From NCBI GenBank assembly GCA_030615625.1, contig JAUWYX010000005.1:1-64000 (forward strand): 64,000 nt of DNA. The letters are read 5' to 3'. The DNA comes from Dehalococcoidia bacterium (GTDB taxonomy: Bacteria; Chloroflexota; Dehalococcoidia; GIF9; AB-539-J10). The notes under the pieces are model-generated. The model worked only from the letters and a program-made list of their open reading frames with translations. It was not told the origin of the DNA and ran no database searches. The position numbers and the translations under genes are program-made. This document shows, piece by piece, positions 1 to 64,000 of the stretch. Every line of letters begins with the position of its first letter. Within the stretch, counting starts at the first letter, position 1.

Positions 1-57
1 TCCCTGGGATTGCTAATTCCGAGAACCTGGTACTAACCTCCTAGTACATACGAGGAC

Positions 58-87
58 TTGACAACTGCGTTATATATGTGCTAGTAT
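58..87 (+). promoter_or_regulatory. Sigma70-type promoter of a candidate small RNA
   Basis: A perfect -35 TTGACA lies at 58-63 and a -10 TAGTAT at 82-87, with an 18-bp spacer. The predicted start, about 7 bp downstream, coincides with position 95, the first base of the closing helix of the structured segment that follows. No ORF begins nearby. Confidence 0.5.
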
Positions 88-94
88 TAATATT

Positions 95-246
95 GTCCCG
101 AGTAGCCGAGCAGGGACCTGGCATAAGAGTTGGGTTTGGTGGAAGCTGAAAGGTGCAGGTAGTGGCCAGCACAAGGTAAGCTGAAGGCCAGGCCGAATGA
201 TGGCAGGTGAAGGAAGTGAGGTTACTCGGGGCGTCTTATTTTTTGC
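95..246 (+). ncRNA. Candidate structured small RNA, family unknown
   Basis: Bases 95-104 (GTCCCGAGTA) pair with 223-232 (TACTCGGGGC) in a 10-bp closing helix with one G-U wobble, enclosing about 118 nt. The interior is purine-rich and has further short complementary segments, for example GTGC/GCAC flanked by AGCT/AGCT. The closing helix is followed at 236-246 by a T-rich tract, as in an intrinsic terminator, and a promoter places the start at the 5' base of the helix. No ORF fits. I compared it by eye with SRP RNA, RNase P RNA, tmRNA, 6S RNA and common riboswitches and saw no convincing match. Whether it is transcribed is inference. Confidence 0.4.
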
Positions 247-321
247 TGGCTAAGCGTCCTTGTCGCAGTTTGAAATGACCCAATAAATAGGCTTGATACT
301 TGCGTGGATCTCAGCCTATTC

Positions 322-430
322 AAGTTTGACTCTTAACCAAAGTTCACCATATACGCCTTTGATTTCGTGGTATCCTGGGGACATAATACCTGATTTGTAG
401 TAGGCCTGATTGGTATGGCGTCCCTGGAAT
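322..430 (+). repeat. R1 palindromic repeat, copy 1, with extended 5' flank
   Basis: R1 proper is 372-430: a 19-nt left arm starting ATCCTGGGGACATAATACC, a ~21-nt loop containing GTAGTAGGCC, and a right arm ending GTCCCTGGAAT. Most arm mismatches are G-T/G-U pairs on this strand, so the plus-strand form folds better. The preceding 50 bp (322-371) are shared only with the copy at 7680-7788, giving a ~109-bp direct repeat with about five mismatches. The repeat ends 16 bp from the hicA stop codon. Confidence 0.9.
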
Positions 431-445
431 TGGGTGAGGGTTTAT

Positions 446-694
446 TCACCTAAACAGCTCTTTGACCAGTTTTTGACGCTCTATTTCAAGGTAAGTAGCA
501 ATCTCATTCACGATACTGCTCAGAGTGCCGACTCTGAGAAGGTTTGTGTCTGGGAATGGTGATGTGTGATGTTCAAAGCCTTTAGAGGTTGATGTGAGCC
601 GCACATGGCTACCGGTCTGGCGAGTTATCTTATAGCCGTACCTGCCCAGGAGGGCAGCGAGCTCCTCACCACCCATATCCCTGGGGAGCTTCAT
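446..694 (-). CDS. hicA: HicA-family mRNA interferase toxin
   Basis: The 82-residue protein has the HicA dsRBD-like layout: an N-terminal helix-strand segment (LAALLGRYGYKI), the family signature GSHVRL with the catalytic His at about residue 30, then a conserved central strand and C-terminal helix. HicA proteins cleave mRNA and are neutralised by HicB. It overlaps the upstream hicB by 4 bp (ATGA), which fixes the start and implies translational coupling. The order hicB then hicA in transcription is the reverse of the Escherichia coli arrangement but common elsewhere. It sits between R1 copies 1 and 2 as one gene unit. The family is recognised with good confidence; activity is inferred. Confidence 0.85.
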   Translation of the reverse strand: MKLPRDMGGEELAALLGRYGYKITRQTGSHVRLTSTSKGFEHHTSPFPDTNLLRVGTLSSIVNEIATYLEIERQKLVKELFR

Positions 695-900
695 ACGGCG
701 ATTACCTCGTCCTTTACCATGTGCAGGCGGATGAGCCGGGGCATCTCTTCGGCCTCAAAATGGCACTGCATGGCATCCTGCACCATCTTTTTCAGTTCTG
801 CAAAGGAATCGGCTTCGGTAAAGATGTTATGTCCGAGTGCCCTGGCGGTATAACCACCTTCCGGAGCTTCCTCTACCAGAAAGATTATCTCCTTTTCCAT
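691..900 (-). CDS. hicB: HicB-like antitoxin (short, DUF1902-type)
   Basis: The 69-residue protein has the partial RNase H-like HicB fold: an N-terminal strand, EGGYTARALGHNIFTEADS, then a helix with FAELKKMVQDAMQCHF. It lacks a separate ribbon-helix-helix or HTH DNA-binding domain, so it represents the short HicB form. Relatives are often mislabelled as a 2-oxoisovalerate dehydrogenase subunit. The start ATG at 900 follows the ribosome-binding sequence TAGGAGAGAG. It is the first gene of the two-gene toxin-antitoxin module and would bind HicA. No clear operator palindrome was seen in the upstream 100 bp. Confidence 0.85.
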   Translation of the reverse strand: MEKEIIFLVEEAPEGGYTARALGHNIFTEADSFAELKKMVQDAMQCHFEAEEMPRLIRLHMVKDEVIAV

Positions 901-1032
901 ATCTCTCTCCTAGGCGGGGCTCAGTTCCTTAACCCTGACCCTGCCGGTCATTAATAAGTGTAGCATAGTCTTGAACAGGATTTAAAGCGATAGATACCAG
1001 TTCGATAAGAATCAATCTATATCAGCGTTGGT

Positions 1033-1104
1033 ATTCTGGGGACATAATACCTGATTTGTAGCAGGCCTGATCCTTCACAAGGTGAAGGATGGTGTCCCTG
1101 GAAT
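1033..1104 (+). repeat. R1 palindromic repeat, copy 2, with a nested hairpin
   Basis: The left arm is canonical (ATTCTGGGGACATAATACC). The usual right-arm segment TTGGTAT is replaced by a small palindrome at about 1069-1090 (ATCCTTCAC, two bases, GGTGAAGGAT), and the arm then continues to CCCTGGAAT. The copy is therefore 72 bp instead of 59. It lies between the 5' end of hicB and the following small membrane gene. The rest of 901-1211 shows no gene. Confidence 0.85.
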
Positions 1105-1211
1105 TCTGTTATTACTAGATATGCTACAATTCTCTTAATTATGAAGCAAAATATCACGCATCGATACGTAATTGATATTTCTTGGTATCACCCGCGATGG
1201 AGGGAGGAGCT

Positions 1212-1484
1212 ATGAGCACCTTATTTTTTATATTGGCTCTTATAAGCGTTGCTTGGGGGATTGCAACTTCTATTATGATCACTTCGTTTCTGTCCAAGCG
1301 TGGCATTAAAATCAATTATCTATTATTCAGACTATTGATCTTTAAATATGTCCGACAATACCGAAAAATAACAATGGAGGAAACCGGGAAACCTGGGCCA
1401 TTGTTTTACTCGTTCATAACAGCATGGAATCTTGCCTTACTTTTTGCTATAGTCGGGATAATACTCAAAATCACTAATTTGTAG
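1212..1484 (+). CDS. Small two-helix membrane protein
   Basis: The start was placed at ATG 1212 because GGAGGGAGGAG lies just upstream; an in-frame ATG at 1182 lacks such a site. The 90-residue product has a hydrophobic N-terminal segment (residues 2-23), a basic cytoplasmic-looking centre (KYVRQYRKITMEETGKPG) and a second hydrophobic segment near the C-terminus. I recall similar small membrane proteins in other anaerobes without assigned function. The last residues TNL and the stop codon TAG are written by R1 copy 3, so the repeat defines the C-terminus. It is a single-gene unit between R1 copies 2 and 3. Confidence 0.65.
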   Translation: MSTLFFILALISVAWGIATSIMITSFLSKRGIKINYLLFRLLIFKYVRQYRKITMEETGKPGPLFYSFITAWNLALLFAIVGIILKITNL

Positions 1485-1514
1485 TAGGCCTGATTGGTAT
1501 GGTATCCCTGGAAT
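1453..1514 (+). repeat. R1 palindromic repeat, copy 3, left arm eroded and fused to a gene end
   Basis: The right half from TTTGTAGTAGGCC to CCCTGGAAT (about 1479-1514) is well preserved. The left arm is only faintly visible (GGGATAATACT at 1456-1466) and is part of the reading frame of the preceding membrane protein. The TAG in TTTGTAG is that gene's stop codon. Confidence 0.75.
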
Positions 1515-1525
1515 TGCACCACGTC

Positions 1526-1559
1526 TTGACTTTTTTTCTCATCGCTCATTATAATGAGC
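1526..1559 (+). promoter_or_regulatory. Promoter with palindromic operator of the MNT/HEPN operon
   Basis: TTGACT at 1526-1531 and TATAAT at 1550-1555 are 18 bp apart. A perfect 16-bp palindrome, GCTCATTATAATGAGC (1544-1559), covers the -10 box. The first gene of the operon carries an N-terminal winged helix, so autorepression through this palindrome is a reasonable inference. Confidence 0.6.
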
Positions 1560-1588
1560 ACATACTCAATATTTGGAGCAGATAACAT

Positions 1589-2155
1589 ATGCTACAGTCG
1601 CATTTAATCGCTACAGTCAACCAAAAAGTGCTAAGCCTGCTGGCAAAATTCTCAGACCAGGCATTCTATGAGCGAGAAGTAGCTCGTAAGCTTGGAATAT
1701 CTTACGGCTCAGCAAACCGGGCATTGAACGAGCTACATTCGACCGGAGCTGTCACACGCCGACGAGAGGGCAAAATGTATTTCTATTCTATTGATTCCTC
1801 TAATGCCGTCCTCACCGAGTTCAAGAAAATGGTAAATCTCATGCTAATTGAACCGTTAGTAGAGGAACTAAAGAAGATTTCAAGCCGCATAATATTATAC
1901 GGCAGTTGTGCTCTTGGGACAGATAATTCGGAGAGTGATATGGATTTATTCGTTGTATCGAACAGCAAGGAAGACGTGTCAAATGCTATCAGTGGTTTTA
2001 CATTCCCGAGAGGATTTGAGAATATCCATATTCAGTCAGTGATTAGAACGCCTGTCGAGCTATTGGAGGGAGGGGAGTCAGAGCGGACTTTCATGGAAGA
2101 AGTTGAACGTGGCATAGTACTATGGGAAAAGGTTGTCAGTGAATCAAGATTTTAA
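1589..2155 (+). CDS. Winged-helix / minimal nucleotidyltransferase (MNT) fusion, antitoxin-like
   Basis: The 188-residue protein joins an N-terminal winged-helix DNA-binding domain (about 1-75, including FYEREVARKLGISYGSANRALNEL) to a minimal nucleotidyltransferase domain (about 85-185). The catalytic signature is clear: LYGSCALGTDNSESDMDLF, that is GS...DxD. MNT proteins paired with HEPN toxins act as antitoxins, in the best studied case by AMPylating the HEPN protein. The fused winged helix suggests it also regulates its own operon through the palindrome at 1544-1559. ATG 1589 follows GGAGCAGATAACAT. The next gene overlaps its 3' end. Family assignment is firm; the antitoxin role is by analogy. 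Confidence 0.85.
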   Translation: MLQSHLIATVNQKVLSLLAKFSDQAFYEREVARKLGISYGSANRALNELHSTGAVTRRREGKMYFYSIDSSNAVLTEFKKMVNLMLIEPLVEELKKISSRIILYGSCALGTDNSESDMDLFVVSNSKEDVSNAISGFTFPRGFENIHIQSVIRTPVELLEGGESERTFMEEVERGIVLWEKVVSESRF

Positions 2156-2573
2156 GCAGTGTCTGGAAAGCAAGAAGATTGTTTCCTTCGCCAGAGGCAA
2201 GAGACTAGTTAAGAAGGAGCTTTCAGTCGCCAGAAGTGACTTGTCAGATGCAAAAGCCGGTTATGAAAATGAGCGTTACAAATGGTCAACTATTCAGGGC
2301 TATTACGCGATGTTTCATGCTGCCAGAGCGCTTGTCTACTCCCAGGGCTACCGTGAAAAGAGCCACTACTGCCTGGCTGTAGCTTTGAGGGCGCTATTTG
2401 TGGACGAAAGTAAAATGGACGCTCAGTTAGTTCGGGACTTCCTCAATGCCATGAACCTTCGGGAAGCTGCCGATTATGAGGCTGAATTTTCTCAATCTGG
2501 AGCGAAAGCGGTTATTGCTTCAGCGGAGCAGTTCATTGAAGAGGCAGCTGCTATTTTAGATATCAGTGAGTAG
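2133..2573 (+). CDS. HEPN-domain protein, toxin partner of MNT
   Basis: The product (about 146 residues) is an all-helical HEPN protein. The core YYAMFHAARALVYSQGYREKS then H matches HEPN proteins of the PF05168 type, with an R-x(n)-H arrangement usually linked to RNase activity. The reading frame opens with TTG (2133) or more plausibly GTG (2139), the latter 6 bp after GGAAAAGG, and overlaps the MNT gene by 17-23 bp, so the two are coupled. Together they form a type VII-like toxin-antitoxin unit between R1 copies 3 and 4. A C-terminal helix (SAEQFIEEAAAIL) closes the fold. Confidence 0.8.
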   Translation: MSVNQDFKQCLESKKIVSFARGKRLVKKELSVARSDLSDAKAGYENERYKWSTIQGYYAMFHAARALVYSQGYREKSHYCLAVALRALFVDESKMDAQLVRDFLNAMNLREAADYEAEFSQSGAKAVIASAEQFIEEAAAILDISE

Positions 2574-2602
2574 TTTGTATGCCCCAAGAAGAAATAGGTG
2601 GT

Positions 2603-2661
2603 ATTCTGGGGAAATAATACCTACTTTGTAGTAGGCCTAATTGGTATAGTGTCCCTGGAAT
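2603..2661 (+). repeat. R1 palindromic repeat, copy 4
   Basis: This is a full 59-bp copy (ATTCTGGGGAAATAATACC ... GTCCCTGGAAT) between the convergent 3' ends of the HEPN gene and the cyclophilin gene, 30 bp and 14 bp from their stops. Confidence 0.9.
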
Positions 2662-2674
2662 TCGGAATTGTCGG

Positions 2675-3325
2675 CTATTTCTCCTCTATGGTTATTCGTA
2701 TCATGACATCACCCTGCTCAATTCTTTCCAGCACATCCATTCCCTCTGCTAGCTGACCAAATACCGAGTGGTCCCCATTGAGGTGGTGCTGAGGGGTATA
2801 GGTAATGAAAAACTGGGAGCCATTGGTATTGGGGCCGGAATTAGCCATTGACAGAGCACCGGCAACATGGGTATGCTCGGTGATTTCATCATCAAATCGA
2901 TAGCCAGGACCACCGGTCCCGTCGCCAATAGGGCATCCACCCTGAACCACGAAGCCAGGTACAACGCGGTGAAATGTAAGGCCATCATAGAACCCATCGC
3001 GCGCGAGGAATACAAAGTTGTTGACTGTCATTGGAACATCACTGGCAAACAGCTCCAGCACCAGATTTCCCTTTTCCGTTTCAATGGTAGCAGTGTATTG
3101 TTTGCTCGTGTCGATTGTCATTGATGGCGGTGCTGAGTAGGTTTTCGGCTTTTCAGGGATTGTGGCTATTACTACTATGAGGACGACGGCAATAACCACA
3201 CCTAACCCGATTAGCAACTTCTTTTTTGTCGACCCCATCCTCGTTTGTCTTGCTTTCGGTTTTCTGCGTCGAATCGAGTGCTGGCCGGTATCTTTTCGTG
3301 ACATCCTTCTGGACCCTCCTGACAT
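2675..3325 (-). CDS. Membrane-anchored cyclophilin-type peptidyl-prolyl isomerase
   Basis: The frame is open from 3454, but its first 43 codons run through R1 copy 5, so the start was placed at ATG 3325 (GGAAGG upstream); ATG 3304 with GGAGG is an alternative. The product (about 216 residues) has a basic N-terminal tail, one transmembrane helix ([18 protein letters not shown]) and an extracytoplasmic cyclophilin domain. Cyclophilin motifs are clear: [61 protein letters not shown] and NGDHSVFGQ. It would catalyse prolyl cis-trans isomerisation outside the membrane. It is transcribed toward the HEPN gene and forms a single-gene unit between R1 copies 4 and 5. Confidence 0.9.
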
Positions 3326-3380
3326 GGCTTTTCCTTCCCTTTCAATATACCATAAGCCAACTAGTGGGTGCAGTCCAATT

Positions 3381-3439
3381 ATTCTGGGGAAATAATACCT
3401 AGTTTGTAGTAGGCCTAATTGGTATGGTGTCCCTGGAAT
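3381..3439 (+). repeat. R1 palindromic repeat, copy 5
   Basis: This is a full 59-bp copy (ATTCTGGGGAAATAATACC ... GTCCCTGGAAT) in the divergent spacer between the cyclophilin start and the next plus-strand gene. It lies inside the spurious upstream extension of the cyclophilin reading frame. Confidence 0.9.
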
Positions 3440-3507
3440 TCTACGCTTGAGCATGAAGATAAAAAGTGCTAATATATATCATTAGTTAACTGGAGGAGGG
3501 AAAGCGA

Positions 3508-4131
3508 ATGATTGGAATGCCAGAAAAGAAATTCCAAAGCTATGCCTATATGTCCGGGGCTTTAACAGGATTGACTCCTGACCAGGCAGAGTACGCTACT
3601 GAACTATATGACCGGGCAGAGAAAGTTTGCAAGCAGTTGGGTATCGATTGTTATCTACCTGGTAAGTCAGCTACCACCCCTTCCAGAGGAATTCCTCATC
3701 GGAAGGTATGGAAGATCGACTATGAGAAAGTTGTTAACTCGTCTCTTTTGATTGGTTATGTTGGACTACCTTCGATCGGAGTCGGCTGTGAGATAGAAAT
3801 GGCAAGGACAGCGAATGTGCCAATAGTGCTACTTTGTGAAGAGGATCGCCAAGATGGGGTATCGCGGCTAGTGTTGGGTAATCCTAAAGTTGTAGACATT
3901 GTACCATTTAATGGCCTTGATGAGATGGAGGAAAAACTTCGCCTGGCTCTAGCAGATGTAATCAGTGAAATTAACTTGGACCAGGCTGCCCTCGAGGAGT
4001 CTTGGCCATATGCTGAAGTCAAGGGAATGAGGTCCACCTTGGTTTCAGCGAGAAATCGCAAAACACCCATCTCAACAGAAGAGTGGAAAGAAATATACCG
4101 CGAACAGAAACTTAAGCCTCGTCTCTTGTAG
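3508..4131 (+). CDS. Nucleoside 2-deoxyribosyltransferase-like protein
   Basis: The 207-residue protein carries the hallmarks of the deoxyribosyltransferase-like Rossmann fold: an N-terminal strand-loop YMSGALTG (residues 14-21), KIDYEKVVNSSLLIGYV, and GVGCEIEMA with a candidate catalytic Glu at about 95. True family members transfer deoxyribose between bases; relatives of this fold in conflict systems cleave nucleotides or NAD-like molecules. The C-terminal ~50 residues are not recognised. ATG 3508 is preceded by GGAGGAGGGAAAGCG. It is followed after 29 bp by an ImmA/IrrE peptidase gene in the same R1-bounded unit. Substrate is unknown. Confidence 0.65.
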   Translation: MIGMPEKKFQSYAYMSGALTGLTPDQAEYATELYDRAEKVCKQLGIDCYLPGKSATTPSRGIPHRKVWKIDYEKVVNSSLLIGYVGLPSIGVGCEIEMARTANVPIVLLCEEDRQDGVSRLVLGNPKVVDIVPFNGLDEMEEKLRLALADVISEINLDQAALEESWPYAEVKGMRSTLVSARNRKTPISTEEWKEIYREQKLKPRLL

Positions 4132-4160
4132 ACTTTAACATTGATGTCAAGGATTGATAA

Positions 4161-5012
4161 GTGGCCTATTTCGATGTTCACACTCAAGAATCCCTAATAA
4201 GAAAATGGGCTCGTCAACTCAGAGCTGTTGTCGCAAGTGATCGTAGCCAAGTTCCCATAGCGTCGCTAGCGCAAGCTAGGGGCATAAGTCGTATTATTGA
4301 AATCCCTCTTCATTCTGATGGGCTTCTGGCACGTGACGGAAACGAGTTAGTTATATATCTCAATAAGCAACTGGGAGTAAGTCGTCAACGATTTACTTGT
4401 GCACATGAAATAGGCCACACTTATTTGGGAAACCCCTTGCTGAATGATTCGAGTACAAAAGGCGAAGTCGGTAAGGACAAGGGCTGCTATGTGGAATTCA
4501 CCCAGCAGAACAGCATCGATGAATATTTATGTGACATATTTGCAGTCGAACTTCTCATGCCAAGAGAAGCTGTAGAGTCACTGCTTAACCAATATGGAGC
4601 GTCCATTAGGTGTGTACAACGTATCTCGTCAATCTTTGGCGTCTCTCTCTCTGCAGCCGCTTGGCGTATGGCTGAACTAGATCGTGAGAATTTGGGCGTT
4701 ATTTGGTTCAAGAAGATGGGAAAGCCTAATTGTCCTGAGGACGTAAGACTGAGAGTTCACTGGGGTGTATTTCCACACCAACAACGGACCTATTTGCCGC
4801 GCTACGACTCAGCCAAGGCAGACTCCTTGGTTGTCAAATCCTTCCTATCAGGCCAAGTAGTTGAGGGGCCAGAGAAGATGGACATTGGTAGTGTTCGAGG
4901 CCTTAAACATCTTGTTTGTAAACGCTTCTACAATACAGTATTGTGCCTAGTGTTTGACAATGTACCAGCGTCACGCGTAACTGACTCCCACCTTAAGACT
5001 CTCCCTATTTAG
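4161..5012 (+). CDS. ImmA/IrrE-family zinc metallopeptidase
   Basis: The 283-residue protein has the zinc motif FTCAHEIGHTYLG (HExxH at about 82-86) followed by DEYLCDIFAVELLMP, the usual third-ligand helix of ImmA/IrrE (COG2856) peptidases. Members cleave phage or stress repressors, or serve as antitoxin-side domains. No N-terminal Xre helix-turn-helix is present; residues 1-45 are unassigned and the C-terminal 90 residues form a separate unassigned domain. The start is GTG 4161 after AAGGATTGATAA. It is likely co-transcribed with the deoxyribosyltransferase-like gene, so a repressor- or effector-controlled defence role is possible but inferred. Confidence 0.85.
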   Translation: MAYFDVHTQESLIRKWARQLRAVVASDRSQVPIASLAQARGISRIIEIPLHSDGLLARDGNELVIYLNKQLGVSRQRFTCAHEIGHTYLGNPLLNDSSTKGEVGKDKGCYVEFTQQNSIDEYLCDIFAVELLMPREAVESLLNQYGASIRCVQRISSIFGVSLSAAAWRMAELDRENLGVIWFKKMGKPNCPEDVRLRVHWGVFPHQQRTYLPRYDSAKADSLVVKSFLSGQVVEGPEKMDIGSVRGLKHLVCKRFYNTVLCLVFDNVPASRVTDSHLKTLPI

Positions 5013-5060
5013 TAGAGGTATTTTTCAGCTATGAAGGGAAGGATCCCGAGTGGAGCTTTC

Positions 5061-5089
5061 AAAGTCGAAAAGAGAGCCGACTTTTCCCC
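5061..5089 (+). terminator. Weak hairpin terminator after the ImmA gene
   Basis: AAAGTCG (5061-5067) pairs with CGACTTT (5078-5084), leaving a short T run of TTTT before CCCC. It is 50 bp after the stop codon. The T tract is short, so termination is uncertain. Confidence 0.35.
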
Positions 5090-5122
5090 TCGTGTTTGTA
5101 TATTGCACATCAGTTTCTAGGT

Positions 5123-5182
5123 ACTCTGGAGGACATAATACCTGATTTGTAGTAGGCCTAATTGATATGGTGTCCCTGGAAT
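5123..5182 (+). repeat. R1 palindromic repeat, copy 6
   Basis: This slightly diverged copy (ACTCTGGAGGACATAATACC ... TGATATGGTGTCCCTGGAAT) sits in the 346-bp gap between the ImmA and HAD genes. The remaining gap (5183-5358) includes GCATCTAACTGG-AAG-CGAAGT, a motif seen again near 13913; no gene is visible. Confidence 0.9.
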
Positions 5183-5358
5183 TCGGAACGCATCTAACTG
5201 GCCAAGGCGAAGTGAATATTCAGCCAGAAGGTTGACTATACGCCTGCGACGGGATTCTATTGTCAGGAAAGTTAGGCCTCATATTCGTCTGCCTCTGACT
5301 TAAACTTGGTGACTTGCCGTGCTAAGGTCACTACAGTATAATAACCGAAGGTGACACG

Positions 5359-6084
5359 ATGTATCCGAAGCTAATCTTTATGGATCTTGAGGGAACGCTC
5401 CTCCAAAAGACAATCCACCTTGACGACGGGAAGGTCGCCCCTAGTGCATGGACATTGCTTGCAGAACATCTCGGGCCAGACTGTCTCAAAGAAGAGCAGG
5501 CAACAAAGGATCGATGGCTACAAGGTGGGTACAGGAGCTACATTGACTGGATGCGGGACACAATTAAGATTCACCAACGGTACGGGCTAACACTGGACGT
5601 CTTCCAAGAGGTAATAGACTCAGTCCAAGAAATGCTTGGTGCACGGGATACGGTTCGCTCGTTCCATGAGCATGGTGCTATTACTGCTATTATCTCTGGT
5701 GGCTTTAAGGCACTAGCAGATCGGGTGCAACGAAGCTTTCAGATTCAACATGCTCTCTCCGCTTGCGAGTATTTTTTTCACCCGAAGACTGGCCGACTAG
5801 AACATTGGAATCTTTTACCGTCAGACTACGGGGGCAAGGTCCATTTCATTAGAGCTCTTAGGAGCGAATATGGAATCGCGAAAAAAGAGTGCGTCTTTAT
5901 CGGAGATGCACAAAATGATGTTCATGTGGTTAAGGAGGTAGGGTTGTCTATCGCCTTTAATGCACAGCCAGCACTACGGGACGTTTGCACCATCATGGTC
6001 GATCAAGAGCCGGGAAACGAGGATTTCACTGAGGTGGCAGCATACGTTGAATATCTTGAAGGAAAGAGTGGGAAAAGATGCTAA
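5359..6084 (+). CDS. HAD-superfamily phosphatase (phosphoserine phosphatase-like)
   Basis: The 241-residue protein has all HAD motifs: nucleophile motif I LIFMDLEGTLL (Asp at about 9, with Glu at +2 as in SerB-like enzymes), motif II ITAIISGGFKAL, and motif IV FIGDAQNDVHVV. The cap is helical and C1-type. Substrates of such proteins include phosphoserine and nucleotide or sugar phosphates. ATG 5359 follows GAAGGTGACACG. It overlaps the downstream cytidine deaminase gene by 7 bp, making the first cistron of a three-gene operon. A nucleotide substrate would fit the neighbours, but this is inference. Confidence 0.8.
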   Translation: MYPKLIFMDLEGTLLQKTIHLDDGKVAPSAWTLLAEHLGPDCLKEEQATKDRWLQGGYRSYIDWMRDTIKIHQRYGLTLDVFQEVIDSVQEMLGARDTVRSFHEHGAITAIISGGFKALADRVQRSFQIQHALSACEYFFHPKTGRLEHWNLLPSDYGGKVHFIRALRSEYGIAKKECVFIGDAQNDVHVVKEVGLSIAFNAQPALRDVCTIMVDQEPGNEDFTEVAAYVEYLEGKSGKRC

Positions 6085-6488
6085 GTGAAGATCTGAAGAA
6101 CAGGCTTTTATTGGCCGCCAGTAAGGCTCGGGAGCAGGCATATGCTCCTTACTCAAGCGGCTTCAAGGTAGGTGCGGCTGTGCTGACGGAGGAAGGAGAG
6201 ATATTTTCAGGTTGCAACATCGAAAACGCATCGCTTGGAGCTACAATGTGTGCTGAACGCGTGGCCATTTTCGAAGCTGTCAGCAAAGGGCATCGCAAGA
6301 TCCAAGCTGTAGCCATAGTTGCCGAGTCGCCAAACCCGGTCCCGCCGTGCGGGATGTGCCTGCAGGTAATGAGCGAGTTTGGCCAAGACATCGGCATTAT
6401 TCTGGCGAATACAGAAGGTGATATAGAACTATATAATATAGAAGAGCTTCTACCAAAGAGCTTTAAATTTCAACATTTAGATGAGTAA
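6078..6488 (+). CDS. cdd: Cytidine deaminase
   Basis: The 136-residue length matches the homotetrameric class. Visible motifs are YAPYSSGFKVGAAV, the substrate Asn/Glu segment SGCNIENAS, the catalytic TMCAERVAI (Cys at about 58, Glu at about 60) and PCGMC with the other two zinc cysteines (about 91 and 94). It converts cytidine or deoxycytidine to uridine or deoxyuridine. It overlaps the HAD gene by 7 bp and is followed after 6 bp by a membrane GAF-like gene. In an accessory setting beside a phosphatase and a sensor-like membrane protein it may act in nucleotide manipulation instead of salvage; the sequence itself looks like an ordinary, intact deaminase. Confidence 0.9.
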   Translation: MLSEDLKNRLLLAASKAREQAYAPYSSGFKVGAAVLTEEGEIFSGCNIENASLGATMCAERVAIFEAVSKGHRKIQAVAIVAESPNPVPPCGMCLQVMSEFGQDIGIILANTEGDIELYNIEELLPKSFKFQHLDE

Positions 6489-6494
6489 ATAACC

Positions 6495-7631
6495 ATGGCA
6501 TTAGAAGTCAAAAAAACCTTATCGGATAAGGTAACTACCCTAGCAAGTGCTCTTGCTGATAAAGGAACCCCTGGCATAATCCTGTTGGCAATAATCTTTC
6601 TAACAATATGGGCTCCGGTTGCATTTATTATTTTCAAATTCTTTAGTTTTCTAGGAGAAGCGAAGGATTTTTCTGAGATTTCTTTGATAGGCCCTATACT
6701 CATTACAGTATTGGTCGGTCTTTTAGGCGTTGCTTGCATCTTTTTAGTATATCGCCTGACATCTACGATAATAGGTGCCATGGTACCTACAATAAGGGCG
6801 GAGGCAGAAGCGGCTAAGCTAATGTCCGAGGCATTTGGAGGAAAGGCAATTACTTCTGCTGGAACTTGGGAGCCTCTCGCGATTGATAGGAGAGGTGCTC
6901 AAACCCGTACTAAGCAGGTCATGAAAGCGCTGCTAGAACGTGCTAAGAATGTTCTTGAAGTAGAACTCGTGAGGTCAAACATCTTTACTCTCCATCGGGA
7001 CGGGAAACTCAGGATACTAGATGGCTTTCATTTGAACATGGAGGGACCAATGCTTGGTCCAGATGAGCTGACTATAACTATACCCGATGGGTTTCTTACT
7101 TCCGGCAGATCTCACAAATACTTCAGGGCAGTACTATCAATTATGAGTACGGAAGGTAAATGGCCCTATGCTACTGACACAGAGGGCAGCGACTCTGAAC
7201 TTCAGAGCGAAGTGCAGAAGGCCCATCCTAACTTAAAATGGATCAGCTCAATACCGATCCCTTATCAGGTTCAACCTTTTAAATTAGTCTGCGGAGTTTT
7301 AAATATCGACGGGTTGGGGAGCGTTCCGACTTCAGAACAAATGCGACAGCTGCTGATTGATCAATCTACCGCGGCTGCCCTAATTGCAGTACTTAACCGT
7401 GGCACTGGATTCTTGGAAGGTAAATACAGTATTCCATCTGAGCCAAGCAGTACCGAGCAAGAACATTTAAAAGGTTTTTTGATTGACCCCGACGACTTTG
7501 ACCCTTCGACATGCCCGGAACCCAGCAATGAGTTTGTCCTCGCTCTTAGCCGCATCCAAGGATTAGAATTTTTCGCGCAGATATCTCCAACTGAAGTAGC
7601 GAGTTACCTAAGGGGTCAGCTTCGTTCGTAA
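6495..7631 (+). CDS. Two-helix membrane protein with a GAF-like cytoplasmic domain
   Basis: The 378-residue protein begins with a short amphipathic segment and two transmembrane helices (about 28-52 and 67-92). A charged linker (TIRAEAEAAKLMSEAF) follows, then a globular domain (about 140-290) whose strand pattern (VLEVELVRSNIFTLHRDGKL, GFHLNMEGP, then ISSIPIPYQ, FKLVCGVLNIDGL) resembles GAF sensor domains. The C-terminal ~80 residues are unassigned. No kinase, cyclase or nuclease motif is visible. It is the last gene of the HAD-deaminase operon, 6 bp after cdd. A plausible but untested reading is a membrane effector or sensor for a small ligand made by its neighbours. Confidence 0.55.
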   Translation: MALEVKKTLSDKVTTLASALADKGTPGIILLAIIFLTIWAPVAFIIFKFFSFLGEAKDFSEISLIGPILITVLVGLLGVACIFLVYRLTSTIIGAMVPTIRAEAEAAKLMSEAFGGKAITSAGTWEPLAIDRRGAQTRTKQVMKALLERAKNVLEVELVRSNIFTLHRDGKLRILDGFHLNMEGPMLGPDELTITIPDGFLTSGRSHKYFRAVLSIMSTEGKWPYATDTEGSDSELQSEVQKAHPNLKWISSIPIPYQVQPFKLVCGVLNIDGLGSVPTSEQMRQLLIDQSTAAALIAVLNRGTGFLEGKYSIPSEPSSTEQEHLKGFLIDPDDFDPSTCPEPSNEFVLALSRIQGLEFFAQISPTEVASYLRGQLRS

Positions 7632-7679
7632 GCGTGGATTAGGTTCGCCCTCAGTAAGAGGACTGCTTCGCCACCTCGA

Positions 7680-7788
7680 AAGTTTGACTCTTAACCAAAG
7701 TTCACCATCTACGCCTTTGATTTCGTGGTATTCTGGGGGCATAATACCTGATTTGTAGTAGGCCTAATTGGTATGGTGTCCCTGGAAT
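7680..7788 (+). repeat. R1 palindromic repeat, copy 7, with extended 5' flank
   Basis: R1 proper is 7730-7788 (ATTCTGGGGGCATAATACC ... GTCCCTGGAAT). The 50-bp flank 7680-7729 repeats 322-371 almost exactly, so 322-430 and 7680-7788 form a long direct repeat around the whole 7.3-kb multi-unit segment. Confidence 0.9.
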
Positions 7789-7936
7789 TCTTGCTGCTAA
7801 CGATGATTATCTCTGCTAAGGTTTTTGACTTGAGGCAAAAATCTTGAATTCATAGTCGCGCCCAGCTGAGGAACAAGATATCTTCCCTCAAAAAATTCTG
7901 TAAGATCGATTGATTTAGACTACGACTAAAAAACTG

Positions 7937-7957
7937 AAATCTGTTTGCAACAGATTT
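7937..7957. promoter_or_regulatory. Candidate operator palindrome upstream of the GHKL operon
   Basis: AAATCTGTT, a 3-bp spacer TGC, and AACAGATTT form a perfect inverted repeat ending 9 bp before the -35 box. The surrounding 250 bp are AT-rich. The binding protein is unknown. Confidence 0.45.
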
Positions 7958-7966
7958 ATTGAAAAT

Positions 7967-7995
7967 TTGACAAATTTTGTGACTTAATTTATAAT
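7967..7995 (+). promoter_or_regulatory. Perfect-consensus sigma70 promoter of the GHKL operon
   Basis: TTGACA (7967-7972), a 17-bp spacer and TATAAT (7990-7995) match the consensus at all twelve positions. The predicted start near 8002 leaves a 46-nt leader containing AGGAGG before ATG 8048. Confidence 0.75.
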
Positions 7996-8047
7996 TTGAT
8001 TGTCAACAGAAATAAAATTGATTTACACATACTAGGAGGTAGCAATA

Positions 8048-8269
8048 ATGGGAAGATCAGAATCCAAAAGGGAAGCCTTTCAGCGTTTGGCAACTAAAAG
8101 AACTAATGGAGTCTTGGAGCGGCTTAGAATTTTAGAGCACTGTGCCAATCCTCAATTATATGACTATTCCCAAGATGACGTACGAAAAATATTCCGTGCA
8201 ATAGAGTCAGAGTTGCGGGCAGTTAAAGCAAGGTTCAGCAACTCCGCTCGGTCTGAATTTCAATTGTGA
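8048..8269 (+). CDS. Small helical protein of unknown function, first gene of the GHKL operon
   Basis: The 73-residue protein is predicted helical and basic: FQRLATKRTNGVLERLRILE, then the tyrosine-rich YDYSQDDVRKIFRAIESELR, then AVKARF. From memory, very similar short proteins (RLA-x-R-T-N-x-VL, EDVxKIFxAIExE) recur beside restriction-modification genes and ATPases in defence islands, without a known function. ATG 8048 is preceded by AGGAGGTAGCAATA. The ATPase gene follows after 30 bp on the same strand. It may be a regulator or small subunit of the system. Confidence 0.75.
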   Translation: MGRSESKREAFQRLATKRTNGVLERLRILEHCANPQLYDYSQDDVRKIFRAIESELRAVKARFSNSARSEFQL

Positions 8270-8282
8270 ATGTAGGAGATAA

Positions 8283-8306
8283 GTGAAACGAGTGCTAATA
8301 TGGTGA
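8283..8306 (+). other. Seven-codon leader ORF overlapping the ATPase start
   Basis: GTG 8283 sits 4 nt after AGGAG (8274-8278) and reads M-K-R-V-L-I-W then TGA (8304-8306). The stop overlaps the ATG (8300-8302) of the ATPase gene, which itself has no ribosome-binding site at a normal distance. Coupled translation through this mini-ORF would explain ATPase expression. It is too short to judge by coding statistics. Confidence 0.35.
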
Positions 8307-10756
8307 CGACCAGATATGTTCAAATGCCGCAGGATGACCTGGCTCAGATTGACCAGATCGTGAGGGAGTACTGCTCAGAGCCGGCAAAGGGTCTTGCTCA
8401 TGGCACTCAAAAAGATGCGACGCAGAATGCGGTTGGGGCGAGAGCAGACACGGATGAAAAGACGGCATTCAAAACCTGGCAGTTCCATTTCGAGCTACTA
8501 AAGATTAACGGAAGCGACGCACTGAGTTTCTGGGATGAAGGAACGCTGGGGCTGACAGGCGAACTGCTGACGGCAGATGAAATAATGGAAAGAATTGCAG
8601 CAGGCACCCTTGGTCCTGATCAGCGGTTATGCCGCTTTCTTGCCCGCTACGTGTCAGGCGCGAATGTCGGCCCTGGCATCTTCGGCAGAGGCAAGCTGAT
8701 ATTCCACGGAGCTTCCAGAACAACCAGCATCTTGGTTGACTCCAAGCGAAGCGACGACGGTATGTATATTGCTCTGGACCGCAGAATTATCGGCAACCGC
8801 TTAATGCAACCTGAGCTCCCCCACTGCGGAGAAGTGGCTGAAAAATTCATAGTTGAGCAGACTGGGGGAGTCCTCAAGCCGCTTAAAAATATAGGAACGA
8901 GAGTAACCATCCTGGACCTCGAACCGGAAGTTGCAGATGCATTCAAGCTGTCGTTCTCCTCTTCCTCAACAGCGTATCGCGCCTCTTTTGCCCATATGAT
9001 AGAAGAAACCTGGTGGGAAATAATTAAGTTCGGGGCAAGAATTTCGCTGAAATACGGCGGAAATACGCTTCAGGTCAGCCTGCATGAGCCGCTTAAGACC
9101 ATTATTACAGCGGCAGATGGGCAGGATGGCATTAGAGTTCATGACCCATCAAATATTCCGATTACTGCAGGCAACAAGCGCTACCGCATCAAGCAGCTTC
9201 GGCTGGTTGTCATGCCCAAACCTCTTGATGAGGAGTACCGAGAGATTTGGATCCAGCGAAAGAGAATGAAGATTGGGAGCATCTACCGCTATATTGATGT
9301 CCATCCAAAAATCAGTCAAAGGCTTGCCGGCTATATAATCTTGGAGCACGATCTTGAGGATCTTGTAGAGGAGGCAGAAGGCACGACACATTATGGATTC
9401 AATTTAAACAAGGCCGGAGTCAAACAGCTCAGGCAGGCACTGCGGGCAGAATTGAAAGAATTTGAGAACAAACTGGGGCTTATTCCCGTGAGCGAGGATG
9501 TAGCCTCACAAAAGCGGCTGTTTGATTCCATGAAAGAAATAAGTGAATATGCTCCTGAGCTTGGACTTATGACTCAGGAGAGCGTGGGGATCAGAAGGTC
9601 TGATGCAGAGATTATTGTGAGAAACTTAGGGCTGCTCAATGCTGGCACACTGCGGATTGAGTTTGAAGATAAGATAGGCCCAATTGATTACAGCCTAATC
9701 AGCACCGCTTCAACTTCTCTTATCGGGGTCTTCCGGGTTGAAGCGAAGCAGTACGGCCGACCATCAGTGCAGCTGTATGAGCGCAAATGCAACTTAGGGC
9801 CAAGTGGGAGCGCAGATATTTCGGTGTCCAAATTTGATGTAACCCACGATCGTTTTGAAGCAGGGAAGCCGCTGGACATTGTTGCTGTCTATTCTGATCC
9901 AGATACGGGGAAGAGGTTTGCTGCCCTAACCCGAAGGCTATATTTAGGGATGAATCCGCCCGAGCCTACGAAAAGCCCAGTCGAGCTCTCTGTAACATGC
10001 AGATTCCCGCGGAAGAAGACCAGGAGAGTTGAAATATCAGAAGTCATCAGGAACATAAGAGTAAAGGCGACCAATACGACTCCATCCGACTTGAAAGTTC
10101 GTTTAACTTCATCAGTGAGGCATGTAGAAAACAAAAAGACGGGAAGGCCGACAGCCCCCCTGTTTACTCTATTTGAAGAAAAAAGCATAGTGCTAAAAGG
10201 TCAAACTGACCACGTAGTCTATATTGATGATATCGATATCACGCCCGACAAGTTCTCCGGTGTTCACAATACAATAGCGTCAACCGGTGAACGGGCCTGC
10301 GACATCTTCACCACTGCTCGGCTGGCTGAGGACAGTCCAGAGCTGGAACTGCCCCGCGGGTGGACACTTGACAAGGTGTCCTTACCCTTCTATCTGGGAG
10401 TTGACCCGCCGGGGTTCAATATCTTCCGAGACTGCCAGCAGTCTGTTGCTCCCACAGATGGAAGACCTTCCTGGTATGACGGCAGTGCTGAAAGCGGCTA
10501 TACTTTCTATCTTAATGTGGGCCACTATAACTACTGCTTCATAGAGAGCAGAGGCGATGAAGCTATACTGGGGCAGTACGGGAAGGAGCAGATGCTCAGG
10601 CAGGCGTACCTGATTGCGTTCGAAAACGAGGTATTTAAGGGACCGGCTGCAGAGTTCAAGGACAAGCTGACGGCAACTGACTTGCCGTTTCGTGAAGCCG
10701 TAAGCATCTATGACCGCATTGTGGGGAATGCTCTAAATACAATAGGTAGGAGGTAG
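8300..10756 (+). CDS. GHKL (MORC/Hsp90-like) ATPase of a putative defence system
   Basis: The 818-residue protein has an N-terminal GHKL ATP-binding domain: N-box QKDATQNAVGARAD (Mg-binding Asn at about 43), G1 box FWDEGTLGLTG (Asp at about 79), G2-like lid FGRGKLIFHGASR (about 128-140) and G3 box GTRVTIL (about 199-205). A transducer-like region follows, then beta-rich segments (about 440-650) and a C-terminal helical part (YGKEQMLRQAYLIAFENEVF). No nuclease or helicase motif is evident. MORC-type GHKL ATPases are known in prokaryotic restriction-modification contexts. It shares an operon with the upstream small protein and downstream 263-aa protein, and faces a methyltransferase/glycosylase pair. 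Start ATG 8300; GTG 8303 is possible. Confidence 0.75.
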   Translation: MVTTRYVQMPQDDLAQIDQIVREYCSEPAKGLAHGTQKDATQNAVGARADTDEKTAFKTWQFHFELLKINGSDALSFWDEGTLGLTGELLTADEIMERIAAGTLGPDQRLCRFLARYVSGANVGPGIFGRGKLIFHGASRTTSILVDSKRSDDGMYIALDRRIIGNRLMQPELPHCGEVAEKFIVEQTGGVLKPLKNIGTRVTILDLEPEVADAFKLSFSSSSTAYRASFAHMIEETWWEIIKFGARISLKYGGNTLQVSLHEPLKTIITAADGQDGIRVHDPSNIPITAGNKRYRIKQLRLVVMPKPLDEEYREIWIQRKRMKIGSIYRYIDVHPKISQRLAGYIILEHDLEDLVEEAEGTTHYGFNLNKAGVKQLRQALRAELKEFENKLGLIPVSEDVASQKRLFDSMKEISEYAPELGLMTQESVGIRRSDAEIIVRNLGLLNAGTLRIEFEDKIGPIDYSLISTASTSLIGVFRVEAKQYGRPSVQLYERKCNLGPSGSADISVSKFDVTHDRFEAGKPLDIVAVYSDPDTGKRFAALTRRLYLGMNPPEPTKSPVELSVTCRFPRKKTRRVEISEVIRNIRVKATNTTPSDLKVRLTSSVRHVENKKTGRPTAPLFTLFEEKSIVLKGQTDHVVYIDDIDITPDKFSGVHNTIASTGERACDIFTTARLAEDSPELELPRGWTLDKVSLPFYLGVDPPGFNIFRDCQQSVAPTDGRPSWYDGSAESGYTFYLNVGHYNYCFIESRGDEAILGQYGKEQMLRQAYLIAFENEVFKGPAAEFKDKLTATDLPFREAVSIYDRIVGNALNTIGRR

Positions 10757-10758
10757 GC

Positions 10759-11550
10759 GTGACGGTACTCGTTCGAAAGGAGCCCGACAGAATATATCAA
10801 TCCCTTGGAAGCCTGGGGTCGACTGAGCAGGACCGGAGCAGGGCAGATAAGCTTGACCAGGTGCTTGAACAGCGGATAAAGCGGCTACTTAAGGATTTGA
10901 AAAAGAAAGGGCTGACACCCGAAAAAGCTGGAAAGGGTAGCACGACAGCCTACTGGGAAGTGGGCAGAGTCCTGCATGGCGTGGCAGATAACGAGAAGCT
11001 GCTTGACAAGGCAGAACTGCCTTTGTTCTGGCAGAATGCAAAGATATACATTCCTGGTGAACTACTTTACAGAGATCGGGGTCCTTATCGAGAACACCTC
11101 TGGTACTGCTACCGACTTGGTGGCTACCCAAAAGAGCTCGTGGACAAGATGAGTTGGGGCGAATGGGTAACAATATTTGACTCTACAGGGATTAACCAGG
11201 AGATTCGGTTTGACGGATGGTTCAAATCTAAGCTGTCTGAGCAGCAAGAGCACATAGGACGAAGCTGGATCCGCACGTTCGCTCCATGCATTAATGTGAT
11301 GCTCGGCAATATCTATACGCCTGATTTATCGGAGACAGAGCTGTTCTCCTGCTACGAAGCAGCTTGGCAGATTGTGGCAGAAGCACACATCCTGAGGGAG
11401 AAGCATGGCGGCAAAGTTGCCAATTTGGTAGAAAGAAGAGAACTGCAGGCCAGTATTAAATCCAATATGGGGCTTTTAGGCGGTGTAATGGACGGCACTT
11501 TGTTACCAGGCGAATATGTCTGCAGAATCTTGGCTGACGCTAGTGAGTAG
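10759..11550 (+). CDS. Unknown 263-aa protein, partner of the GHKL ATPase
   Basis: The GTG start at 10759 is 2 bp after the ATPase stop, with AGGAGG upstream, so the two genes are tightly coupled. Visible features are a charged N-terminal helix (LEQRIKRLLKDLKKKGL), TTAYWEVGRVLHG (weakly reminiscent of YWEIGR in the DUF1016/YhcG N-terminal domain), aromatic-rich LWYCYRLGGYP, MSWGEWVTIFD, and a helical C-terminus. No PD-(D/E)xK, HNH or phospholipase D nuclease motif could be found. Its 3' end overlaps the convergent glycosylase gene by 11 bp. It may be a DNA-binding or adaptor subunit; function is not assigned. Confidence 0.65.
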   Translation: MTVLVRKEPDRIYQSLGSLGSTEQDRSRADKLDQVLEQRIKRLLKDLKKKGLTPEKAGKGSTTAYWEVGRVLHGVADNEKLLDKAELPLFWQNAKIYIPGELLYRDRGPYREHLWYCYRLGGYPKELVDKMSWGEWVTIFDSTGINQEIRFDGWFKSKLSEQQEHIGRSWIRTFAPCINVMLGNIYTPDLSETELFSCYEAAWQIVAEAHILREKHGGKVANLVERRELQASIKSNMGLLGGVMDGTLLPGEYVCRILADASE

Positions 11551-12232
11551 AGAAATGTCGGCAATGTTCCGCACATACACACTCCGAACACTTGGGATTG
11601 TAGTGTGTGCAGACTAGTGCGCAGAAATCGATGAGGGCATAATTCCAGTCCCGGCAGTCTGTTACCTTTCGTGGGAGCAGACTGTACGCGATATTCCAAA
11701 ACTCTGGGTCTGTCCGGGCTCTTGACCGCTGTGACTGCACTCCAAAAAAGTGCTCTAAGATGCGTACAACGTTTGTGTCCACAACGGCTGTCCTCGTGCG
11801 AAAAGCGGCACTAAGCACAGCATTAACAATATATCTTCCTACGCCTGGTAGCTCCATAAGCTCAGCTTCTGAATTAGGAATATATCCTGCGAACTTGTCG
11901 TTAATATCTTTAGCAATATTGATGAGCCTCTGAGTTCTATAATTAAGCCCTATTCTGGAGATAAATCTCTGGATGTCTTCTTGCTCAGCCTCTGCTAATG
12001 CTGAAGCGTCAGGATAGCGCTGTATGAACTCCGGGTAAATGAGAGACACCTTATTGGCATCCGTCTGCTGAAGCAAGATCTCAGCTATAAGTATGCAGTA
12101 GGGATTTTCAGTTTCCCTCCATGCAAGGCTACGCTTATTTCGGCCGAACCAACTGATGATTTGCCTGCGAAAGAAGTGCTTGGTATGGGCTGAAATTCCT
12201 TTGAACTGCTGGACTGCACCTAATTCCGTCAT
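11540..12232 (-). CDS. HhH-GPD mismatch DNA glycosylase (MIG/MutY-like, Fe-S)
   Basis: The 230-residue protein is an EndoIII-superfamily base-excision glycosylase. The helix-hairpin-helix is LMELPGVGRYIVNAV (about 126-139), the catalytic Asp lies in VVDTNVVRIL (about 152), and the 4Fe-4S loop is C-x6-C-x2-C-x5-C (Cys 208, 215, 218, 224). The position of the EndoIII catalytic Lys is Tyr (about 134), as in the archaeal T:G glycosylase MIG, and MutY's C-terminal 8-oxoG domain is absent. It should remove T from T:G mismatches formed by deamination of 5-methylcytosine. Its ATG abuts the methyltransferase TAG with no gap (GGAG upstream), so the two are coupled. Confidence 0.85.
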   Translation of the reverse strand: MTELGAVQQFKGISAHTKHFFRRQIISWFGRNKRSLAWRETENPYCILIAEILLQQTDANKVSLIYPEFIQRYPDASALAEAEQEDIQRFISRIGLNYRTQRLINIAKDINDKFAGYIPNSEAELMELPGVGRYIVNAVLSAAFRTRTAVVDTNVVRILEHFFGVQSQRSRARTDPEFWNIAYSLLPRKVTDCRDWNYALIDFCALVCTHYNPKCSECVCAEHCRHFSTH

Positions 12233-13354
12233 CTACATCTCCAGCATCCTTCGCACCGATTTTGCAACCGCTCTGGCAAGAAGCGGAGGAACGGCATTTG
12301 CCACCTGTTGTTGCTGATGCAAAATGCCCCCGCAGAATATAAAGTCATCTTGGAACGACTGGAGCCTAGCTGCTTCTCTGACTGACAGGCCTCGATTCTC
12401 ACGAGGATGAATCAGCATACTCTTGCGGAAGTTGGTTATGGTGGCAGCTGGCTTGTTCTCAGGCAGCCTGTGGTAGATCCGCTGATGGCAACGTTCCTTA
12501 TTCGTGTAGTTGTTCATCAATTCATCGGGAATGTCACGCCAGTTCCCGCCTTGCGGTATGAAAGAGTAGCGCTTTATGACAAGGTCGTTGTTTCTGGTTA
12601 CCAGGTTGTTCCGAACCAGCGTGTTTCCCCCTTTCCGCATTTTCCTTTGATAATCGGTTAAGTTTACATTAGACCCGTAGGGCATTTCGTCAATTGTATT
12701 ACCGTTTGCCAGCGGCGGAAGATCTGATATAGCATCCCAAATAGAAACAAATTTGGCGGGGTCGGTTATTTCCGAATTCGGGAACTGTACATGGGTCTTG
12801 TAACAAGTTCCTATGAAGAAAACCCGCCTCCTTTTTTGGGGGACTCCGAAATTTACAGCGTTGAGTACGGCTACATCAACCGCATAACCAATACAGCGAA
12901 AGAGAGCTATTATATCATCAACAACTTCACCATTTGCAAATACTGCTAAATCGGCGACATTTTCGATAACAATTATCTTTGGCTTATATGCGTCCACGAT
13001 GCTTACAAACTGCTGGAAGAGCTCATTGTCAGAATTATTCCTGTTGCGGGTACGCATGTTTGCTCGCGAAAATCCTTGGCATGGAGGGCCGCCTACAACG
13101 ACATCAACAGCCTCAATACCCTCGGCGTGCAGTTTGGCGATTACCTCTACAGTGTTTCGCAGGTCATCATTAATAACCTTGGTCCGGCATTTCTTCCAGT
13201 GCGTGTGATTGCATCTCTGAGTCTCGGCCGCAGTTTTGTTTTTCTCTACCGAAGCAGCAACATGAAAACCTGCCATGATGAAACCTTCAGACAGCCCACC
13301 GGCTCCTGAAAAGAGGTCTATTGCGACAGGCTTCTGATTAATTTTGTTGACCAT
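12233..13354 (-). CDS. DNA (cytosine-5-)-methyltransferase
   Basis: All main C5-methyltransferase motifs are present in order: I (AIDLFSGAGGLSEGF), IV (VVGGPPCQGFSRAN with the catalytic Cys), VI (IVIENVADL), VIII (QKRRRVFFIG), a target-recognition region of ~100 residues, IX-like ARLQSFQDDFIF, and X (QQVANAVPPLLARAVA). It methylates cytosine C5 at a specific site that cannot be predicted here. The frame opens at 13423, but the promoter lies there; the start was placed at the second ATG of a pair (13357/13354) 4 nt after GGGAGGG. No cognate restriction enzyme is recognised nearby. It is coupled to the glycosylase downstream. Confidence 0.95.
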   Translation of the reverse strand: MVNKINQKPVAIDLFSGAGGLSEGFIMAGFHVAASVEKNKTAAETQRCNHTHWKKCRTKVINDDLRNTVEVIAKLHAEGIEAVDVVVGGPPCQGFSRANMRTRNRNNSDNELFQQFVSIVDAYKPKIIVIENVADLAVFANGEVVDDIIALFRCIGYAVDVAVLNAVNFGVPQKRRRVFFIGTCYKTHVQFPNSEITDPAKFVSIWDAISDLPPLANGNTIDEMPYGSNVNLTDYQRKMRKGGNTLVRNNLVTRNNDLVIKRYSFIPQGGNWRDIPDELMNNYTNKERCHQRIYHRLPENKPAATITNFRKSMLIHPRENRGLSVREAARLQSFQDDFIFCGGILHQQQQVANAVPPLLARAVAKSVRRMLEM

Positions 13355-13394
13355 CATCCCTCCCGTAATACAACTACCTCTGTCCTTTGGTAGC

Positions 13395-13423
13395 AGCATA
13401 GCAGCATAAAATCGCATTGTCAA
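13395..13423 (-). promoter_or_regulatory. Promoter of the methyltransferase-glycosylase operon
   Basis: On the minus strand TTGACA (13423-13418), a 17-bp spacer and TATGCT (13400-13395) form a good sigma70 promoter, with a start near 13388 about 34 nt before the chosen ATG. This rules out the upstream in-frame ATG at 13423. Confidence 0.6.
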
Positions 13424-13432
13424 GTGATCTTT

Positions 13433-13555
13433 TTACACAACATATTTCTTTTGAGGATAATCTGTGGCCGTTCGATTGTTGGATTCTCCCTCGGCAATCG
13501 CGAATCTAAGCTTCACAAGGCCGTCACTAAGTTCCACATCACGTTCATTAAGTTG
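13433..13555 (-). pseudogene. Unrecognised C-terminal gene fragment
   Basis: A minus-strand frame of about 40 codons (ending in GLVKLRFAIAEGE ... YPQKKYVV then TAA at 13433) has protein-like composition but no start; an in-frame stop lies just upstream. It may be the tail of a gene removed when the methyltransferase unit arrived. I do not recognise the family. Confidence 0.25.
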
Positions 13556-13578
13556 CAGAATTAACTAGTGGGACGGAC

Positions 13579-13773
13579 TGACTATATACCCCAAATCCAT
13601 TAAATTCTGAAATAGCTGAACTTACAAGAGTTTTTGAGAAACTTATATACGATAAGAAAGGGCGGAAGTTAGCTCTAGACGAGGTTAACCACTATATGAA
13701 AGTGGCCAGGGCAATTCGGTTGATGATTGGGGTGCAAGGGAAGGTTAATGAGGTATATTTAAGGATTGGTTAG
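13579..13773 (+). pseudogene. Unrecognised C-terminal gene fragment
   Basis: A plus-strand frame without a start codon reads ...SEIAELTRVFEKLIYDKKG, RKLALDEVNHYMKVARAI, RLMIGVQGKVNEVYLRIG and stops at TAG 13771-13773. It looks like the helical tail of a larger protein. The rest of 13774-14184 holds no gene, only a short hairpin (CTGTGGG/CCCACAG at 14065-14084) and a copy of the GCAGATGCTCCTG repeat near 13988. Confidence 0.3.
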
Positions 13774-14184
13774 TTGGTTAGGTGCTTCTCTTTCCAGAGG
13801 TGAGTAAAAGTCTTGCTTGTCTTTTTGGGAGCCTGAGAGTTCGTGCCTTTTTCACTGCATTTGCACCAATGTACTAGGTTTGCTACCCCGAGTCCAGTAA
13901 TGTGGTGCTTGAATGCATCTAACTGGTTAAGACGAAGTCAACATTTCATCAAAAAGTTCAGGCAGGCGCGATGTCCTCAGGCTTCAAGCAGATGCTCCTG
14001 GGACTATTTGACAAAAAATGCAGCCTATGCTAATCTTATAGCATAATCACGATGAGGGGCCAATCTGTGGGGCTTGTCCCACAGCAATGCCTCTCTTTTT
14101 CATTTCCAACAGGTCCTTTCCATATCTAAACATAGCCTTGACATCACAGATTACGATTTCAACAATCTTCACCAAAACCAGATT

Positions 14185-14532
14185 TCATTCGTCCCCTTTT
14201 CGAAATCCTATGGGGCGCCGTTTCGGTTCCGGTGGCGCCATAAGCTGACGAATAGCTTCAAACACCTGTTTAAATTGAGCATCATACTTCTTCTCAAGGG
14301 CGTCGAGCTTGCGGGCAAGCTCGACATGACTTGCAAGCATCTGCCGTAAGCGGATAAAGGCCCGCATTATCTCAATATTTACCTGGATAGCACGCCGGCT
14401 ATGCAAGACACTAGATAGCATGGCAACGCCTTGTTCAGTAAAGGCATATGGGCGATAGCGTCGCCCACCCCAGTAACTTGAGGTCGAGCTGATAACAAAG
14501 CAGCGCCTTGAAATCCGCTACAAGAAAGTAAC
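14185..14532 (-). pseudogene. ORF6N/KilA-N-type protein, C-terminal fragment
   Basis: The frame reads [57 protein letters not shown] and ends IGFRKGDE. This is the conserved second half of ORF6N-domain proteins, phage-derived DNA-binding proteins common in mobile DNA. The N-terminal half is missing here, and the upstream sequence (about 14533-14640) has frameshifts. An ORF6N N-terminal half lies 0.7 kb upstream on the same strand, beyond the HNH gene. Confidence 0.65.
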
Positions 14533-14650
14533 CGCACTCGATTACCTCTTGCACTACAAATAAAAAAAGTCCCCAGGCTTTCACCTCGGGTAAAATCTAC
14601 TGCGGTTGCAGTAAAACTTGAGGTCATAATTTTTGAGGTCAAAAGTTGGC

Positions 14651-14679
14651 TTGACGTTCTATTAGGGTTTTGCTATAAC
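14651..14679 (+). promoter_or_regulatory. Promoter giving an apparently leaderless HNH transcript
   Basis: TTGACG (14651-14656), a 17-bp spacer and TATAAC (14674-14679) place the transcription start at about 14686, the A of the HNH gene's ATG. No Shine-Dalgarno sequence is present upstream of that ATG. Confidence 0.55.
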
Positions 14680-14685
14680 TAGTGT

Positions 14686-15108
14686 ATGATTAAGGATACA
14701 AGCAAGGGAACATGGGGTGGCAGGCATAACTGGAAAGGCGGAAGGTACCAAAGAAAAGACGGCTATATTCAGATATGGATTGAATCGGATGACTTCTTCT
14801 TCCCAATGGTTCTTAGACGACGAACCTATGGTGGTTATGTGCTGGAACATCGCCTTGTGATGGCTAAGCACCTTGGAAGGTGTTTGCATCCTTGGGAGAT
14901 TGTCCATCACAAAAATCAACCCAGGGATGATAACCGAATTGAAAACTTAGAGATTCTGTCTGACTTGGGTCATAAGCAACTCACTAAATATGAAAGATAT
15001 GTCGAAAGGCTATTAAATCGGATTCGGGCGTTAGAAACAGAAATAAGGTCTTACAGAAATGAAAAAATCCCCGACAAAAGTCGGGGTGAAATCGCCTGGA
15101 AGCCATGA
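14686..15108 (+). CDS. HNH endonuclease (HNH_3 type, homing-like)
   Basis: The 140-residue protein has an N-terminal strand-rich part (KDGYIQIWI, GGYVLEHRLVMAKHLGR) and the HNH core: EHR, then WEIVHHKNQPRDDNRIENLE with the HH pair and Asn. This matches free-standing HNH_3 endonucleases of phages and selfish elements. A coiled C-terminal helix (YERYVERLLNRIRALETEI) follows. The gene sits in the opposite orientation between two halves of ORF6N-like coding sequence, as if inserted. Its last codons overlap a minus-strand intrinsic terminator. The promoter suggests translation without a leader. Confidence 0.85.
   Translation: MIKDTSKGTWGGRHNWKGGRYQRKDGYIQIWIESDDFFFPMVLRRRTYGGYVLEHRLVMAKHLGRCLHPWEIVHHKNQPRDDNRIENLEILSDLGHKQLTKYERYVERLLNRIRALETEIRSYRNEKIPDKSRGEIAWKP
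15061..15086 (-). terminator. Intrinsic terminator for minus-strand transcription
   Basis: CCCCGAC (15069-15075), loop AAAA, GTCGGGG (15080-15086) form a perfect 7-bp GC-rich stem. On the minus strand it is followed by ATTTTTTC. It lies about 40 bp after the TAA at 15125 of the minus-strand ORF6N-containing fragment and inside the 3' end of the HNH gene. Confidence 0.65.
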
Positions 15109-15124
15109 ATTATGCCGGCTCGAT

Positions 15125-15438
15125 TTAAGGGGCCTTCTCGACGCTCTCATGGGCATATTGCTTGAACCAGCCTGCCACATAAGCCATTGTATCAAGGTTT
15201 TGCGTTATATGGTCGAAGACGAAATGAATGACCTCACGTCGGACGCCGTCATTGTGCATCTGTGTTGCGACTCTTCCGGAAAACGCTCCAGATTACGTTT
15301 GACTGCTTGAACCAAAACCCTCGTCTCGACGCCGTAAAGCTCCGCCAGGTCAGCATCGAGCATAACTTTTTGCCTACGGATTAACAGAATTGCCTTCTCA
15401 ATCCTATCAACAGGAATAAGTGATTTCTTATTGACCAT
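15125..15438 (-). pseudogene. ORF6N-domain protein, N-terminal half, frameshifted
   Basis: From about ATG 15438 the frame reads [52 protein letters not shown]: the canonical start of ORF6N-domain proteins. The frame then drifts and stops near 15205. In another frame a coherent tail continues ([36 protein letters not shown]) to TAA at 15125, followed by a terminator. Either one frameshift splits a chimeric gene or two fragments have been joined. The tail is not recognised. Confidence 0.55.
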
Positions 15439-15661
15439 GCCAATAACCTGCGGTAGTTTGGTCACCTTTACTTGGTTTGCCCTTGCTCCGATTATATCAA
15501 AAAAGTAGTTAACCCTTCCTCTCCTTATCTCTGTCCGCTGCGTGTCCACCTCTGAGGGTTAGGACCTTTCCGACTTAGGCAGGCGCGGTGGGCTCAGACT
15601 TCAAGCAGATGCTCCTGTTAAAGATACCAGCAGAACAGGTCTGAGTATTTAGAGAAATACG

Positions 15662-16024
15662 TTAGCTTTTTCTTAAGGAGAGGAAAATCCTATTTCCCAC
15701 AAAGATGAGCACAGCCAGGGCGACAGCAATGCCGGCAAATCTCAGTATGTTGTCCAGGTTATAAGGTACGATTGCATATACCATCGTCCCCATGCCGCCC
15801 AAAATCAAGCCAGCCCCGAAGATGCCCGTCCTTCTTTGTATGAAGGTGCCCACGACAGCAAATACCATCCCCAAAGGTAAAACGATGAAGAACACGTTTC
15901 TAGCATGTACCGCTGAACCCTGCCAGGATGAGGGTTCAGGATAGAAGGCCTGAATGCCCACGATGACAAGCGCGATAATCAAAGCCGCTACACCCATAAC
16001 GTAGATGACTCTAAGAAAACGCAT
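15662..16024 (-). CDS. Small four-helix membrane protein, paralogue A
   Basis: The 120-residue protein begins MRFLRVIYVMGVAALII (first membrane helix), has a short external loop (FYPEPSSWQGSAVHARN) and then three more hydrophobic helices separated by QRRTGIFGAG and VPYNLDNILRFAG; it ends SLRKS. It is closely similar to the product of the next minus-strand gene, from which it mainly differs by lacking a long Pro/Tyr/Glu loop insert. ATG 16024 follows a GGAGG-containing stretch. No function is recognised. A related GCAGATGCTCC repeat lies downstream of each copy. Confidence 0.6.
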   Translation of the reverse strand: MRFLRVIYVMGVAALIIALVIVGIQAFYPEPSSWQGSAVHARNVFFIVLPLGMVFAVVGTFIQRRTGIFGAGLILGGMGTMVYAIVPYNLDNILRFAGIAVALAVLIFVGNRIFLSLRKS

Positions 16025-16174
16025 CTATTCCCTCCTTTGACGTTGCCAGTGTCCTTTTATTTTTTATCCCCACTTGATTCAATTATATCCCTGACTATCC
16101 CGAAAGAGAAGCCGTGAGCAGATGCTCCTTGTTAAGAATACCGGCAAAACAGGTATGATTGTTTAAGAAACACG

Positions 16175-16642
16175 TTAGCTTTTTCTTAAGGAAAGGAAGA
16201 CCTTATATCCCACGAAGATAAGCACAGCCAGGATGGCAGCAATACCCGCAAATCTCAGTACGTTGTCAAGGTCATAAGGTACAGTTGCTAATATCATCGT
16301 CCCGATGCCACCTAGAATTAAGCCAGCCCCGAAGATGCTCGTCCTTCTTTGCATGAAGGTGCCTCCGATGGCAAACACTACCCCCAGAGGTAAGACTACA
16401 AAGAATATGTTCCTGTCATGTACCCCTGCTTCGTGCTCGTATATTGCGTAAACCTCCTCCCATTCTTGCTGCCACTCCTCGTACTCCGGGCTATCGTAAT
16501 CCAGTGGGGGCATGGGATATCTCGGATATTCCGGGTATTCCGGGTATTGAGGAGCAGGATAGAAAGCTTCCACGCCGGCGACGACAAGGAGGACAAGCGC
16601 AACCGCTATGGCCAAAACGTAGATGACTCTAAGAATACGCAT
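16175..16642 (-). CDS. Small four-helix membrane protein, paralogue B with tyrosine/proline loop
   Basis: The 155-residue protein is a tandem paralogue of the 120-residue neighbour: MRILRVIYVLAIAVALVL at the start, FFVVLPLGVVFAIGGTFMQR in the middle and VFLSLRKS at the end. Between helix 1 and helix 2 it carries an extra ~35-residue acidic loop with a short tandem repeat (YPEYPEYPRYP) and EYEEWQQEWEEVYAIYEHE. The two genes plus flanking sequence seem to be a duplication of about 0.6 kb. Function is unknown. Confidence 0.6.
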   Translation of the reverse strand: MRILRVIYVLAIAVALVLLVVAGVEAFYPAPQYPEYPEYPRYPMPPLDYDSPEYEEWQQEWEEVYAIYEHEAGVHDRNIFFVVLPLGVVFAIGGTFMQRRTSIFGAGLILGGIGTMILATVPYDLDNVLRFAGIAAILAVLIFVGYKVFLSLRKS

Positions 16643-16748
16643 CTATTCACTCCCTTGAGGCTTGTCAATGTCCGTTTATTCTTATCCCCTCTTGATTCAA
16701 TTATATCCCTAACTACCTCGTAATGGAAGCCATGAGCAGACGCTCCTG

Positions 16749-16777
16749 TTAAAAATACTGGCAAAACAAGGTATAAT
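16749..16777 (+). promoter_or_regulatory. Probable promoter of the hicB/MNT/HEPN cluster
   Basis: TTAAAA (16749-16754), a 17-bp spacer and a perfect TATAAT (16772-16777) precede hicB by 50 bp. The -35 is weak (4 of 6). Confidence 0.4.
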
Positions 16778-16826
16778 AACTTAAGCCAGAAATACAAAGT
16801 GCTGGTAGAATTAGATAGGAGGGGAA

Positions 16827-17033
16827 ATGCGAGAAGTTATTCTATATCCAGGTGAGGATGGTTACTGGGTAGTGGAATGCCCGAGCTTGCCTGGTTGCAT
16901 CAGCCAGGGAAAGACAAAAAAGAAAGCAATAAAAAACATCAAGGAAGCAATCAGTTGCTACATCCACTCCCTTGAGGAGGATAACCTTCCTGTACCCAAA
17001 GAGAAGTTTGAGGTATCAGTGGTAGTAATATGA
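16827..17033 (+). CDS. hicB: HicB-family antitoxin, partner gene decayed
   Basis: The 68-residue protein is a HicB (UPF0150) domain: EDGYWVVECPSLPGCISQG, then a helix with KKAIKNIKEAISCYIHSLEE, then VPKEKFEVSVVVI. ATG 16827 is preceded by TAGGAGGGGAA. Its stop TGA overlaps an ATG (ATGA) exactly where hicA should begin, but hicA is reduced to a short remnant. An orphan HicB may survive as an immunity or regulatory protein. Confidence 0.85.
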   Translation: MREVILYPGEDGYWVVECPSLPGCISQGKTKKKAIKNIKEAISCYIHSLEEDNLPVPKEKFEVSVVVI

Positions 17034-17104
17034 GCAAGCTTCCTGTCCTATCAGGCGAATTGAAGAGCTGGAAAAGCAAGTTTCAGGTGCTAATAGGAGC
17101 TTAG
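17030..17104 (+). pseudogene. hicA: hicA remnant
   Basis: ATG 17030 overlaps the hicB stop by 4 bp and begins M-S-K-L-P-V-L-S-G, the typical HicA N-terminus, then leaves the HicA frame and stops at TAG 17102 after 24 codons. The catalytic GSH region is absent. This is best read as a deleted, frameshifted toxin gene. Confidence 0.55.
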
Positions 17105-17107
17105 GAG

Positions 17108-17401
17108 ATGACAAAGGAAGAAGTTAAAAAAATCTTGTCTGGAAACAAGGAAATACTGAAGAAATATAAAGTTAAGTCTATCGCCCTCTTCGGTTCCTAC
17201 GTGAGAAATGAGCAGAGGCAAGACAGTGATATTGACCTTCTCGTTGAGTTTGAAGAACCTACTTACGATAACTTCATACACTTGGTTTTCACTTTGGAGG
17301 AGTTGTTAAAAAAAGAGGTAACTTTAGTTCCTAAAGATAGTCTAAGCCCATATATTGAACCTTATGTAGAAAAGGAAGCTGAGCTGATTGAAACAAGATG
17401 A
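17108..17401 (+). CDS. MntA-type nucleotidyltransferase antitoxin
   Basis: The 97-residue minimal nucleotidyltransferase has IALFGSYVRNEQRQDSDIDL (GS...DxD) at about residues 24-43 and a C-terminal helix-strand region typical of the family. In type VII systems such a protein AMPylates its HEPN partner. It follows hicA debris by 3 bp (AGGAG just upstream of ATG 17108) and overlaps the HEPN gene by 14 bp. Unlike the first MNT in this window it has no winged helix. Confidence 0.9.
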   Translation: MTKEEVKKILSGNKEILKKYKVKSIALFGSYVRNEQRQDSDIDLLVEFEEPTYDNFIHLVFTLEELLKKEVTLVPKDSLSPYIEPYVEKEAELIETR

Positions 17402-17732
17402 AGTCTTTATAAGACATATACTGGATGAGATAGATTTCTTGATTGATTCCAGTAAAGGCCTAGAATACGAGGTCTTAATAAAGGATGAGACCTTAAAAAG
17501 AGCGTTTGTAAGGAGCTTAGAGGTAATAGGCGAGGCAACGAAGAATATCTCTTCCCAGTTTAGACAGAAACACCCTGATATTGAGTGGAGAGAGTTAGCG
17601 GGTTTGAGGGATAAACTTATACATAGATATTTTGGTGTAAATTGGGAAATTGTTTGGGACTTCGTAAAAAACAAGCTTCCTCAACTTAAAGAGAGAATTG
17701 AGGGTATTCTTAAAGAGATGGAGAGGGGGTGA
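17388..17732 (+). CDS. HepT-type HEPN (DUF86) RNase toxin
   Basis: The 114-residue helical protein has FVRSLEVIGEATKNIS and the HEPN active-site motif in RDKLIHRYFG (R-x4-H-x-Y). The DUF86 family comprises HepT RNase toxins paired with MntA. The only in-frame start before the conserved region is TTG 17388, inside the mntA 3' end. Its stop overlaps the GTG start of argH by 4 bp, which is unusual for a toxin gene and a housekeeping gene. Confidence 0.9.
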   Translation: MKQDEVFIRHILDEIDFLIDSSKGLEYEVLIKDETLKRAFVRSLEVIGEATKNISSQFRQKHPDIEWRELAGLRDKLIHRYFGVNWEIVWDFVKNKLPQLKERIEGILKEMERG

Positions 17733-19081
17733 GATTGAAAGACACCAATAAACTGGCGCAAGGATACGTGGCGTCTATTCCCTTTGACCGGCGGCTATAC
17801 CGCCAGGACATCGAGGGGAGCATCGCTCACGCCAGGATGCTGGCAAAGCAAGGGATAATAGCTAAAAGCGAGGCTGAGACGATAATCAAGGGGCTCAACT
17901 CCATTCGAAAGAAAATCGAACGAGGAAAGTTTCAATTCAAGACCGAGCTCGAGGATATACATATGAACATCGAAGCGGGGTTGTTTGAGAAGATAGGCGA
18001 TGTGGCAGGCAAGCTCCATACCGCCCGTTCCAGGAACGACCAAATTGCTCTGGATTTGCGCCTCTTCGTCAAGGAGGAAATCTTGAAAACCATCGATAAG
18101 ATAAAGGCTCTGCAAACTTCGCTGGTGGAGTTAGCCGAGGCGAACAAAGCTGTCATCATGCCCGGCTATACTCATCTGCAGCAAGCCCAGCCTGTCCTTC
18201 TGGCTCACCACCTGCTGGCTTATTTTGAGATGTTTCAGCGAGATAAGGAAAGATTTCACGATTGTCTGAAGCGCACCGACGTCTTGCCCCTGGGCAGCGG
18301 CGCCTTAGCCGGTGTTCCTTATCCCCTGGACCGGGAATTCGTCGCCCGGGAGCTAGGCTTCAGCAAGGTAAGCACCAACAGCCTGGATGCCGTTTCCGAT
18401 AGGGACTTCGTCATAGAATACGAAGCAGCGGCGGCCATCGTCATGATGCATCTTTCCAGGCTGGCTGAGGAGCTTATCCTGTGGTCATCGAGCGAGTTCG
18501 GCTTCATAGAGATTGGCGAAGCCTTTACTACAGGCAGCAGCATAATGCCTCAGAAAAAGAATCCCGATGTCGCCGAGCTGGCCAGAGGGAAAACCGGGCG
18601 GGTATATGGCAACCTCATGGGCATCTTGACCACTATGAAGTCTCTGCCTTTAGCCTATAACCGGGATATGCAGGAGGACAAGGAAGGGCTTTTTGACACT
18701 GTGGACACGCTGCACTCCAGTCTGGAAGTATTTGCCGGAATGGTAAAAACAATCAGGGTCAATACCGAGCGTATTTCTCAAGCGATGAAAACAGATTACA
18801 TCCTGGCCACCGACCTGGCCGACTATCTGGTGAAGAAAGGTATGCCATTTCGGGAAGCCCACGGCGTGGTAGCGAAGCTCAGCAAATATGCCATGAGTAA
18901 GGGCAAAAGCTTCCGGGAGCTCGGTCGGAAGGAATACCGCAAGTTTTCCCCGCTCTTTAGCAACGATGTATATAAGATAACTGCGGAATCATCGGTAGCC
19001 GCCCGAAATGTTGTCGGCGGCACCTCCCCCCAACAGGTGGGAAAGGCACTGAGAAGAGCCAAGAGGCTGATCAAAAAATGA
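17729..19081 (+). CDS. argH: Argininosuccinate lyase, N-terminus shortened
   Basis: This 450-residue cytoplasmic enzyme cleaves argininosuccinate to arginine and fumarate. Signatures are KLHTARSRNDQIALDLRLF, MPGYTHLQQAQP (catalytic His), DVLPLGSGALAG, and the flexible-loop signature TTGSSIMPQKKNPDVAELAR. Family members usually begin M-K/A-L-W-G-G-R-F followed by x-K-x-T-x-K; here translation starts GTG at M-R-L-K-D-T-N-K and the WGGRF block is gone. The start overlaps the HEPN gene, so arrival of the toxin-antitoxin module probably trimmed the 5' end. The rest is intact and it overlaps rpe by 4 bp. No other arginine biosynthesis gene is adjacent. Confidence 0.95.
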   Translation: MRLKDTNKLAQGYVASIPFDRRLYRQDIEGSIAHARMLAKQGIIAKSEAETIIKGLNSIRKKIERGKFQFKTELEDIHMNIEAGLFEKIGDVAGKLHTARSRNDQIALDLRLFVKEEILKTIDKIKALQTSLVELAEANKAVIMPGYTHLQQAQPVLLAHHLLAYFEMFQRDKERFHDCLKRTDVLPLGSGALAGVPYPLDREFVARELGFSKVSTNSLDAVSDRDFVIEYEAAAAIVMMHLSRLAEELILWSSSEFGFIEIGEAFTTGSSIMPQKKNPDVAELARGKTGRVYGNLMGILTTMKSLPLAYNRDMQEDKEGLFDTVDTLHSSLEVFAGMVKTIRVNTERISQAMKTDYILATDLADYLVKKGMPFREAHGVVAKLSKYAMSKGKSFRELGRKEYRKFSPLFSNDVYKITAESSVAARNVVGGTSPQQVGKALRRAKRLIKK

Positions 19082-19734
19082 TTAAGCTGGCGCCGTCGAT
19101 TCTTTCCGCTGATTTTGCCCGCCTTGGTGAGCAGATTGACGAGGTTACCAGGGCCGGGGCTGATTATATCCACGTAGATGTTATGGACGGGCATTTCGTG
19201 CCCAATATTACCATCGGGGCTCCGGTGGTGGCTTCTATCCGCCGGGTAACCAGCTTGCCCCTGGATGTCCACTTGATGATAGAGCATCCGGAGCGGTATA
19301 TCTCCGAATTTATCAACGCAGGCGCCGATATTATTACCGTGCATGTAGAAGCCTCTCCCCATCTTCTTAGTACGATTCAGGCGATAAAGGAACAGGGGGT
19401 CAAGGCCGGAGTATCCTTAAATCCGCCTACTCCTCTCAGCGCAGTAGATGAATTTATTCATCATGTGGACTTGATTCTCATTATGAGCGTTAATCCTGGC
19501 TTCGGCGGGCAATCTTTTATCCCGGAAACATTGCCCAGGATAGCGAATATGCGCAAAATGCTCGATGATAGAAGACCAGGTGTCGAGCTCGAAGTCGACG
19601 GGGGAATTAATGCCGACAATGCCCCTGACATAGTTGAAGCCGGTGCCAATGTCCTGGTGGCGGGAAACAGCGTATTCAGGGCCGAGGAAGGGATAAGCGG
19701 GGCGCTGCAAAGACTCAGGGAAGCAACGGCATAG
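19078..19734 (+). CDS. rpe: Ribulose-phosphate 3-epimerase
   Basis: The 218-residue TIM-barrel enzyme interconverts ribulose 5-phosphate and xylulose 5-phosphate in the pentose phosphate pathway. Motifs: LAPSILSADFARLGEQ, YIHVDVMDGHFVPNITIG with metal ligands, LDVHLMIEHPE, ILIMSVNPGFGGQSF and LEVDGGINADNAP. ATG 19078 overlaps the argH TGA, so the two are co-translated. A second, diverged copy of its final ~18 codons lies 256 bp downstream. Confidence 0.97.
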   Translation: MIKLAPSILSADFARLGEQIDEVTRAGADYIHVDVMDGHFVPNITIGAPVVASIRRVTSLPLDVHLMIEHPERYISEFINAGADIITVHVEASPHLLSTIQAIKEQGVKAGVSLNPPTPLSAVDEFIHHVDLILIMSVNPGFGGQSFIPETLPRIANMRKMLDDRRPGVELEVDGGINADNAPDIVEAGANVLVAGNSVFRAEEGISGALQRLREATA

Positions 19735-20139
19735 AAGAAATTCAAAAATCAAACATAAAAAATCAAAATTACAATTCAAAACGCAAAAACTGAACAAATC
19801 CAAATGACAATTGAAATCCAAATGCTTAAATGCCAAAACTACACCGTTTTGTCCTTTGGACTTTGGGATTTGGAATTTAGTCAATGAGATTGCCGCGCCC
19901 CGACAAGTCGGGGCTCGCAATGACAAAAGAGAGAGGGCCGAGGAAGGGATAAGGCGGGCGATACAAAGACTCAGGGAAGCGGTGTCATAGAAATTCAAAA
20001 ATCAAACATAAAAAATCAAAATTACAATTCAAAACGCAAAAACTGAACAAATCCAAATGACAATTGAAATCCAAATGCTTAAATGCCAAAACTACACCGT
20101 TTTGTCCTTTGGATTTTGGGATTTGGAATTTAGTCAATG
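19678..20139 (+). repeat. Tandem duplication of the rpe 3' end plus AT-rich spacer
   Basis: Unit A (19678-19886) holds the last rpe codons and an AT-rich palindromic spacer (called R4 here). Unit B (19934-20139) repeats both. The spacer parts are nearly identical, whereas the coding part of B reads RAEEGIRRAIQRLREAVS then stop, clearly homologous to but different from the rpe end RAEEGISGALQRLREATA. An R2 element (19886-19924) separates the units. Confidence 0.85.
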
Positions 20140-20140
20140 T

Positions 20141-20233
20141 AGCGCGAGGCTTAAGCCTCGTGCTGCACGACCCTGAAGGGTCGCACTACAAAAACCTCAT
20201 GGGCCTGATAAATCAGGCAACTACAAAAATGCC
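20141..20233 (+). repeat. R3 hairpin cluster
   Basis: Three short palindromes follow one another: GCGAGGCTTAAGCCTCG, CGACCCTGAAGGGTCG and GCCTGATAAATCAGGC. The last two are each followed by (A/C)ACTACAAAAA. The GCCTGATAAATCAGGC unit recurs at 52699 and in variant form at 55683 and 61032. Confidence 0.75.
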
Positions 20234-20236
20234 TTT

Positions 20237-20416
20237 TTCTGTCTTTGCGAGGCTGGCGAAGCCAGCCGAAGCAATCCCCAGAGATTGCCGCGCCCCGACA
20301 AGTCGAGGCTCGCAATGACAACGGGGGAAGGGCCCAGAATGACACTCGTTTTCTGTCATTGCGAGGCTGACTTTAGTCAGCCGAAGCAATCTCGTGGTGG
20401 GGTATGGGATTGCCAC
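20237..20416 (-). repeat. R2 repeat cluster running into rpmB
   Basis: Several copies of the R2 motif (forms of GTC(A/T)TTGCGAGGCTG ... GAAGCAATC and GAGATTGCCGCGCC ... GCTCGCAATGAC) are packed head to tail. The last copy (about 20354-20395) overlaps the rpmB 3' end. Together with the preceding elements they fill the 638-bp gap after rpe, where no gene is seen. Confidence 0.8.
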
Positions 20417-20600
20417 GCTGGCGAACTGCTTTATATTGGGTGCGGAGGCATCTGGTGCAGATGTTGACTTTTCTTTTCCTTCCTTCTACCATGATTGTAG
20501 TTCGTTGAATATTAGGTAGCCAGCGGCGCAAGGTACGCCTTTTGGAGTGGCTTACGTTATGCCCGAATTGAGCATGTTTACCGCAAATCTCGCACTTCAT
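20373..20600 (-). CDS. rpmB: 50S ribosomal protein L28
   Basis: The 75-residue protein has the L28 signature: MKCEICGKHAQFGHNVSHSK, RRTLRRWLPNIQ, and the second Cys pair in NICTRCLRT. The paired CxxC motifs indicate the zinc-binding form. The final residues (HHEIASAD) and the TAA stop are encoded by an R2 repeat (CGAGATTGCTTCGGCTGAC), so the C-terminus has been extended by repeat insertion. It is divergent from fakA across a 68-bp spacer. Confidence 0.93.
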   Translation of the reverse strand: MKCEICGKHAQFGHNVSHSKRRTLRRWLPNIQRTTIMVEGRKRKVNICTRCLRTQYKAVRQRGNPIPHHEIASAD

Positions 20601-20668
20601 AGAAACTTCTCTATCTGTTAAATTCGCGGTAATGATAGCACAATTATCAGCCCGGGTGAAGGGGTGGG

Positions 20669-22297
20669 ATGAAAACTGATTTAGCCGATGGTCAAACCCT
20701 GAAGGAAATGTTTGCCTCAGGAACTGCCTGGCTAGAAAAAAGCGCCCCCGATATCAATGCTATAAACGTTTTCCCTGTTCCCGATGGCGATACCGGAACC
20801 AATATGGTGCTCACCATGAAGTTTGCCCTGGAAGAGGCAAAGCTCAATTCGGATAACCGCATCTCTTCGATAGCCAAATCGCTGGCTCACGGTGCTTTAA
20901 TGGGAGCGCGGGGCAATTCGGGAGTTATCTTATCTCAATTCTGGCGTGGTTTAGCTAAAGGGCTGGAGAGCAAGACCCATGTCGACGGCGGGGATTTTGC
21001 CAGAGCACTGGCCGGAGCATCACAAACTGCTTACAAAGGGATTGTCAATCCTGTTGAGGGAACTATCCTGACGGTACTTAAAGACGCATCTAAAGCTGCT
21101 AAAGAGGCAGTAAAAAATGACGATGCCTTAGTTTCGGTATTGGAAGCCGCGGTAAAATCGGCTGAGGAGTCAGTGGCCCGGACGCCCAGCTTACTGCCAG
21201 TATTAAAAGAGGCCGGAGTGGTGGACGCCGGTGGGCAAGGCTTGTACGTTTTGCTGGACGGCGCCCTTCAATTCCTTAAGGGAGAGTCACAGAAGCTACA
21301 ATATCGGAAGCCCCGCCTGGTTGTTGCCGAGACAGAATTGGTTCCCAGGGCCGCTCAAAGGCCTACCCAGCTGGAAACGCCCCACGGATATTGCGCAAAT
21401 TTTGTCCTGGAGGGGCAGAATCTTAATCTAGACAAAATCGAAAAAGACCTCAAAAAGAAGGGGCAATCTTTGATAATTACCGGCGACGATACTCTGGTTA
21501 GAGTTCATATCCATAGCTTAGAGCCTGGTGAAACCCTGAGATATGCCACCAAGTTGGGCAAGCTGCATGACATAACTATTAATAACATGGATGACCAGTA
21601 TGCCGAATTCATCAAAATGCAGAGGGAAAGAATGCCTCAAGTGGATATCGCTATGGTAACAGTGGCCACTGGAGACGGGTTTTTCGAGCTGCTTAATAGT
21701 TTAGGTAACATAATCATTATCCCCGGCGGGCAAACGATGAATCCCAGCGTTCGTGAGCTCTTGCAAGCTGTGGAATCAGCACCCTCGGACAACATTATTC
21801 TACTGCCCAATAACAAGAACATCATGTCTGCCGCTTCCCAGGTCCGGTCCTTAACTTCCAAAAGAGTGAAGGTGATTCCCACCAGGAATATCCCTCAAGG
21901 CATAGCGGCATTTCTTGCTTTCGGTTATGACCTGAATCTAGAGAAAAATGCCCAGGCTATGGAGAAAGCAATAAATAAAGTAAGGGCTATAGAGGTTACC
22001 AGAGCAGTGCGCGAGACCTGTCTTAGTGGCCTGGAAATAAGAAAGGGGCAATTTATTGCCATTCTGAACGATGAAGATTTGATAGCAAAGGCTGATAAAG
22101 TAGGGGATGTTATCCTTGAAGCTCTAGGCAAAACCGGAGCGGAAAAGGCCGGGTTAGTCACCATTTATTACGGTGCTGAAATCAAGGATGTTGAAGCTCA
22201 AGAGATAGCCCAGGAAATTCGTGACCGATACCACACCGAGGTCGAGGTAGTTTATGGAGGCCAACCCCATTATAATTATATAATTTCCCTGGAATAG
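20669..22297 (+). CDS. fakA: Fatty acid kinase, catalytic subunit (DhaL/DAK2, YloV family)
   Basis: The 542-residue protein has an N-terminal DhaL ATP-binding domain with NVFPVPDGDTGTNMVLTM and GARGNSGVILSQFW, a middle segment with YCANFVLEG, and a C-terminal EDD-like domain (IIIIPGGQTMNPS). FakA phosphorylates fatty acids held by FakB (DegV) proteins to give acyl-phosphates for phospholipid synthesis. ATG 20669 follows AGGGGTGGG. A DegV/FakB gene lies 37 bp downstream, which supports this function over the older dihydroxyacetone-kinase label. Confidence 0.92.
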   Translation: MKTDLADGQTLKEMFASGTAWLEKSAPDINAINVFPVPDGDTGTNMVLTMKFALEEAKLNSDNRISSIAKSLAHGALMGARGNSGVILSQFWRGLAKGLESKTHVDGGDFARALAGASQTAYKGIVNPVEGTILTVLKDASKAAKEAVKNDDALVSVLEAAVKSAEESVARTPSLLPVLKEAGVVDAGGQGLYVLLDGALQFLKGESQKLQYRKPRLVVAETELVPRAAQRPTQLETPHGYCANFVLEGQNLNLDKIEKDLKKKGQSLIITGDDTLVRVHIHSLEPGETLRYATKLGKLHDITINNMDDQYAEFIKMQRERMPQVDIAMVTVATGDGFFELLNSLGNIIIIPGGQTMNPSVRELLQAVESAPSDNIILLPNNKNIMSAASQVRSLTSKRVKVIPTRNIPQGIAAFLAFGYDLNLEKNAQAMEKAINKVRAIEVTRAVRETCLSGLEIRKGQFIAILNDEDLIAKADKVGDVILEALGKTGAEKAGLVTIYYGAEIKDVEAQEIAQEIRDRYHTEVEVVYGGQPHYNYIISLE

Positions 22298-22334
22298 TGT
22301 TTGCGGCAAAGCTACAAGTAAGAGGTAAGGAATA

Positions 22335-23171
22335 GTGGTTAAGGTTGTAACTGATAGCTGTTCTGACATTACCCCGCAGTTAGCCCGGGAGCTGGGGATT
22401 ACCGTGGTGCCGTTGTACGTTAATTTTGGCGATGAGACCTACCGGGATAATGTTGACCTGAGTACAGAGGAGTTCTACCATAAGTTGAAAACAACTAAGA
22501 TTCACCCAACTACATCAACGGCCACCCCGGCTGATTTTGCCGAGATTTTCACTAAATTAGCGGAAGAAACAAAGGAAATCCTGACTATAACTCTTTCTGA
22601 AAAGTTCAGCGGCACTTATACAGCAGCGCTGCAGGGCAAGGCTATGGTCGGCAAAGATTGCCGCATTGAGGTCATTGACTCTGAGGCGGGAGCATGCGCA
22701 CAAATGCTCTTAGTCATTTCAGCAGCTAAGATGGCTCAGTCAGGGGCTAACTTGAAGCAAATTGCTGACCGGGTCAGGAGAGCGATTCCCAGAGTGCATG
22801 TTCGTGTGAGCTTCGATACACTGGAATACTTGAGAAGAGGCGGGCGCATCGGTAAGGCACAGGCTTTCCTGGGTAGCTTGATAAAAGTAAATCCCGTCGT
22901 AGGATTAAAAGATGGCGCAACCTTTCCTATTGCTCGTCCTCGCAACCGAGCTCAAGCCATGGATTTCCTGGTAAATTTTGTTAAGGGGTTCAGCCGGATA
23001 GAAGCCGTTGCTATCGAGGATGCTACTACTCCCGACGATTTACAGACATTAGCCGAGCGGCTTGAAGATGTCGTTCCTCCGAAACGTATCTATCGTTCCA
23101 AGGTTGGCCCGGTGATAGGAACTCATGTTGGTCCTCATGTCCTGGCTGTTGCCGTCCTTGAAGCAGAATAG
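22335..23171 (+). CDS. DegV-family fatty acid-binding protein (FakB)
   Basis: The 278-residue protein starts at GTG with VKVVTDSCSDITPQLARELG, followed by the family motifs TSTATPADFAEIF, TITLSEKFSGTYTAA (Ser lipid-carboxylate contact), VIDSEAGACAQMLLV and LEYLRRGGRIGKAQAFLGS, and ends IGTHVGPHVLAVAVLE. FakB binds a fatty acid and presents it to FakA. Adjacent fakA makes a complete kinase pair. The gene is followed by a strong hairpin before recG. Confidence 0.93.
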   Translation: MVKVVTDSCSDITPQLARELGITVVPLYVNFGDETYRDNVDLSTEEFYHKLKTTKIHPTTSTATPADFAEIFTKLAEETKEILTITLSEKFSGTYTAALQGKAMVGKDCRIEVIDSEAGACAQMLLVISAAKMAQSGANLKQIADRVRRAIPRVHVRVSFDTLEYLRRGGRIGKAQAFLGSLIKVNPVVGLKDGATFPIARPRNRAQAMDFLVNFVKGFSRIEAVAIEDATTPDDLQTLAERLEDVVPPKRIYRSKVGPVIGTHVGPHVLAVAVLEAE

Positions 23172-23175
23172 ACTA

Positions 23176-23205
23176 CCCCAAGAAAATCTTGTGATTTTCT
23201 TGGGG
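23176..23205 (+). terminator. Strong hairpin between degV and recG
   Basis: CCCCAAGAAAATC (23176-23188), a 4-nt loop and GATTTTCTTGGGG (23193-23205) form a perfect 13-bp stem 5 bp after the degV stop. It has no T tract, so it may be a processing or stabilising hairpin instead of an intrinsic terminator. A second imperfect hairpin (CCAAGAAGTT, GCG, AAACTTTTTGG, 23241-23264) lies just before the recG start. Confidence 0.4.
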
Positions 23206-23277
23206 ACCCCGATTAAATTTGTACAAAAACCCGGGGGGCTCCAAGAAGTTGCGAAACTTTTTGGGTTGATATAGAAA

Positions 23278-25746
23278 GTGACAGGCATTGATTCGCTACG
23301 AAACGTTCTTGAGCTGGAATGCCAGAAGGGTTACACCGATAAGGCAGTAATCGGCGGCCTGGATAAGTATCTTCACAAACAGGCCGGGCAAATCCGGCAG
23401 AGTATCAATAACCCACAGCTCTTAAGCGGCTTTGATGAACTTAACTTAGCCAATTCCAATTACGGCTCTTACGGCGTGGATGAGCGTAAGAGATGGATGA
23501 CAAATGTCTTGGGCTGGCTGGATAAGCTGGAAAGAGCGAAGGAGGGCACCCTCACCTCCCCTCTCCCCTCAAGGGAGAGGAATAAGACGGGGGTAATGGC
23601 GCTGGCTGAGCCCCGCCAGAAGCGAAGAGAGGGGCTGGACTCGCCCATAACTGCTATCAAAGGCATCGCCCTCAGCGTAGCTAATAAATTCGCTAAGCTT
23701 AATGTAAGAACAGTGCACGAGCTGCTGTATTTTTTCCCCAGACGCTATGTTGATTACAGCCGGAGGAAACCCGTCTCGGAACTTATAGAAGGTGAAGAGC
23801 AAACTATCATAGGCACAATCTGGCAGGCCAGAGTAGCTACTTTGGGTAACCGGAAAGGCACAGAGGCAATTGTCGGCGACAAGACGGGAAACATTAGAGT
23901 GGTCTGGTTCAATCAACCTTACCTGGCAAAAATCTTCCGTACTAACGCCAGAGTAGTAATTAGCGGTACGGTCGGCCTGTTCAAAGGACACAAGGTATTC
24001 GAGTCCCCGGAGTGGGAATTGCTTGAAGATAAAGAACTAATTCACACCGGGCGCCTGGTTCCCGTCTATCCCCTTACTCAAGGCTTATATCCCAGGCAAG
24101 TAAGGAAATGGACCAAGGAGGCTGTCGATGGCTATGTCTGGCAAGTGGGCGATTTCCTGCCTTCAGAGATTAAAGCCCGCTGCCAATTATTAGACCTTCC
24201 CGCCGCAATAACTCAAATTCACTACCCCGATGACCTGACAATGGCGGAAAGGGCGAGAGGGAGGCTATCCTTCGACGAGCTATTTCTTCTTCAGTTAGGC
24301 GTGCTGGCTAGAAAGCGAGACTGGCAGGAAGGTCAACCGGGTAATGCTTTTCATATAGACCAGGAAGTTATCAGCAGATTTCTAAATTGCCTGCCTTTCA
24401 CCTTGACCCGGGCACAGGAGCGAGTGCTGCAGGAAATTTTAACCGACCTCAAACAAGCAAAAGCCATGTCCCGTCTTCTTCAGGGAGAGGTAGGGAGCGG
24501 CAAAACCGTAATTGCGACCCTGGCTCTCCTGATAGCTGCTGCCAACGGTTACCAGGGGGCGTTAATGGCGCCCACTGAGGTCTTGGCCGAGCAACATTAC
24601 ACCAATATCTGTGGCTATCTTTCCCAGGCCAGCACTCAGGAATCTGGTTCCGAGCCGGGCGAAGGAACTATCAGGTGCTACACAGGATTTCTCTCCAGGC
24701 CACTTACCATCGCTTTGCTCACCGGGAGCCTCAGCAGTAATGAGAAGGAGAGGCTACATTATAAAATCGGGCAAGGGGAAGTGGATATTATTGTCGGCAC
24801 CCATGCCCTTATTCAAAAAGAAGTGGAATTCAACAAGTTAGGATTGGCGGTGATAGATGAGCAACACCGCTTTGGCGTGTTACAACGGTCTGCCCTGCGG
24901 CAAAAGGGGTTTAACCCTCATGTTCTGGTCATGACAGCCACCCCTATTCCTCGAACCATGGCGCTGACGCTCTATGGCGACCTTGACATTTCGGTTATTG
25001 ATGAGTTGCCGCCGGGGCGACAGGTAGTGAAAACAAAGTGCCTCAAACCACAAGATAGGGGAAAGGCTTACAGCTTCCTCCAGCGCCAGGTCAGCAATGG
25101 CCGGCAAGCTTTCATCATCTGCCCCTTAGTCGAAGAATCCGAAATACTTGAGGCAAAAGCCGCCACAACGGAGTATGAGCGATTATCCCGAGAGGTTTTT
25201 CCGAATTTAAAATTAGGACTACTCCATGGTCAAATGCCCGGTACTGAGAAAGAGGAGGTGATGCGCCGTTTTCGAGCCGGGGAGCTTGATATTCTGGTGT
25301 CGACCTCGGTAGTGGAGGTGGGCATTGACGTACCCCGGGCCTCTGTCATGATGGTAGAGGGTGCTGAACGCTTTGGCTTATCTCAGCTCCACCAGTTCAG
25401 GGGACGTGTGGGGCGAGATAAAGAACAGGGCTATTGCCTGCTTATCCCGGAAAAGCTTTCACTGGAAGCCAGAGAGCGCCTCCGGCTGATGGAGAAAGTT
25501 CACGATGGCTTCGCCCTGGCTGAGAAAGACTTAGAGCTACGAGGTCCCGGAGAATTTTTCGGCACCCACCAGAGCGGCCTGCCCGACCTCAAACTTGCCA
25601 AGCTATCCGATTTACGCAGTCTGGAGTTAGCCCGGCAAGAGGCAATGACTCTTTTTCAAAGCGACCCCAATTTAAAGAAAGCTGAACATCAACCTTTACG
25701 TCAACAATTGAGTCGGGCATGGTCCAGGGGCGCTGAATGGAGCTAA
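23278..25746 (+). CDS. recG: ATP-dependent DNA helicase RecG
   Basis: RecG (822 residues) remodels stalled replication forks and Holliday junctions. Visible are the wedge domain (AIKGIALSVANKFAKLNVRT, FFPRRYVDYS), helicase motif I (LLQGEVGSGKTVIATLAL), TAP segment (GALMAPTEVLAEQHY), motif II (VIDEQHRFGV), motif III (MTATPIPRTMALTLYGD), motif V (VVEVGIDVPRAS) and motif VI (SQLHQFRGRVGR). Between the N-terminal extension and the wedge domain, residues about 89-120 are low-complexity and encoded by an interspersed palindrome (CCTCTCCC/GGGAGAGG at 23560-23580). The start is GTG 23278. Confidence 0.97.
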   Translation: MTGIDSLRNVLELECQKGYTDKAVIGGLDKYLHKQAGQIRQSINNPQLLSGFDELNLANSNYGSYGVDERKRWMTNVLGWLDKLERAKEGTLTSPLPSRERNKTGVMALAEPRQKRREGLDSPITAIKGIALSVANKFAKLNVRTVHELLYFFPRRYVDYSRRKPVSELIEGEEQTIIGTIWQARVATLGNRKGTEAIVGDKTGNIRVVWFNQPYLAKIFRTNARVVISGTVGLFKGHKVFESPEWELLEDKELIHTGRLVPVYPLTQGLYPRQVRKWTKEAVDGYVWQVGDFLPSEIKARCQLLDLPAAITQIHYPDDLTMAERARGRLSFDELFLLQLGVLARKRDWQEGQPGNAFHIDQEVISRFLNCLPFTLTRAQERVLQEILTDLKQAKAMSRLLQGEVGSGKTVIATLALLIAAANGYQGALMAPTEVLAEQHYTNICGYLSQASTQESGSEPGEGTIRCYTGFLSRPLTIALLTGSLSSNEKERLHYKIGQGEVDIIVGTHALIQKEVEFNKLGLAVIDEQHRFGVLQRSALRQKGFNPHVLVMTATPIPRTMALTLYGDLDISVIDELPPGRQVVKTKCLKPQDRGKAYSFLQRQVSNGRQAFIICPLVEESEILEAKAATTEYERLSREVFPNLKLGLLHGQMPGTEKEEVMRRFRAGELDILVSTSVVEVGIDVPRASVMMVEGAERFGLSQLHQFRGRVGRDKEQGYCLLIPEKLSLEARERLRLMEKVHDGFALAEKDLELRGPGEFFGTHQSGLPDLKLAKLSDLRSLELARQEAMTLFQSDPNLKKAEHQPLRQQLSRAWSRGAEWS

Positions 25747-25904
25747 TTCCCGCTAAATACTAAACAAATCCAGAACAGTACGATTTGGAAGGGCGCAGTT
25801 TAAGATTTGCTCGTAAATCGATAAGGTTTAGCAAAAACTTTCCAATTTAGCTAGAATATGGAGAAAATAAAAACACACCCGGGAGGTGCAAAAGGGGATT
25901 TATT

Positions 25905-26675
25905 GTGTACATTGATAAATATCGCCTGGATGGCAAAGTAGCTTTAATCACCGGTGGCTCAAGAGGCATCGGCCGAGCCACTGCACTAGGTTTTGCCGAG
26001 GCCGGAGCAGACGTTGTAGTAGCCAGCAGGAAACTTCCTGACCTGGAGAATGTAGCCGAGGAAATAAGGGAATTAGGAAGGAAATCCTTACCGGTAGCGG
26101 CTCATGTGGGGCGGATGGAAGATATAAACAACCTGGTCGCCAAAGTCACCAATGAATTTGGGAAAATTGATATCCTGGTGAACAACGCAGGCACTAGCCC
26201 GGCGTTGGCCTCTTCGTTAGAAGTTGATGAACGTCTATGGGACAGCATCTTGAATCTTAATCTGAAGGGATTATTCTTCCTCAGTCAGGCTGTAGCTAGA
26301 GTGATGAAGGAACATGGCGGAGGCAAGATTATCAATGTCGCCTCAATGGATGGATTCAAACCAGAGGCAAACATCGGCACGTATGCAATCAGCAAGGCTG
26401 GGGTCATAATGGTATCTAAGGTCATGGCCCTGGAATTGGCTCAGTATAATATCCGCGTAAATACGATAGCTCCCGGAAATGTGCACACTCGTCTCGGCGA
26501 CTCCCGTTTCCTGGCTATGCCTGAATACGAGGGGGAGATGATCAAAAGGACACCACTAGGACGCATAGCCGACCCTGATGATATGGTAGGTGCGATGATT
26601 TATCTGGCATCCGATGCCTCCAGCTTCGTGACAGGAGAATGTATCACTGTAGCCGGTGGAATTTTTCTAACTTAA
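25905..26675 (+). CDS. Short-chain dehydrogenase/reductase (FabG-like)
   Basis: The 256-residue Rossmann-fold protein has the NAD(P) motif ALITGGSRGIGRATALGF, NNAG at about 92-95, the catalytic Ser in INVASMDGF, Tyr-x3-Lys in GTYAISKAGV, and the usual end GECITVAGGIFLT. It reduces or oxidises a small alcohol/ketone substrate that cannot be specified. The GTG start follows a purine-rich stretch (AAAGGGG). It stands between recG and argS in its own apparent transcription unit. Confidence 0.9.
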   Translation: MYIDKYRLDGKVALITGGSRGIGRATALGFAEAGADVVVASRKLPDLENVAEEIRELGRKSLPVAAHVGRMEDINNLVAKVTNEFGKIDILVNNAGTSPALASSLEVDERLWDSILNLNLKGLFFLSQAVARVMKEHGGGKIINVASMDGFKPEANIGTYAISKAGVIMVSKVMALELAQYNIRVNTIAPGNVHTRLGDSRFLAMPEYEGEMIKRTPLGRIADPDDMVGAMIYLASDASSFVTGECITVAGGIFLT

Positions 26676-26794
26676 TTCGGGAAGCCGATGAGCTTATGAA
26701 AATCTTTGGTGCCATACTTGATAAGACAAGACAGGTTTGATATCGTGACTTTGGATTTGGAAACTGGTTAGAGTTTAGGATTTATTGTTTTGAC

Positions 26795-28453
26795 ATGCTC
26801 AAGCAAGAATTAGCCAGATGTTTGCAGCAAGCTGTATTGAAGGCACAGCAAGAAGGTGCTCTTGCTTCAGCTGCTTTGCCCGAGGTGCTTATAGAACATC
26901 CTCAAAATCCCGAACACGGAGATTTTGCTTCAGGCCTCCCTTTGAAGCTGGCTCGGTCTATGAAGATGTCCCCCATGGCTATAGCCGAAAAGGTCTCCGA
27001 GCATATAGTACCACCACCCCAAGTTGACAAGATTTGGGTTGCTCCTCCAGGCTTTATCAACTTCATCTTGCGGGAGGACTGGCTGAGTACGGAGGTGGAA
27101 TCAATCCTGGCTGCTGGTGAATCTTATGGTGATATTGAGCTAGGCAAAGGTAATCGGGTCCAACTTGAATTCGTTAGTGTCAACCCCACCGGGCCTCTCC
27201 ACGTAGGTCATGGCCGTGGTGCCGTTTTAGGCAGTACCTTGGCCAATGTGCTTACTGCCTCTGGCTATGCCGTAGAAAAAGAATTTTACATAAATGATAT
27301 GGGTAACCAGATAAATAACTTTGGCCGTTCCCTCCATGCTCGCTACCGGCAATGCCTGGACAAGGAAGCCGCCATGCCCCCAGATGGCTACTACGGCAAC
27401 TACATGATCGACTTGGCCAAAGAAATAGTCCAGGAGCAGGGTGATAGATTTTTATCATTGCCCGAGGGCGAGGCAGCTTCGCAACTGGCGGAGGTTGGGG
27501 TTGACAGGATGCTACAGAGAATTAAACAAGACCTCGAGCTGCTAAACGTTGTTTTTGACACTTGGTTCTCAGAAAGAAGCCTTTATCAGGGCGGGCAATA
27601 TAACAAGGCTATGGAACTACTCCAGGGCGGGGGCTATATTGCTAAAAAGGAAAACGCCACCTGGTTTGAATCAAGCTCCCTGGGCGAAGACAAGGACAAT
27701 GTCCTGGTGCGCAGTGATGGTTCTCCCACCTATTTTGCCTCTGATATTGCCTACCATTACAACAAGTTTCTGGAGCGGAAATTCGACTGGGTGATTGATA
27801 TCTGGGGGGCTGACCATCAAGGGCATGTCCCTCGAATGAAAACGATGCTCAAGGCCTTAGGATGTGTCCCTGAACAGCTTAAGGTGATAATCTGCCAGTT
27901 AGTCACCCTGCGGCGTGGACAGGAGATAGTTAAAGTATCCAAGCGCAGTGGCGATATTGTTACTTTGAAAGAGGTGATAGACGAGGTAGGCTCGGATGCC
28001 TGTCGCTTCATATTCCTCTCCCGTTCTGCCGATAGCCAGATGGACTTCGATATAGAACTGGCCAAGCGGCAATCGGCGGACAATCCTGTGTATTATGTCC
28101 AATATGCTCACGCCCGGATTGCCAGCATTCTTCGCTTGGCTAAACAGCGGGAGATAGACTGCAGTCAGGGCGATGTTTCTCTGCTTACCACCGAGCCGGA
28201 GCTAACCTTAATTCGCCGCTTAATACTCCTCCCCGAAATAGTAGAACAGGTGGCAGTTACTCTCGAGCCTCACCACTTACCTTATTATGCCCAGGATTTA
28301 GCCACCGTGTTTCACAGTTTCTATAAGCAATGCCGGGTTGTCTCTGAAGACGAAGCGCTAACTAAGGCTCGCATCAAGCTGGTCAAGGCGACTCAGATTG
28401 CCCTGGCTAAAGTTCTTCGCCTCATGGGCATGACTGCCCCGGAAAAGATGTGA
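26795..28453 (+). CDS. argS: Arginyl-tRNA synthetase
   Basis: The 552-residue class I synthetase charges tRNA-Arg. It has the N-terminal Add-1 domain, the HIGH-like motif NPTGPLHVGHGRGAVLGS, WGADHQGHVPRMKTML in the Rossmann core, a KMSKS-equivalent region (VKVSKRSGDIVTL) and the DALR anticodon-binding domain ending LRLMGMTAPEKM. The length is normal. A diverged copy of its last 13 codons occurs 1.5 kb downstream, beyond the antiporter gene. Confidence 0.97.
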   Translation: MLKQELARCLQQAVLKAQQEGALASAALPEVLIEHPQNPEHGDFASGLPLKLARSMKMSPMAIAEKVSEHIVPPPQVDKIWVAPPGFINFILREDWLSTEVESILAAGESYGDIELGKGNRVQLEFVSVNPTGPLHVGHGRGAVLGSTLANVLTASGYAVEKEFYINDMGNQINNFGRSLHARYRQCLDKEAAMPPDGYYGNYMIDLAKEIVQEQGDRFLSLPEGEAASQLAEVGVDRMLQRIKQDLELLNVVFDTWFSERSLYQGGQYNKAMELLQGGGYIAKKENATWFESSSLGEDKDNVLVRSDGSPTYFASDIAYHYNKFLERKFDWVIDIWGADHQGHVPRMKTMLKALGCVPEQLKVIICQLVTLRRGQEIVKVSKRSGDIVTLKEVIDEVGSDACRFIFLSRSADSQMDFDIELAKRQSADNPVYYVQYAHARIASILRLAKQREIDCSQGDVSLLTTEPELTLIRRLILLPEIVEQVAVTLEPHHLPYYAQDLATVFHSFYKQCRVVSEDEALTKARIKLVKATQIALAKVLRLMGMTAPEKM

Positions 28454-28667
28454 ATTATCCCTTTCGAGGTTCTGCAACAAGTAGGGTATATCTCCATCTT
28501 TGTCGGGGAAGGAGAGAATTCAGCACAGTATTACTCAAATTCTCAGGCGGAATTATGCTACTGCCCAGAGCAGCTGTCTCAAAGATATAATAAAGTATGA
28601 GATCTGGCATTTACGGAAAGAGCTGAGTATGGTATGGTTCGGTTCTGACAGATAAGGCAGGCAAGAG

Positions 28668-29906
28668 ATGACAGCTCCACACATATTGGGGTTTCTGGGA
28701 ATTCTGTTTATCATTGGATTCATAGGGGATTACCTTTTCAAGAAAATAAGTTTTCCCGATATATTAGTGCTACTAGGTTTAGGTTACGTGGCAGGGCCTG
28801 TCTTACATATTGTAGACCCAGCCTGGGTAGCCCCGGCAGCGCCAATAATAGCCAATCTATCCTTGGTCGTGATTCTATTTAACGGCGGTTTGGGCCTTGA
28901 GTTTTCCCAAGCTCGAGCCACCGCGCCCAGGGCAATAGCGCTCGCTTTACTGGGTCTCGTGGCCAGCATGATCGCGGCGGCGGCCTTTGTTTACTACGTT
29001 CTGGATTGGGAATTGATGAATAGTTTGTTGCTTGGAGCCATCGTGGGCGGCACAAGTCCTGCTATTGTAATGCCTCTTATCGGGCGAGCTAAAGTCTCTC
29101 CCGAGACATCATCCCTATTACATATAGAGTCCGCTCTAAATGGCGCCTTGGTGATTGTGATTGCTCTGGTTATCCTGGAAGTCATGACTGCTGGGGCGAC
29201 TGGGAATATAGGTCCTGTGATTGCTAAAGCTATTGGCATGCGCTTTCTTATAGGACTGGGAATCGGCGGCGCCGCCGGATTTGCCTGGCTTTGGGTGCTG
29301 ACGTTCATAGAAGGCGAGCTATACGATGATATCTTGACCTTGGCTGTCCTTTTCTTACTTTATCTCGCCGTGGAGAGTCTACAGGGCAGCGGAGCTATTT
29401 TCGCTCTCGTATTTGGCTTAATCCTGGGAAACGGCATGGATTTTGCTAGATTTCTGCGCACTAAGAGGACTATCGAGATCCACAATACCATGATGACATT
29501 CCACTCTCAAATATATTTCATAGTGAAGACATTCTTCTTCGGTTACTTGGGACTGATGATAATCTTTGACGACCCCAACGTAATTGTACCGAGTATCCTC
29601 CTGTCTTTGGTGCTATTGGCAGTAAGGTGCATAGTAGTCCCTGCTATTTCCATAGGTAAAAGAAGCTTGCTTGCCAACACGGGAATACTAGCTACCATGC
29701 TGCCTCGAGGTCTATCCGCCGCCGTGGTAGCTGAACTAGCTGCTTCCTCGGGCATTCCCAATGCCCGGCTTTATCCCGAGATAACGATAGTGGTTATCGC
29801 AACTACTGTCATAATCTCAGCTATAGGTATTCCCCTCTTTGCTAGGAAATCGCCGGGGAAGAACAGCGAGACAAGGGAAAAAGGTGGGACATCAAATTCA
29901 CCTTGA
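28668..29906 (+). CDS. Cation:proton antiporter (CPA family)
   Basis: The 412-residue integral membrane protein has about 11-12 hydrophobic helices. Features of CPA antiporters are visible: FPDILVLLGLGYVAGP near the N-terminus, LFNGGLGLEF, GAIVGGTSPAIVMPLI (discontinuous ion-binding helix) and MLPRGLSAAVVAELA near the end. No C-terminal TrkA/RCK domain is attached. It probably exchanges Na+ or K+ for H+. The gene is framed by argS and a second copy of the argS 3' end, suggesting insertion. Confidence 0.88.
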   Translation: MTAPHILGFLGILFIIGFIGDYLFKKISFPDILVLLGLGYVAGPVLHIVDPAWVAPAAPIIANLSLVVILFNGGLGLEFSQARATAPRAIALALLGLVASMIAAAAFVYYVLDWELMNSLLLGAIVGGTSPAIVMPLIGRAKVSPETSSLLHIESALNGALVIVIALVILEVMTAGATGNIGPVIAKAIGMRFLIGLGIGGAAGFAWLWVLTFIEGELYDDILTLAVLFLLYLAVESLQGSGAIFALVFGLILGNGMDFARFLRTKRTIEIHNTMMTFHSQIYFIVKTFFFGYLGLMIIFDDPNVIVPSILLSLVLLAVRCIVVPAISIGKRSLLANTGILATMLPRGLSAAVVAELAASSGIPNARLYPEITIVVIATTVIISAIGIPLFARKSPGKNSETREKGGTSNSP

Positions 29907-29933
29907 GCTAGCGCCAAGCGTTACTCCGCCACC

Positions 29934-29972
29934 CTTCGTCTCATGGGCATGGCCGCCCCGGAAAAGATGTGA
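29934..29972 (+). pseudogene. argS: argS 3'-end remnant
   Basis: The frame reads LRLMGMAAPEKM then TGA, matching the argS terminus LRLMGMTAPEKM apart from one residue, with synonymous differences at the DNA level (argS copy at 28415-28453). It is therefore a diverged allele, not a recent copy. Confidence 0.75.
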
Positions 29973-29982
29973 GGCATACTCC

Positions 29983-30120
29983 TCTTTGTCATTGCGAAGA
30001 GCGTAGCGGTTGCGAGGCGAAGCCGAAGCAAACTCAACGGGATTTCTCCCTTACGCTCGGAACAGGCTCCCAATCCCTGAGATTGCCACGCCTCGACAAG
30101 TCGGGGCTCGCAATGACAGC
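29983..30120. repeat. R2 repeat cluster
   Basis: It contains GTCATTGCGAAGAGCGTAGC, GCGAGGCGAAGCCGAAGCAA and GAGATTGCCACGCCTCGACA followed by GCTCGCAATGAC. No coding sequence is seen. Confidence 0.75.
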
Positions 30121-30126
30121 CGCTGC

Positions 30127-30156
30127 TTGACGAATCATTGGTTTTTGCTGTATCAT
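30127..30156 (+). promoter_or_regulatory. Promoter ahead of the redox cluster
   Basis: TTGACG (30127-30132), an 18-bp spacer and TATCAT (30151-30156) each match consensus at five of six positions and point toward the glutaredoxin gene. Confidence 0.5.
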
Positions 30157-30161
30157 TAAGT

Positions 30162-30298
30162 AAACTTACCACTCTATTTACCTCGCCTTATAGCGGAAGG
30201 TTATGTGGGTGGGGCCGATGGTATACAAGATACAGGCAAAGCTAGTCCGCAGGTAGGCGTTTAGTATGGCTGCTAAGTATTGATTTGGCAGCTTTTTT
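30162..30298 (+). promoter_or_regulatory. Structured leader with weak terminator, candidate riboregulator
   Basis: Within the ~190-nt leader of the redox cluster, 30184-30197 pairs with 30246-30259 (CGCCT/AGGCG and GCGGA/TCCGC around an internal loop). A small hairpin GCTGC (30269-30273)/GCAGC (30288-30292) follows directly, with a T6 run at 30293. This layout of aptamer-like fold then terminator, 55 bp before the first gene, suits transcription attenuation. No known riboswitch consensus was matched. Confidence 0.35.
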
Positions 30299-30353
30299 AT
30301 TAATTGTGGCAGGGAGCAGGCACACTGATCAAAATAAAAACTCAGGAGGGAAA

Positions 30354-30590
30354 ATGGCACGCGAGGTTAAAATCTACACCACCCCTACTTGCCCTTATTG
30401 CAAGATGGCTAAAAAGTTTCTGGATGATAATGGCATCAAGTATCAAGAATTTAATATAGTTGAGGATAAAGCGGCCCGGGAGGAAATGAAGAATAAGTGT
30501 GGTTCGCTAGCAGTCCCCACAATTTGCTTCGATGATGAAGTGCTGGTCGGATTCGATGAGGGGCAGCTCAGGGAGAAATTAGGTCTTTAG
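30354..30590 (+). CDS. Glutaredoxin-like protein
   Basis: The start was set at ATG 30354 after AGGAGGGAAA; the longer open frame from 30285 lies in the leader. The 78-residue thioredoxin-fold protein has the dithiol active site in TTPTCPYCKMAKKFL, the cis-Pro segment AVPTICFDDEVLVGF and a C-terminal helix. It reduces disulfides, probably with the adjacent thioredoxin reductase, since glutathione use is uncertain in such organisms. It is the first gene of the redox cluster, 16 bp before trxB. Confidence 0.92.
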   Translation: MAREVKIYTTPTCPYCKMAKKFLDDNGIKYQEFNIVEDKAAREEMKNKCGSLAVPTICFDDEVLVGFDEGQLREKLGL

Positions 30591-30606
30591 TTCATTAAAG
30601 GAAATT

Positions 30607-31521
30607 ATGTATGAACTGATTATTATTGGTGGCGGCCCGGCCGGTATGACGGTAGCTGTCTATGCAGCGAGAAAAAAGCTGAGTACATTGCTTATAAGCT
30701 ACGACATAGGAGGGCAAGTTCTGTGGACTGCTGGCATCGGAAACTATATGGGATACCAATTCACCGAAGGCCTCGAGTTGATGAAGAAATTCGAGGAGCA
30801 GGTCAAGCAGTTCCCCCTTGATATGAAAACCGGGAAGAGGGTCAGCAGCTTGTCCCAAACAAATGGAGGTTTCGAAGCGAGAACAGATAAGGGTGAAAGC
30901 TACCAGGCTAAGGCAGCCATATTGGCCACAGGCAAACGTCCTCGCCAGCTAAATGTTCCTGGAGAGAAGGAGTTGCTTGGAAGGGGGGTTACCTATTGCG
31001 CTATCTGTGATGGTCCCCTCTTCGCTGATGTTAAGGTGGCTGTCATTGGTGGTGGCAACTCAGCCCTAGAGGCCGCCGAGGATATGATCAAAATAGCCGA
31101 CCATGTTTATTTAGTATCGCTGACTCCTCTCACCGGCGACCAAATCCTAATCGACAAAGTGAAGGCTGCCAACAACTTGACAATGTTCCTGGAGCATGAA
31201 GTCCTGGAGATAAAAGGGGAGAGCCGCGTTAAGGGGATAAAAATAAGGGACTTGAAAAGTAAACAGGAAAGGGAATTGGATGTTGGTGGCATCTTTATCG
31301 AGATCGGACTTATCCCTAACTCGGAGCCATTCAAGGGAATAGCTTCTCTAAATAGCTTTGGGGAAATCGAAGTTAGTTGTGCTAATGAAACTGGCGTACC
31401 CGGGCTTTTTGCCGCTGGGGATGTCACTAATGTTCCTGAAAAGCAGATAGTGGTGGCTGCCGGGGAAGGGGCAAAAGCTGCCCTTAAAGCTCACCGCTAT
31501 CTCCAGAGGCTCAGCGAGTAA
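30607..31521 (+). CDS. trxB: Thioredoxin reductase
   Basis: The 304-residue FAD-dependent pyridine nucleotide-disulfide oxidoreductase has the FAD motif LIIIGGGPAGMTVAVYAA, the redox-active CxxC in TYCAICDGPLF, the second nucleotide motif VAVIGGGNSALEAAEDM and the final FAD contact LFAAGDVTNVPEKQI. It reduces thioredoxin or glutaredoxin-like partners with NAD(P)H. The nucleotide-binding loop lacks the usual HRRxxxRA; VSLTP is found after the second strand, so cofactor preference may differ from Escherichia coli. The glutaredoxin gene directly upstream is its likely partner. Confidence 0.93.
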   Translation: MYELIIIGGGPAGMTVAVYAARKKLSTLLISYDIGGQVLWTAGIGNYMGYQFTEGLELMKKFEEQVKQFPLDMKTGKRVSSLSQTNGGFEARTDKGESYQAKAAILATGKRPRQLNVPGEKELLGRGVTYCAICDGPLFADVKVAVIGGGNSALEAAEDMIKIADHVYLVSLTPLTGDQILIDKVKAANNLTMFLEHEVLEIKGESRVKGIKIRDLKSKQERELDVGGIFIEIGLIPNSEPFKGIASLNSFGEIEVSCANETGVPGLFAAGDVTNVPEKQIVVAAGEGAKAALKAHRYLQRLSE

Positions 31522-31545
31522 ATAATATTAAAAAGGAGGATTGAA

Positions 31546-32025
31546 ATGGCTCTTTTTTTCTCAGGAAGCGAACTCTTAGAAATAGCTATAGGCATAGAAA
31601 GGAACGGTATGGCATTCTATCAAGCTCTGGCTGATAAGACCGGAAATAGTGATGTCAAAGGCATCTATAATCATCTCGCCGGAGAAGAAAAGAAACATCT
31701 GGGTACCTTTCAGGGCATGTCGGATTCCCTGGGGCAAGCTAAGCCCCCGGGAAACTACACTGAAGAATATATGCTTTACCTCAAATCGTTAGTTGACAGC
31801 GTAGTATTTTCCAATGTTACCGAGGCCCAACAAAAGGCTGCTAAGGTATTCAATGAAATTGAAGCCCTTGATACCGGAATCCAAGCTGAGAAAGATTCCA
31901 TCCTTTTTTACATAGAATTTCAGAACTTGGTGAGGGAGATGGACCGCAAAGTAGTCCTCAACATCTTGGATGAAGAAAAAAAACACCTGCGCCAGCTTTC
32001 GGAACTCAAGAGAGGATTGAAGTGA
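31546..32025 (+). CDS. Ferritin-like diiron protein (rubrerythrin-type domain only)
   Basis: The 159-residue protein is a four-helix bundle with paired E-x2-H motifs: EIAIGIERNGMAFYQAL, HLAGEEKKHLGTF, EKDSILFYIEF and ILDEEKKHLRQL. These carry the usual diiron ligands. It has no rubredoxin domain, so electrons would come from a separate rubredoxin. ATG 31546 follows AAAAAGGAGGATTGAA. It probably detoxifies peroxide or buffers iron, in line with the cluster. Confidence 0.85.
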   Translation: MALFFSGSELLEIAIGIERNGMAFYQALADKTGNSDVKGIYNHLAGEEKKHLGTFQGMSDSLGQAKPPGNYTEEYMLYLKSLVDSVVFSNVTEAQQKAAKVFNEIEALDTGIQAEKDSILFYIEFQNLVREMDRKVVLNILDEEKKHLRQLSELKRGLK

Positions 32026-32067
32026 ATTCTGGCTTCCTGCTGGCTATAAGAAATTAAGGAGGTGAAA

Positions 32068-32193
32068 ATGGCTGTTAAAAAAGTTGGCGAAAAATATCGC
32101 TGCAATGTCTGTGGCAATGAGGTGACGGTGACCAAGGTTGGCGGTGGCACTCTAGTCTGTTGTGGTCAGGATATGGAATTAATTAGCTCGTAA
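32068..32193 (+). CDS. Desulforedoxin-like small iron protein
   Basis: The 41-residue ORF starts at ATG 32068 after AAGGAGGTGAAA. It has [18 protein letters not shown], then [10 protein letters not shown], the CxxC...CC iron ligands of desulforedoxin and of the N-terminal domain of desulfoferrodoxin. The catalytic superoxide-reductase domain is missing, so it is a free-standing redox module. It sits between two ferritin-like genes in the same direction. Confidence 0.85.
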
Positions 32194-32214
32194 GGTTTTA
32201 AGGGGAGTAAGCAA

Positions 32215-32745
32215 ATGGAAAATGAACAGGCCAGAACGATAGAGGTGCTTCAGCTCGCTGTTCGGATGGAGGTAGAGGGTAAGGAGTTTTACCAGCAGGC
32301 AAGCCAGAAAAGCAGCAATAAGCTAGCTAAGGAACTATTTCAACACCTGGCTAATGAAGAAGACGTTCACCGTAAGAAATTTGAGGAAATATATGAAGCC
32401 CTCAAGAGAGGGCAGAATTGGCCTGATGTAGAGCCACCATCTGAGAAAGGGAAAAGGCTCAAGTCTCTGTTTGCCGAAGCCACTAAAGCACTGGGTAGCA
32501 AGATTAAAGTGGCCGAGTCTGAACTCGAAGCTATCAAGATAGCTATGGATATGGAGATCAAGTCTTATAATTTATATCACTCTCGAAGCGAAGAAAGCAC
32601 TCTCCCTGTGGAAAAGCGGTTCTATGAGACTCTGGCGGGCGAGGAGCGGGGGCACCATCTCGCCCTTCTCGATTCTTATGAGTATCTCCGTGACCCTGCG
32701 GGGTGGTTTACTAAAAGAGAACATTGGTCATTGGACGGGGCTTAA
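32215..32745 (+). CDS. Rubrerythrin-family ferritin-like protein
   Basis: The 176-residue protein has VEGKEFYQQASQKS, HLANEEDVHRKKF, MEIKSYNLYHSRSEES and LAGEERGHHLALLDSYEYL: four helices with diiron Glu/His ligands. The C-terminal DPAGWFTKREHWSLDG is typical of a rubrerythrin subgroup lacking a rubredoxin domain. ATG 32215 lies 21 bp after the desulforedoxin-like gene. A peroxide-reducing role is likely. Confidence 0.87.
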   Translation: MENEQARTIEVLQLAVRMEVEGKEFYQQASQKSSNKLAKELFQHLANEEDVHRKKFEEIYEALKRGQNWPDVEPPSEKGKRLKSLFAEATKALGSKIKVAESELEAIKIAMDMEIKSYNLYHSRSEESTLPVEKRFYETLAGEERGHHLALLDSYEYLRDPAGWFTKREHWSLDGA

Positions 32746-32768
32746 ATAAACAAATAGGAGGGTACAAC

Positions 32769-33536
32769 ATGGGGGATGTTGCTTTAAGCATTGAGCAGCT
32801 AACTGTAGAGGTGGAAGGGCGGGAGATTTTACATAACATAAATTTGGGGATGAAGCTTGGCGAGACCCATGTCCTTTTCGGTCCCAACGGCAGCGGGAAA
32901 ACCACTTTGCTCATGGCGATAATGGGTTTCCCCAAGTATCGGATAACCAAAGGCAAAGTCATTTTCAAAGGCCAGGACATAACTATGTTGCCGCTGGATG
33001 AGAGAGCCCGCTTGGGGATTGGTATGTCCTTCCAACGGCCACCGGTGGTTCGGGGTGTAAAAATGCGTGACATGGTGGCTGCCTGCCTCAAGGGTCAAGA
33101 ACAGGAAGAGCGCGTCAGTCAACTCGCAGAGAAAACTAACCTGGCCGATTTTCTGGATAGGGAGATAAACTACGGGTTCTCGGGAGGGGAGATAAAGCGT
33201 TCCGAGTTGATGCAACTACTGGCGCAGAAGCCCACATTAACATTGATAGATGAGCCTGAATCGGGCGTTGACCTGGTAAATATCACCCTTATCGGTGAAC
33301 TGTTAAATAGCTTGCTGGAAAAAGATTGTCCCATACCTGAGCGAAAATGCACGGGGCTCATCATTACCCATACTGGTCATATCCTAGACTATGTTAACGC
33401 CCGCACAGGCTATGTCATGTGTGATGGTGTAATCGGATGCGAGGGAGACTCTCGTGAGATTTTAGCTACTATTAGAGAGAAAGGCTACCAGGAATGTGTC
33501 AGATGCTTTTTGAGGAGGAGGGGCTCAAGTGGTTGA
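32769..33536 (+). CDS. sufC: Fe-S cluster assembly ATPase SufC
   Basis: The start ATG 32769 (GGAGGGTACAAC upstream) gives 255 residues. The ABC ATPase motifs are Walker A LFGPNGSGKTTLL, a Q-loop SFQRPPVV, signature YGFSGGEIKRSELMQLLA and Walker B LTLIDEPESGVD. SufC powers the SufB scaffold in Fe-S cluster assembly. It overlaps sufB by 8 bp. No sufD, sufS or sufU/E is adjacent, so this is a minimal SufCB unit as found in many anaerobes and archaea. Confidence 0.93.
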   Translation: MGDVALSIEQLTVEVEGREILHNINLGMKLGETHVLFGPNGSGKTTLLMAIMGFPKYRITKGKVIFKGQDITMLPLDERARLGIGMSFQRPPVVRGVKMRDMVAACLKGQEQEERVSQLAEKTNLADFLDREINYGFSGGEIKRSELMQLLAQKPTLTLIDEPESGVDLVNITLIGELLNSLLEKDCPIPERKCTGLIITHTGHILDYVNARTGYVMCDGVIGCEGDSREILATIREKGYQECVRCFLRRRGSSG

Positions 33537-34764
33537 GACAGTATCGTCTGAGACACACAAAGATAAAGCCAGAGCAGCAGCAGCCAAACCAGCGGCATTC
33601 GGTGAAGATATAGATTTGGACACTTATGTTAGCTCAGCTGAGGAGCAGCCTTATCAGGTTGACCCGTCGAAGCTCCCTGCCAGGGCCAAAGAGCGGATGT
33701 TGGGGGCAGGAGTCATTTTGGATGACCCGGGCCAGAGAGCAGGAACCTTTATCCAGATGGATAACGCCCCAGTTCATAGTTCGGTCAGACAAGAAGGTGT
33801 GGAAGTGATGGCAGTCAACCAGGCTCTGGAAAAGTATGACTGGCTGTCAGACTACTGGTGGCAGGCAGTAGCCGTGGATACCGATAAGTACACTGCCAAT
33901 ATAGAGCTGAACCAGCATAATGGCTACTTCATCAGGACACTGCCTGGCTATAAGACCATTTACCCTGTTCAGGCCTGTCTCTATCTGGCAAAAGCACGGC
34001 TTGCTCAGAATGTGCATAATATTATCATTGCTGAAGAAAACTCGGAGTTGCATATCATTACCGGTTGTACCACTGCTTCTAACGAAGAAGCCGGCCTGCA
34101 TCTCGGCGTCTCTGAGTTCTACATAAAGAAAGGGGCTAAGGTCACCTTCACTATGATACATAACTGGAATCCAGAGGTATCTGTTCGCCCCCGCACGGGA
34201 GTAATTATTGAAGAGAACGGCTTATTTCTTAGTAATTATGTGCTTACGAAGCCAGTCCGTTCATTACAAATTTATCCCACAGCCAGGTGTATGGGGGAAA
34301 ATGCGGTTGTCCGATTCAACAGTATTCTGGTAGCAGCTCCGGGGGCATCGCTGGACGTTGGTTCTCGGGCCATCCTTAATGCTAAGGGAGCGAAAACAGA
34401 AATCATATCACGAGCGATAACTACGGGAGGTAGCATTGTTGCCCGGGGTTATATAGAAGGCAATGCCCCTGATGTCAAAGGTCATCTGGAATGTCGTGGG
34501 CTAATTCTAATGGGAGAGGGCATAATTCATGCCATACCCGAGCTTAAAGGTACCTTAGCTGGCATTGACCTATCCCATGAAGCGGCAGTAGGCAAGATAG
34601 CTGAAGAAGAAGTAGAGTATCTCATGGCACGGGGGCTAACTCGAAGCGAAGCTACAGCCACAATAGTCAGGGGGTTTCTCAGGGTGGATATCGAGGGATT
34701 GCCGCCCTTACTCAGTGCCGAGTTACAGCGGGCTATTGAAGCTAGCGAAAGGGACATTATGTAA
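33529..34764 (+). CDS. sufB: Fe-S cluster assembly scaffold SufB/SufD-type
   Basis: The 411-residue protein has the SufBD beta-helix core: LHIITGCTTASNEEAGLHLG, FYIKKGAKVTFTMIHNW, GAKTEIISRAITTGGS and KGHLECRGLILMGEG, with AVGKIAEEEVEYLMARGLT and EATATIVRGFL at the SufC-binding C-terminus. It is shorter than classical SufB (about 470 residues) and probably homodimerises. The GTG start overlaps sufC. The N-terminal 60 residues are low complexity. Confidence 0.92.
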   Translation: MVETVSSETHKDKARAAAAKPAAFGEDIDLDTYVSSAEEQPYQVDPSKLPARAKERMLGAGVILDDPGQRAGTFIQMDNAPVHSSVRQEGVEVMAVNQALEKYDWLSDYWWQAVAVDTDKYTANIELNQHNGYFIRTLPGYKTIYPVQACLYLAKARLAQNVHNIIIAEENSELHIITGCTTASNEEAGLHLGVSEFYIKKGAKVTFTMIHNWNPEVSVRPRTGVIIEENGLFLSNYVLTKPVRSLQIYPTARCMGENAVVRFNSILVAAPGASLDVGSRAILNAKGAKTEIISRAITTGGSIVARGYIEGNAPDVKGHLECRGLILMGEGIIHAIPELKGTLAGIDLSHEAAVGKIAEEEVEYLMARGLTRSEATATIVRGFLRVDIEGLPPLLSAELQRAIEASERDIM

Positions 34765-34820
34765 ATAATACTGACGGAATGAGGGTCAGACGAGTTAAAA
34801 CACAATAAGGAAGTGTAGCG

Positions 34821-35063
34821 ATGTTTGAGCAATGTCCGGGAGCCAGCAACATAAGGACGCCGACGATTGAGCTAAAGACGTGTCCACAATGCGGTGCGGA
34901 GATAGAAATGTTTTCATCTGACATGCAGATGGATTGTCCTAAATGTGGATTTACCGTCTATAACGATTTGGAGTCGTGTATTCAGTGGTGCGAATATGCC
35001 AAGGAATGTGTCGGAGAGGAAGTCTATGAAAGGTTAATGAAAAAGGTGTCGAAACAAGAGTAG
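34821..35063 (+). CDS. Small zinc-ribbon cysteine-rich protein
   Basis: The 80-residue protein has a zinc ribbon (KTCPQCGAEIEMFSSDMQMD, then CPKCGF) and a C-terminal cysteine cluster (ESCIQWCEYAKECVG). The seven cysteines suggest metal or Fe-S binding. ATG 34821 follows AAGGAAGTGTAGCG. Small proteins of this type are often found near ferredoxins and Suf genes in anaerobes; no function is assigned. Confidence 0.75.
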   Translation: MFEQCPGASNIRTPTIELKTCPQCGAEIEMFSSDMQMDCPKCGFTVYNDLESCIQWCEYAKECVGEEVYERLMKKVSKQE

Positions 35064-35102
35064 AAAGAAGTCAGGTCAGATGCGACAAGGATAGTTAATG
35101 GG

Positions 35103-35825
35103 ATGAAAAGAAAAATTATCAAAATCGATGAGGAGAAGTGTGATGGTTGTGGCGTCTGCGTCCCGGCCTGTGTCGAGGGGGCACTTCAGATTGTCAATGG
35201 CAAAGCTAAAATCATCAGTGAGACATACTGCGATGGCCTCGGCGCCTGCATCGGAGAATGCCCCCAAGGGGCTATCACCATTGAAGAAAGGGAAGCCGAG
35301 GATTTTGATGACGAGGCAGCGAGACGTCACCTAGAGGAGAAAGAAGAGGTTACGGAGAAACTTCCCTGTGGCTGCCCTTCAGCTACGGTTGTTCGGTTCG
35401 AGGGACCAGAATCAGCGGCAGTTGCCTCTAAAGACGCAATCCCCTGCCAATCCATGCTTGGGCACTGGCCGATTCAACTTACCCTTGTGCCCCCGACGGC
35501 GCCTTTCCTCCAGGGAGCTGACCTGCTGCTGGTGGCGGACTGTGTTCCCTTTGCCTATATTGACTTTCACCAGGACTTTCTCAGAGATCATGCTCTGCTG
35601 GTGGCTTGCTCCAAGCTGGATGACTTCCAGTCTCATCAGATGAAACTGACTCAGCTCCTGCGTCAGGCAGAGGTGAAGAGCCTCACTGTGGTGCATATGG
35701 AAGTACCCTGTTGCTCCGGGTTGGCACATATGGCAAAGCAGGCGATGCAATTAAGCGGTAAAGATATCCCTCTTAACGAAGTGACCATTGGGATCAGGGG
35801 TAATATAAAGTCCGATAGTTCATAA
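35103..35825 (+). CDS. 4Fe-4S ferredoxin-domain protein
   Basis: The 240-residue protein begins with a ferredoxin domain: CDGCGVCVPACVEGAL and CDGLGACIGECPQGAI. The first is a full C-x2-C-x2-C-x3-C set; the second lacks one cysteine (C-x5-C-x3-C), so one cluster may be 3Fe-4S or altered. The C-terminal ~150 residues hold CGCPSATV, LLVADCVPFAYIDFH and MEVPCCSGLAHMAKQA, typical of ferredoxin-like proteins annotated near rubredoxin and rubrerythrin genes. It is likely a cytoplasmic electron carrier in this cluster. ATG 35103. Confidence 0.85.
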   Translation: MKRKIIKIDEEKCDGCGVCVPACVEGALQIVNGKAKIISETYCDGLGACIGECPQGAITIEEREAEDFDDEAARRHLEEKEEVTEKLPCGCPSATVVRFEGPESAAVASKDAIPCQSMLGHWPIQLTLVPPTAPFLQGADLLLVADCVPFAYIDFHQDFLRDHALLVACSKLDDFQSHQMKLTQLLRQAEVKSLTVVHMEVPCCSGLAHMAKQAMQLSGKDIPLNEVTIGIRGNIKSDSS

Positions 35826-35843
35826 CAGAAGAAGGTTATCTGA

Positions 35844-35942
35844 ATGGCTGTTGACAATACAACAGAAATGCTTGGAACGGCATATGCAATGACTGCTTTC
35901 TGGGTCATGTCGGTGTTATTGAGTATATTAGAAAGTAAATAA
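35844..35942 (+). CDS. Very small hydrophobic peptide ORF
   Basis: ATG 35844 opens 32 codons (MAVDNTTEMLGTAYAMTAFW, VMSVLLSILESK) in the gap between the ferredoxin and flavin reductase genes, in the same direction. The product would be a single membrane helix. Ribosome-binding support is weak (GAAGG 10 nt upstream), so it may be chance. Confidence 0.35.
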   Translation: MAVDNTTEMLGTAYAMTAFWVMSVLLSILESK

Positions 35943-35961
35943 GGCTGATAGGAGATTAATA

Positions 35962-36465
35962 GTGAATCACAAGGCTCTGCATAACTGCAGCTATGGTTTA
36001 TATGTGATAAGCTCCAGAAAAGGAGATAGACTCAACGGGCAAATCGCCAATACCGTGTTTCAAGTGACATCTGACCCGCCAACCATTGCCGTGAGTATTA
36101 ATAAACAGAATCTGACTCATGAATTTATCAGTGAAAGCAAAGTCTTTACCGCTTCTATACTATCCCAGGATACGCCCCTCTCTTTCATCGGTCATTTTGG
36201 CTTCAAATCGGGTAGGGGAATAGACAAACTCAAAGATGCCAATTACAAACTAGGTGAAGCTAAGGCTCCTGTAGTACTTGACCATAGCTTAGCTTATCTC
36301 GAAGCCAAGGTAATTAATCAAGTAGATGTCGGGACTCATACTATCTTCATAGGGGAACTTGTGGGAGCGGATGTTCTCAGAGAAGGTGAACCAATGACTT
36401 ATGCTTACTACCATCAGGTTAAGAGAGGCACCACTCCCAAGACAGCTCCCAGCTACATCAAATAG
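35962..36465 (+). CDS. Flavin reductase-like FMN-binding protein (flavoredoxin type)
   Basis: The 167-residue split-barrel protein starts at GTG with ALHNCSYGLYVISS, followed by NGQIANTVFQVTSDPPTIAV, SVNKQNLTH-like SINKQNLTHEF, and ends HQVKRGTTPKTAPSY. This matches the flavin reductase domain of flavoredoxins and high-molecular-weight rubredoxins. It transfers electrons from NAD(P)H or ferredoxin to rubredoxin. The next gene encodes rubredoxin, supporting a reductase-rubredoxin-FprA chain. Confidence 0.9.
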   Translation: MNHKALHNCSYGLYVISSRKGDRLNGQIANTVFQVTSDPPTIAVSINKQNLTHEFISESKVFTASILSQDTPLSFIGHFGFKSGRGIDKLKDANYKLGEAKAPVVLDHSLAYLEAKVINQVDVGTHTIFIGELVGADVLREGEPMTYAYYHQVKRGTTPKTAPSYIK

Positions 36466-36486
36466 AGAAAGGAGAAGGTATCCAAA

Positions 36487-36651
36487 ATGGCGAAATACGA
36501 ATGCACTGTTTGTGGGTATATCTATGACCCCCAGTTGGGCGACCCCGACGGCGGTATAAAGCCGGGAACGCCTTTCGAGGAAATACCCGATGATTGGGTA
36601 TGCCCTGTCTGTGGAGCAAGCAAGGACCAGTTCGAAAAAATAAAGGAGTAA
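36487..36651 (+). CDS. Rubredoxin
   Basis: The 54-residue protein starts at ATG 36487 after GGAGAAGGTATCC. It has the two iron-ligand pairs [20 protein letters not shown] and [16 protein letters not shown] and the conserved [12 protein letters not shown]. It is too short for many gene callers. It would pass electrons to the flavodiiron protein and rubrerythrins encoded nearby. Confidence 0.96.
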
Positions 36652-36661
36652 TGGTGTAACG

Positions 36662-37051
36662 ATGATAGAAAACTTGAGCAGAGAACAATTAGAGGGGATA
36701 TTAGAAGCAATACCTGTGGAAATTTCTTTCGTTGATGAAGATGATTTAGTTAAATTCTGGAATAAGCATGAAACGAGAATCTTTAAACGGCCGATTTCTG
36801 TGATTGGGAAATCAGTTCAAAACTGCCACCCGAAGCAAAGTGTGGCCAAAGTAAACCAAGTATTGTCCGATTTCAAGAGTGGCAGGAAAGATTCAGCGGA
36901 ATTTTGGATAAATCTCGGGGAAAGGAAGGTATATATCAGATATTTTGCTGTGAGGGACAAAGCAGGCAGGTATCTGGGCACACTGGAAGCCACCCAGGAC
37001 ATCACGGAGATAAAGAAGATTGAGGGAGAAAAGAGGCTGTTAGAGTATTGA
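36662..37051 (+). CDS. Single PAS-domain protein
   Basis: The 129-residue protein is one PAS domain: ILEAIPVEISFVDEDDLVKF, IFKRPISVIGKSVQNCHP, and YFAVRDKAGRYLGTLEATQD. The NCHPKQSV segment matches PAS domains related to DUF438, which may bind haem or flavin. No output domain is attached. It lies 10 bp after rubredoxin and 16 bp before fprA, so it may sense redox state or oxygen for the cluster. Confidence 0.88.
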   Translation: MIENLSREQLEGILEAIPVEISFVDEDDLVKFWNKHETRIFKRPISVIGKSVQNCHPKQSVAKVNQVLSDFKSGRKDSAEFWINLGERKVYIRYFAVRDKAGRYLGTLEATQDITEIKKIEGEKRLLEY

Positions 37052-37067
37052 AAGGCGGAATAAATAA

Positions 37068-38246
37068 ATGAAAGCAAGACAAATAAAGACAAATGTTTAC
37101 TGGGTAGGCGCTATCGACTGGGACAGGCGTCTCTTTGACGCCTTGATACCTCTTCCCGATGGAACAAGCTACAACGCCTACCTGGTGCAGGGCAGCCAGA
37201 AAGTTGCTTTGCTAGATACCGTGGATCCCTCCATGACAGAAGTCCTCATGGCTTATCTTGAGAATGTTCCCGTTATTGACTACATCATTGCCAACCATGC
37301 CGAGCAAGACCACGCTGGCAGCATCCCCCAGGTTCTGGCGAAGTATCCCGATGCTAAGGTGGTCACCACGCCCAAAGGCCAGGATATGCTCGTGGCTCTC
37401 TTGCTTATCCCGGAGGACAGATTTATCACTGTAAGCGATGGTGAAACTTTATCCTTGGGGGATAAAACCCTGGAGTTTATCCATGCTCCCTGGGTACACT
37501 GGCCTGAGACCATGCTTACATATTTACGGGAAGACAAGATACTCTTCCCTTGCGACCTTTTTGGCTCCCATCTGGCTACTACAGACTTATTTGTAACTGA
37601 TGAGGGACAAGTCTACGAAGCGGCTAAAAGATACTATGCTGAAATCATGATGCCTTTCCGCACCAGTATTGAGAAACATTTGGGGAAGCTAAACAGTTAT
37701 AAGATTGACGTCATCGCCCCCAGCCATGGCCCCCTCCATGACAAAGCATCATTCATCCTGGAAGCATATCGAAGCTGGGTATTCGGTCCACCAAAAAACA
37801 TAGTGGTCCTGCCTTATATCTCCATGCATGGCAGCACCCAAAAAATGGTGGAATATTTTGTTGGAGCCCTGGCTGACAGAGGCGTCACGGTTAAGCAGTT
37901 CAACCTGGCGGCAACTGATATTGGGAAACTGGCCATGGCATTGGTGGACGCCGCCACTATGGTCATCGGCACGCCCACAGTTCTGGTCGGTCCACATCCT
38001 AACGTCGCCTATGCGGCATTTCTAGCCAACGCCTTAAGACCCCGGCTCCAGTTCATCTCCATCATTGGCTCCTATGGCTGGGGCAGCAAGGCTGTGGAAC
38101 AGCTCACAGGAATGATTCCCAACCTTAAGGCGGAGGTACTGGCTCCCGTGCTCAGCAAGGGATTTCCCAGAGAAGAGGATTTCAAAGCCCTGGACAACTT
38201 AGCCAGCACCATCGCAAAAAAACATAAAGAGCGTGGCTTTGCCTGA
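37068..38246 (+). CDS. Flavodiiron protein (A-type flavoprotein, FprA)
   Basis: The 392-residue protein has an N-terminal metallo-beta-lactamase diiron domain (NHAEQDHAGSIPQVL with H-x-E-x-D-H; then APWVHWPETMLTYL; LFPCDLFGSH) and a C-terminal flavodoxin domain (YISMHGSTQKMVEYF for FMN phosphate; IIGSYGWGSKAVEQLT). It reduces O2 to water, or NO to N2O, using electrons from rubredoxin. Rubredoxin and a flavin reductase are encoded just upstream. Confidence 0.96.
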   Translation: MKARQIKTNVYWVGAIDWDRRLFDALIPLPDGTSYNAYLVQGSQKVALLDTVDPSMTEVLMAYLENVPVIDYIIANHAEQDHAGSIPQVLAKYPDAKVVTTPKGQDMLVALLLIPEDRFITVSDGETLSLGDKTLEFIHAPWVHWPETMLTYLREDKILFPCDLFGSHLATTDLFVTDEGQVYEAAKRYYAEIMMPFRTSIEKHLGKLNSYKIDVIAPSHGPLHDKASFILEAYRSWVFGPPKNIVVLPYISMHGSTQKMVEYFVGALADRGVTVKQFNLAATDIGKLAMALVDAATMVIGTPTVLVGPHPNVAYAAFLANALRPRLQFISIIGSYGWGSKAVEQLTGMIPNLKAEVLAPVLSKGFPREEDFKALDNLASTIAKKHKERGFA

Positions 38247-38272
38247 TAATTTTTTATAGGAAAGGGGGCAGG

Positions 38273-38370
38273 ATGTCCAAAGCAGTGATAATCTATGACT
38301 CCAGGAGTGGCAACCCGGGATGATGGCTAAGACAATTAATCGCTACTTGTGTAATGTTCGTGAGATTTTG
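38273..38370 (+). pseudogene. Flavodoxin N-terminal remnant
   Basis: ATG 38273 (GGGGGCAGG upstream) reads SKAVIIYDSRSGNPG and stops at TGA 38321; a shifted frame then gives MMAKTINRYLCN. Together they match the flavodoxin start (FMN-phosphate loop followed by xMAKxI helix) with a frameshift and loss of the rest. Confidence 0.55.
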
Positions 38371-38389
38371 AAAAGGAGGAAAAAGACTT

Positions 38390-39004
38390 ATGGAAACAGC
38401 GGAGTTTTATACCCTGCCACAATTGCCCTACCGATATGATGAGTTACAGCCCTATGTATCCCAAGAACAGTTAACTCTACACCATCAAAAGCATCATCAG
38501 GCGTACGTCAATAGTGCTAATGCCATACTCGAGAGGCTGGACAAAGCTCGCAAAGAAGGTGCTGACTTTGATATTAAAGCTACCTTGAAAGAGCTTTCGT
38601 TTCACATCGGAGGGCATCTGCTACACTCATTGTTCTGGACTAACATAGCGCCGCCGGGCAAAGGCGGGGGAAAGCCAACCGGAACTTTGGGCACAGCCCT
38701 GGAGAAAGAGTTTGGAAGTTTTGAAAGATTCAAAAAGGAATTCAGTCTGGCTGCTACCAGCGTGGAAGGCTCGGGATGGGCAGCACTCAGTTTCTGCAGG
38801 CAGACTAACAGACCAATAATAATGCAGATAGAGAAACATAATACAAATGTCTATCCCATGTTTACCATCTTGATGGTTATTGATGTCTGGGAGCATGCTT
38901 ATTATCTGGATTATAAAAATGAAAGAGCCAAATTCGTTGATGTTTTCTGGAACATCGTCAACTGGGGTGAAGTGAATAAAAGGTTGGAAAAGATATTGAA
39001 GTAA
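38390..39004 (+). CDS. Superoxide dismutase (Fe/Mn type)
   Basis: The 204-residue protein has [33 protein letters not shown] (first His ligand), [10 protein letters not shown] (second His), GSGWAALSF and the signature [13 protein letters not shown] with Asp and His ligands. It converts superoxide to H2O2 and O2 in the cytoplasm (no signal peptide). ATG 38390 is preceded by AAAAGGAGGAAAAAGACTT. An SOD in an otherwise anaerobic gene set fits the oxygen-defence cluster. Confidence 0.96.
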
Positions 39005-39105
39005 TTTAACGGCAATGGCCAAGCGATTGTCTCTTCTTCACTGGAGATGGATAGTCTGTGTAACCAAGAGATTGGGCACAGAAAAGAATAATTAGGGAGG
39101 GACGA

Positions 39106-39960
39106 ATGGACAAAAATAAAATTGTTGCTTTATTAAATCAAGACCTCGAAGGGGAACAAGCAGCCATCATTCAATATTTGGTCCACGCCTATGCTATGGG
39201 TGAGGGTGAGATGGCATGTGAGATCGAGGCTATCGCCCGGGAGGAAATGCGTCATTTTGACTGGCTGGCTGAGACCATAGTCAGCCTGGGTGGCACTCCC
39301 ACCATCAAGAGGGGAGACATGCGCACGAGTGGCGAGTTGGTTTCTGATTGGATGAAAAACGATGTGCTTCAGGAAAAAGATGCCATTGTCTTATATGAAG
39401 AGCACATTAAGGCCATCGATAATCCTAAGGTAAGGCGGCTGCTGAAGCGAATTCTTTCCGATGAGAAATCACACCGAGGCGACTTTGAACACTTTGTAAC
39501 TAAGGCTCAAAAAGAAGGTGCCAAGGATTTAAGGGGCTCTCGACAGGACAAGGTTGCCCAGGTTCTCAACTGGGGCATCGAGCATGAATATACCGTTATC
39601 CTTCAATACCTTCTCCACTCCTATATGACGCCCAACAAGGATGTCAAGAAGGAAATGGATGACCAGGCTATAAACGAGATGCAACATCTGGGATGGCTAT
39701 CTGAAAAGATGGTTGGCAAAAAAGGCACTCCCAAGATTGAGCACACCAAGGTGGATAAATCCACCAGGACCGCTGATATGCTTCGGGCAGATATTGAGAT
39801 TGAGAAGAAGGTGGCGGCTGAATATGACCGCGCTGCCAAAGAAATTAAAGACTCTGACCTGAAAGAGCTTCTTGCCCGGATAAGGGACCACGAATTGTAC
39901 CACGTTGATGTATTCAACGATTTGTTGAAGGAAGAGGAAGGGCGGAGTAAGAAAAGATAG
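39106..39960 (+). CDS. Tandem ferritin-like (bacterioferritin-type) double-domain protein
   Basis: The 284-residue protein contains two four-helix ferritin-like bundles. Domain 1 has [43 protein letters not shown] and [12 protein letters not shown]; domain 2 has [46 protein letters not shown] and [13 protein letters not shown]. Each has a full set of Glu/His diiron ligands. The halves are clearly homologous, so the gene arose by internal duplication. A role in iron storage or peroxide removal is likely. Its stop overlaps the copA GTG start by 1 bp. Confidence 0.85.
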
Positions 39961-42446
39961 TGAGCGACAAAACTAATTCTAAGAAGTCTGACAGGGCTTC
40001 AATCCACATAACTGGGATGACCTGCACTACTTGTGCGGCTACTATTGAGAAGGGTCTCTCCCAGACTCCTGGTGTAGAGCAAGCTGACGTTAACTTTGCT
40101 TCGGAGAAGGCTGCAATAGAATACGATTCCACGAAGGTAAGCCTTGCCAAAATTAAGAATACCGTCTCGCAATTGGGGTATGGGGTCGCCACCAGGAAGT
40201 CTATATTCCCGGTGGGCGGAATGACCTGCGCTTCCTGTGTTGCCCGGGTGGAGGAGGCTCTCTCTAGCGTACCGGGTGTAATTTCGGCCAGCGTGAATCT
40301 GGCCTCGGAGAAGGCTGCCGTGGAGTACCTGGAAGGAACGGGGCTGGCTGACATGAGACGAGCGGTAAAAGACGCCGGCTATGAACTTGGCCCCGAGGCG
40401 CAGGCTTTGGAAGATGTGACCACTGCTGCCCAGCGTGAGATTCGAGTTCTCAGGAATAGATTTATTATCGCTGCTATCCTGGCCTCAGCAATCATGGCCT
40501 TAGGCTGGGGTCCTTCCTTTGTTGGCAAGTCCTATCTACTATTAGCTCTGGCTACGCCAGTGCAGTTCTGGGCGGGTCTGCGATTCTATCGAGGGGCATG
40601 GGGTGCGCTGAAACATAGAACCTCCGATATGAATACCCTGATTGCTGTAGGTACCTCGGTGGCTTACTTTTACAGCATGATAGCTGTTATTTCCCCCGGC
40701 CTTTTTGCCACTGGTGTACTGGAACCTAACTTATACTTCCATACCTCAGCGATGATTATAACCTTGATTCTTCTTGGCCGTTTTCTGGAAGCTAGAGCCA
40801 GAGGACAGACCTCGGAGGCATTAAAGAGACTTATCGGTATGCAGCCGAAGACTGCTCTAGTTGTCCGTGAGGGCGAGCAGAGAGAAATTTCCGTGGAAGA
40901 TGTTCGGGTTGGTGACCTTATTCTGGTACGTCCGGGCGAGCGAATACCCGTGGATGGCATGGTGCGTGAGGGTTACTCAAGTATTGATGAATCTATGATT
41001 ACTGGAGAGAGTATCCCTGTGGAGAAAAAGGTGGGTGATGAGGTTATCGGTGCCACCATTAACAAGACAGGCAGCTTCCAATTCGAAGCAACCAAGGTGG
41101 GTAAAGAGACAACGCTGGCTCGTATCGTCAGAATGGTGGAGGAGGCTCAGGGAAGCAAAGCTCCTATTCAGCGTCTTGCTGATGTCATCGCCAGTTACTT
41201 TGTGCCTGTGGTGATTGGCATTGCCATAATAACGTTCATAGTCTGGTATTTCGTGGGACCATCTCCAGCCCTTACCTTCGCCCTCCTAAACTTTGTTGCT
41301 GTGCTTATTATCGCCTGCCCCTGTGCCCTGGGACTGGCTACTCCCACCGCGATTATAGTTGGTACAGGCAAGGGAGCCGAGCATGGTATTCTTATCAGGA
41401 ATGGCGAGGCCCTGGAGAGAGCTCACCAGATAAATACTGTTCTCCTAGATAAGACCGGCACATTGACCCGTGGCGAGCCTGTGGTGACTGACGTGGTGGC
41501 TGCCCCTTTTTCTTCCCCGGAGGAAGTCCTTCGGTTAGCTGCCTCCGCTGAGCAGAGTTCAGAACACCCGCTGGGCGAAGCTGTGGTCAAGGCTGCTCTG
41601 GAGAAGAAACTTGAATTATCTCCTTCCTCCGATTTTAATGCCATCCCGGGGCAGGGCGTGGAGGCTTTGGTGGAGGGCAAAAAGCTTTTCTTGGGCAACC
41701 TCAAACTCATGGAGGAACGAGGCCTTCCCTTAAATGGGCTGGAGTCAAAAGCCGCTGAGCTCCTTGAAGCAGGTAAGACGGCAATGTTCCTGGGACTGGA
41801 TACTCAAGTAGCAGGAATTATTGCCTTGGCTGATACCTTAAAGCCAGGCGCCAGAGAAGCGGTCCAAACGCTGCACAGGATGGATATTGAAACAGCTATG
41901 CTCACCGGGGACAACCGGCGCACGGCAGAAGCTATTGCTCGCGAGGCAGGCATTGACCGTGTCCTGGCTGAGGTGCTCCCTGAGCATAAGGCTGGAGAGG
42001 TCAAGAAATTGCAGGAGGAGGGAAAGGTGGTGGCAATGGTGGGCGATGGCATTAACGATGCTCCGGCATTGGCCCAGGCAGATATCGGTATCGCTATTGG
42101 TACAGGTACTGATGTTGCCATGGAGACTGGCGATATTACCCTGATTAGCGGTGCCTTGATGGGGGTAGTAACCGCCATATCTCTGAGCAAACGGACAATG
42201 AGGACTATCAAGCAGAACCTCTTCTGGGCCTTTGCTTACAATACTGCCCTCATTCCGGTGGCAGCCGGGGTATTGTATCTTGCCTTCGGGAAGACTGGTG
42301 TCCCTTCTGGGCTTCATTTCATTCTGGGTGAGTATGGTTTCTTGAATCCGATGCTAGCCGCAGCAGCCATGGCGGCTAGCTCCATCACTGTCGTATCCAA
42401 CTCACTGCGTTTAAGAAGGTTCAAGCCAGCTAAGCTTGTCAATTAA
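39960..42446 (+). CDS. copA: Copper-translocating P1B-type ATPase
   Basis: The 828-residue membrane pump has two N-terminal metal-binding domains ([14 protein letters not shown] and [14 protein letters not shown]), the actuator [10 protein letters not shown], the channel motif [16 protein letters not shown], the phosphorylation site [18 protein letters not shown] and [21 protein letters not shown] indicates Cu(I) export. The GTG start is coupled to the ferritin-like gene. Copper export together with peroxide defence limits metal-driven oxidative damage. Confidence 0.95.
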
Positions 42447-42462
42447 GGAAAGGAGGTGCTCA

Positions 42463-42618
42463 ATGGCAATAGACCCAGTTTGCAAGATGGAGGTACAGGA
42501 AACTAAGGCAGCAGCCACATCCGAGTATAAAGGAAAAAAATACTACTTCTGTGCTGTTGGCTGTAAGAAGGCTTTCGACCAGAACCCTGAGAAGTACCTT
42601 GCTAAGGGGAAAAACTAA
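42463..42618 (+). CDS. YHS-domain protein
   Basis: The start ATG 42463 follows AAGGAGGTGCTCA and gives 51 residues. The YHS motif is complete: AIDPVCKMEV, YKGKKYYFCAVGCKKAFDQN, PEKYL. YHS domains bind metal, often copper, through the cysteines and commonly accompany CopA. It is 16 bp downstream of copA and likely co-transcribed as a metallochaperone-like protein. Confidence 0.92.
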   Translation: MAIDPVCKMEVQETKAAATSEYKGKKYYFCAVGCKKAFDQNPEKYLAKGKN

Positions 42619-42638
42619 ATTCATAAGAGGTAAATAAC

Positions 42639-43247
42639 ATGTGGAAGTGTACTAATTGCCATCATGTAGAACTTAGCACTGACAAACCTCGGCAGTGCCC
42701 GGTCTGTGGTGCTGAGGCAGAGAAGCTCGTCCCGCATGAGGTTTCTGGGATAAAAGGGACTAAGACCTTGAAGAATCTTAAAGCTGGTTTCGTGGCCGAG
42801 TCCCAGGCACATTTGAGGAACCTGGCTTTTGCCATGAAGGCTGAGCAAGAGGGCTATTCTCAGGTGGCGAGGCTGTTTCGTGCTATCGCCGAAGCTGAGT
42901 CAGTCCACGCCTTCAACCACTTCCGCCTTTTGGGCGCTGTGTCTGGCACCCAGGAAAACCTTGAGAGTGCCTTTGAGAGAGAGAATCTAGCTAGTAACAC
43001 CTATCCTCAATTCGTCAGAGAGGCAAACGAGGAAGGTAATACGAGCGTGGCAACGGTCTTGAGTTATTCTCGCGATGTGGAAAAGGGGCATGCCAAGCTC
43101 TATAAGAAGGCACTGGCGCATACGATGGCTGAAGAAGAGACCGAGTACTACGTCTGCCAGGTCTGTGGCTATGTCTCCGACGGCGTTCTTCCTGATGAAT
43201 GCCCTATTTGTGGCGCTCCCAAAGAGAAATTCCGGAGGGTAGTCTAG
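42639..43247 (+). CDS. Rubrerythrin with rubredoxin-like domains at both ends
   Basis: The 202-residue protein has an N-terminal CxxC zinc-ribbon/rubredoxin-like unit (WKCTNCHHVE, QCPVCGAEAEKL), a central ferritin-like diiron bundle (FVAESQAHLRNLAFAMKAEQ, AIAEAESVHAFNHFRLL, FERENLASNTYPQF, DVEKGHAKLYKKAL) and a C-terminal rubredoxin-like domain (YVCQVCGYVSDGVLPDECP, ICGAPKEKFRRV). Rubrerythrins reduce H2O2. Metal sites at both ends of the bundle are less usual than the common single C-terminal domain. Confidence 0.94.
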   Translation: MWKCTNCHHVELSTDKPRQCPVCGAEAEKLVPHEVSGIKGTKTLKNLKAGFVAESQAHLRNLAFAMKAEQEGYSQVARLFRAIAEAESVHAFNHFRLLGAVSGTQENLESAFERENLASNTYPQFVREANEEGNTSVATVLSYSRDVEKGHAKLYKKALAHTMAEEETEYYVCQVCGYVSDGVLPDECPICGAPKEKFRRVV

Positions 43248-43300
43248 CCGGGTAGGCAATAATTCGCTTAATAGCTAGGATTTATGAAAGGGGATGTCCT

Positions 43301-43648
43301 ATGAGTAAGTTTACAGAGGTAGCCAAAATAGAAGAACTGAAGAGCGGAACAATGAAGACGGTAATTGCAGGGGGGCACGAAATCCTCCTGGCCAAGGTTG
43401 GAGATAAGTACTATGCTGTTGCTGGTCGCTGTCCTCATATGAAGGGGGATTTATCGCAGGGTAAACTGGAAGGGACTGTAGTCACTTGTCCTCTACATGG
43501 CTCTCAATTTGATATCAGTAATGGGCAAGTGGTGCGTTGGTTAAGAGGAGGGCTAATGTCGAAGATCGGCAGTGCACTCAAGATGTCCAAGACCCTTACA
43601 GTGTACAATGTCAAGGTTGAAGATGGCAAAGTGTTGGTTGAATTTTAG
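43301..43648 (+). CDS. Rieske-type 2Fe-2S ferredoxin
   Basis: The 115-residue protein has the two Rieske boxes, RCPHMKGDLS (C-x-H) and VTCPLHGSQFDI (C-x2-H), with the usual G-x-R and final V-x-V-E strand. No membrane anchor or signal peptide is present, so it is the soluble ferredoxin type. Its partner is unknown, but the context suggests electron delivery within the redox cluster. ATG 43301 has AAAGGGGATGTCCT upstream. Confidence 0.93.
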   Translation: MSKFTEVAKIEELKSGTMKTVIAGGHEILLAKVGDKYYAVAGRCPHMKGDLSQGKLEGTVVTCPLHGSQFDISNGQVVRWLRGGLMSKIGSALKMSKTLTVYNVKVEDGKVLVEF

Positions 43649-43680
43649 TGCTGGCTTGAGAATAGGCCAGGAGGTGTAAA

Positions 43681-43986
43681 ATGGAGAAGAACCTTAAGAC
43701 AGAGCTAGAGGTCAACAGCGTATCTGTCGAACTCAACCCCTTCGCCGAACAGTTCCTGACTCGAACTGTAGTCGGTGCAGTCTCTTCCTTGAAAGGAGCT
43801 GAAAACATACGGGACCTGGAACTTTATCTGGAGCAGGGCGATGTCAAGCTCGTCGTCAATGGGAATGAACTTCCCCTTACCCCTTTCCCTAAGGAAATCC
43901 TCACTAGCACAATAACCGGTTTGGTCTCTTCGTTAAAGGGGGTGGGCAAAATAGACAGTTTGAAGATTAGCGTTAAGGCACACTAG
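43681..43986 (+). CDS. Conserved-looking small protein, end of the redox cluster
   Basis: The 101-residue protein contains an internal near-repeat: NPFAEQFLTRTVVGAVSSLK and TPFPKEILTSTITGLVSSLK, each followed by a G-x-x-x-I-x-x-L strand. This suggests an internally duplicated alpha/beta unit. ATG 43681 follows CCAGGAGGTGTAAA. No family is recognised. It is the last gene before an R2 cluster. Confidence 0.7.
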   Translation: MEKNLKTELEVNSVSVELNPFAEQFLTRTVVGAVSSLKGAENIRDLELYLEQGDVKLVVNGNELPLTPFPKEILTSTITGLVSSLKGVGKIDSLKISVKAH

Positions 43987-44019
43987 TGTGGTAATCTCGT
44001 ATAATTCCCTTGAGCTTGC

Positions 44020-44140
44020 TTCGTCGCTCCGCTCCTCGCAACGACAGAAGGGGAAAAGATTGCTTCGGCACTGTCGTGCCTCGCAATGACAAGAAAAGTG
44101 GGGGGCTCGCAATGACGATGGGGTGCCCACAATGACAGTC
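44020..44140 (-). repeat. R2 repeat cluster
   Basis: It contains CTTGCTTCGTCGCTCCGCTC followed by CTCGCAACGACAG, then AGATTGCTTCGGCACTGTCG followed by CCTCGCAATGACA, then two bare GCTCGCAATGACG-like cores. It ends the redox cluster and accounts for much of the 303-bp gap to the next gene. Confidence 0.75.
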
Positions 44141-44172
44141 GGTAATAATAATCAGCCTACACTGTGTGGGTT

Positions 44173-44201
44173 TTGACAGGTTTGCCGGCTAATGCTATCA
44201 T
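44173..44201 (+). promoter_or_regulatory. Promoter of the HlyC/CorC gene
   Basis: TTGACA (44173-44178), a 17-bp spacer and TATCAT (44196-44201) lie about 90 bp before the GTG start of the next gene. Confidence 0.55.
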
Positions 44202-44289
44202 ACCTTATATAAAGTGTGGATTACAGCCAAAGTTAATGATAGCAAGATGGTCAATTCGGTTGGGGAGGAGATCTAGGGGGTGGTAATAG

Positions 44290-45564
44290 GTGGATGCCAC
44301 CGATAGTTGGCTTTTATTAGCCTTTCTAGTTTGCCTGGCCCTTTCAGCCTTCTTTTCCAGTGCTGAGTCAGCTTTCATCGCTCTGCCCAAGCTTCGCATA
44401 AGATATCTGGTGGAAAACGGCGTTAAGGGAGCGGAAAAGCTAGCCAGAGTTGCTGAAAAGCCCGAGAGGTTTCTGGCTACCGTCCTTCTAGGTAATAATC
44501 TGGTAAATATCGCTGCCGCTACATTGGGTACCATCATGGCAGTAGCAATTTTTGACTTACCATGGGGACCAATCATAGCCACCGTGGGGGTGACAGCGCT
44601 AATTTTGGTCTTCGGAGAAGTTATCCCCAAGACTTTCGCTATGCATCACGCCCAGCGGCTATCCCTAATCTACGCTAATCCCCTAAAAATAATAGAACTG
44701 TGTTTTTACCCTTTTATCCTGGCCCTGGAGCGAATTGGGTTAAGTCTTACCAGGATAGTAACTGTATCCGAGGAGGATAAAAAATTGATCAGCGAGGGCG
44801 AGATACGCTCGGCAATAAGTGCCGGGGAAAGCGAAGGTGTGGTGGAGCAAGATGAAGCAAAGATATTGCACAAGGTGTTTGAATTTACCGACCGCCCAGT
44901 GAGTAAGATAATGGTCCCCAGAACAGAAATCACCTGGGTGTCTCAAGGGACAAAGCTAAGCGATTTCTTGAATCTCTATACCCAGGGACGATATAGCCGT
45001 TTCCCCGTATATAAGGATAATACCGATAATGTGGTAGGTATATTACATGCCAAGGATGTGCTGATGAAGTTAACCGACGGACCTGACAGCAAGGACAACG
45101 TCATCGATGATTTGGTACGCCCTGCCTATTTTGTGCCTGAAGGCAAACGCCTTGGAGAGCTCCTGGCTGAGATGCGAGATGGTGGGCACCATGCGTCAAT
45201 TGTTGTCGACGAGTTTGGAGGAATCGCGGGAATGGTTACCCTCGGACAGCTAACTGAGGAGATTGTCGGCGATATTCACGATGAACTAACGGATCAAGAA
45301 AAGGATTTCATTGTAACTGGCGACAGCACCTTTCAACTGGATGGAGGATTCAGGATTGAGGAAGCTAACGAGGAATTGGAGCTGGATTTGCCCGGCGGTG
45401 ATTATGAGACTGTGGCCGGCTTTATTCTCAGCCATCTTGGTCGGATACCAAATCAGGGGGAGCAGTTTAAGTACCAGAACCTGAAGTTTGTTATCACTGA
45501 AATGCGTGGAATGAAGATAGCGAAGGTCATAGTAACCAAGGTAAAGGGCGTTGCTTCATCGTAG
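44290..45564 (+). CDS. HlyC/CorC (CNNM-type) membrane protein with CBS domains
   Basis: The 424-residue protein has an N-terminal DUF21/CNNM membrane domain with about four helices (AFFSSAESAFIALPKLRIRY, LLGNNLVNIAAATLGTIMAV, ILVFGEVIPKTFAMHHAQ), a CBS pair (VSKIMVPRTEITWVS-like VPRTEITWVS, YSRFPVYKDNTDNVVGILH) and a C-terminal CorC_HlyC domain (ASIVVDEFGGIAGMVTLGQL). Members act in Mg2+/Co2+ export. GTG 44290 follows a GGGGGTGGTAATAG stretch. The following protease gene is co-directional. Confidence 0.92.
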   Translation: MDATDSWLLLAFLVCLALSAFFSSAESAFIALPKLRIRYLVENGVKGAEKLARVAEKPERFLATVLLGNNLVNIAAATLGTIMAVAIFDLPWGPIIATVGVTALILVFGEVIPKTFAMHHAQRLSLIYANPLKIIELCFYPFILALERIGLSLTRIVTVSEEDKKLISEGEIRSAISAGESEGVVEQDEAKILHKVFEFTDRPVSKIMVPRTEITWVSQGTKLSDFLNLYTQGRYSRFPVYKDNTDNVVGILHAKDVLMKLTDGPDSKDNVIDDLVRPAYFVPEGKRLGELLAEMRDGGHHASIVVDEFGGIAGMVTLGQLTEEIVGDIHDELTDQEKDFIVTGDSTFQLDGGFRIEEANEELELDLPGGDYETVAGFILSHLGRIPNQGEQFKYQNLKFVITEMRGMKIAKVIVTKVKGVASS

Positions 45565-45609
45565 GTCAGAGGGGAGCTTAAGTTTATTCTATCTCAACAT
45601 GGTGCGATT

Positions 45610-46779
45610 GTGGGGGAAGACCTCGAGAAGTTAAGAGAATTTGTCCCTGACCCGGCACGCCAGCAGAAAGCACGAGAATACCATAGATTACTGCGGCGCG
45701 GCTCATTGCTCGAGCTCGGGATAGGGTTCATCCTATTACTAGTCCTTCTTTTCACCCCTGCCTCAACTACACTGGCGAGCCTTTTAGCTTTTCCTTCTCC
45801 ATGGTCAGCAGCCCTGTATCTATTGATCCTGGCAGCAGGCTATGGAGTTATAGTGGCACCGTTAGGCTATTACTACGATTTTATCCTGCCCCATCGTTAT
45901 GGCTTATCAAAGCAAGTCCTAGTAAGCTGGCTAAGGGACAAGGTTAAAGCTTCGGGGCTGGAATTATTGCTAGGCTTATGTCTGGTTATAATCGTTTACT
46001 GGCTTATAGGGAATCTCCCGGCACTGTGGTGGCTAGCAGCTGCCTTGATAATGTTCTTAGTCAGCTTAATCCTCACCTGGCTAACGCCCACCTTGCTTAT
46101 ACCTTTATTCTTTAAATTAAAGCCCTTAGAAGAAGGAGGGCTCAAAGAGAAATTGGTAAATCTAGCCAGGAGGGCTGGAGTTGATATTGAAGAGTGCCTT
46201 ACCATGGATTTAAGCAGCAAAGCCACTACAGCTAACGCCATGCTAAGCGGCTGGGGCAAATCCAGACGTATTATTTTCAGCGATACTTTGCTCCAGGGAT
46301 ATTCATGGGATGAAATAGAGGTAACTTTGGCTCATGAGCTAGGACATCGTCTCCACCATGACATTCCCAAGCTCATAGGAATCCAGGCAGCCACCTTTTT
46401 ACTGGCATTTTATCTGGCCAATCTAGCCTTGAGAGCTGGAGTGGTATTATTTTCCCTCCAGGGAATAGGTGATATCGCTGGCCTTCCCTGGTTAATTCTC
46501 GTTCTAGCCATGCTTATCCTGGTTTTACAACCAGCACTTAATTGGTATAATCGTCGCATAGAAATAGCGGCAGACGAGACTGCATTGGCGCTGAGCAACA
46601 ACCCCCAAGCTTTTATTGGTTTGATGACGAAGCTGACCGACCAGAATCTAACCGAAGCCGAACCTGGCCAGTGGGCAAAACTTCTATTTTATGACCATCC
46701 CACCTATAATGAGAGGGTAAAACTAGCCCATAATTATATTTCTCACAGCGACGCGAAGCAATCTAAGGAGGCCTTTTGA
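45610..46779 (+). CDS. M48-family (Ste24/CAAX-type) membrane metalloprotease
   Basis: The 389-residue protein has several membrane helices in the N-terminal half (LLELGIGFILLLVLLF; YLLILAAGYGVIVAPLGYYY) and the zinc motif VTLAHELGHRLHHD, with IAADETALALSN supplying the third ligand. The HYGLSKQ-like RYGLSKQVLVSWLRDKVK is typical of Ste24 homologues. It degrades or processes membrane-associated proteins. The GTG start is uncertain. It overlaps the next gene by 4 bp. Confidence 0.9.
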   Translation: MGEDLEKLREFVPDPARQQKAREYHRLLRRGSLLELGIGFILLLVLLFTPASTTLASLLAFPSPWSAALYLLILAAGYGVIVAPLGYYYDFILPHRYGLSKQVLVSWLRDKVKASGLELLLGLCLVIIVYWLIGNLPALWWLAAALIMFLVSLILTWLTPTLLIPLFFKLKPLEEGGLKEKLVNLARRAGVDIEECLTMDLSSKATTANAMLSGWGKSRRIIFSDTLLQGYSWDEIEVTLAHELGHRLHHDIPKLIGIQAATFLLAFYLANLALRAGVVLFSLQGIGDIAGLPWLILVLAMLILVLQPALNWYNRRIEIAADETALALSNNPQAFIGLMTKLTDQNLTEAEPGQWAKLLFYDHPTYNERVKLAHNYISHSDAKQSKEAF

Positions 46780-47396
46780 AGCTTATTTTAGTTAGACATG
46801 GCGAAACTTATTGGAATGATGAGAGGCGTATCCAGGGAGGCGATAGCGATATCGAACTGAATGATACCGGATTGGAGCAAGTCAGGAAGCTAGCAACTTT
46901 CCTCGAGAATGAGCCTATTACTGCTATACTCTCCAGTCCTTTGCAGCGAGCTACAACTACAGCCGAAGTCATAGCTAGCCATCACCAGTTGCCTGTAGAG
47001 ATTGATCAAGGGCTTAGAGAGCTGAGAGTTGGTGAACTGGAAGGCATGTCTGTTTCAAATTTAAGTACCACGTTCAGCCAGTTTTTAATGCAATGGTGGC
47101 AAGACAAAGGGGCAACGAAATTGCCCAATGGAGAAAGCCTTGTTGAATTGCAACAGAGAGCGTGGAAGGTTATTGAAAGTCTGCTAGAAAGGCATAAAAC
47201 TAGTCCTGAGCACAGCAAAGAAACTACGGTGGTAATAGTCAGCCATTACTTCGTTACCTTAGCCATCATTCTCAAAGCCTTAGATTTGCCTCTGGACTTC
47301 TTTACCAAATTTAAATTAGACCTTGGTGGAGTAAGCATTCTTGAGTTCCGGGATTACGGAGCCCGCTTGCTGGCATTTAACAATACCTACTATTAA
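46776..47396 (+). CDS. Histidine phosphatase family protein
   Basis: The 206-residue protein has the RHG motif at its start (LILVRHGETYWNDERRIQGG), SSPLQRATTTAEVIA, the acidic DQGLRELRVGELEGMS and the second catalytic His in VIVSHYFVTLAIIL. It belongs to the phosphoglycerate mutase-like phosphatases (CobC/GpmB type). The TTG start overlaps the protease TGA. The substrate cannot be specified. Confidence 0.92.
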   Translation: MKLILVRHGETYWNDERRIQGGDSDIELNDTGLEQVRKLATFLENEPITAILSSPLQRATTTAEVIASHHQLPVEIDQGLRELRVGELEGMSVSNLSTTFSQFLMQWWQDKGATKLPNGESLVELQQRAWKVIESLLERHKTSPEHSKETTVVIVSHYFVTLAIILKALDLPLDFFTKFKLDLGGVSILEFRDYGARLLAFNNTYY

Positions 47397-47404
47397 TGTT
47401 AGCT

Positions 47405-47558
47405 GCGAGGGGTAAGGCAAATAGCAATAACAAATGACAAAGCTCAAATGCCAAATCAAGCTCAAAACCCTAAACAATAACAAAGAGGAATAGTTTTGGT
47501 ATTTAAACATTTGGATTTTGACATTTGGGTTTATTTAGAGTTGCGAGGGGTAAAGCAA
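47405..47558 (+). repeat. R4 AT-rich element flanked by short direct repeats
   Basis: An AT-rich imperfect palindrome (for example ACAAATGACAAAGCTCAAATG on the left and CATTTGGATTTTGACATTTG on the right, about 47430-47530) is flanked by TGCGAGGGGTAAGGCAA (47405-47421) and TGCGAGGGGTAAAGCAA (47543-47559). It resembles the AT-rich blocks after rpe and hisI. No gene is present. Confidence 0.6.
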
Positions 47559-47615
47559 GGAAGAAAATGGGTTCCCAAAAAATTCGCAGATTTTTTAGGG
47601 TGAAAAGCAATCCCT

Positions 47616-49175
47616 ATGAACAAGATTAAACTAGAGTCAAAAGTTATAGATTTTATCCAGCGGTATAGCTTGATTTCACGTAAGGAGCTAGTGATTGTCG
47701 GGGTCTCAGGTGGTGCTGACTCAGTATGTTTACTCCATGTCCTGGCAAAATGGCAGAAGGGACCAGGGATAAAACTTCACATAGCTCATCTCAATCACCA
47801 ACTTCGGGGAGTTGAATCCGAAGCTGATGCTGAATACGTGTCTAGTCTGGCTGGCTCGCTTGGCATTCCCATCACTATTGATAGGCAGGATGTGGCTGCC
47901 TACAGGACTGAAAGAAATTGCTCTATTGAGGAAGCTGCCCGGGAACTACGCTATGCTTTTCTTGGCAGGGTAGCTAGAGAAGTCGGAGCCAATCGAATAG
48001 CCGTAGGCCATACCAGGGATGACCAGGTAGAGACCATTTTGATGCATATATTACGGGGAACAGGAATTACCGGATTGTGCGGTTTAGCCCCTTGCTCCCC
48101 TATGGCGTATGACAGCCAAGGAATGTCATGGCCCGCCTCCCCCCTGTCATTGCGAGCTTCTCCCCCGTCATTGCGAGCTTCTCCTCTGTCATTGCGAGCG
48201 AAGCGAAGCAATCTCCTAGTAATAAGACCGCTTCTAGATATTACCAGGGAGGAAACAACGAGTTATTGCCAGGAACATCAGCTTGTCCCACGTATTGATT
48301 CCTCTAACCTTTCGCTTTCCTTCTTCCGAAATCGCCTTCGCCTCCAGTTGTTGCCTCTGCTCAGACAATATAATCCGAGCGTTGACCAAGCCCTGCTCCG
48401 TTTGGCTGATATCGCCAAAGAGGATAGCGCTTTAATTGAACAGCAAGCTTCTGGGTTGTGGGATGAAGTGGCCAGGCAGGAAAATAACGCCATTTACCTG
48501 GATAGGAAGCAGATTGCTAGCTTGCCGATAGCCCTGCAGAGGCAATTATTGAGAGCAGCTGTGACCAAGTTGGCAGGGGACGCTCGAGACATCGAAGCCA
48601 GTCATATTGAAGCGGCAAGGAGCCTGCTAAATAAACCGGCTAGCAAAAGAATTTCTCTCCCTCATGGCTTTATCTGCCAAGGAGGGTATGATGAGCTCGT
48701 CATTGCGAGCACAGCCAAGCAATCTCAGCTTCCGCCATGTCCTTTCCCTCCACTGCCAGGCGAATTTCCTCTTAAAGTGCCTGGTAAGACAGTTTCCCCG
48801 GGATGGAAGGTGATAGCCAGCATAGTTCGGGAGCGAGCGGCTTCCTTGTCATCGCGAGGCGCCCTGGGCACAAGCGAGGGAACTTGTCAAAGCAATCTCA
48901 TTGCTCATTTCGATTTACAAAAAACAGGAACGGAACTCTTCGTCCGTCAGCGTCGGCCCGGAGACAGATTTCAGCCCCTGGGCATGAGCATGCCCAAGAA
49001 ACTCTATGAGTTTATGGTTGACGCCAAGATACCTCGTTCCTGGCGAGGCCATATCCCAATCGTCTGTTCCCCTCAGCAAATCATCTGGGTAGTAGGCTGG
49101 CGCATTGATGATAGAGTCAAGACCACTGAAGCTAGCAAAGAAATCCTTCGTCTGGAGTTTATCAAGTCAGAGTGA
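47616..49175 (+). CDS. tilS: tRNA(Ile)-lysidine synthetase with repeat-derived insertions
   Basis: TilS modifies C34 of tRNA-Ile(CAU) to lysidine. The N-terminal PP-loop ATPase has VIVGVSGGADSVCLLHVL, HIAHLNHQLRG, SIEEAARELRYAFL and AVGHTRDDQVETILMHILRG; the linker RPLLDITREET and C-terminal LFVRQRRPGDRFQPLGM are conserved. Three segments look foreign: residues about 168-203 (three GTCATTGCGAG cores, peptide SLRASPPSLRASPLSLRA), about 361-371 (IASTAKQSQL) and about 410-430. All are R2 copies read in frame. The reading frame is intact, so the gene is probably functional. The product is 519 residues, longer than usual (about 430-470). Confidence 0.95.
   Translation: MNKIKLESKVIDFIQRYSLISRKELVIVGVSGGADSVCLLHVLAKWQKGPGIKLHIAHLNHQLRGVESEADAEYVSSLAGSLGIPITIDRQDVAAYRTERNCSIEEAARELRYAFLGRVAREVGANRIAVGHTRDDQVETILMHILRGTGITGLCGLAPCSPMAYDSQGMSWPASPLSLRASPPSLRASPLSLRAKRSNLLVIRPLLDITREETTSYCQEHQLVPRIDSSNLSLSFFRNRLRLQLLPLLRQYNPSVDQALLRLADIAKEDSALIEQQASGLWDEVARQENNAIYLDRKQIASLPIALQRQLLRAAVTKLAGDARDIEASHIEAARSLLNKPASKRISLPHGFICQGGYDELVIASTAKQSQLPPCPFPPLPGEFPLKVPGKTVSPGWKVIASIVRERAASLSSRGALGTSEGTCQSNLIAHFDLQKTGTELFVRQRRPGDRFQPLGMSMPKKLYEFMVDAKIPRSWRGHIPIVCSPQQIIWVVGWRIDDRVKTTEASKEILRLEFIKSE
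48145..48216 (+). repeat. Triple R2 insertion inside tilS
   Basis: GTCATTGCGAGC occurs at about 48146, 48167 and 48188, the last continuing into GAAGCGAAGCAATCTC. The 72-bp block keeps the tilS frame and encodes Leu-Ser/Arg-Ala-rich peptide between two conserved TilS motifs. Confidence 0.9.
48697..48726 (+). repeat. R2 insertion 2 inside tilS
   Basis: CGTCATTGCGAGCACAGCCA followed by AGCAATCTC is read in frame as V-I-A-S-T-A-K-Q-S-Q. Confidence 0.8.
48848..48900 (+). repeat. R2 insertion 3 inside tilS
   Basis: TGTCATCGCGAGG ... CAAAGCAATCTC, about 53 bp, is read in frame between two TilS C-terminal segments. Confidence 0.75.
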
Positions 49176-49429
49176 AAGCAGTAGACAGGGAATTACTTTT
49201 ACGCCGTCTTACCGTTGACGAAGCCCTATACCGGCTTGACCAATATCTCTACGATGCCTTTATGGCTGGCTTGCCCTCTGTGCGCATTGTTCATGGCAAG
49301 GGGACAGGAAAATTACGCCATGCCGTACATGAGTCACTAGCCAAGCATCCTCTGGTTAAATCCTATCGCCTTGGTGATTACGGCGAAGGAGACTATGGCG
49401 TCACCATAGTGGAGCTGACAAATCGTTAG
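49172..49429 (+). CDS. Stand-alone Smr-domain protein
   Basis: The 85-residue protein is an Smr domain as found at the C-terminus of MutS2: LTVDEALYRLDQYLYDAFMA, then VRIVHGKGTGKLRHAVHESL and GDYGVTIVEL. The nuclease-associated HGKGTG motif is intact, whereas the usual N-terminal DLRG reads LLRR. The GTG start overlaps the tilS stop by 4 bp. Smr domains nick DNA or cleave RNA. No MutS2 ATPase portion is present here, so it is either a natural short form or a remnant. Confidence 0.85.
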   Translation: MKAVDRELLLRRLTVDEALYRLDQYLYDAFMAGLPSVRIVHGKGTGKLRHAVHESLAKHPLVKSYRLGDYGEGDYGVTIVELTNR

Positions 49430-50086
49430 AGCTTGTCTCCGAAATTAGAAACATTATGTGGCTTAGCCATTGCTTATCCGTGGCTGAAAATTTTATAATG
49501 CTCCTTGATTTCTGGGAACTAGGGCATGGAATCAATTAGAGAATCGGGAATCAATTTGGTTGTTTGCCTAATATCGCGATATACTCTTCGAGCATGGTCA
49601 CGTCTGTTTGACCTGGATATTGTAGGGACTATTTCGCAACGGCACCCGCCTATTCGGTATTTCCCTTTCGTGTATGTCTATGCGTGGGAAGCCCATTGGC
49701 CGCATCATCTCGACTATTATCCTGTTGGTGGGAAGAGTAACACCCTTAGCTTTTCTAATAGCCACAACAAATAGAGCAAATCCCCCCCTGCGCTTATGAC
49801 CACTGAGATGTTTTCTGTACACACACTGGCGTGTTGGTAAAAGGTTTCGACTTCGTGTGCCCTTCACCCATCTAATGCCCCGATTTCATTGAGGGTGTCA
49901 TTTAAGCTTGGTATCTCGCAATGGCGAGACACTGGTTTTCCCACAAGGCTTTGTTTATTTACGTCCTTTCGCCGCGTATCGAGCCATTGTAGAGCGAGTC
50001 TTGAGAATTAACCATACACCCATCCCCTCTTCTGCTTTCGGAAGCAGACTCATCCAATATTTGATACGCTTCTAGGTTCTTCAGGC
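49430..50086. other. 657-bp region without a recognised gene
   Basis: Small ORFs on both strands (plus 49526-49774, minus 49598-49867) lack ribosome-binding sites, family motifs and a clear coding bias. A short hairpin (TCTGCTT/AAGCAGA, about 50031-50048) lies 40 bp past the stop of the minus-strand coiled-coil gene without a T tract. The stretch may contain decayed coding sequence, but I cannot assign it. Confidence 0.4.
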
Positions 50087-51106
50087 TTAGGCTTTGCCAG
50101 CTTGCTGCCTTCCGCCATCCTCCTCATCCTCCTGCGTTGCCTCGCTCTTATCCATCAAGGTACCTAAAGAACGCTGGAACGCTTGGAAAACAATCTGTTT
50201 CGCGGTTTGCTTGGCAGCAGCAACGATTTCTTCGGCTTCCTGTTCTGCTTTACTCCTTGCCTCGGCTATGACCCCAGCCGATTCCTTTTCCCTCTTACTA
50301 CTCCCACTCTCTACGGCTTCGTTAATGATACCTTGCGATTTTTGAATGGCGGCAGTGATGATTGCTTGTGCCTTTTCTTCACCCTCCCTCTGGCCTAGCT
50401 CTCTGGCTTGGTTCAGGAGCTGTTGAGCTTCCCGCTGTGCTTCCTGCTTTGCCTGGCTAACCTCCTGTTCCGCGCTTTCCTTTAGCGCGGCGACAGCCCT
50501 AGACGCTTCTTCAATCTCCTGGTTGGTTTTTTTAATCAAGGTGCCCGCTTCTTTCTCGGCATTAGCCAGTATCTTGCCCCTTTCGTCCTCAGCCGCTTGT
50601 TGTGCCTTAGCGACAATCTTGGCTGATTCCTCTTTAGCCTTGCTGATTATGCGTTCTATTTCTCGCTGCTTCGCTTCCGCAGCTTGCTTTTTGGCTGCGG
50701 TTTCAGCCTCCGCAGTGATTTGCTCAGCTTCTTCTCTCGCCTCCTCGATAATAGCGGTGGCTTCCGCTTCAGCTTTCTGTTTTGCTTCCTCTACCACTTG
50801 CGCTGCCCGTTGGTCAGCTGCTTCCGCCGCCGAAACCGCATAGGCCGCCGCCTCTTCCTCGGCCTTCTGTTTCATTTCAGTACGATACGCCGCTGCTTGC
50901 TCCTCTGCTTCCAGCTTTGCTTGGCTTGTGATTTGCTGCGCTGTCTCGCGGGCCCCGGTAAGAACACCGGCCGCTTCCTGCTCAGCCTCTCGTCTGATAC
51001 TCTCTACTTCCTCCTCAAGAACTTCACTTAGCCGCTGCTTGTATTCATCCATAATCTTGGCTGCCTGTTCAACTGTCAGCCTTACCTTATCTGCCGACGC
51101 TAGCAT
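50087..51106 (-). CDS. Long alanine/glutamate-rich coiled-coil protein
   Basis: The start was set at ATG 51106 (AAGGAGGTGTCCAA upstream), giving 339 residues; the frame extends to 51199 without support. Except for the ends, the whole protein is a charged Ala/Glu/Lys/Gln helix with repeating units such as AEAEATAIIEEAREEAEQI and ISKAKEESAKIVAKAQQAAE, similar in style to V/F-type ATPase stator subunits, DivIVA-type or LEA-like proteins. The N-terminal LTVEQAAKIMDEYKQRLSEV could be a docking segment. No enzymatic motif, signal peptide or membrane helix exists. It may be a structural or scaffold protein. Confidence 0.75.
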   Translation of the reverse strand: MLASADKVRLTVEQAAKIMDEYKQRLSEVLEEEVESIRREAEQEAAGVLTGARETAQQITSQAKLEAEEQAAAYRTEMKQKAEEEAAAYAVSAAEAADQRAAQVVEEAKQKAEAEATAIIEEAREEAEQITAEAETAAKKQAAEAKQREIERIISKAKEESAKIVAKAQQAAEDERGKILANAEKEAGTLIKKTNQEIEEASRAVAALKESAEQEVSQAKQEAQREAQQLLNQARELGQREGEEKAQAIITAAIQKSQGIINEAVESGSSKREKESAGVIAEARSKAEQEAEEIVAAAKQTAKQIVFQAFQRSLGTLMDKSEATQEDEEDGGRQQAGKA

Positions 51107-51360
51107 TTGGACACCTCCTTGATTTTCATTGCCGTGAGCTTGAGTACGTCGCTTGACTGTTCGACTTCCGCTTCCCGCCACCTGACGTTCGGCACTCAAT
51201 TTTGCAGCCTCTGAATCTGTGTAATAGTCTAGTTTTTCTAGGAATTTTGACTTGGAACTAATGGTATAACACGCTCCTCACACTGTCAACTCCCCGTTGG
51301 CTGACCATAGGGGCAACGCCCGAGTGGGTATTTTAGCAAGTTCCCTTACTCCTCTCTCTA

Positions 51361-51420
51361 ATTCCGTGGAGACAATACTAGTTAAGCCTCCTACAAATCA
51401 GGGCATTATGTCCCCAGAAT
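51361..51420 (-). repeat. R1 palindromic repeat, copy 8, inverted orientation
   Basis: The reverse complement reads ATTCTGGGGACATAATGCC ... TTGTAGGAGGCTTAA ... GTATTGTCTCCACGGAAT, a 60-bp R1 relative about 44 kb from the main group. Its left arm contains the last codons and TAA stop of the radical SAM gene. Confidence 0.85.
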
Positions 51421-52557
51421 CATTGATTCAAAACGTAGTTTCTTGAGACGCAGCGGCTCGAAGCTTATCAGTTCAGCTTGCCCGCAGGGCGGGTTGGATA
51501 ACCCCCGGCAAGAGACATGACAGTTAGCAGTGCAACCTGGAATAGGCTTGAATCTACCATCTGCTTGCTTTCGGGTAAAGGGCAGTGGCAATCCCTCGCA
51601 GTGTGGGATGCCCGGGGAATCACTTTCCCCGGCGGAAAGTTCCTGGCAGGTGGCATAGGTCATTCCTCTGGCTTCAACCAATTCCTTTACTTTCCGGTGG
51701 AAGCCGAGCCTCAAGTCCTTGCGCAGGCGATAGCCTCCGCCCGACCAGTGTGCCTCGTAGATGTATTCCTGCTCAAATTTCTTAGCTGCCAGTGGTGACT
51801 GGGTGTAGAGAACTTTGTATATTCGCTGCCATATACTTGTGCCTTTGTAGCCGCCTGATGGAGAACGCTTCCTGGATAGCCTGCCGGTGCTGGCGGTGAC
51901 ATGCCTGGCTCCCACCGCAGCGAAGACATCAAGCAACCCCGCTATTTTTTCAAACCAGGAATCACCGTAAAGGGCCTGGAATAAATGGACCAGAATGGGG
52001 TCGAGGCGAATGACGATGTCTATACCCATGCTAGATAGCTTGCCGGCAGCAGCTACCCTGACATCGAACGAAGGCGCCCCTGGTGACAAAAGCCCGAGCA
52101 CCTCAGGAGTCCCTTCGATGGTTATAGCTATAAATTTAGGCTTGTATTCGATAAAGCCAGGCAATTCCAGAAGAAAGGACGGGTCGCCTTTGGTGGTGAT
52201 GAAAAAGGAGACGCCGTAGTCCATAAGAAGCTGTATCAGTCTTTTGACCTCTCTGTTCAATTCAGGTATGTCCTGACAGGGGTCGGAGATATTGGACAGG
52301 GAAATCGGCGGGCATAAAGTTAGCTTTTTAAGGTCCTTCTCCACCAACTCAGGCAAGTTGTTATAAATCAGGGCATCCTCGGAGTAGTTGGAGTAAATAG
52401 CTTCCCTGGCATAGCAGTAGATACAATCATGAAGACATTGGTTGGGACCCGCTGGCGTGACATTGATAATCCAGCAATGGAAGCACTTCCGTTCCGGATG
52501 AGAGTAGGGGAAATCATGGAAGGTCGAGCCTTTCTTGGCTATTAACTTTACTGACAC
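51406..52557 (-). CDS. Radical SAM protein (spore photoproduct lyase-like subgroup)
   Basis: The 383-residue protein carries the 4Fe-4S/SAM motif CLHDCIYCYAR (C-x3-C-x2-C, about 42-49) after a His/Cys-rich N-terminus (HPERKCFHCWIINVTP). SLSNISDPCQDIPELNREVK, FFITTKGDPSFLLELPGF and AITIEGTPEVLGLLSPGAP follow the SPL/Rv2578c-type pattern. Extra C-terminal cysteines (CTANCHVSCRGLSNPPC) may bind another cluster. The substrate is unknown. The last codons I-L-G-T and stop TAA are provided by R1 copy 8, so the native C-terminus was probably replaced. Confidence 0.85.
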   Translation of the reverse strand: MSVKLIAKKGSTFHDFPYSHPERKCFHCWIINVTPAGPNQCLHDCIYCYAREAIYSNYSEDALIYNNLPELVEKDLKKLTLCPPISLSNISDPCQDIPELNREVKRLIQLLMDYGVSFFITTKGDPSFLLELPGFIEYKPKFIAITIEGTPEVLGLLSPGAPSFDVRVAAAGKLSSMGIDIVIRLDPILVHLFQALYGDSWFEKIAGLLDVFAAVGARHVTASTGRLSRKRSPSGGYKGTSIWQRIYKVLYTQSPLAAKKFEQEYIYEAHWSGGGYRLRKDLRLGFHRKVKELVEARGMTYATCQELSAGESDSPGIPHCEGLPLPFTRKQADGRFKPIPGCTANCHVSCRGLSNPPCGQAELISFEPLRLKKLRFESMILGT

Positions 52558-52604
52558 AATCCTATTTTAGCAGTTTATAGTCTTCCGCATAATTTCGTAT
52601 AAAA

Positions 52605-52730
52605 CCCTCTCCCTCAAGGGGAGAGGACTAAGGTGAGGGTGTAAAAAAATAGAGCCCAATTTATTGGGCGATTGTACCGTTCGGCTGAGTTCACAACGAA
52701 GCCTGATAAATCAGGCAACTACAAAAATCT
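52605..52730. repeat. Mixed palindromic repeats in the 289-bp gap
   Basis: In order: a CCCTCTCCC/GGGGAGAGG hairpin (52605-52626, the type also found inside recG), GCCCAATTTATTGGGC (52654-52669) and R3 GCCTGATAAATCAGGC with AACTACAAAAAT (52699-52726). No gene is present. Confidence 0.75.
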
Positions 52731-52794
52731 GGAGTGGCGAAAGGGCAAAAACGGAGCAGTATAGCTCCATAGCAAGCTGAGCCCCACCTTTTTT

Positions 52795-52822
52795 GTCATT
52801 GCGCGGGGAGCGTGGCAATCTC
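52795..52822 (+). repeat. R2 repeat, single copy
   Basis: GTCATTGCGCGGGGAGCGTG followed by GCAATCTC lies 25 bp after the stop of the minus-strand PPC-domain gene. Confidence 0.8.
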
Positions 52823-52846
52823 TTCTCTTTGACAGGAGAGGAGATT

Positions 52847-53296
52847 TTAATTGTTCCCAGGCTCCAGAAGCTCGAAGCCGCTTTGCTCGTCCTGGATACG
52901 CACCAACTTTGCGCCGAGGATTTCATAGAGGATGATTTCTCCGACAAGCCAGGTGGTGACGCCCTGCCGCAGGCAGCCGGTCATGGTCTGCCCTGCCCGT
53001 CCCAGCGCAGCGTGGATATGCAGAGTCGGTTTGCCATCCTCATCGGGGGCGAGTACGCCCACATCTACTACCTCATGTGCTCCATCAATGGGCAGAAGCA
53101 TGGGGTCTGGCGGCCTTTCTTCCGAACGTCTCGGACCGACAACGACATCGCCACTTCCAATGCCACCCACTAGAATAGCCTGTCCCACAGACACTCCGTT
53201 CTCTTCGGCAAACCGCTCGATACATTCGGGCACTACGTCCCCGTCCTCCAGCCGCATCACGAAAACCCGGCCAATTCGTCCTTCACATGCTTTCAT
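52847..53296 (-). CDS. PPC/DUF296-domain protein
   Basis: The 149-residue protein matches the PPC (DUF296) fold: VFVMRLEDGDVVPECIERFA, AILVGGIGSGDVVVG and the metal-binding-type LHIHAALGRAGQTMTGCL, ending VVGEIILYEI-like WLVGEIILYEILGAKLVR. Free-standing prokaryotic PPC proteins form trimers of unknown function; some bind metal. GGAGG lies just before ATG 53296. A partial R1 copy begins 18 bp upstream. Confidence 0.88.
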   Translation of the reverse strand: MKACEGRIGRVFVMRLEDGDVVPECIERFAEENGVSVGQAILVGGIGSGDVVVGPRRSEERPPDPMLLPIDGAHEVVDVGVLAPDEDGKPTLHIHAALGRAGQTMTGCLRQGVTTWLVGEIILYEILGAKLVRIQDEQSGFELLEPGNN

Positions 53297-53313
53297 GCTA
53301 AACCTCCTTTGCG

Positions 53314-53348
53314 ATTCCAGGGCACAATACTAATTAAGCCTACCATAA
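53314..53348 (-). repeat. R1 palindromic repeat, copy 9, half element, inverted
   Basis: ATTCCAGGGCACAATACTAA and the adjoining TTAAGCCTACCA match the right half of R1 in inverse orientation; the other arm is missing. With copy 8 it brackets the radical SAM and PPC genes. Confidence 0.65.
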
Positions 53349-53393
53349 AGAGACACTGCATCTCTAGAAGACTCCCGAATACCCCCCCCACCA

Positions 53394-53431
53394 AGATTGC
53401 CACGCTCCGCATTCGCTCCGCTCGCAATGAC
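53394..53431 (-). repeat. R2 repeat, single copy
   Basis: GATTGCCACGCTCCGCATTC followed by GCTCCGCTCGCAATGAC is an inverted R2 copy in the 204-bp gap before holA. Confidence 0.8.
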
Positions 53432-53500
53432 AGGGTGGAGAATGGAATTGCCTCACCCCGGCACACCAGCCTCATCCTTCGCTATGCTCAGGACCTTCAC

Positions 53501-54499
53501 TCACGGATTCAGGCAGGCAAGTTCGGTTACCAGGAGCTCTAGAGCTAATTTATCGCTATATTTGCCAGTTTTGATGGCTAAGTCGGTTTCCAAAAGCTTA
53601 TCGTAAGCCCGTTTTACGCCCTCAAAATCATACAATTTGGCCTGGCTGAGCGTTTTATCCAGGCTATAGCTTGATTTCAGCCCCAACCTATCCTGAATCT
53701 GCGGGCGGGACAGACCCTTTCCCAAATCTCTGGCTTGAGCTATCAAGCGGAATTGCCTGGTAATCATGACCAGGATATATGTTGGTGCCACACCATCATC
53801 ATATAGCCGATGAAGTATCCGCTGGGCTAACTCGGTCCGACCTTCGGCCACGGCATCCACCAGAGCAAAGATGTTAGCCTCCTGGACATGACTTACCAGT
53901 TGTCTGACATCATCTTCGCTGATAGGGCGCTCCTGGCTATAAAGAAGCAGTTTCTGGATTTCACCATTCATCGCCCATAAGTCTCCACCTATGAGCTCAG
54001 CGAGTAAATTCACGGCTTGGGGGGTGATATCGCCGCCCTCTGCCCTTACCCGTTGTTGTATCCAGGCCTTTAAATCCCTGCCTCTCAACAAGGGGAAAGT
54101 TCTTACTTCAGCTAATGGTGAAAGCTTCTTTAATAGAGGATTATGGCCCTTCACCTCCCCATCGACCAGCACCAGCACGGTCGTTTCTGGCATTTGCCCG
54201 ATGTAAGAAGCCAAGCCTTCCCATTCCCCCAGCCCGTTTCCAGATTTGCCTTTGCCAGACCGTGGCTTGCTTTGCTTTACCTCAAAGCGCCCTAATAAGC
54301 CATCAACTATAACCAGGCGATGTGAGGATAAAAAGGGAGCGGCACCACATTTATTTCTAAGTTCACCTAAAGTTAGATGTTGCCCCTCTAAGCTGGTGGT
54401 GCTAGTCGCCACCATCTCCCAATCGCCCAGGCCAGCTTTAATTTCCTTCACAGCTTGATTAAGGGAGAAATCGTCCTGACCATAAAGAATGTAGAGCAT
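53501..54499 (-). CDS. holA: DNA polymerase III delta subunit
   Basis: The 332-residue clamp-loader subunit starts MLYILYGQDDFSLNQAVKEI, the typical HolA beginning, with FLSSHRLVIVDGLL, a central AAA+-like region (LLAELIGGDLWAMNGEIQKL) and the C-terminal helical collar domain (LVDAVAEGRTELAQRILHRL, TYILVMITRQFRLIAQARDL). It opens the sliding clamp. The length is normal. It diverges from ychF over 73 bp. Confidence 0.92.
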   Translation of the reverse strand: MLYILYGQDDFSLNQAVKEIKAGLGDWEMVATSTTSLEGQHLTLGELRNKCGAAPFLSSHRLVIVDGLLGRFEVKQSKPRSGKGKSGNGLGEWEGLASYIGQMPETTVLVLVDGEVKGHNPLLKKLSPLAEVRTFPLLRGRDLKAWIQQRVRAEGGDITPQAVNLLAELIGGDLWAMNGEIQKLLLYSQERPISEDDVRQLVSHVQEANIFALVDAVAEGRTELAQRILHRLYDDGVAPTYILVMITRQFRLIAQARDLGKGLSRPQIQDRLGLKSSYSLDKTLSQAKLYDFEGVKRAYDKLLETDLAIKTGKYSDKLALELLVTELACLNP

Positions 54500-54572
54500 T
54501 TACCTGGTATTCTATCACAGCACCAGCTTTCCCTGGCAGAAGCTCAAAACCAAAATATGATAGGATATAATC

Positions 54573-55661
54573 GTGAAGGTTGCCATTATCGGGATACCTA
54601 AGAGCGGCAAAACGACTATCTTTAATGCCCTGACCAGGGGCAAGGCTGAAGTTGCCGCTTATTCCCCTACCCTGACTCCTAATACCGGCGTGGCCAAGGT
54701 GCCCGATTCCCGACTATCAGTGCTGGAAGGCATATTCCAGCCCAAAAAGACTGTTCCCGCAGAGGTGAGTTACACAGATATTGCCGGACCCCTCAAGGGC
54801 TTCGGGACGGAAGGAGCAGGGGGAGAATTCTTGAGCTATCTAACTACTGCCGATGCCTTGCTCCAGGTAGTCCGGGCTTTTGAAGATGACAAGGTTCCCC
54901 ATCCTGAAGGGAGCATAGAGCCGAAACGAGACATAGCTTCCTTAGATTTAGAACTCGCTATTTCCGATTTAGCTATTATGGAGAGAAGGCTTGACAAACT
55001 GGAGACGAGTTTAAAAGGAGCTAAAGCAGCAGAGCGGGAGTCCTATTTAAAGGAGCAACTTCTGCTTCAAAAGGTTAAGGCGGAGTTAGAGAAGGATATA
55101 CCAATAAGACTACAAGGCCTGGCTAAAGAAGAACTCAAAATGTTATCCAACTATCAATTTCTTACCGCCAAACCCATGCTGGTAGTTCTTAATATAGGAG
55201 AGGAGCAAATATCACAGGCTTCACAACTGGAAGGTGAGATAAGTTCCCTTTACCCCCAGTTTGCCGTGGTAGCCCTTTGCGGCAAGCTGGAGATGGAGCT
55301 AGCTCAGCTCAGCGACGCTGAAGCCAAGGAATTTCGCGAAGCTATGGGGCTGAGCAAACCGGCGCTTGACCGGGTTATCGACCTTTCCTATAGCCTTCTG
55401 GGTCTGGTTTCTTTCTTTACCACAGTTTCCTCTGAGCTAAAGGCCTGGACTATTCCCGGTGGAACTCCAGCACCAAAAGCGGCGGGAAAGATTCACTCCG
55501 ACATGGAAAGGGGGTTCATCCGAGCTGAGGTTATCAGCTATAGCGATTTGGAAAGCTACGGCAATCTAGCTGAGGCGCGAAAAAGAGGTCTGCTAAGGAC
55601 AGAAGGCAAAAATTACATCATCCAGGATGGAGATGTAGTTACCTTCTTATTTAATGTCTAG
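54573..55661 (+). CDS. ychF: Redox-regulated ATPase/GTPase YchF (Obg family)
   Basis: The 362-residue protein has the G1 loop VAIIGIPKSGKTTIFNAL, a DxxG-type SYTDIAGPLKGFGTEGAGGE, a coiled-coil segment (about 125-185), PMLVVLNIGEEQ in place of the canonical NKxD (consistent with YchF's relaxed nucleotide preference), and the C-terminal TGS domain ending GKNYIIQDGDVVTFLFNV. YchF is associated with ribosomes and stress. The start is GTG 54573. Confidence 0.93.
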   Translation: MKVAIIGIPKSGKTTIFNALTRGKAEVAAYSPTLTPNTGVAKVPDSRLSVLEGIFQPKKTVPAEVSYTDIAGPLKGFGTEGAGGEFLSYLTTADALLQVVRAFEDDKVPHPEGSIEPKRDIASLDLELAISDLAIMERRLDKLETSLKGAKAAERESYLKEQLLLQKVKAELEKDIPIRLQGLAKEELKMLSNYQFLTAKPMLVVLNIGEEQISQASQLEGEISSLYPQFAVVALCGKLEMELAQLSDAEAKEFREAMGLSKPALDRVIDLSYSLLGLVSFFTTVSSELKAWTIPGGTPAPKAAGKIHSDMERGFIRAEVISYSDLESYGNLAEARKRGLLRTEGKNYIIQDGDVVTFLFNV

Positions 55662-55682
55662 GTCCTCCAGATTTTTATAGTT

Positions 55683-55698
55683 GCCTGATTCATCAGGC
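55683..55698 (+). repeat. R3-type palindrome
   Basis: GCCTGATTCATCAGGC, a variant of the R3 unit, lies 22 bp after ychF and may also serve as a transcript hairpin. Confidence 0.6.
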
Positions 55699-55744
55699 AT
55701 ATACAGAATTTATAAGTGAGCTTATTTCGAAGCAAGGATGAAAG

Positions 55745-56305
55745 ATGGAGGTGACGGTCAATAAAACAAAAATTTCTATTGTCCAGGGGGATATCACCAG
55801 GCAAGCTACCGATGCCATTGTTAACGCTGCCAACTCCAGCTTAATGGGTGGCGGAGGAGTGGATGGGGCGATACACCGGACCGGGGGACCAGCAATATTA
55901 GAGGAATGCAAGAAAATCATTGCCCAGCAAGGAAGATTGCCCACAGGCAAAGCTGTAATCACAACAGGGGGGAATCTCAAAGCACAGTATGTGATACATA
56001 CTGTTGGTCCCATCTGGCATGGTGGCAGCAGAAACGAAGCTGAGCTCTTGGGAAGCGCCTATTACGAGTGCCTTAAATTAGCTACCGAGAACAAATTGGC
56101 CAGCATCTCCTTCCCTTCCATAAGCACCGGAGCCTATGGCTATCCCGTGGATGAAGCGGCAAAAATAGCAGTAAGCACCGTCGTTTCGTTTCTTAACGAG
56201 CAAGCGACATCCCTTAAAGATGTCGTGTTTGTTCTCTTCGATTCCCGGACTTACCAAAGCTATTACTCCGCTCTACAAATTTACCTCAACCGCTTAGAAG
56301 CGTAA
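55745..56305 (+). CDS. Macro-domain ADP-ribose-binding protein
   Basis: The 186-residue macro domain has ISIVQGDITRQATDAIVNAA, NSSLMGGGGVDGAIHRTGG (binding loop and Gly-rich motif), TGKAVITTGGNLKAQYVIHT and ISFPSISTGAYGYPVDEAA. Such proteins remove ADP-ribose or deacetylate O-acetyl-ADP-ribose. ATG 55745 follows AAGGATGAAAG. It stands alone after ychF. Confidence 0.93.
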   Translation: MEVTVNKTKISIVQGDITRQATDAIVNAANSSLMGGGGVDGAIHRTGGPAILEECKKIIAQQGRLPTGKAVITTGGNLKAQYVIHTVGPIWHGGSRNEAELLGSAYYECLKLATENKLASISFPSISTGAYGYPVDEAAKIAVSTVVSFLNEQATSLKDVVFVLFDSRTYQSYYSALQIYLNRLEA

Positions 56306-56375
56306 GAAAACAAAACTTCAAGCGACAGTCACCTGAGAAGGCGAGACTTATTCCCCGCCGATAAAGAGGCTTTTG

Positions 56376-56470
56376 GCATTGCGAGTGAAGCGCGGCAATC
56401 CCCTGCCCCCACAGAGATTGCGGAGCCTGTTCCGAAGCGTAAGCGAGGAATCTCGCTCCTCGCAATGACA
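56376..56470. repeat. R2 repeat cluster
   Basis: GGCATTGCGAGTGAAGCGCG followed by GCAATCCC, then GAGATTGCGGAGCC and AGGAATCTCGCTCCTCGCA followed by ATGACAG, fill the gap between the macro-domain and CoA-transferase genes. Confidence 0.75.
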
Positions 56471-56508
56471 GAAGAGCGGGGCGTTGAGAAAAATAGACTT
56501 GACCCCTT

Positions 56509-58281
56509 TTACGTGAAGAATCCTTTCGGGTCGAATAGCCTTAATAAAGTCACTTCCTCTTTAGCTACTGGCTGAGCCTCTTTTAAATTGGGGCTGACCT
56601 TAAGTTCCCAGCCAACTTTTTTTTCTATCCCGGCTATGGCTTCTTTTACTGCCTGTTTTGCTTTGGCTGGGATATAGGTTGTCAGCGTAAAGGTTTCTTC
56701 GCCGCCAATCTTTTCGAAAACGCCGACATCTGTTACCAGTGTCGTTACATTTTTTCCACTGAAGGTGATATAGGGCACTTTTTCCACTAATCTCTGCTTT
56801 CCCGAGTTGATTACCACTACAGTCTCTCTGTTACCGCTAGCTATATCGTTGGCTCCTCCCGAGCCGACCAGATATGTTACGCCTGGAAGTTTTGTAGAGT
56901 TCACATTGCCATATTTATCTATCTGCCCTCCTGCCAAAACGCCCAGGCATTGATTTGACGAGCCACCGACGAAGACTCCAAGCATAGTTTCATTGTTGTT
57001 CAGTATTTTGCACGTGTGCATGTTGTGATAGCTGAATATAAATGGGTCTGAAGCTCTCGGCAGGTAACCGTACATGCCTATCTCAGCCATTAAATCCACG
57101 TCACAGCCTTTTTCTTTGAGTCTGTAAGCTGCCAGCCAGGCTGCCAGGTTTGACAGTCCTGCACCGGCGAGTATTGTCTTGTACCCTCCGGCAATGAATT
57201 TGTCATTTATAACCTGTGCAGCGGTGACCACCATCCTCTCCAGTGGGTTCGAGCCTTTGTTGAAATCCAGATTTGGTATCTCAGCCACTGTTTCGTCTTT
57301 CCACGAATCCGAATGAGCCTTCCCTTTAAGATAAATAAGCCTGTCACTACCGAGTTTCGCAAGATACTCGTTGTAGTCCTTGCAATCCAAAATCCAGTAC
57401 TTTATCCACTCCGAGAATTTTCGCTCGTCCCTTGATGCTTCCCTGCTTTCAGTGAGGAAGTCGTAGTCGTCGAAGTAGTGCTCGAATTCAGGCAGGCCGC
57501 AATTTGGCATTCCCGCAGGATGCGCTCCATAAGGTACTTCGCAGACCGCCTTGACCATGTAAGACGGAATTCGGACAAGATGCGAGTGACTACGTATATA
57601 TTCCGTGGGAACGATTTTCTCTGCGCTGACGATGACTCCTTGTTTTGCCCCCCAGGCCCCAAAGACATCAGCCCCCAAGGGATAGGTAATGATTGTGTTT
57701 CCGCAGCGGTCGGCAGCAGCGCCGTGCACCAGCGCAATATCTGGTCTCAAAGCTCTCATGAGCCCTATTTTCTCGCCGGGGGCAAACGGGTCATCGATGA
57801 CCGTAAATGATTCCTTGTTTTCCTCCTCCATGGAGCTTCCCACAATTGACCTGGTGGGAATTACGCTCCATCCCATTGCTCCAGCCAGAAGTCTCTGGGG
57901 AATGGTAAGCATCGTCCAGTTCTCGAACTCCACTTCACCGGAGAGGTAGGCTTTCTGAGCCACGGGATTCGGTCCTGGCGATGGGTATACGTCACCGATG
58001 AAACTGGCTATGATTTTCTTGGCCAGTCTTCCGTGAATTAGAGCCAGCACGGTTGCTGTGATGCCATTATTTATAATGGTGAACTCGGGGTTTTTGTCCC
58101 AGAACTCCCTTACAAGCTGATTGAATAGAGCTCCGCCTCTTCCGGCAAAACCGATGGACATTCCTTTTTTAACGTGCTCTCTTATAGCTTCATCAAGGGG
58201 GCAGATCTTGTCTTCACCTTCAACTACGGGAAGTCGGAATTTCGAGTCTAGGAAAGCTTTTAGCTCTTCTATCTCCATCAT
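56509..58281 (-). CDS. Fused family I CoA-transferase (glutaconate-type alpha-beta)
   Basis: The 590-residue protein joins two CoA-transferase halves. The N-terminal half has VKKGMSIGFAGRGGALFNQL, VIPTRSIVGSSMEE and ALVHGAAADRCGN; the C-terminal half has GGYKTILAGAGLSNLAAWLA, LMAEIGMYGYLPRASDP and YLVGSGGANDIASG. The Glu-containing AEIGMYGY fits the nucleophile position of family I enzymes. It transfers CoA between an organic acid and an acyl-CoA; substrate uncertain. Two chains are usual in GctAB, so this is a natural fusion. Ribosome-binding support for ATG 58281 is weak; the ATG at 58278 is an alternative. Confidence 0.85.
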   Translation of the reverse strand: MMEIEELKAFLDSKFRLPVVEGEDKICPLDEAIREHVKKGMSIGFAGRGGALFNQLVREFWDKNPEFTIINNGITATVLALIHGRLAKKIIASFIGDVYPSPGPNPVAQKAYLSGEVEFENWTMLTIPQRLLAGAMGWSVIPTRSIVGSSMEEENKESFTVIDDPFAPGEKIGLMRALRPDIALVHGAAADRCGNTIITYPLGADVFGAWGAKQGVIVSAEKIVPTEYIRSHSHLVRIPSYMVKAVCEVPYGAHPAGMPNCGLPEFEHYFDDYDFLTESREASRDERKFSEWIKYWILDCKDYNEYLAKLGSDRLIYLKGKAHSDSWKDETVAEIPNLDFNKGSNPLERMVVTAAQVINDKFIAGGYKTILAGAGLSNLAAWLAAYRLKEKGCDVDLMAEIGMYGYLPRASDPFIFSYHNMHTCKILNNNETMLGVFVGGSSNQCLGVLAGGQIDKYGNVNSTKLPGVTYLVGSGGANDIASGNRETVVVINSGKQRLVEKVPYITFSGKNVTTLVTDVGVFEKIGGEETFTLTTYIPAKAKQAVKEAIAGIEKKVGWELKVSPNLKEAQPVAKEEVTLLRLFDPKGFFT

Positions 58282-58587
58282 TGTGCCCGAACGTTTCAGC
58301 TGGGTGGGCCTTTAGTTTGTCCAAGGTGATAGTTTAGTTTCCCCAAAATCTTAGTTTAGATTATATCACCCCCCTCGCACTGTCAAGCGCTTTTCAAAAC
58401 GTGGATGTCTAATAGCACTTGGGGCTCAGGTGTGTCTTCTTTAGCTTGTCTGATTATACAGGGTATTGTATGATAGGGTAAAACTTAATTGCCCGTGATA
58501 GTTTAGTGCAGACATTCAACCTAGCGGCAAAGAAAAAACAGTCGAGCCGGAGATGGTGCAGAGGTTGGAGGATTCAATAGGTCGGAG
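58282..58587. other. Intergenic region with a palindrome upstream of the CoA-transferase
   Basis: GGTGATA (58325-58331) and TATCACC (58364-58370) enclose AGTTTAGTTTCCCCAAAA; a related TGATAGTTTAG occurs at 58496 and GGTAACAGTTTAGTTTTCC near 61120. This could be an operator or a small dispersed repeat. No gene is seen in the 306 bp. Confidence 0.4.
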
Positions 58588-59304
58588 ATGGAGATAATCC
58601 CAGCCGTTGACATCAGGGGCGGCAAGTGCGTCAGGCTATATCAGGGTGATTATAACCAGGAAACTGTTTTTGACGAGAACCCGGTGACAGCAGCCTTGAC
58701 CTGGTATTCCCAGGGGGCACGATGGCTCCATATTGTCGATCTGGACGGGGCGGTTGCCGGTGAGCCCCAAAATATGGAGGTGGTTGAGGAGATAATAAAA
58801 GAGAGCGGCCTGTTAATAGAATTAGGCGGCGGTATCAGGCAAGAAGAGGTGGCAGAAAAATTGTTGCGTCAGGGGGTAAGCCGGATAATTTTGGGAACTG
58901 CGGCGATAGAGAACAGAGAACTGGTAAAAAAGCTATGCCAGCAATTTGGCGAGGCTATCGCAGTTAGCCTTGACGCCCGAGATGGCAAGATAGCTATCCA
59001 CGGCTGGCAGAAGAACACGGTTTTTGAGGTTCTCCAGTTAAGCCGAGAGATGGTTGATGCCGGAGTGAGGCGCTTCATTTATACTGATATAAAAAGGGAT
59101 GGCACCCTTACCGAGCCTAACTTTGACATGATAAATAGATTGCTTGCTGAAGCAAATGTCCCCGTCATTGTGGCCGGGGGGGTTTCCAAGCTGGAGCATT
59201 TACGGAGGCTTAAGGAGCTCGGTGTGGAAGGAGCTATTATAGGCAAAGCTCTTTATACCGGGGATATTGATTTGGGAGAAGCTATAATCAATTTCGGAAC
59301 TTAG
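58588..59304 (+). CDS. hisA: ProFAR isomerase HisA
   Basis: The 238-residue TIM-barrel enzyme catalyses the fourth step of histidine biosynthesis. It has [85 protein letters not shown] and [13 protein letters not shown]. The substrate phosphate loops are intact. It is followed after 7 bp by hisI; no other his genes are nearby in the window. Confidence 0.96.
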
Positions 59305-59311
59305 GAGGCAC

Positions 59312-59632
59312 ATGTTAAACTTTGATGATAAAGGCTTGATTCCCGCTATTGTCCAGGATGTCAGGAATGGTGAAGTCCTGATGCTGGGCTATATGAACAA
59401 AGAATCGCTAAAGCGCACGTTAGCCATCAGAGATGTCTGGTTCTACAGCCGCAGCCGGCAGGAATTGTGGCACAAGGGGGAAACCTCGGGCAATTTCCTC
59501 AGAGTGAAGTCCATTATCAAGGACTGCGATAGCGATGCCCTTCTTATAGAGGCTGAACCAATGGGGCCAGTATGTCACACCGGCAATCGGACTTGCTTTT
59601 TCCAGCAATTGGAGAGTGAAGACACAGCGTAA
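59312..59632 (+). CDS. hisI: Phosphoribosyl-AMP cyclohydrolase HisI
   Basis: The 106-residue protein has [39 protein letters not shown] and the metal-binding [20 protein letters not shown], then TGNRTCFF. It catalyses the third step of histidine biosynthesis. It is the monofunctional form without a HisE domain. RBS GGAGG precedes ATG 59312. Confidence 0.96.
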
Positions 59633-59719
59633 TAGCCTGATCCATCTTTTGAACAAGCGCTGAGTTTATCTCCACCCCACCCAAGGCGGGGACGAGTCCT
59701 ACCCTTATGATAATGCTAG

Positions 59720-59935
59720 AGAAATCCTAAATTCCAAGCACCAAATCCCTTCGACTTCGCTCAGGACAGGCCTAGACAATACAGAAATTCAAAAACCAAA
59801 GGGCAAAAATCAAAATGACAACTCAAAATGCAAAACTTCTTAACCTTTGCTCTGTCATTTTGCACTTTTATTTTTGCATTTTGCATTTTGAAGGGATTTG
59901 TTTAGAGCTTAGAAATTAGGATTTGGAATTTATCC
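59720..59935 (+). repeat. R4 AT-rich imperfect palindrome after hisI
   Basis: AAATTCAAAAACCAAAGGGC and CAAAATGACAACTCAAAATG on the left mirror CATTTTGCATTTTGAAGGGA and GATTTGGAATTTATCC on the right. It is related to the blocks after rpe (19740, 19990) and at 47.4 kb. It ends in a partial R2 (GGGATTGCCACGCTTCGCTC, 59939). No gene is present in 59633-60177. Confidence 0.6.
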
Positions 59936-59986
59936 AATGGGATTGCCACGCTTCGCTCGCAAGAAAAATAGAGTTGTCCCTTTACT

Positions 59987-60023
59987 TAAAAAGGGAGGGG
60001 GGCAGCTTCACGCTGCCCCCTCC
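59987..60023 (-). terminator. Intrinsic terminator of the small secreted protein gene
   Basis: On the minus strand GGAGGGGGCAGC, a GTGAA loop and GCTGCCCCCCTCCC form a very strong stem followed by TTTTTAAG. It lies about 155 bp beyond the stop at 60178. Confidence 0.75.
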
Positions 60024-60177
60024 TTCTAAATCTTTATCCGTTCCACTCGTTACCAGCCCAAGCAAGCTCTCCATTGCCAACCCCGGGAAATCACCTTGGC
60101 AATCTCATTGAGATTCCTCTCTTACTCACCGGCAACCGAGCGAGAACATTATGCCACTGTTAAAGTTATTACGCCGT

Positions 60178-60630
60178 TTAGCCGCACGGAGTGAATTCTC
60201 CGCCTGTTACGTTTGCGGACCAAGTCGTAACGAGTCCGCAGGCTATCGTGTCACAGATGCCCACTAGCGCATCACCAACACCCGCCGGCAGTGCATCTGC
60301 AATCAGCGATATCGCAAATAAACCATCCAGGACATCCGCCGCTAAGCCCACACCCCACGCTAGCATATCGACTGACCAGGCAAGGGGACCGGCGGTCCAT
60401 GGAGCCACTTCATCGAGGACGTCACTTATCCAGGGCATGCCCATATCGAGCGCACCTGGTGTATCAACTATCGCCCATATGTCCGCAAATAGTTCGAGGC
60501 CACTCCCGATGATTGCGAACGGGATTTTAGCATACGTTGACGGCTCGATATCCTGCGCCGCCACGGCTCCAGGCACCACCGCCATGGTTAGCAGGGCAAG
60601 AGCAACACCTATACTGATTAATTTTTTCAC
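60178..60630 (-). CDS. Small secreted hydrophobic protein
   Basis: The 150-residue protein starts at GTG 60630 (AAAGGAGGT upstream) with a Sec signal peptide (KKLISIGVALALLTMAVVPG, cleavage near AVAAQ). The mature part is rich in Ala, Gly, Trp and Leu with amphipathic segments (LELFADIWAIVD, WSVDMLAWGVGLAADVLDG) and four cysteines including the C-terminal PCG. From memory, similar leader sequences occur in Dehalococcoidia genomes. A strong promoter, a long structured leader and a strong terminator suggest high expression. Function unknown. Confidence 0.7.
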   Translation of the reverse strand: MKKLISIGVALALLTMAVVPGAVAAQDIEPSTYAKIPFAIIGSGLELFADIWAIVDTPGALDMGMPWISDVLDEVAPWTAGPLAWSVDMLAWGVGLAADVLDGLFAISLIADALPAGVGDALVGICDTIACGLVTTWSANVTGGEFTPCG

Positions 60631-60819
60631 CTAAACCTCCTTTACTTTGACTATTTCGATACTGTCTTACCATCCCGAGTTCCCGGGCCCGGGATGATAC
60701 ATGGTTTTTATTCTTAATCTGAGCCCCCGATAAACACCTCCTTTCCGGGCTCTTAGCCCACTTTGTTCACTGGCTTAATTGTATGCAACAAGACAAATCG
60801 CAAATGTTAAAATCTTGTT
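60631..60819 (-). promoter_or_regulatory. Long structured 5' leader of the secreted protein gene
   Basis: The ~190-nt minus-strand leader contains hairpin GAGCCC...GGGCTC (60732-60763) whose interior holds AAAGGAGGTG, a decoy or internal ribosome-binding sequence, and hairpin CATCCCG...CGGGATG (about 60671-60697). The true AAAGGAGGT precedes GTG 60630. Whether it is regulatory is inference. Confidence 0.35.
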
Positions 60820-60825
60820 AATTTA

Positions 60826-60854
60826 AGTATATTCTACAAGGAGTGGGTTGTCAA
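60826..60854 (-). promoter_or_regulatory. Strong promoter of the secreted protein gene
   Basis: On the minus strand TTGACA (60854-60849), a 17-bp spacer and TATACT (60831-60826) match consensus at 11 of 12 positions. Confidence 0.65.
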
Positions 60855-60921
60855 GTCCCACCAGGAGATTTTACAAAAAATTCTATAAAAAGGTAATAAT
60901 CTCCGGGGCACACCCCTGTGT

Positions 60922-60952
60922 CTTGACAAACTTGTCAAGGTAAGGATATTAT
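60922..60952 (+). promoter_or_regulatory. Promoter with operator for the surface protein gene
   Basis: TTGACA (60923-60928), an 18-bp spacer and TATTAT (60947-60952) point right. A perfect inverted repeat CTTGACAA-AC-TTGTCAAG (60922-60939) covers the -35 box and could be a repressor site. It is divergent from the preceding promoter, with their -35 boxes about 70 bp apart. Confidence 0.55.
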
Positions 60953-60980
60953 GTTTTAGGTGAGGTTGCTTAAAAATGTA

Positions 60981-61062
60981 ATTGCCCAATTTATTTTACC
61001 CCTTGGTTGGGGAAGAGTTTATTGGGCAACCGAGCCCGATAAATCAGGTAATTACAGAAATG
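60981..61062 (+). repeat. Leader hairpin and R3-type palindrome
   Basis: ATTGCCCAA (60981-60989) pairs with 61021-61029 around an inner CCCC/GGGG hairpin, followed by the R3 variant CCCGATAAATCAGG with AATTACAGAAAT (61033-61054). The same order, GCCCAAT...ATTGGGC then an R3 unit, occurs at 52654-52726. It lies in the ~260-nt leader of the surface protein gene. Confidence 0.6.
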
Positions 61063-61215
61063 CCCAAAATTGAACGGAAATCAAAATTAAGCAGCCTCTT
61101 TTAATATAGAAGAAAGGTGGTAACAGTTTAGTTTTCCTAAAACGGCGTATAGTTCGCCATATTCTATAGGTTCGTCCGAACACACTTTTTTGGGAAAGCT
61201 TACCTGCTACGAGAT

Positions 61216-63321
61216 TTGAGAGTGCGCATAAAGCGAATACAAGCTCCCATTATAGCCGGGCTTTTATTACTGACGCTGATATTGCCCCAATTGGCCCTGG
61301 CTGCTGGGCCAGAGATATCAGGTGTTTTCGTGCCCACTATCACCCAGACTACCGCCACCATCACCTGGACTACCAATACTACTAGTGATAGTCAGGTGAA
61401 CTACGGCACCACCAGACCAAAAGGTGGGACATGGGAGAGTGAGCCCGAATCCCCCGATCCCGCTGAGGTCACCCATCATTCTATACTCCTCGAAGGCTTA
61501 ACCCCGAACACAACCTACTACTTTGAAGTTGTCTCCGGAACTTCCATTGATAACAATGGCGGCGAACATTATTCTTTCAAAACACTAGCATGGTATGCCA
61601 TCACCCTTGACCCTGCTTGTGGGGTCTGCGGCGATCTGTGGAAACCAAAGGTCTGCGATGAAGTGATCGGAGTAACGGCGGTGGTGGCAGCGGGGGGCGA
61701 CTATCGTATCTGCTGGGATTCTCGCGCAGCAGCAAATGTTGTGGAGACATTTACAGCAGCCGGGGCTGGAACCTACACCTTGACCTTCAATATGCCGGAG
61801 GCTAAGAGGGGCATTCATAAAGTTTATTTGACCAACACCTTCTATGACGACCTGGGGCCAAGTGCTGTTGCCGAATTTGTAGTCAACCCTTCGGTCAAGA
61901 TAGTCCCCGAGGAGGGGACGGTGGGCACGGAAGTAACCCTCAACGGTTATGGTTTTGATGCTTCACAGGCCATCGGGGTTACCCTCTTCCAGGGCGAGGT
62001 AAAGAAGGGCGAGGAAAAGACGGCTACGGCTGATGCCAAGGGTAGCTGGACCATGACTTACACCGTGCCAGCCACCCCCGCCGGTGGCTATACCTTCAAT
62101 GTCGGACCTCCTAACACAGATGAGATATGGGTGATCAAGTATTTTAAGGTGACCCCCAAAATCACTGCCACGCCGAGTTCGGGGACGGTCGGGCAGACGA
62201 TTAAGGTGGATGGTACAGGCTTTGCCAGTGAAGAAGAGGACATTGAGGTTACCTTCGATGGGGAGGTGAGGAAGGAAAACATCACTGCGGATGAAGATGG
62301 CTCGTGGACTGCCAATATAATTGTGCCTATTCGCACATGTGACGACTATATCATAAACGCCTCAGGAAAAACGACCAGGGCTCGTGATGTAGATCCTGTT
62401 GAGTTCACAGTGGTTGCGGGAATAGCAGTGACGCCTGCCCTGGCTTATGTAGGGGATGAGATTACCGTTACCGGAGGCGGATTCGCGCCCGGGGAAAGCG
62501 GCGTCAAGGTTACCCTTGATGGGACGGTTGTAGCTACGAATATTCCCGTTGATATCTATGGTTGTTGGGAATCGTCCTTTAATCTGCCGGGCAGCGCCTA
62601 TGGCAGTCATACTGTATCGGCTTCTGGTGAAACAACCGCGGCTGTGACGACTACTGTCGACACTCAAGCTCAAATATTAGAATTCAGCCCGGCTGAGGGA
62701 GCTCCTGGCGACTCCATTAGTCTCACCGGCAACGGTTTTCACGGCAGTCAAGATTTAACCGTGACTATTGGTGGCATTGACGTGTCGGAGGATATACAAA
62801 CTAAGTCCAATGGCAATATTGTCATTAGCTTCCGAGTGCCCAAAGGAAGCCCTGAGGGCAAACAGACCCTGGTGGTGACCGACGAAGGTGGAGCTACCGA
62901 CCAGGTTGACTTCACGGTAACGAGGAAAACCCTATCAACAACTCCTCTGCCCATATCCCCCAAGGAGAGCAAACTAAGGTCAGGGGAGGTGACTTTCAAA
63001 TGGCAAGGGGTAACCGGTGACACCGGTTATACTTACACACTGGAGATAAGCACAACTGCTGGTTCTGGAAACATCTGGTCTAAGTCAGGTATTGCGGAAA
63101 GCAGCTACACACTAACTGAGGAAGAGGCTTTACCCAAGGGTACCTACTACTGGCGAGTTAAGATAGTGGATGATTATGGCAACGAAAGCGCCCGGTCGGA
63201 TTCCATCGAGTTCACGGTATCCCCAATTCCGACCTGGGTATGGGTAGTAGTGGGACTGGTAGTGCTGGTCGTGCTCATGGTCGTGGCCTATCGAGAAACA
63301 AAATTTAAGGTAACAGAATAA
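61216..63321 (+). CDS. Surface-anchored multi-domain protein (FnIII and IPT/TIG-like repeats)
   Basis: The product (about 700 residues) starts at TTG 61216 or GTG 61222 with a basic N-terminus and a signal peptide (IIAGLLLLTLILPQLALAAG). A fibronectin type III-like domain (about 35-125; TATITWTTNTTSDSQVNYGT, GLTPNTTYYFEVVSG) follows, then several IPT/TIG-like beta domains with repeated motifs (VTLNGYGFDASQAIGVTLF, IKVDGTGFASEEEDIEVTF, ITVTGGGFAPGESGVKVTL, ISLTGNGFHGSQDLTVTIG). A last Ig-like domain precedes a C-terminal transmembrane helix (TWVWVVVGLVVLVVLMVVA). It is likely a cell-surface adhesion or S-layer-associated protein. Confidence 0.85.
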   Translation: MRVRIKRIQAPIIAGLLLLTLILPQLALAAGPEISGVFVPTITQTTATITWTTNTTSDSQVNYGTTRPKGGTWESEPESPDPAEVTHHSILLEGLTPNTTYYFEVVSGTSIDNNGGEHYSFKTLAWYAITLDPACGVCGDLWKPKVCDEVIGVTAVVAAGGDYRICWDSRAAANVVETFTAAGAGTYTLTFNMPEAKRGIHKVYLTNTFYDDLGPSAVAEFVVNPSVKIVPEEGTVGTEVTLNGYGFDASQAIGVTLFQGEVKKGEEKTATADAKGSWTMTYTVPATPAGGYTFNVGPPNTDEIWVIKYFKVTPKITATPSSGTVGQTIKVDGTGFASEEEDIEVTFDGEVRKENITADEDGSWTANIIVPIRTCDDYIINASGKTTRARDVDPVEFTVVAGIAVTPALAYVGDEITVTGGGFAPGESGVKVTLDGTVVATNIPVDIYGCWESSFNLPGSAYGSHTVSASGETTAAVTTTVDTQAQILEFSPAEGAPGDSISLTGNGFHGSQDLTVTIGGIDVSEDIQTKSNGNIVISFRVPKGSPEGKQTLVVTDEGGATDQVDFTVTRKTLSTTPLPISPKESKLRSGEVTFKWQGVTGDTGYTYTLEISTTAGSGNIWSKSGIAESSYTLTEEEALPKGTYYWRVKIVDDYGNESARSDSIEFTVSPIPTWVWVVVGLVVLVVLMVVAYRETKFKVTE

Positions 63322-63424
63322 GCTCAACTCGTTAAGATTTTCCCCCGGTTTTGCAATAACATCTGCAGGGGAGGAAAGTTATTAAGTTGGGGAAAATTGA
63401 CTGCTCGTAACCGCATAATCTCGT

Positions 63425-63486
63425 ATGAAATTGTTTAAAAAGAGCAAGGCGAGTTTTCCTCGGTGCATTAAGGAGAGGGGAGCGGT
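63425..63486 (+). repeat. Duplicated gene leader, copy 1
   Basis: AAAAAGAGCAAGGCGAGTTT ... TAAGGAGAGGGGAGCGGT, about 60 bp upstream of the 55-aa membrane protein, closely matches 63685-63735 upstream of the next gene (AAAAAGAGCAAGGCAAATTT ... TAAGGAGAGTAGGACGAT). The following codons (GGCTGTTTA / AGCTGTTTA) are also similar. Confidence 0.65.
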
Positions 63487-63654
63487 ATGATAGGCTGTTT
63501 AATAGTCTTCCCAATCGTAGGGTTTTTAGCGATGCTGGGTTTATACATGGGTACTTTGATGGCTTATTTTGTAGGTCTGGCCACAGTCATGGGTATATAT
63601 ATGAGCGGTATGGCAGCTTATTTTACAGCTTTCTTTATTATAATGTTCGGATGA
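63487..63654 (+). CDS. Small membrane protein
   Basis: The 55-residue ORF starts at ATG 63487 after AAGGAGAGGGGAGCGGT and is almost entirely hydrophobic (MIGCLIVFPIVGFLAMLGLY, then FVGLATVMGIYMSGMAAYF), enough for two membrane helices. No family is recognised. The shared leader with the next gene suggests common regulation or an ancestral duplication. Confidence 0.55.
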   Translation: MIGCLIVFPIVGFLAMLGLYMGTLMAYFVGLATVMGIYMSGMAAYFTAFFIIMFG

Positions 63655-63735
63655 GTCTATGTTAGAGCGTATGTAGGGCGCAATGAAAAAGAGCAAGGCA
63701 AATTTTTCCTGGTGCGCTAAGGAGAGTAGGACGAT

Positions 63736-64000
63736 ATGAGCTGTTTAGCGCTCTTATTGCTAACCGCGGTTATCATTTACTTCGGTGCGGTGATATCCTT
63801 TTTCCTAGCTGCCGGGATGATCCCTCTAGCTATATTATCTTTGGTGCTGATACCGTTAGCTCTTCTTTTCACGTGGCGCATTATCTATCCCTGGCTGGTG
63901 CGGATGGGAAGGTGGGCAGCTCAACTCAAAAACCTCATCTTCCTTGCCATTGTGCTGGTAGCCGTAGGTTATGGCCTGGGTTATATTATTGATGTTCCAA
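63736..64000 (+). CDS. Small membrane protein, runs off the window
   Basis: ATG 63736 follows TAAGGAGAGTAGGACGAT and stays open to the window end (88 codons). At least three hydrophobic segments are visible (LALLLLTAVIIYFGAVISFF, MIPLAILSLVLIPLALLFTW, LIFLAIVLVAVGYGLGYII) with a basic loop (RMGRWAAQLKN). The 3' end is missing, so the family cannot be judged. Confidence 0.6.
   Translation, partial: MSCLALLLLTAVIIYFGAVISFFLAAGMIPLAILSLVLIPLALLFTWRIIYPWLVRMGRWAAQLKNLIFLAIVLVAVGYGLGYIIDVP

What the first reader, a model, noticed from the sequence alone, without database searches (positions are those of the whole stretch)
7937..13423. Candidate defence island: GHKL ATPase module facing a C5-methyltransferase/T:G glycosylase module
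A small helical protein, an 818-aa GHKL ATPase and an unknown 263-aa partner form one operon; a cytosine-C5 methyltransferase and an Fe-S HhH glycosylase form the convergent one, overlapping by 11 bp. MORC-type GHKL ATPases occur in prokaryotic restriction-modification contexts, but no restriction nuclease or helicase is recognisable here, and a MIG-like glycosylase replaces the usual Vsr-type repair enzyme. The nuclease may be hidden in the 263-aa protein, or restriction may proceed without classical cleavage.
Basis: partly seen in the sequence, partly recalled or inferred. Interest (0 to 1): 0.75.

Follow-up and report, generated by a model that had tools for sequence, protein, structure and literature searches.

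The report
Nuclease-free MORC-like restriction-modification candidate
Five neighbouring genes in a Dehalococcoidia bacterium most likely form one DNA-methylation-gated defence system in which a MORC-like ATPase, an unknown helical partner and a tiny companion protein stand where the restriction nuclease should be, next to a cytosine methyltransferase and a repair enzyme that protects its methylated sites.

Summary
The five genes are real. The small one runs 8048-8269 (73 aa); 7937 is only the start of an operator-like palindrome before a perfect sigma-70 promoter. They belong together: two genomes of other families carry the same genes on one strand with overlapping ends (L041: all five; L007: four, small gene missing). 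The ATPases and partners linked to the methyltransferase form one side of a well-supported branch; the other branch has the first three genes and no adjacent methyltransferase. The 818-aa protein has the GHKL ATP-binding motifs, though with Asp for the catalytic Glu. Its low-confidence model matches the SMCHD1 ATPase module, it lacks the MORC signature, and it has the invariant ExxxH of paraMORC2. The glycosylase is closest to the T:G enzyme Mig. No nuclease or helicase shows in any of the three loci. The small protein is a finding of its own: relatives in several phyla and an archaeal bin almost always lie just upstream of diverse GHKL ATPases, often in defence neighbourhoods. Most likely this is a paraMORC-type restriction-modification variant with a Mig-type repair gene and an unidentified effector. 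Restriction itself is inferred, not shown.

The parts
7937..7957 (+). operator-like perfect inverted repeat AAATCTGTT-TGC-AACAGATTT
   Evidence: palindromes also overlap the -35 (7962-7978); regulatory role inferred
7967..7995 (+). promoter TTGACA-17-TATAAT of the three-gene unit
   Evidence: 2 matches in the window against 0.05 expected; TTGAC(A)-17/18-TAnnnT also upstream of the small gene in L008, L009, L010, L014
8048..8269 (+). 73-aa small helical companion protein
   Evidence: relatives almost always just upstream of GHKL ATPases
8300..10756 (+). 818-aa paraMORC2-like GHKL ATPase: GHKL+S5 module about 10-419, Ig-like beta-sandwich about 430-550, unresolved C-terminal extension
10759..11550 (+). 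263-aa all-helical partner, unknown fold, co-conserved with the ATPase
11540..12232 (-). 230-aa MIG-like Fe-S HhH-GPD (T:G) DNA glycosylase
12233..13357 (-). C5-cytosine DNA methyltransferase (frame open to 13423); the only PF00145 gene found in this genome
13395..13423 (-). promoter-like TTGACA-17-TATGCT for methyltransferase and glycosylase
   Evidence: 10 of 12 matches, consensus match only

Best explanation
One methylation-gated (restriction-modification-like) defence system. The C5 methyltransferase marks self DNA. The MIG-like glycosylase removes thymine from T:G mismatches that arise when the methylated cytosines deaminate, the job Vsr does elsewhere. The paraMORC2-like GHKL ATPase, the helical partner and the small companion form the effector that acts on unmethylated incoming DNA: ATP-driven dimer closure clamps DNA, and either an unrecognised catalytic site or a host nuclease cuts it, or the clamp alone blocks it. 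The small gene is transcribed first from a strong promoter with an operator-like palindrome and probably regulates or assembles the ATPase. Shown: gene content, conservation as a unit, ATPase motifs, kinship of the glycosylase with Mig. Inferred: complex formation, methylation gating, anti-phage action.
For: L041 holds small-ATPase-partner-methyltransferase-glycosylase as one operon with overlapping ends; L007 holds the same minus the small gene. The C5 methyltransferase is the only one found in G000, G080 and G493 and lies in this unit in each. Methyltransferase-linked ATPases and partners form one side of a branch (99/99 and 100/99). paraMORC kinship: GHKL motifs and invariant ExxxH, hhalign 89%, E 2.2e-6 over 276 columns to the L017/L020/L016 family, members of which lie beside C5 methyltransferase, Vsr and REase genes (EcoRII-C in L020). 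PMC2292703 places paraMORCs in RM systems with cytosine methylases and Vsr. Glycosylase best PDB match 1kea (Mig), E 3.5e-39; MIG-like genes beside C5 methyltransferases on Methanothermobacter, Thermus, Caldicellulosiruptor and Haloplanus plasmids. GHKL-Shedu VcSduA, a paraMORC3 type, is anti-phage and needs its ATPase (PMC12137116). Sister genomes carry other defence-type genes (GmrSD_N; PLD nuclease + N6/N4 methyltransferase) upstream of the same argH neighbourhood.
Against: No nuclease or helicase found. The catalytic Glu of the GHKL N-box is Asp in the window and in 6 of the 7 homologues aligned with it. At least six related loci (L008, L009, L010, L014, L036, L049) have the first three genes without an adjacent methyltransferase, and four genomes with the trio have no PF00145 gene at all (three of these under 92% complete), so methylation cannot be required by the whole family. 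Structure models are poor (mean pLDDT 42.5 and 48.2). No functional data.
Confidence: 0.62

Rival explanations
1. The three-gene module (small, ATPase, partner) is a self-contained defence or toxin-antitoxin-like unit that does not read methylation; methyltransferase and glycosylase were added later as an accessory in one branch.
For: Trio-only loci L008, L009, L010, L014, L036, L049; no PF00145 gene in G016, G017, G056, G216; the small gene comes first behind a strong promoter with an operator-like palindrome, an arrangement compatible with a regulator or antitoxin.
Against: Methyltransferase-linked ATPases and partners form their own branch and the partner has a C-terminal extension there; other small-protein/GHKL loci also sit beside methyltransferases.
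Confidence: 0.2
2. A sub-version of the best explanation: classical restriction with a nuclease site hidden in the 263-aa partner or in the C-terminal part of the ATPase.
For: Known R-M systems have a cutting effector; paraMORC3 proteins carry one C-terminally (PMC2292703).
Against: No nuclease profile in Pfam, NCBIfam, PADLOC; the nine invariant residues of the partner do not form a known nuclease motif; the window's C-terminal extension of the ATPase is missing from homologues. Structure prediction gave no usable model, so this is open.
Confidence: 0.25
3. The glycosylase is the restriction effector (base-excision restriction, as with the PabI family).
For: Restriction glycosylases exist (PMC4357717, PMC10273834).
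Against: It is Mig/MutY-like, with Tyr and Asp of Mig and non-MutY specificity residues; on pFV1 and in Caldicellulosiruptor such a gene accompanies a methyltransferase plus a separate endonuclease.
Confidence: 0.05
4. Two unrelated cassettes that happen to converge in a variable region.
For: Convergent arrangement in the window; variable region.
Against: Same gene set in one operon in L007 and L041, found without searching for a methyltransferase or glycosylase.
Confidence: 0.05

Closest known systems
paraMORC2 family GHKL ATPases in R-M neighbourhoods (Iyer, Abhiman, Aravind 2008, PMC2292703)
   Same: GHKL + S5 architecture, ExxxH near the end of the S5 region, no MORC motif, C5 methylase beside it
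   Different: No SFII helicase or RE-fold endonuclease; MIG-like glycosylase instead of Vsr; two further conserved partners (73 aa, about 200-263 aa)
small/GHKL/third-protein loci of Arthrobacter, Paenarthrobacter and Deinococcus plasmids (L020, L017, L016)
   Same: Small companion, ExxxH GHKL ATPase, third gene, beside C5 methyltransferase and Vsr or a type II REase
   Different: Third protein shows no visible similarity to the partner, an extra DUF6339 gene in L017 and L020, REase or NOV_C protein present
MIG of Methanothermobacter plasmid pFV1 (Mig.MthI)
   Same: Fe-S HhH-GPD glycosylase near a C5 methyltransferase, same key residues
   Different: The restriction partner there is an NgoPII-type endonuclease, not a GHKL ATPase
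VcSduA (GHKL-Shedu, paraMORC3)
   Same: GHKL ATPase as part of an anti-phage effector
   Different: Carries its own DUF4263 nuclease; single protein; no methyltransferase
SMCHD1 / eukaryotic MORC ATPases
   Same: ATPase module matches the SMCHD1 ATPase (Z 11.8, rmsd 5.2, 299 residues; low-confidence model)
   Different: No MORC motif; no SMC hinge recognised

Membership tests
GHKL ATPase | N-box Asn, DxGxxG, GxxGxGK, GT motifs | tested here: met
   invariant in 8 homologues (T200 is Ser in L041); N-box Asn and two glycines also aligned across 20 small-associated ATPases
GHKL ATPase | catalytic Glu four residues before the N-box Asn | tested here: not met
   Asp in the window and most homologues, Glu only in L010; a conservative change, activity unknown
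prokaryotic MORC proper | GhXhhpXXRhl motif in the S5 domain | tested here: not met
   absent in all 8; the same test finds it in the L045 ATPase
paraMORC2 | ExxxH in the C-terminal part of the S5 domain | tested here: met
   E360/H364 invariant in 8, aligned with the ExxxH of the L017/L020 family
paraMORC2 | S5 domain after GHKL | tested here: inconclusive
   SMCHD1 ATPase match over residues 10-419, but the model has mean pLDDT 42.5
paraMORC2 | clusters in a tree with the published paraMORC2 sequences | not tested
   the published sequences were not at hand
paraMORC3 / GHKL-Shedu | C-terminal RE-fold nuclease | tested here: inconclusive
   no nuclease profile found; fold of the C-terminus not resolved
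Type II R-M system | cognate DNA methyltransferase | tested here: met
   PF00145, E 2.2e-60; motifs I, IV, VI, VIII and X readable in the sequence
Type II R-M system | restriction endonuclease | tested here: inconclusive
   none recognised within the three gene sets
Mig-type T:G glycosylase | catalytic Asp and Tyr126-equivalent; non-MutY residues at the V45 and Q182 positions | tested here: met
   window: Asp, Tyr, Ala, Tyr (last one Leu in L007 and L041)
Mig-type T:G glycosylase | T:G mismatch glycosylase activity | not testable with these tools
   needs an assay

The most novel reading that the evidence does not exclude
A restriction-modification system without a restriction nuclease: a MORC-like ATPase with its helical partner clamps or compacts unmethylated invading DNA and silences it, as eukaryotic MORC proteins do to transposons, with a 73-aa protein that is a common cofactor of GHKL ATPases across prokaryotic defence loci.
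Probability: 0.17. Interest if true: 0.88.

Novelty: new variant of a known kind. Interest (0 to 1): 0.64.

Why it matters
paraMORC ATPases were predicted to work in R-M systems in 2008, and of the paraMORC-type proteins in the papers read here only the GHKL-Shedu type has been tested. A compact five-gene set without helicase or recognisable nuclease lets one ask directly what the MORC-like ATPase does to unmethylated DNA, and whether MORC-type silencing began as bacterial self/non-self discrimination. The 73-aa companion, not found in Pfam, NCBIfam or PADLOC, is a simple sequence handle for finding further GHKL-based defence loci.

Tried and rejected
DUF1016_N/YhcG-like fold for the 263-aa partner, suggested by a visual similarity: no Pfam hit in any of 10 members, and no DUF1016_N gene in 40 relatives to build a profile from. 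Structure of the partner: AlphaFold mean pLDDT 48, all helical, no Foldseek match below E 1. PDB sequence profiles for ATPase and partner: nothing meaningful. HNH gene at 14686 as the missing nuclease: not in L007 or L041. Phage and plasmid tblastn for the ATPase (window, L010, L041 against plasmids; L008 against phages): no match. Viral contigs: none with A1, one marginal partial match with L041, not followed. The first genome-contig scan with the ATPase alone found nothing. The operator palindrome was not found upstream of the methyltransferase.
Full report
Observation. The five genes are present. Then follow the 818-aa protein (8300-10756) and the 263-aa protein (10759-11550). Convergent to them lie the 230-aa HhH-GPD glycosylase (11540-12232, 11-bp overlap confirmed) and the C5 methyltransferase (12233-13423 as a frame, probably starting at 13357 or 13354). 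Pfam names only the glycosylase and the methyltransferase. PADLOC adds that the glycosylase matches a profile called type II nicking endonuclease and the methyltransferase type II profiles.

The genes belong together. A search of 84 genomes of the order with the 818-aa protein found distant homologues in four other genomes, five loci in all. Most carry the same trio: a 73-77-aa protein, the ATPase (about 600-670 aa) and a helical partner (194-229 aa). One of them, L007 (family f2), continues on the same strand into a C5 methyltransferase and an HhH-GPD glycosylase; it lacks the small gene. A search with the small protein in 393 genomes of the class brought in L041 (family f110): small, ATPase, partner, methyltransferase and glycosylase on one strand, each overlapping the next. 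Neither locus was sought by methyltransferase or glycosylase, so the linkage is not a product of the search. In G000, G080 and G493 the C5 methyltransferase of this unit is the only PF00145 gene found; four genomes with the trio alone (G016, G017, G056, G216) have none, though only G216 of these is more than 95% complete. In trees of the ATPase and of the partner, the three methyltransferase-linked loci form one side of a branch supported 99/99 and 100/99; with window and L010 on long branches, this shows clustering, not a dated origin. So there are two types: a five-gene type and a trio type. Between 0.5% (phylum sample) and 7% (relatives) of genomes have a homologue, which speaks against a housekeeping role. 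The methyltransferases of L007 and L041 differ clearly from that of the window, as expected if target sites are exchanged.

The ATPase. Eight homologues share N43, D79, G81, G84, G126, G129, G131 and G199 (window numbering), the GHKL motifs; the catalytic Glu position is Asp in seven of eight, so activity must be tested. The AlphaFold model is poor (mean pLDDT 42.5), yet VIA-align places residues 10-419 on the SMCHD1 ATPase module (Z 11.8, rmsd 5.2, 299 residues) and 429-550 on Ig-like beta-sandwiches (Z about 12). The motif that defines MORC proper is absent in all eight, while the ExxxH that Iyer et al. (PMC2292703) give for paraMORC2 is invariant. A profile comparison with the ATPase family of L017, L020 and L016 gives 89% probability, E 2.2e-6 over 276 columns, with both ExxxH motifs aligned. 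That family lies beside C5 methyltransferase and Vsr (L016, L020) or a type II restriction endonuclease (L017, L020; EcoRII-C in L020). Hence 'paraMORC2-like'.

The partner. Ten homologues have nine invariant residues, K59, G69, L72, D77, G100, L120, W136, S191 and L195, which do not form a nuclease signature known to me. No profile or fold match was found. It could be a DNA-binding or sensing subunit; this is inference. The methyltransferase-linked partners carry a C-terminal extension that the trio type lacks.

The glycosylase. Its best solved relative is Mig of Methanothermobacter (1kea, E 3.5e-39), ahead of MutY; for the L041 homologue MutY structures score slightly better than 1kea, so the diagnostic residues matter. 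At the two positions that set adenine specificity in MutY (V45, Q182) the window has Ala and Tyr; L007 has Ala and Leu exactly as in Mig, L041 has Ser and Leu; Tyr126 and the catalytic Asp are kept (PMC2714593). MIG-like genes lie next to or near C5 methyltransferases on plasmids of Methanothermobacter (with an NgoPII-type endonuclease), Caldicellulosiruptor (with a PLD-type endonuclease), Thermus, and Haloplanus. On the Haloplanus plasmid the third gene is a GHKL ATPase (HATPase_c_3, E 3.8e-19) with a C-terminal region that looks nuclease-like by eye. This independent archaeal case supports the reading methyltransferase + Mig + GHKL effector.

The small protein. It has no family in Pfam, NCBIfam or PADLOC. 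Its relatives occur in Chloroflexota, Patescibacteria, WOR-3, Actinomycetota, Pseudomonadota, Deinococcota and a Micrarchaeota bin. I aligned the ATPases next to 20 such genes: all keep the N-box Asn and two GHKL glycines, and 10 match HATPase_c_3. Contexts include a bona fide MORC with a trypsin-like protease (L045), an ATP-binding protein plus UvrD pair resembling Gabija (L018, L019), N6/N4 methyltransferases (L034), and hits to MzaB, TmtA and REase_II profiles. Two exceptions were seen: L015 (viral contig) and L022 (weak hit). The contexts were read from loci fetched by sequence similarity, not counted in a full database.

Setting. Relatives in the same genus share the argH neighbourhood to the right, but left of about 15.6 kb they carry other genes, among them a GmrSD_N protein (L078) or a PLD nuclease with an N6/N4 methyltransferase (L080). 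The locus therefore lies in a variable region that in relatives holds defence-type genes. The class is Dehalococcoidia: contigs of G016, G017 and G216 agree in length with records titled Dehalococcoidia or Dehalococcoidales.

Mechanism. Most likely the methyltransferase marks self, Mig-type repair guards the marked sites, and ATPase, partner and small protein act on unmethylated DNA. GHKL-Shedu (VcSduA) shows that a GHKL ATPase can drive anti-phage action (PMC12137116); there the nuclease is known. Here it is not. Either a site is hidden, or a host nuclease is used, or DNA is clamped and compacted without cutting, as reported for human MORC2 (PMC12216690, title and abstract only). Nothing in hand decides between these. 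The trio-only loci in genomes without a C5 methyltransferase show that methylation is not needed by the whole family.

Novelty. The kind (paraMORC ATPase in an R-M neighbourhood) was described in 2008. The variant - no helicase, no recognised nuclease, Mig in place of Vsr, two conserved unknown partners - was not found in the papers searched; the library covers open-licence papers only.

Noticed in passing
window 367-432, 1029-1071, 1466-1515, 2598-2663, 3380-3441, 5119-5184, 7725-7791: Dispersed repeat of about 65 bp, up to about 90% identical to many copies in relatives (L078, L080); partly palindromic in some copies.
   Followed up: partly
L045:3213-6304: The small protein stands before a GHKL ATPase with the true MORC motif (GFNLYRYKRLI) and a trypsin-like protease gene, in a Colwellbacteria bin.
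   Followed up: partly
L018:8034-13306 and L019:7986-14727: Small protein + GHKL ATPase + ATP-binding protein + UvrD helicase on Agrobacterium and Dinoroseobacter plasmids (in L019 with a 461-aa gene between): a Gabija-like pair with a GHKL add-on.
   Followed up: no
L065:7989-12241: Haloplanus (archaeal) plasmid with MIG-like glycosylase, C5 methyltransferase and GHKL ATPase in a row, beside a Pycsar effector gene.
   Followed up: partly
window 14686-15108: HNH_3-type endonuclease gene near the methyltransferase; not conserved in the homologous loci.
   Followed up: partly
window 4161-5012: ImmA/IrrE-type peptidase (M78) with a capP profile hit, in the same variable region.
   Followed up: no
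L036:8448-10255: The ATPase gene of this trio is split into two frames (247 and 348 aa), so this copy may be broken or carry a sequencing error.
   Followed up: no
L041:4775-5479: The glycosylase has His in place of the second Fe-S Cys.
   Followed up: no
L016:8219-10117: The GHKL gene on the Deinococcus plasmid is annotated with a start that is too late; the frame is open from 8219.
   Followed up: yes
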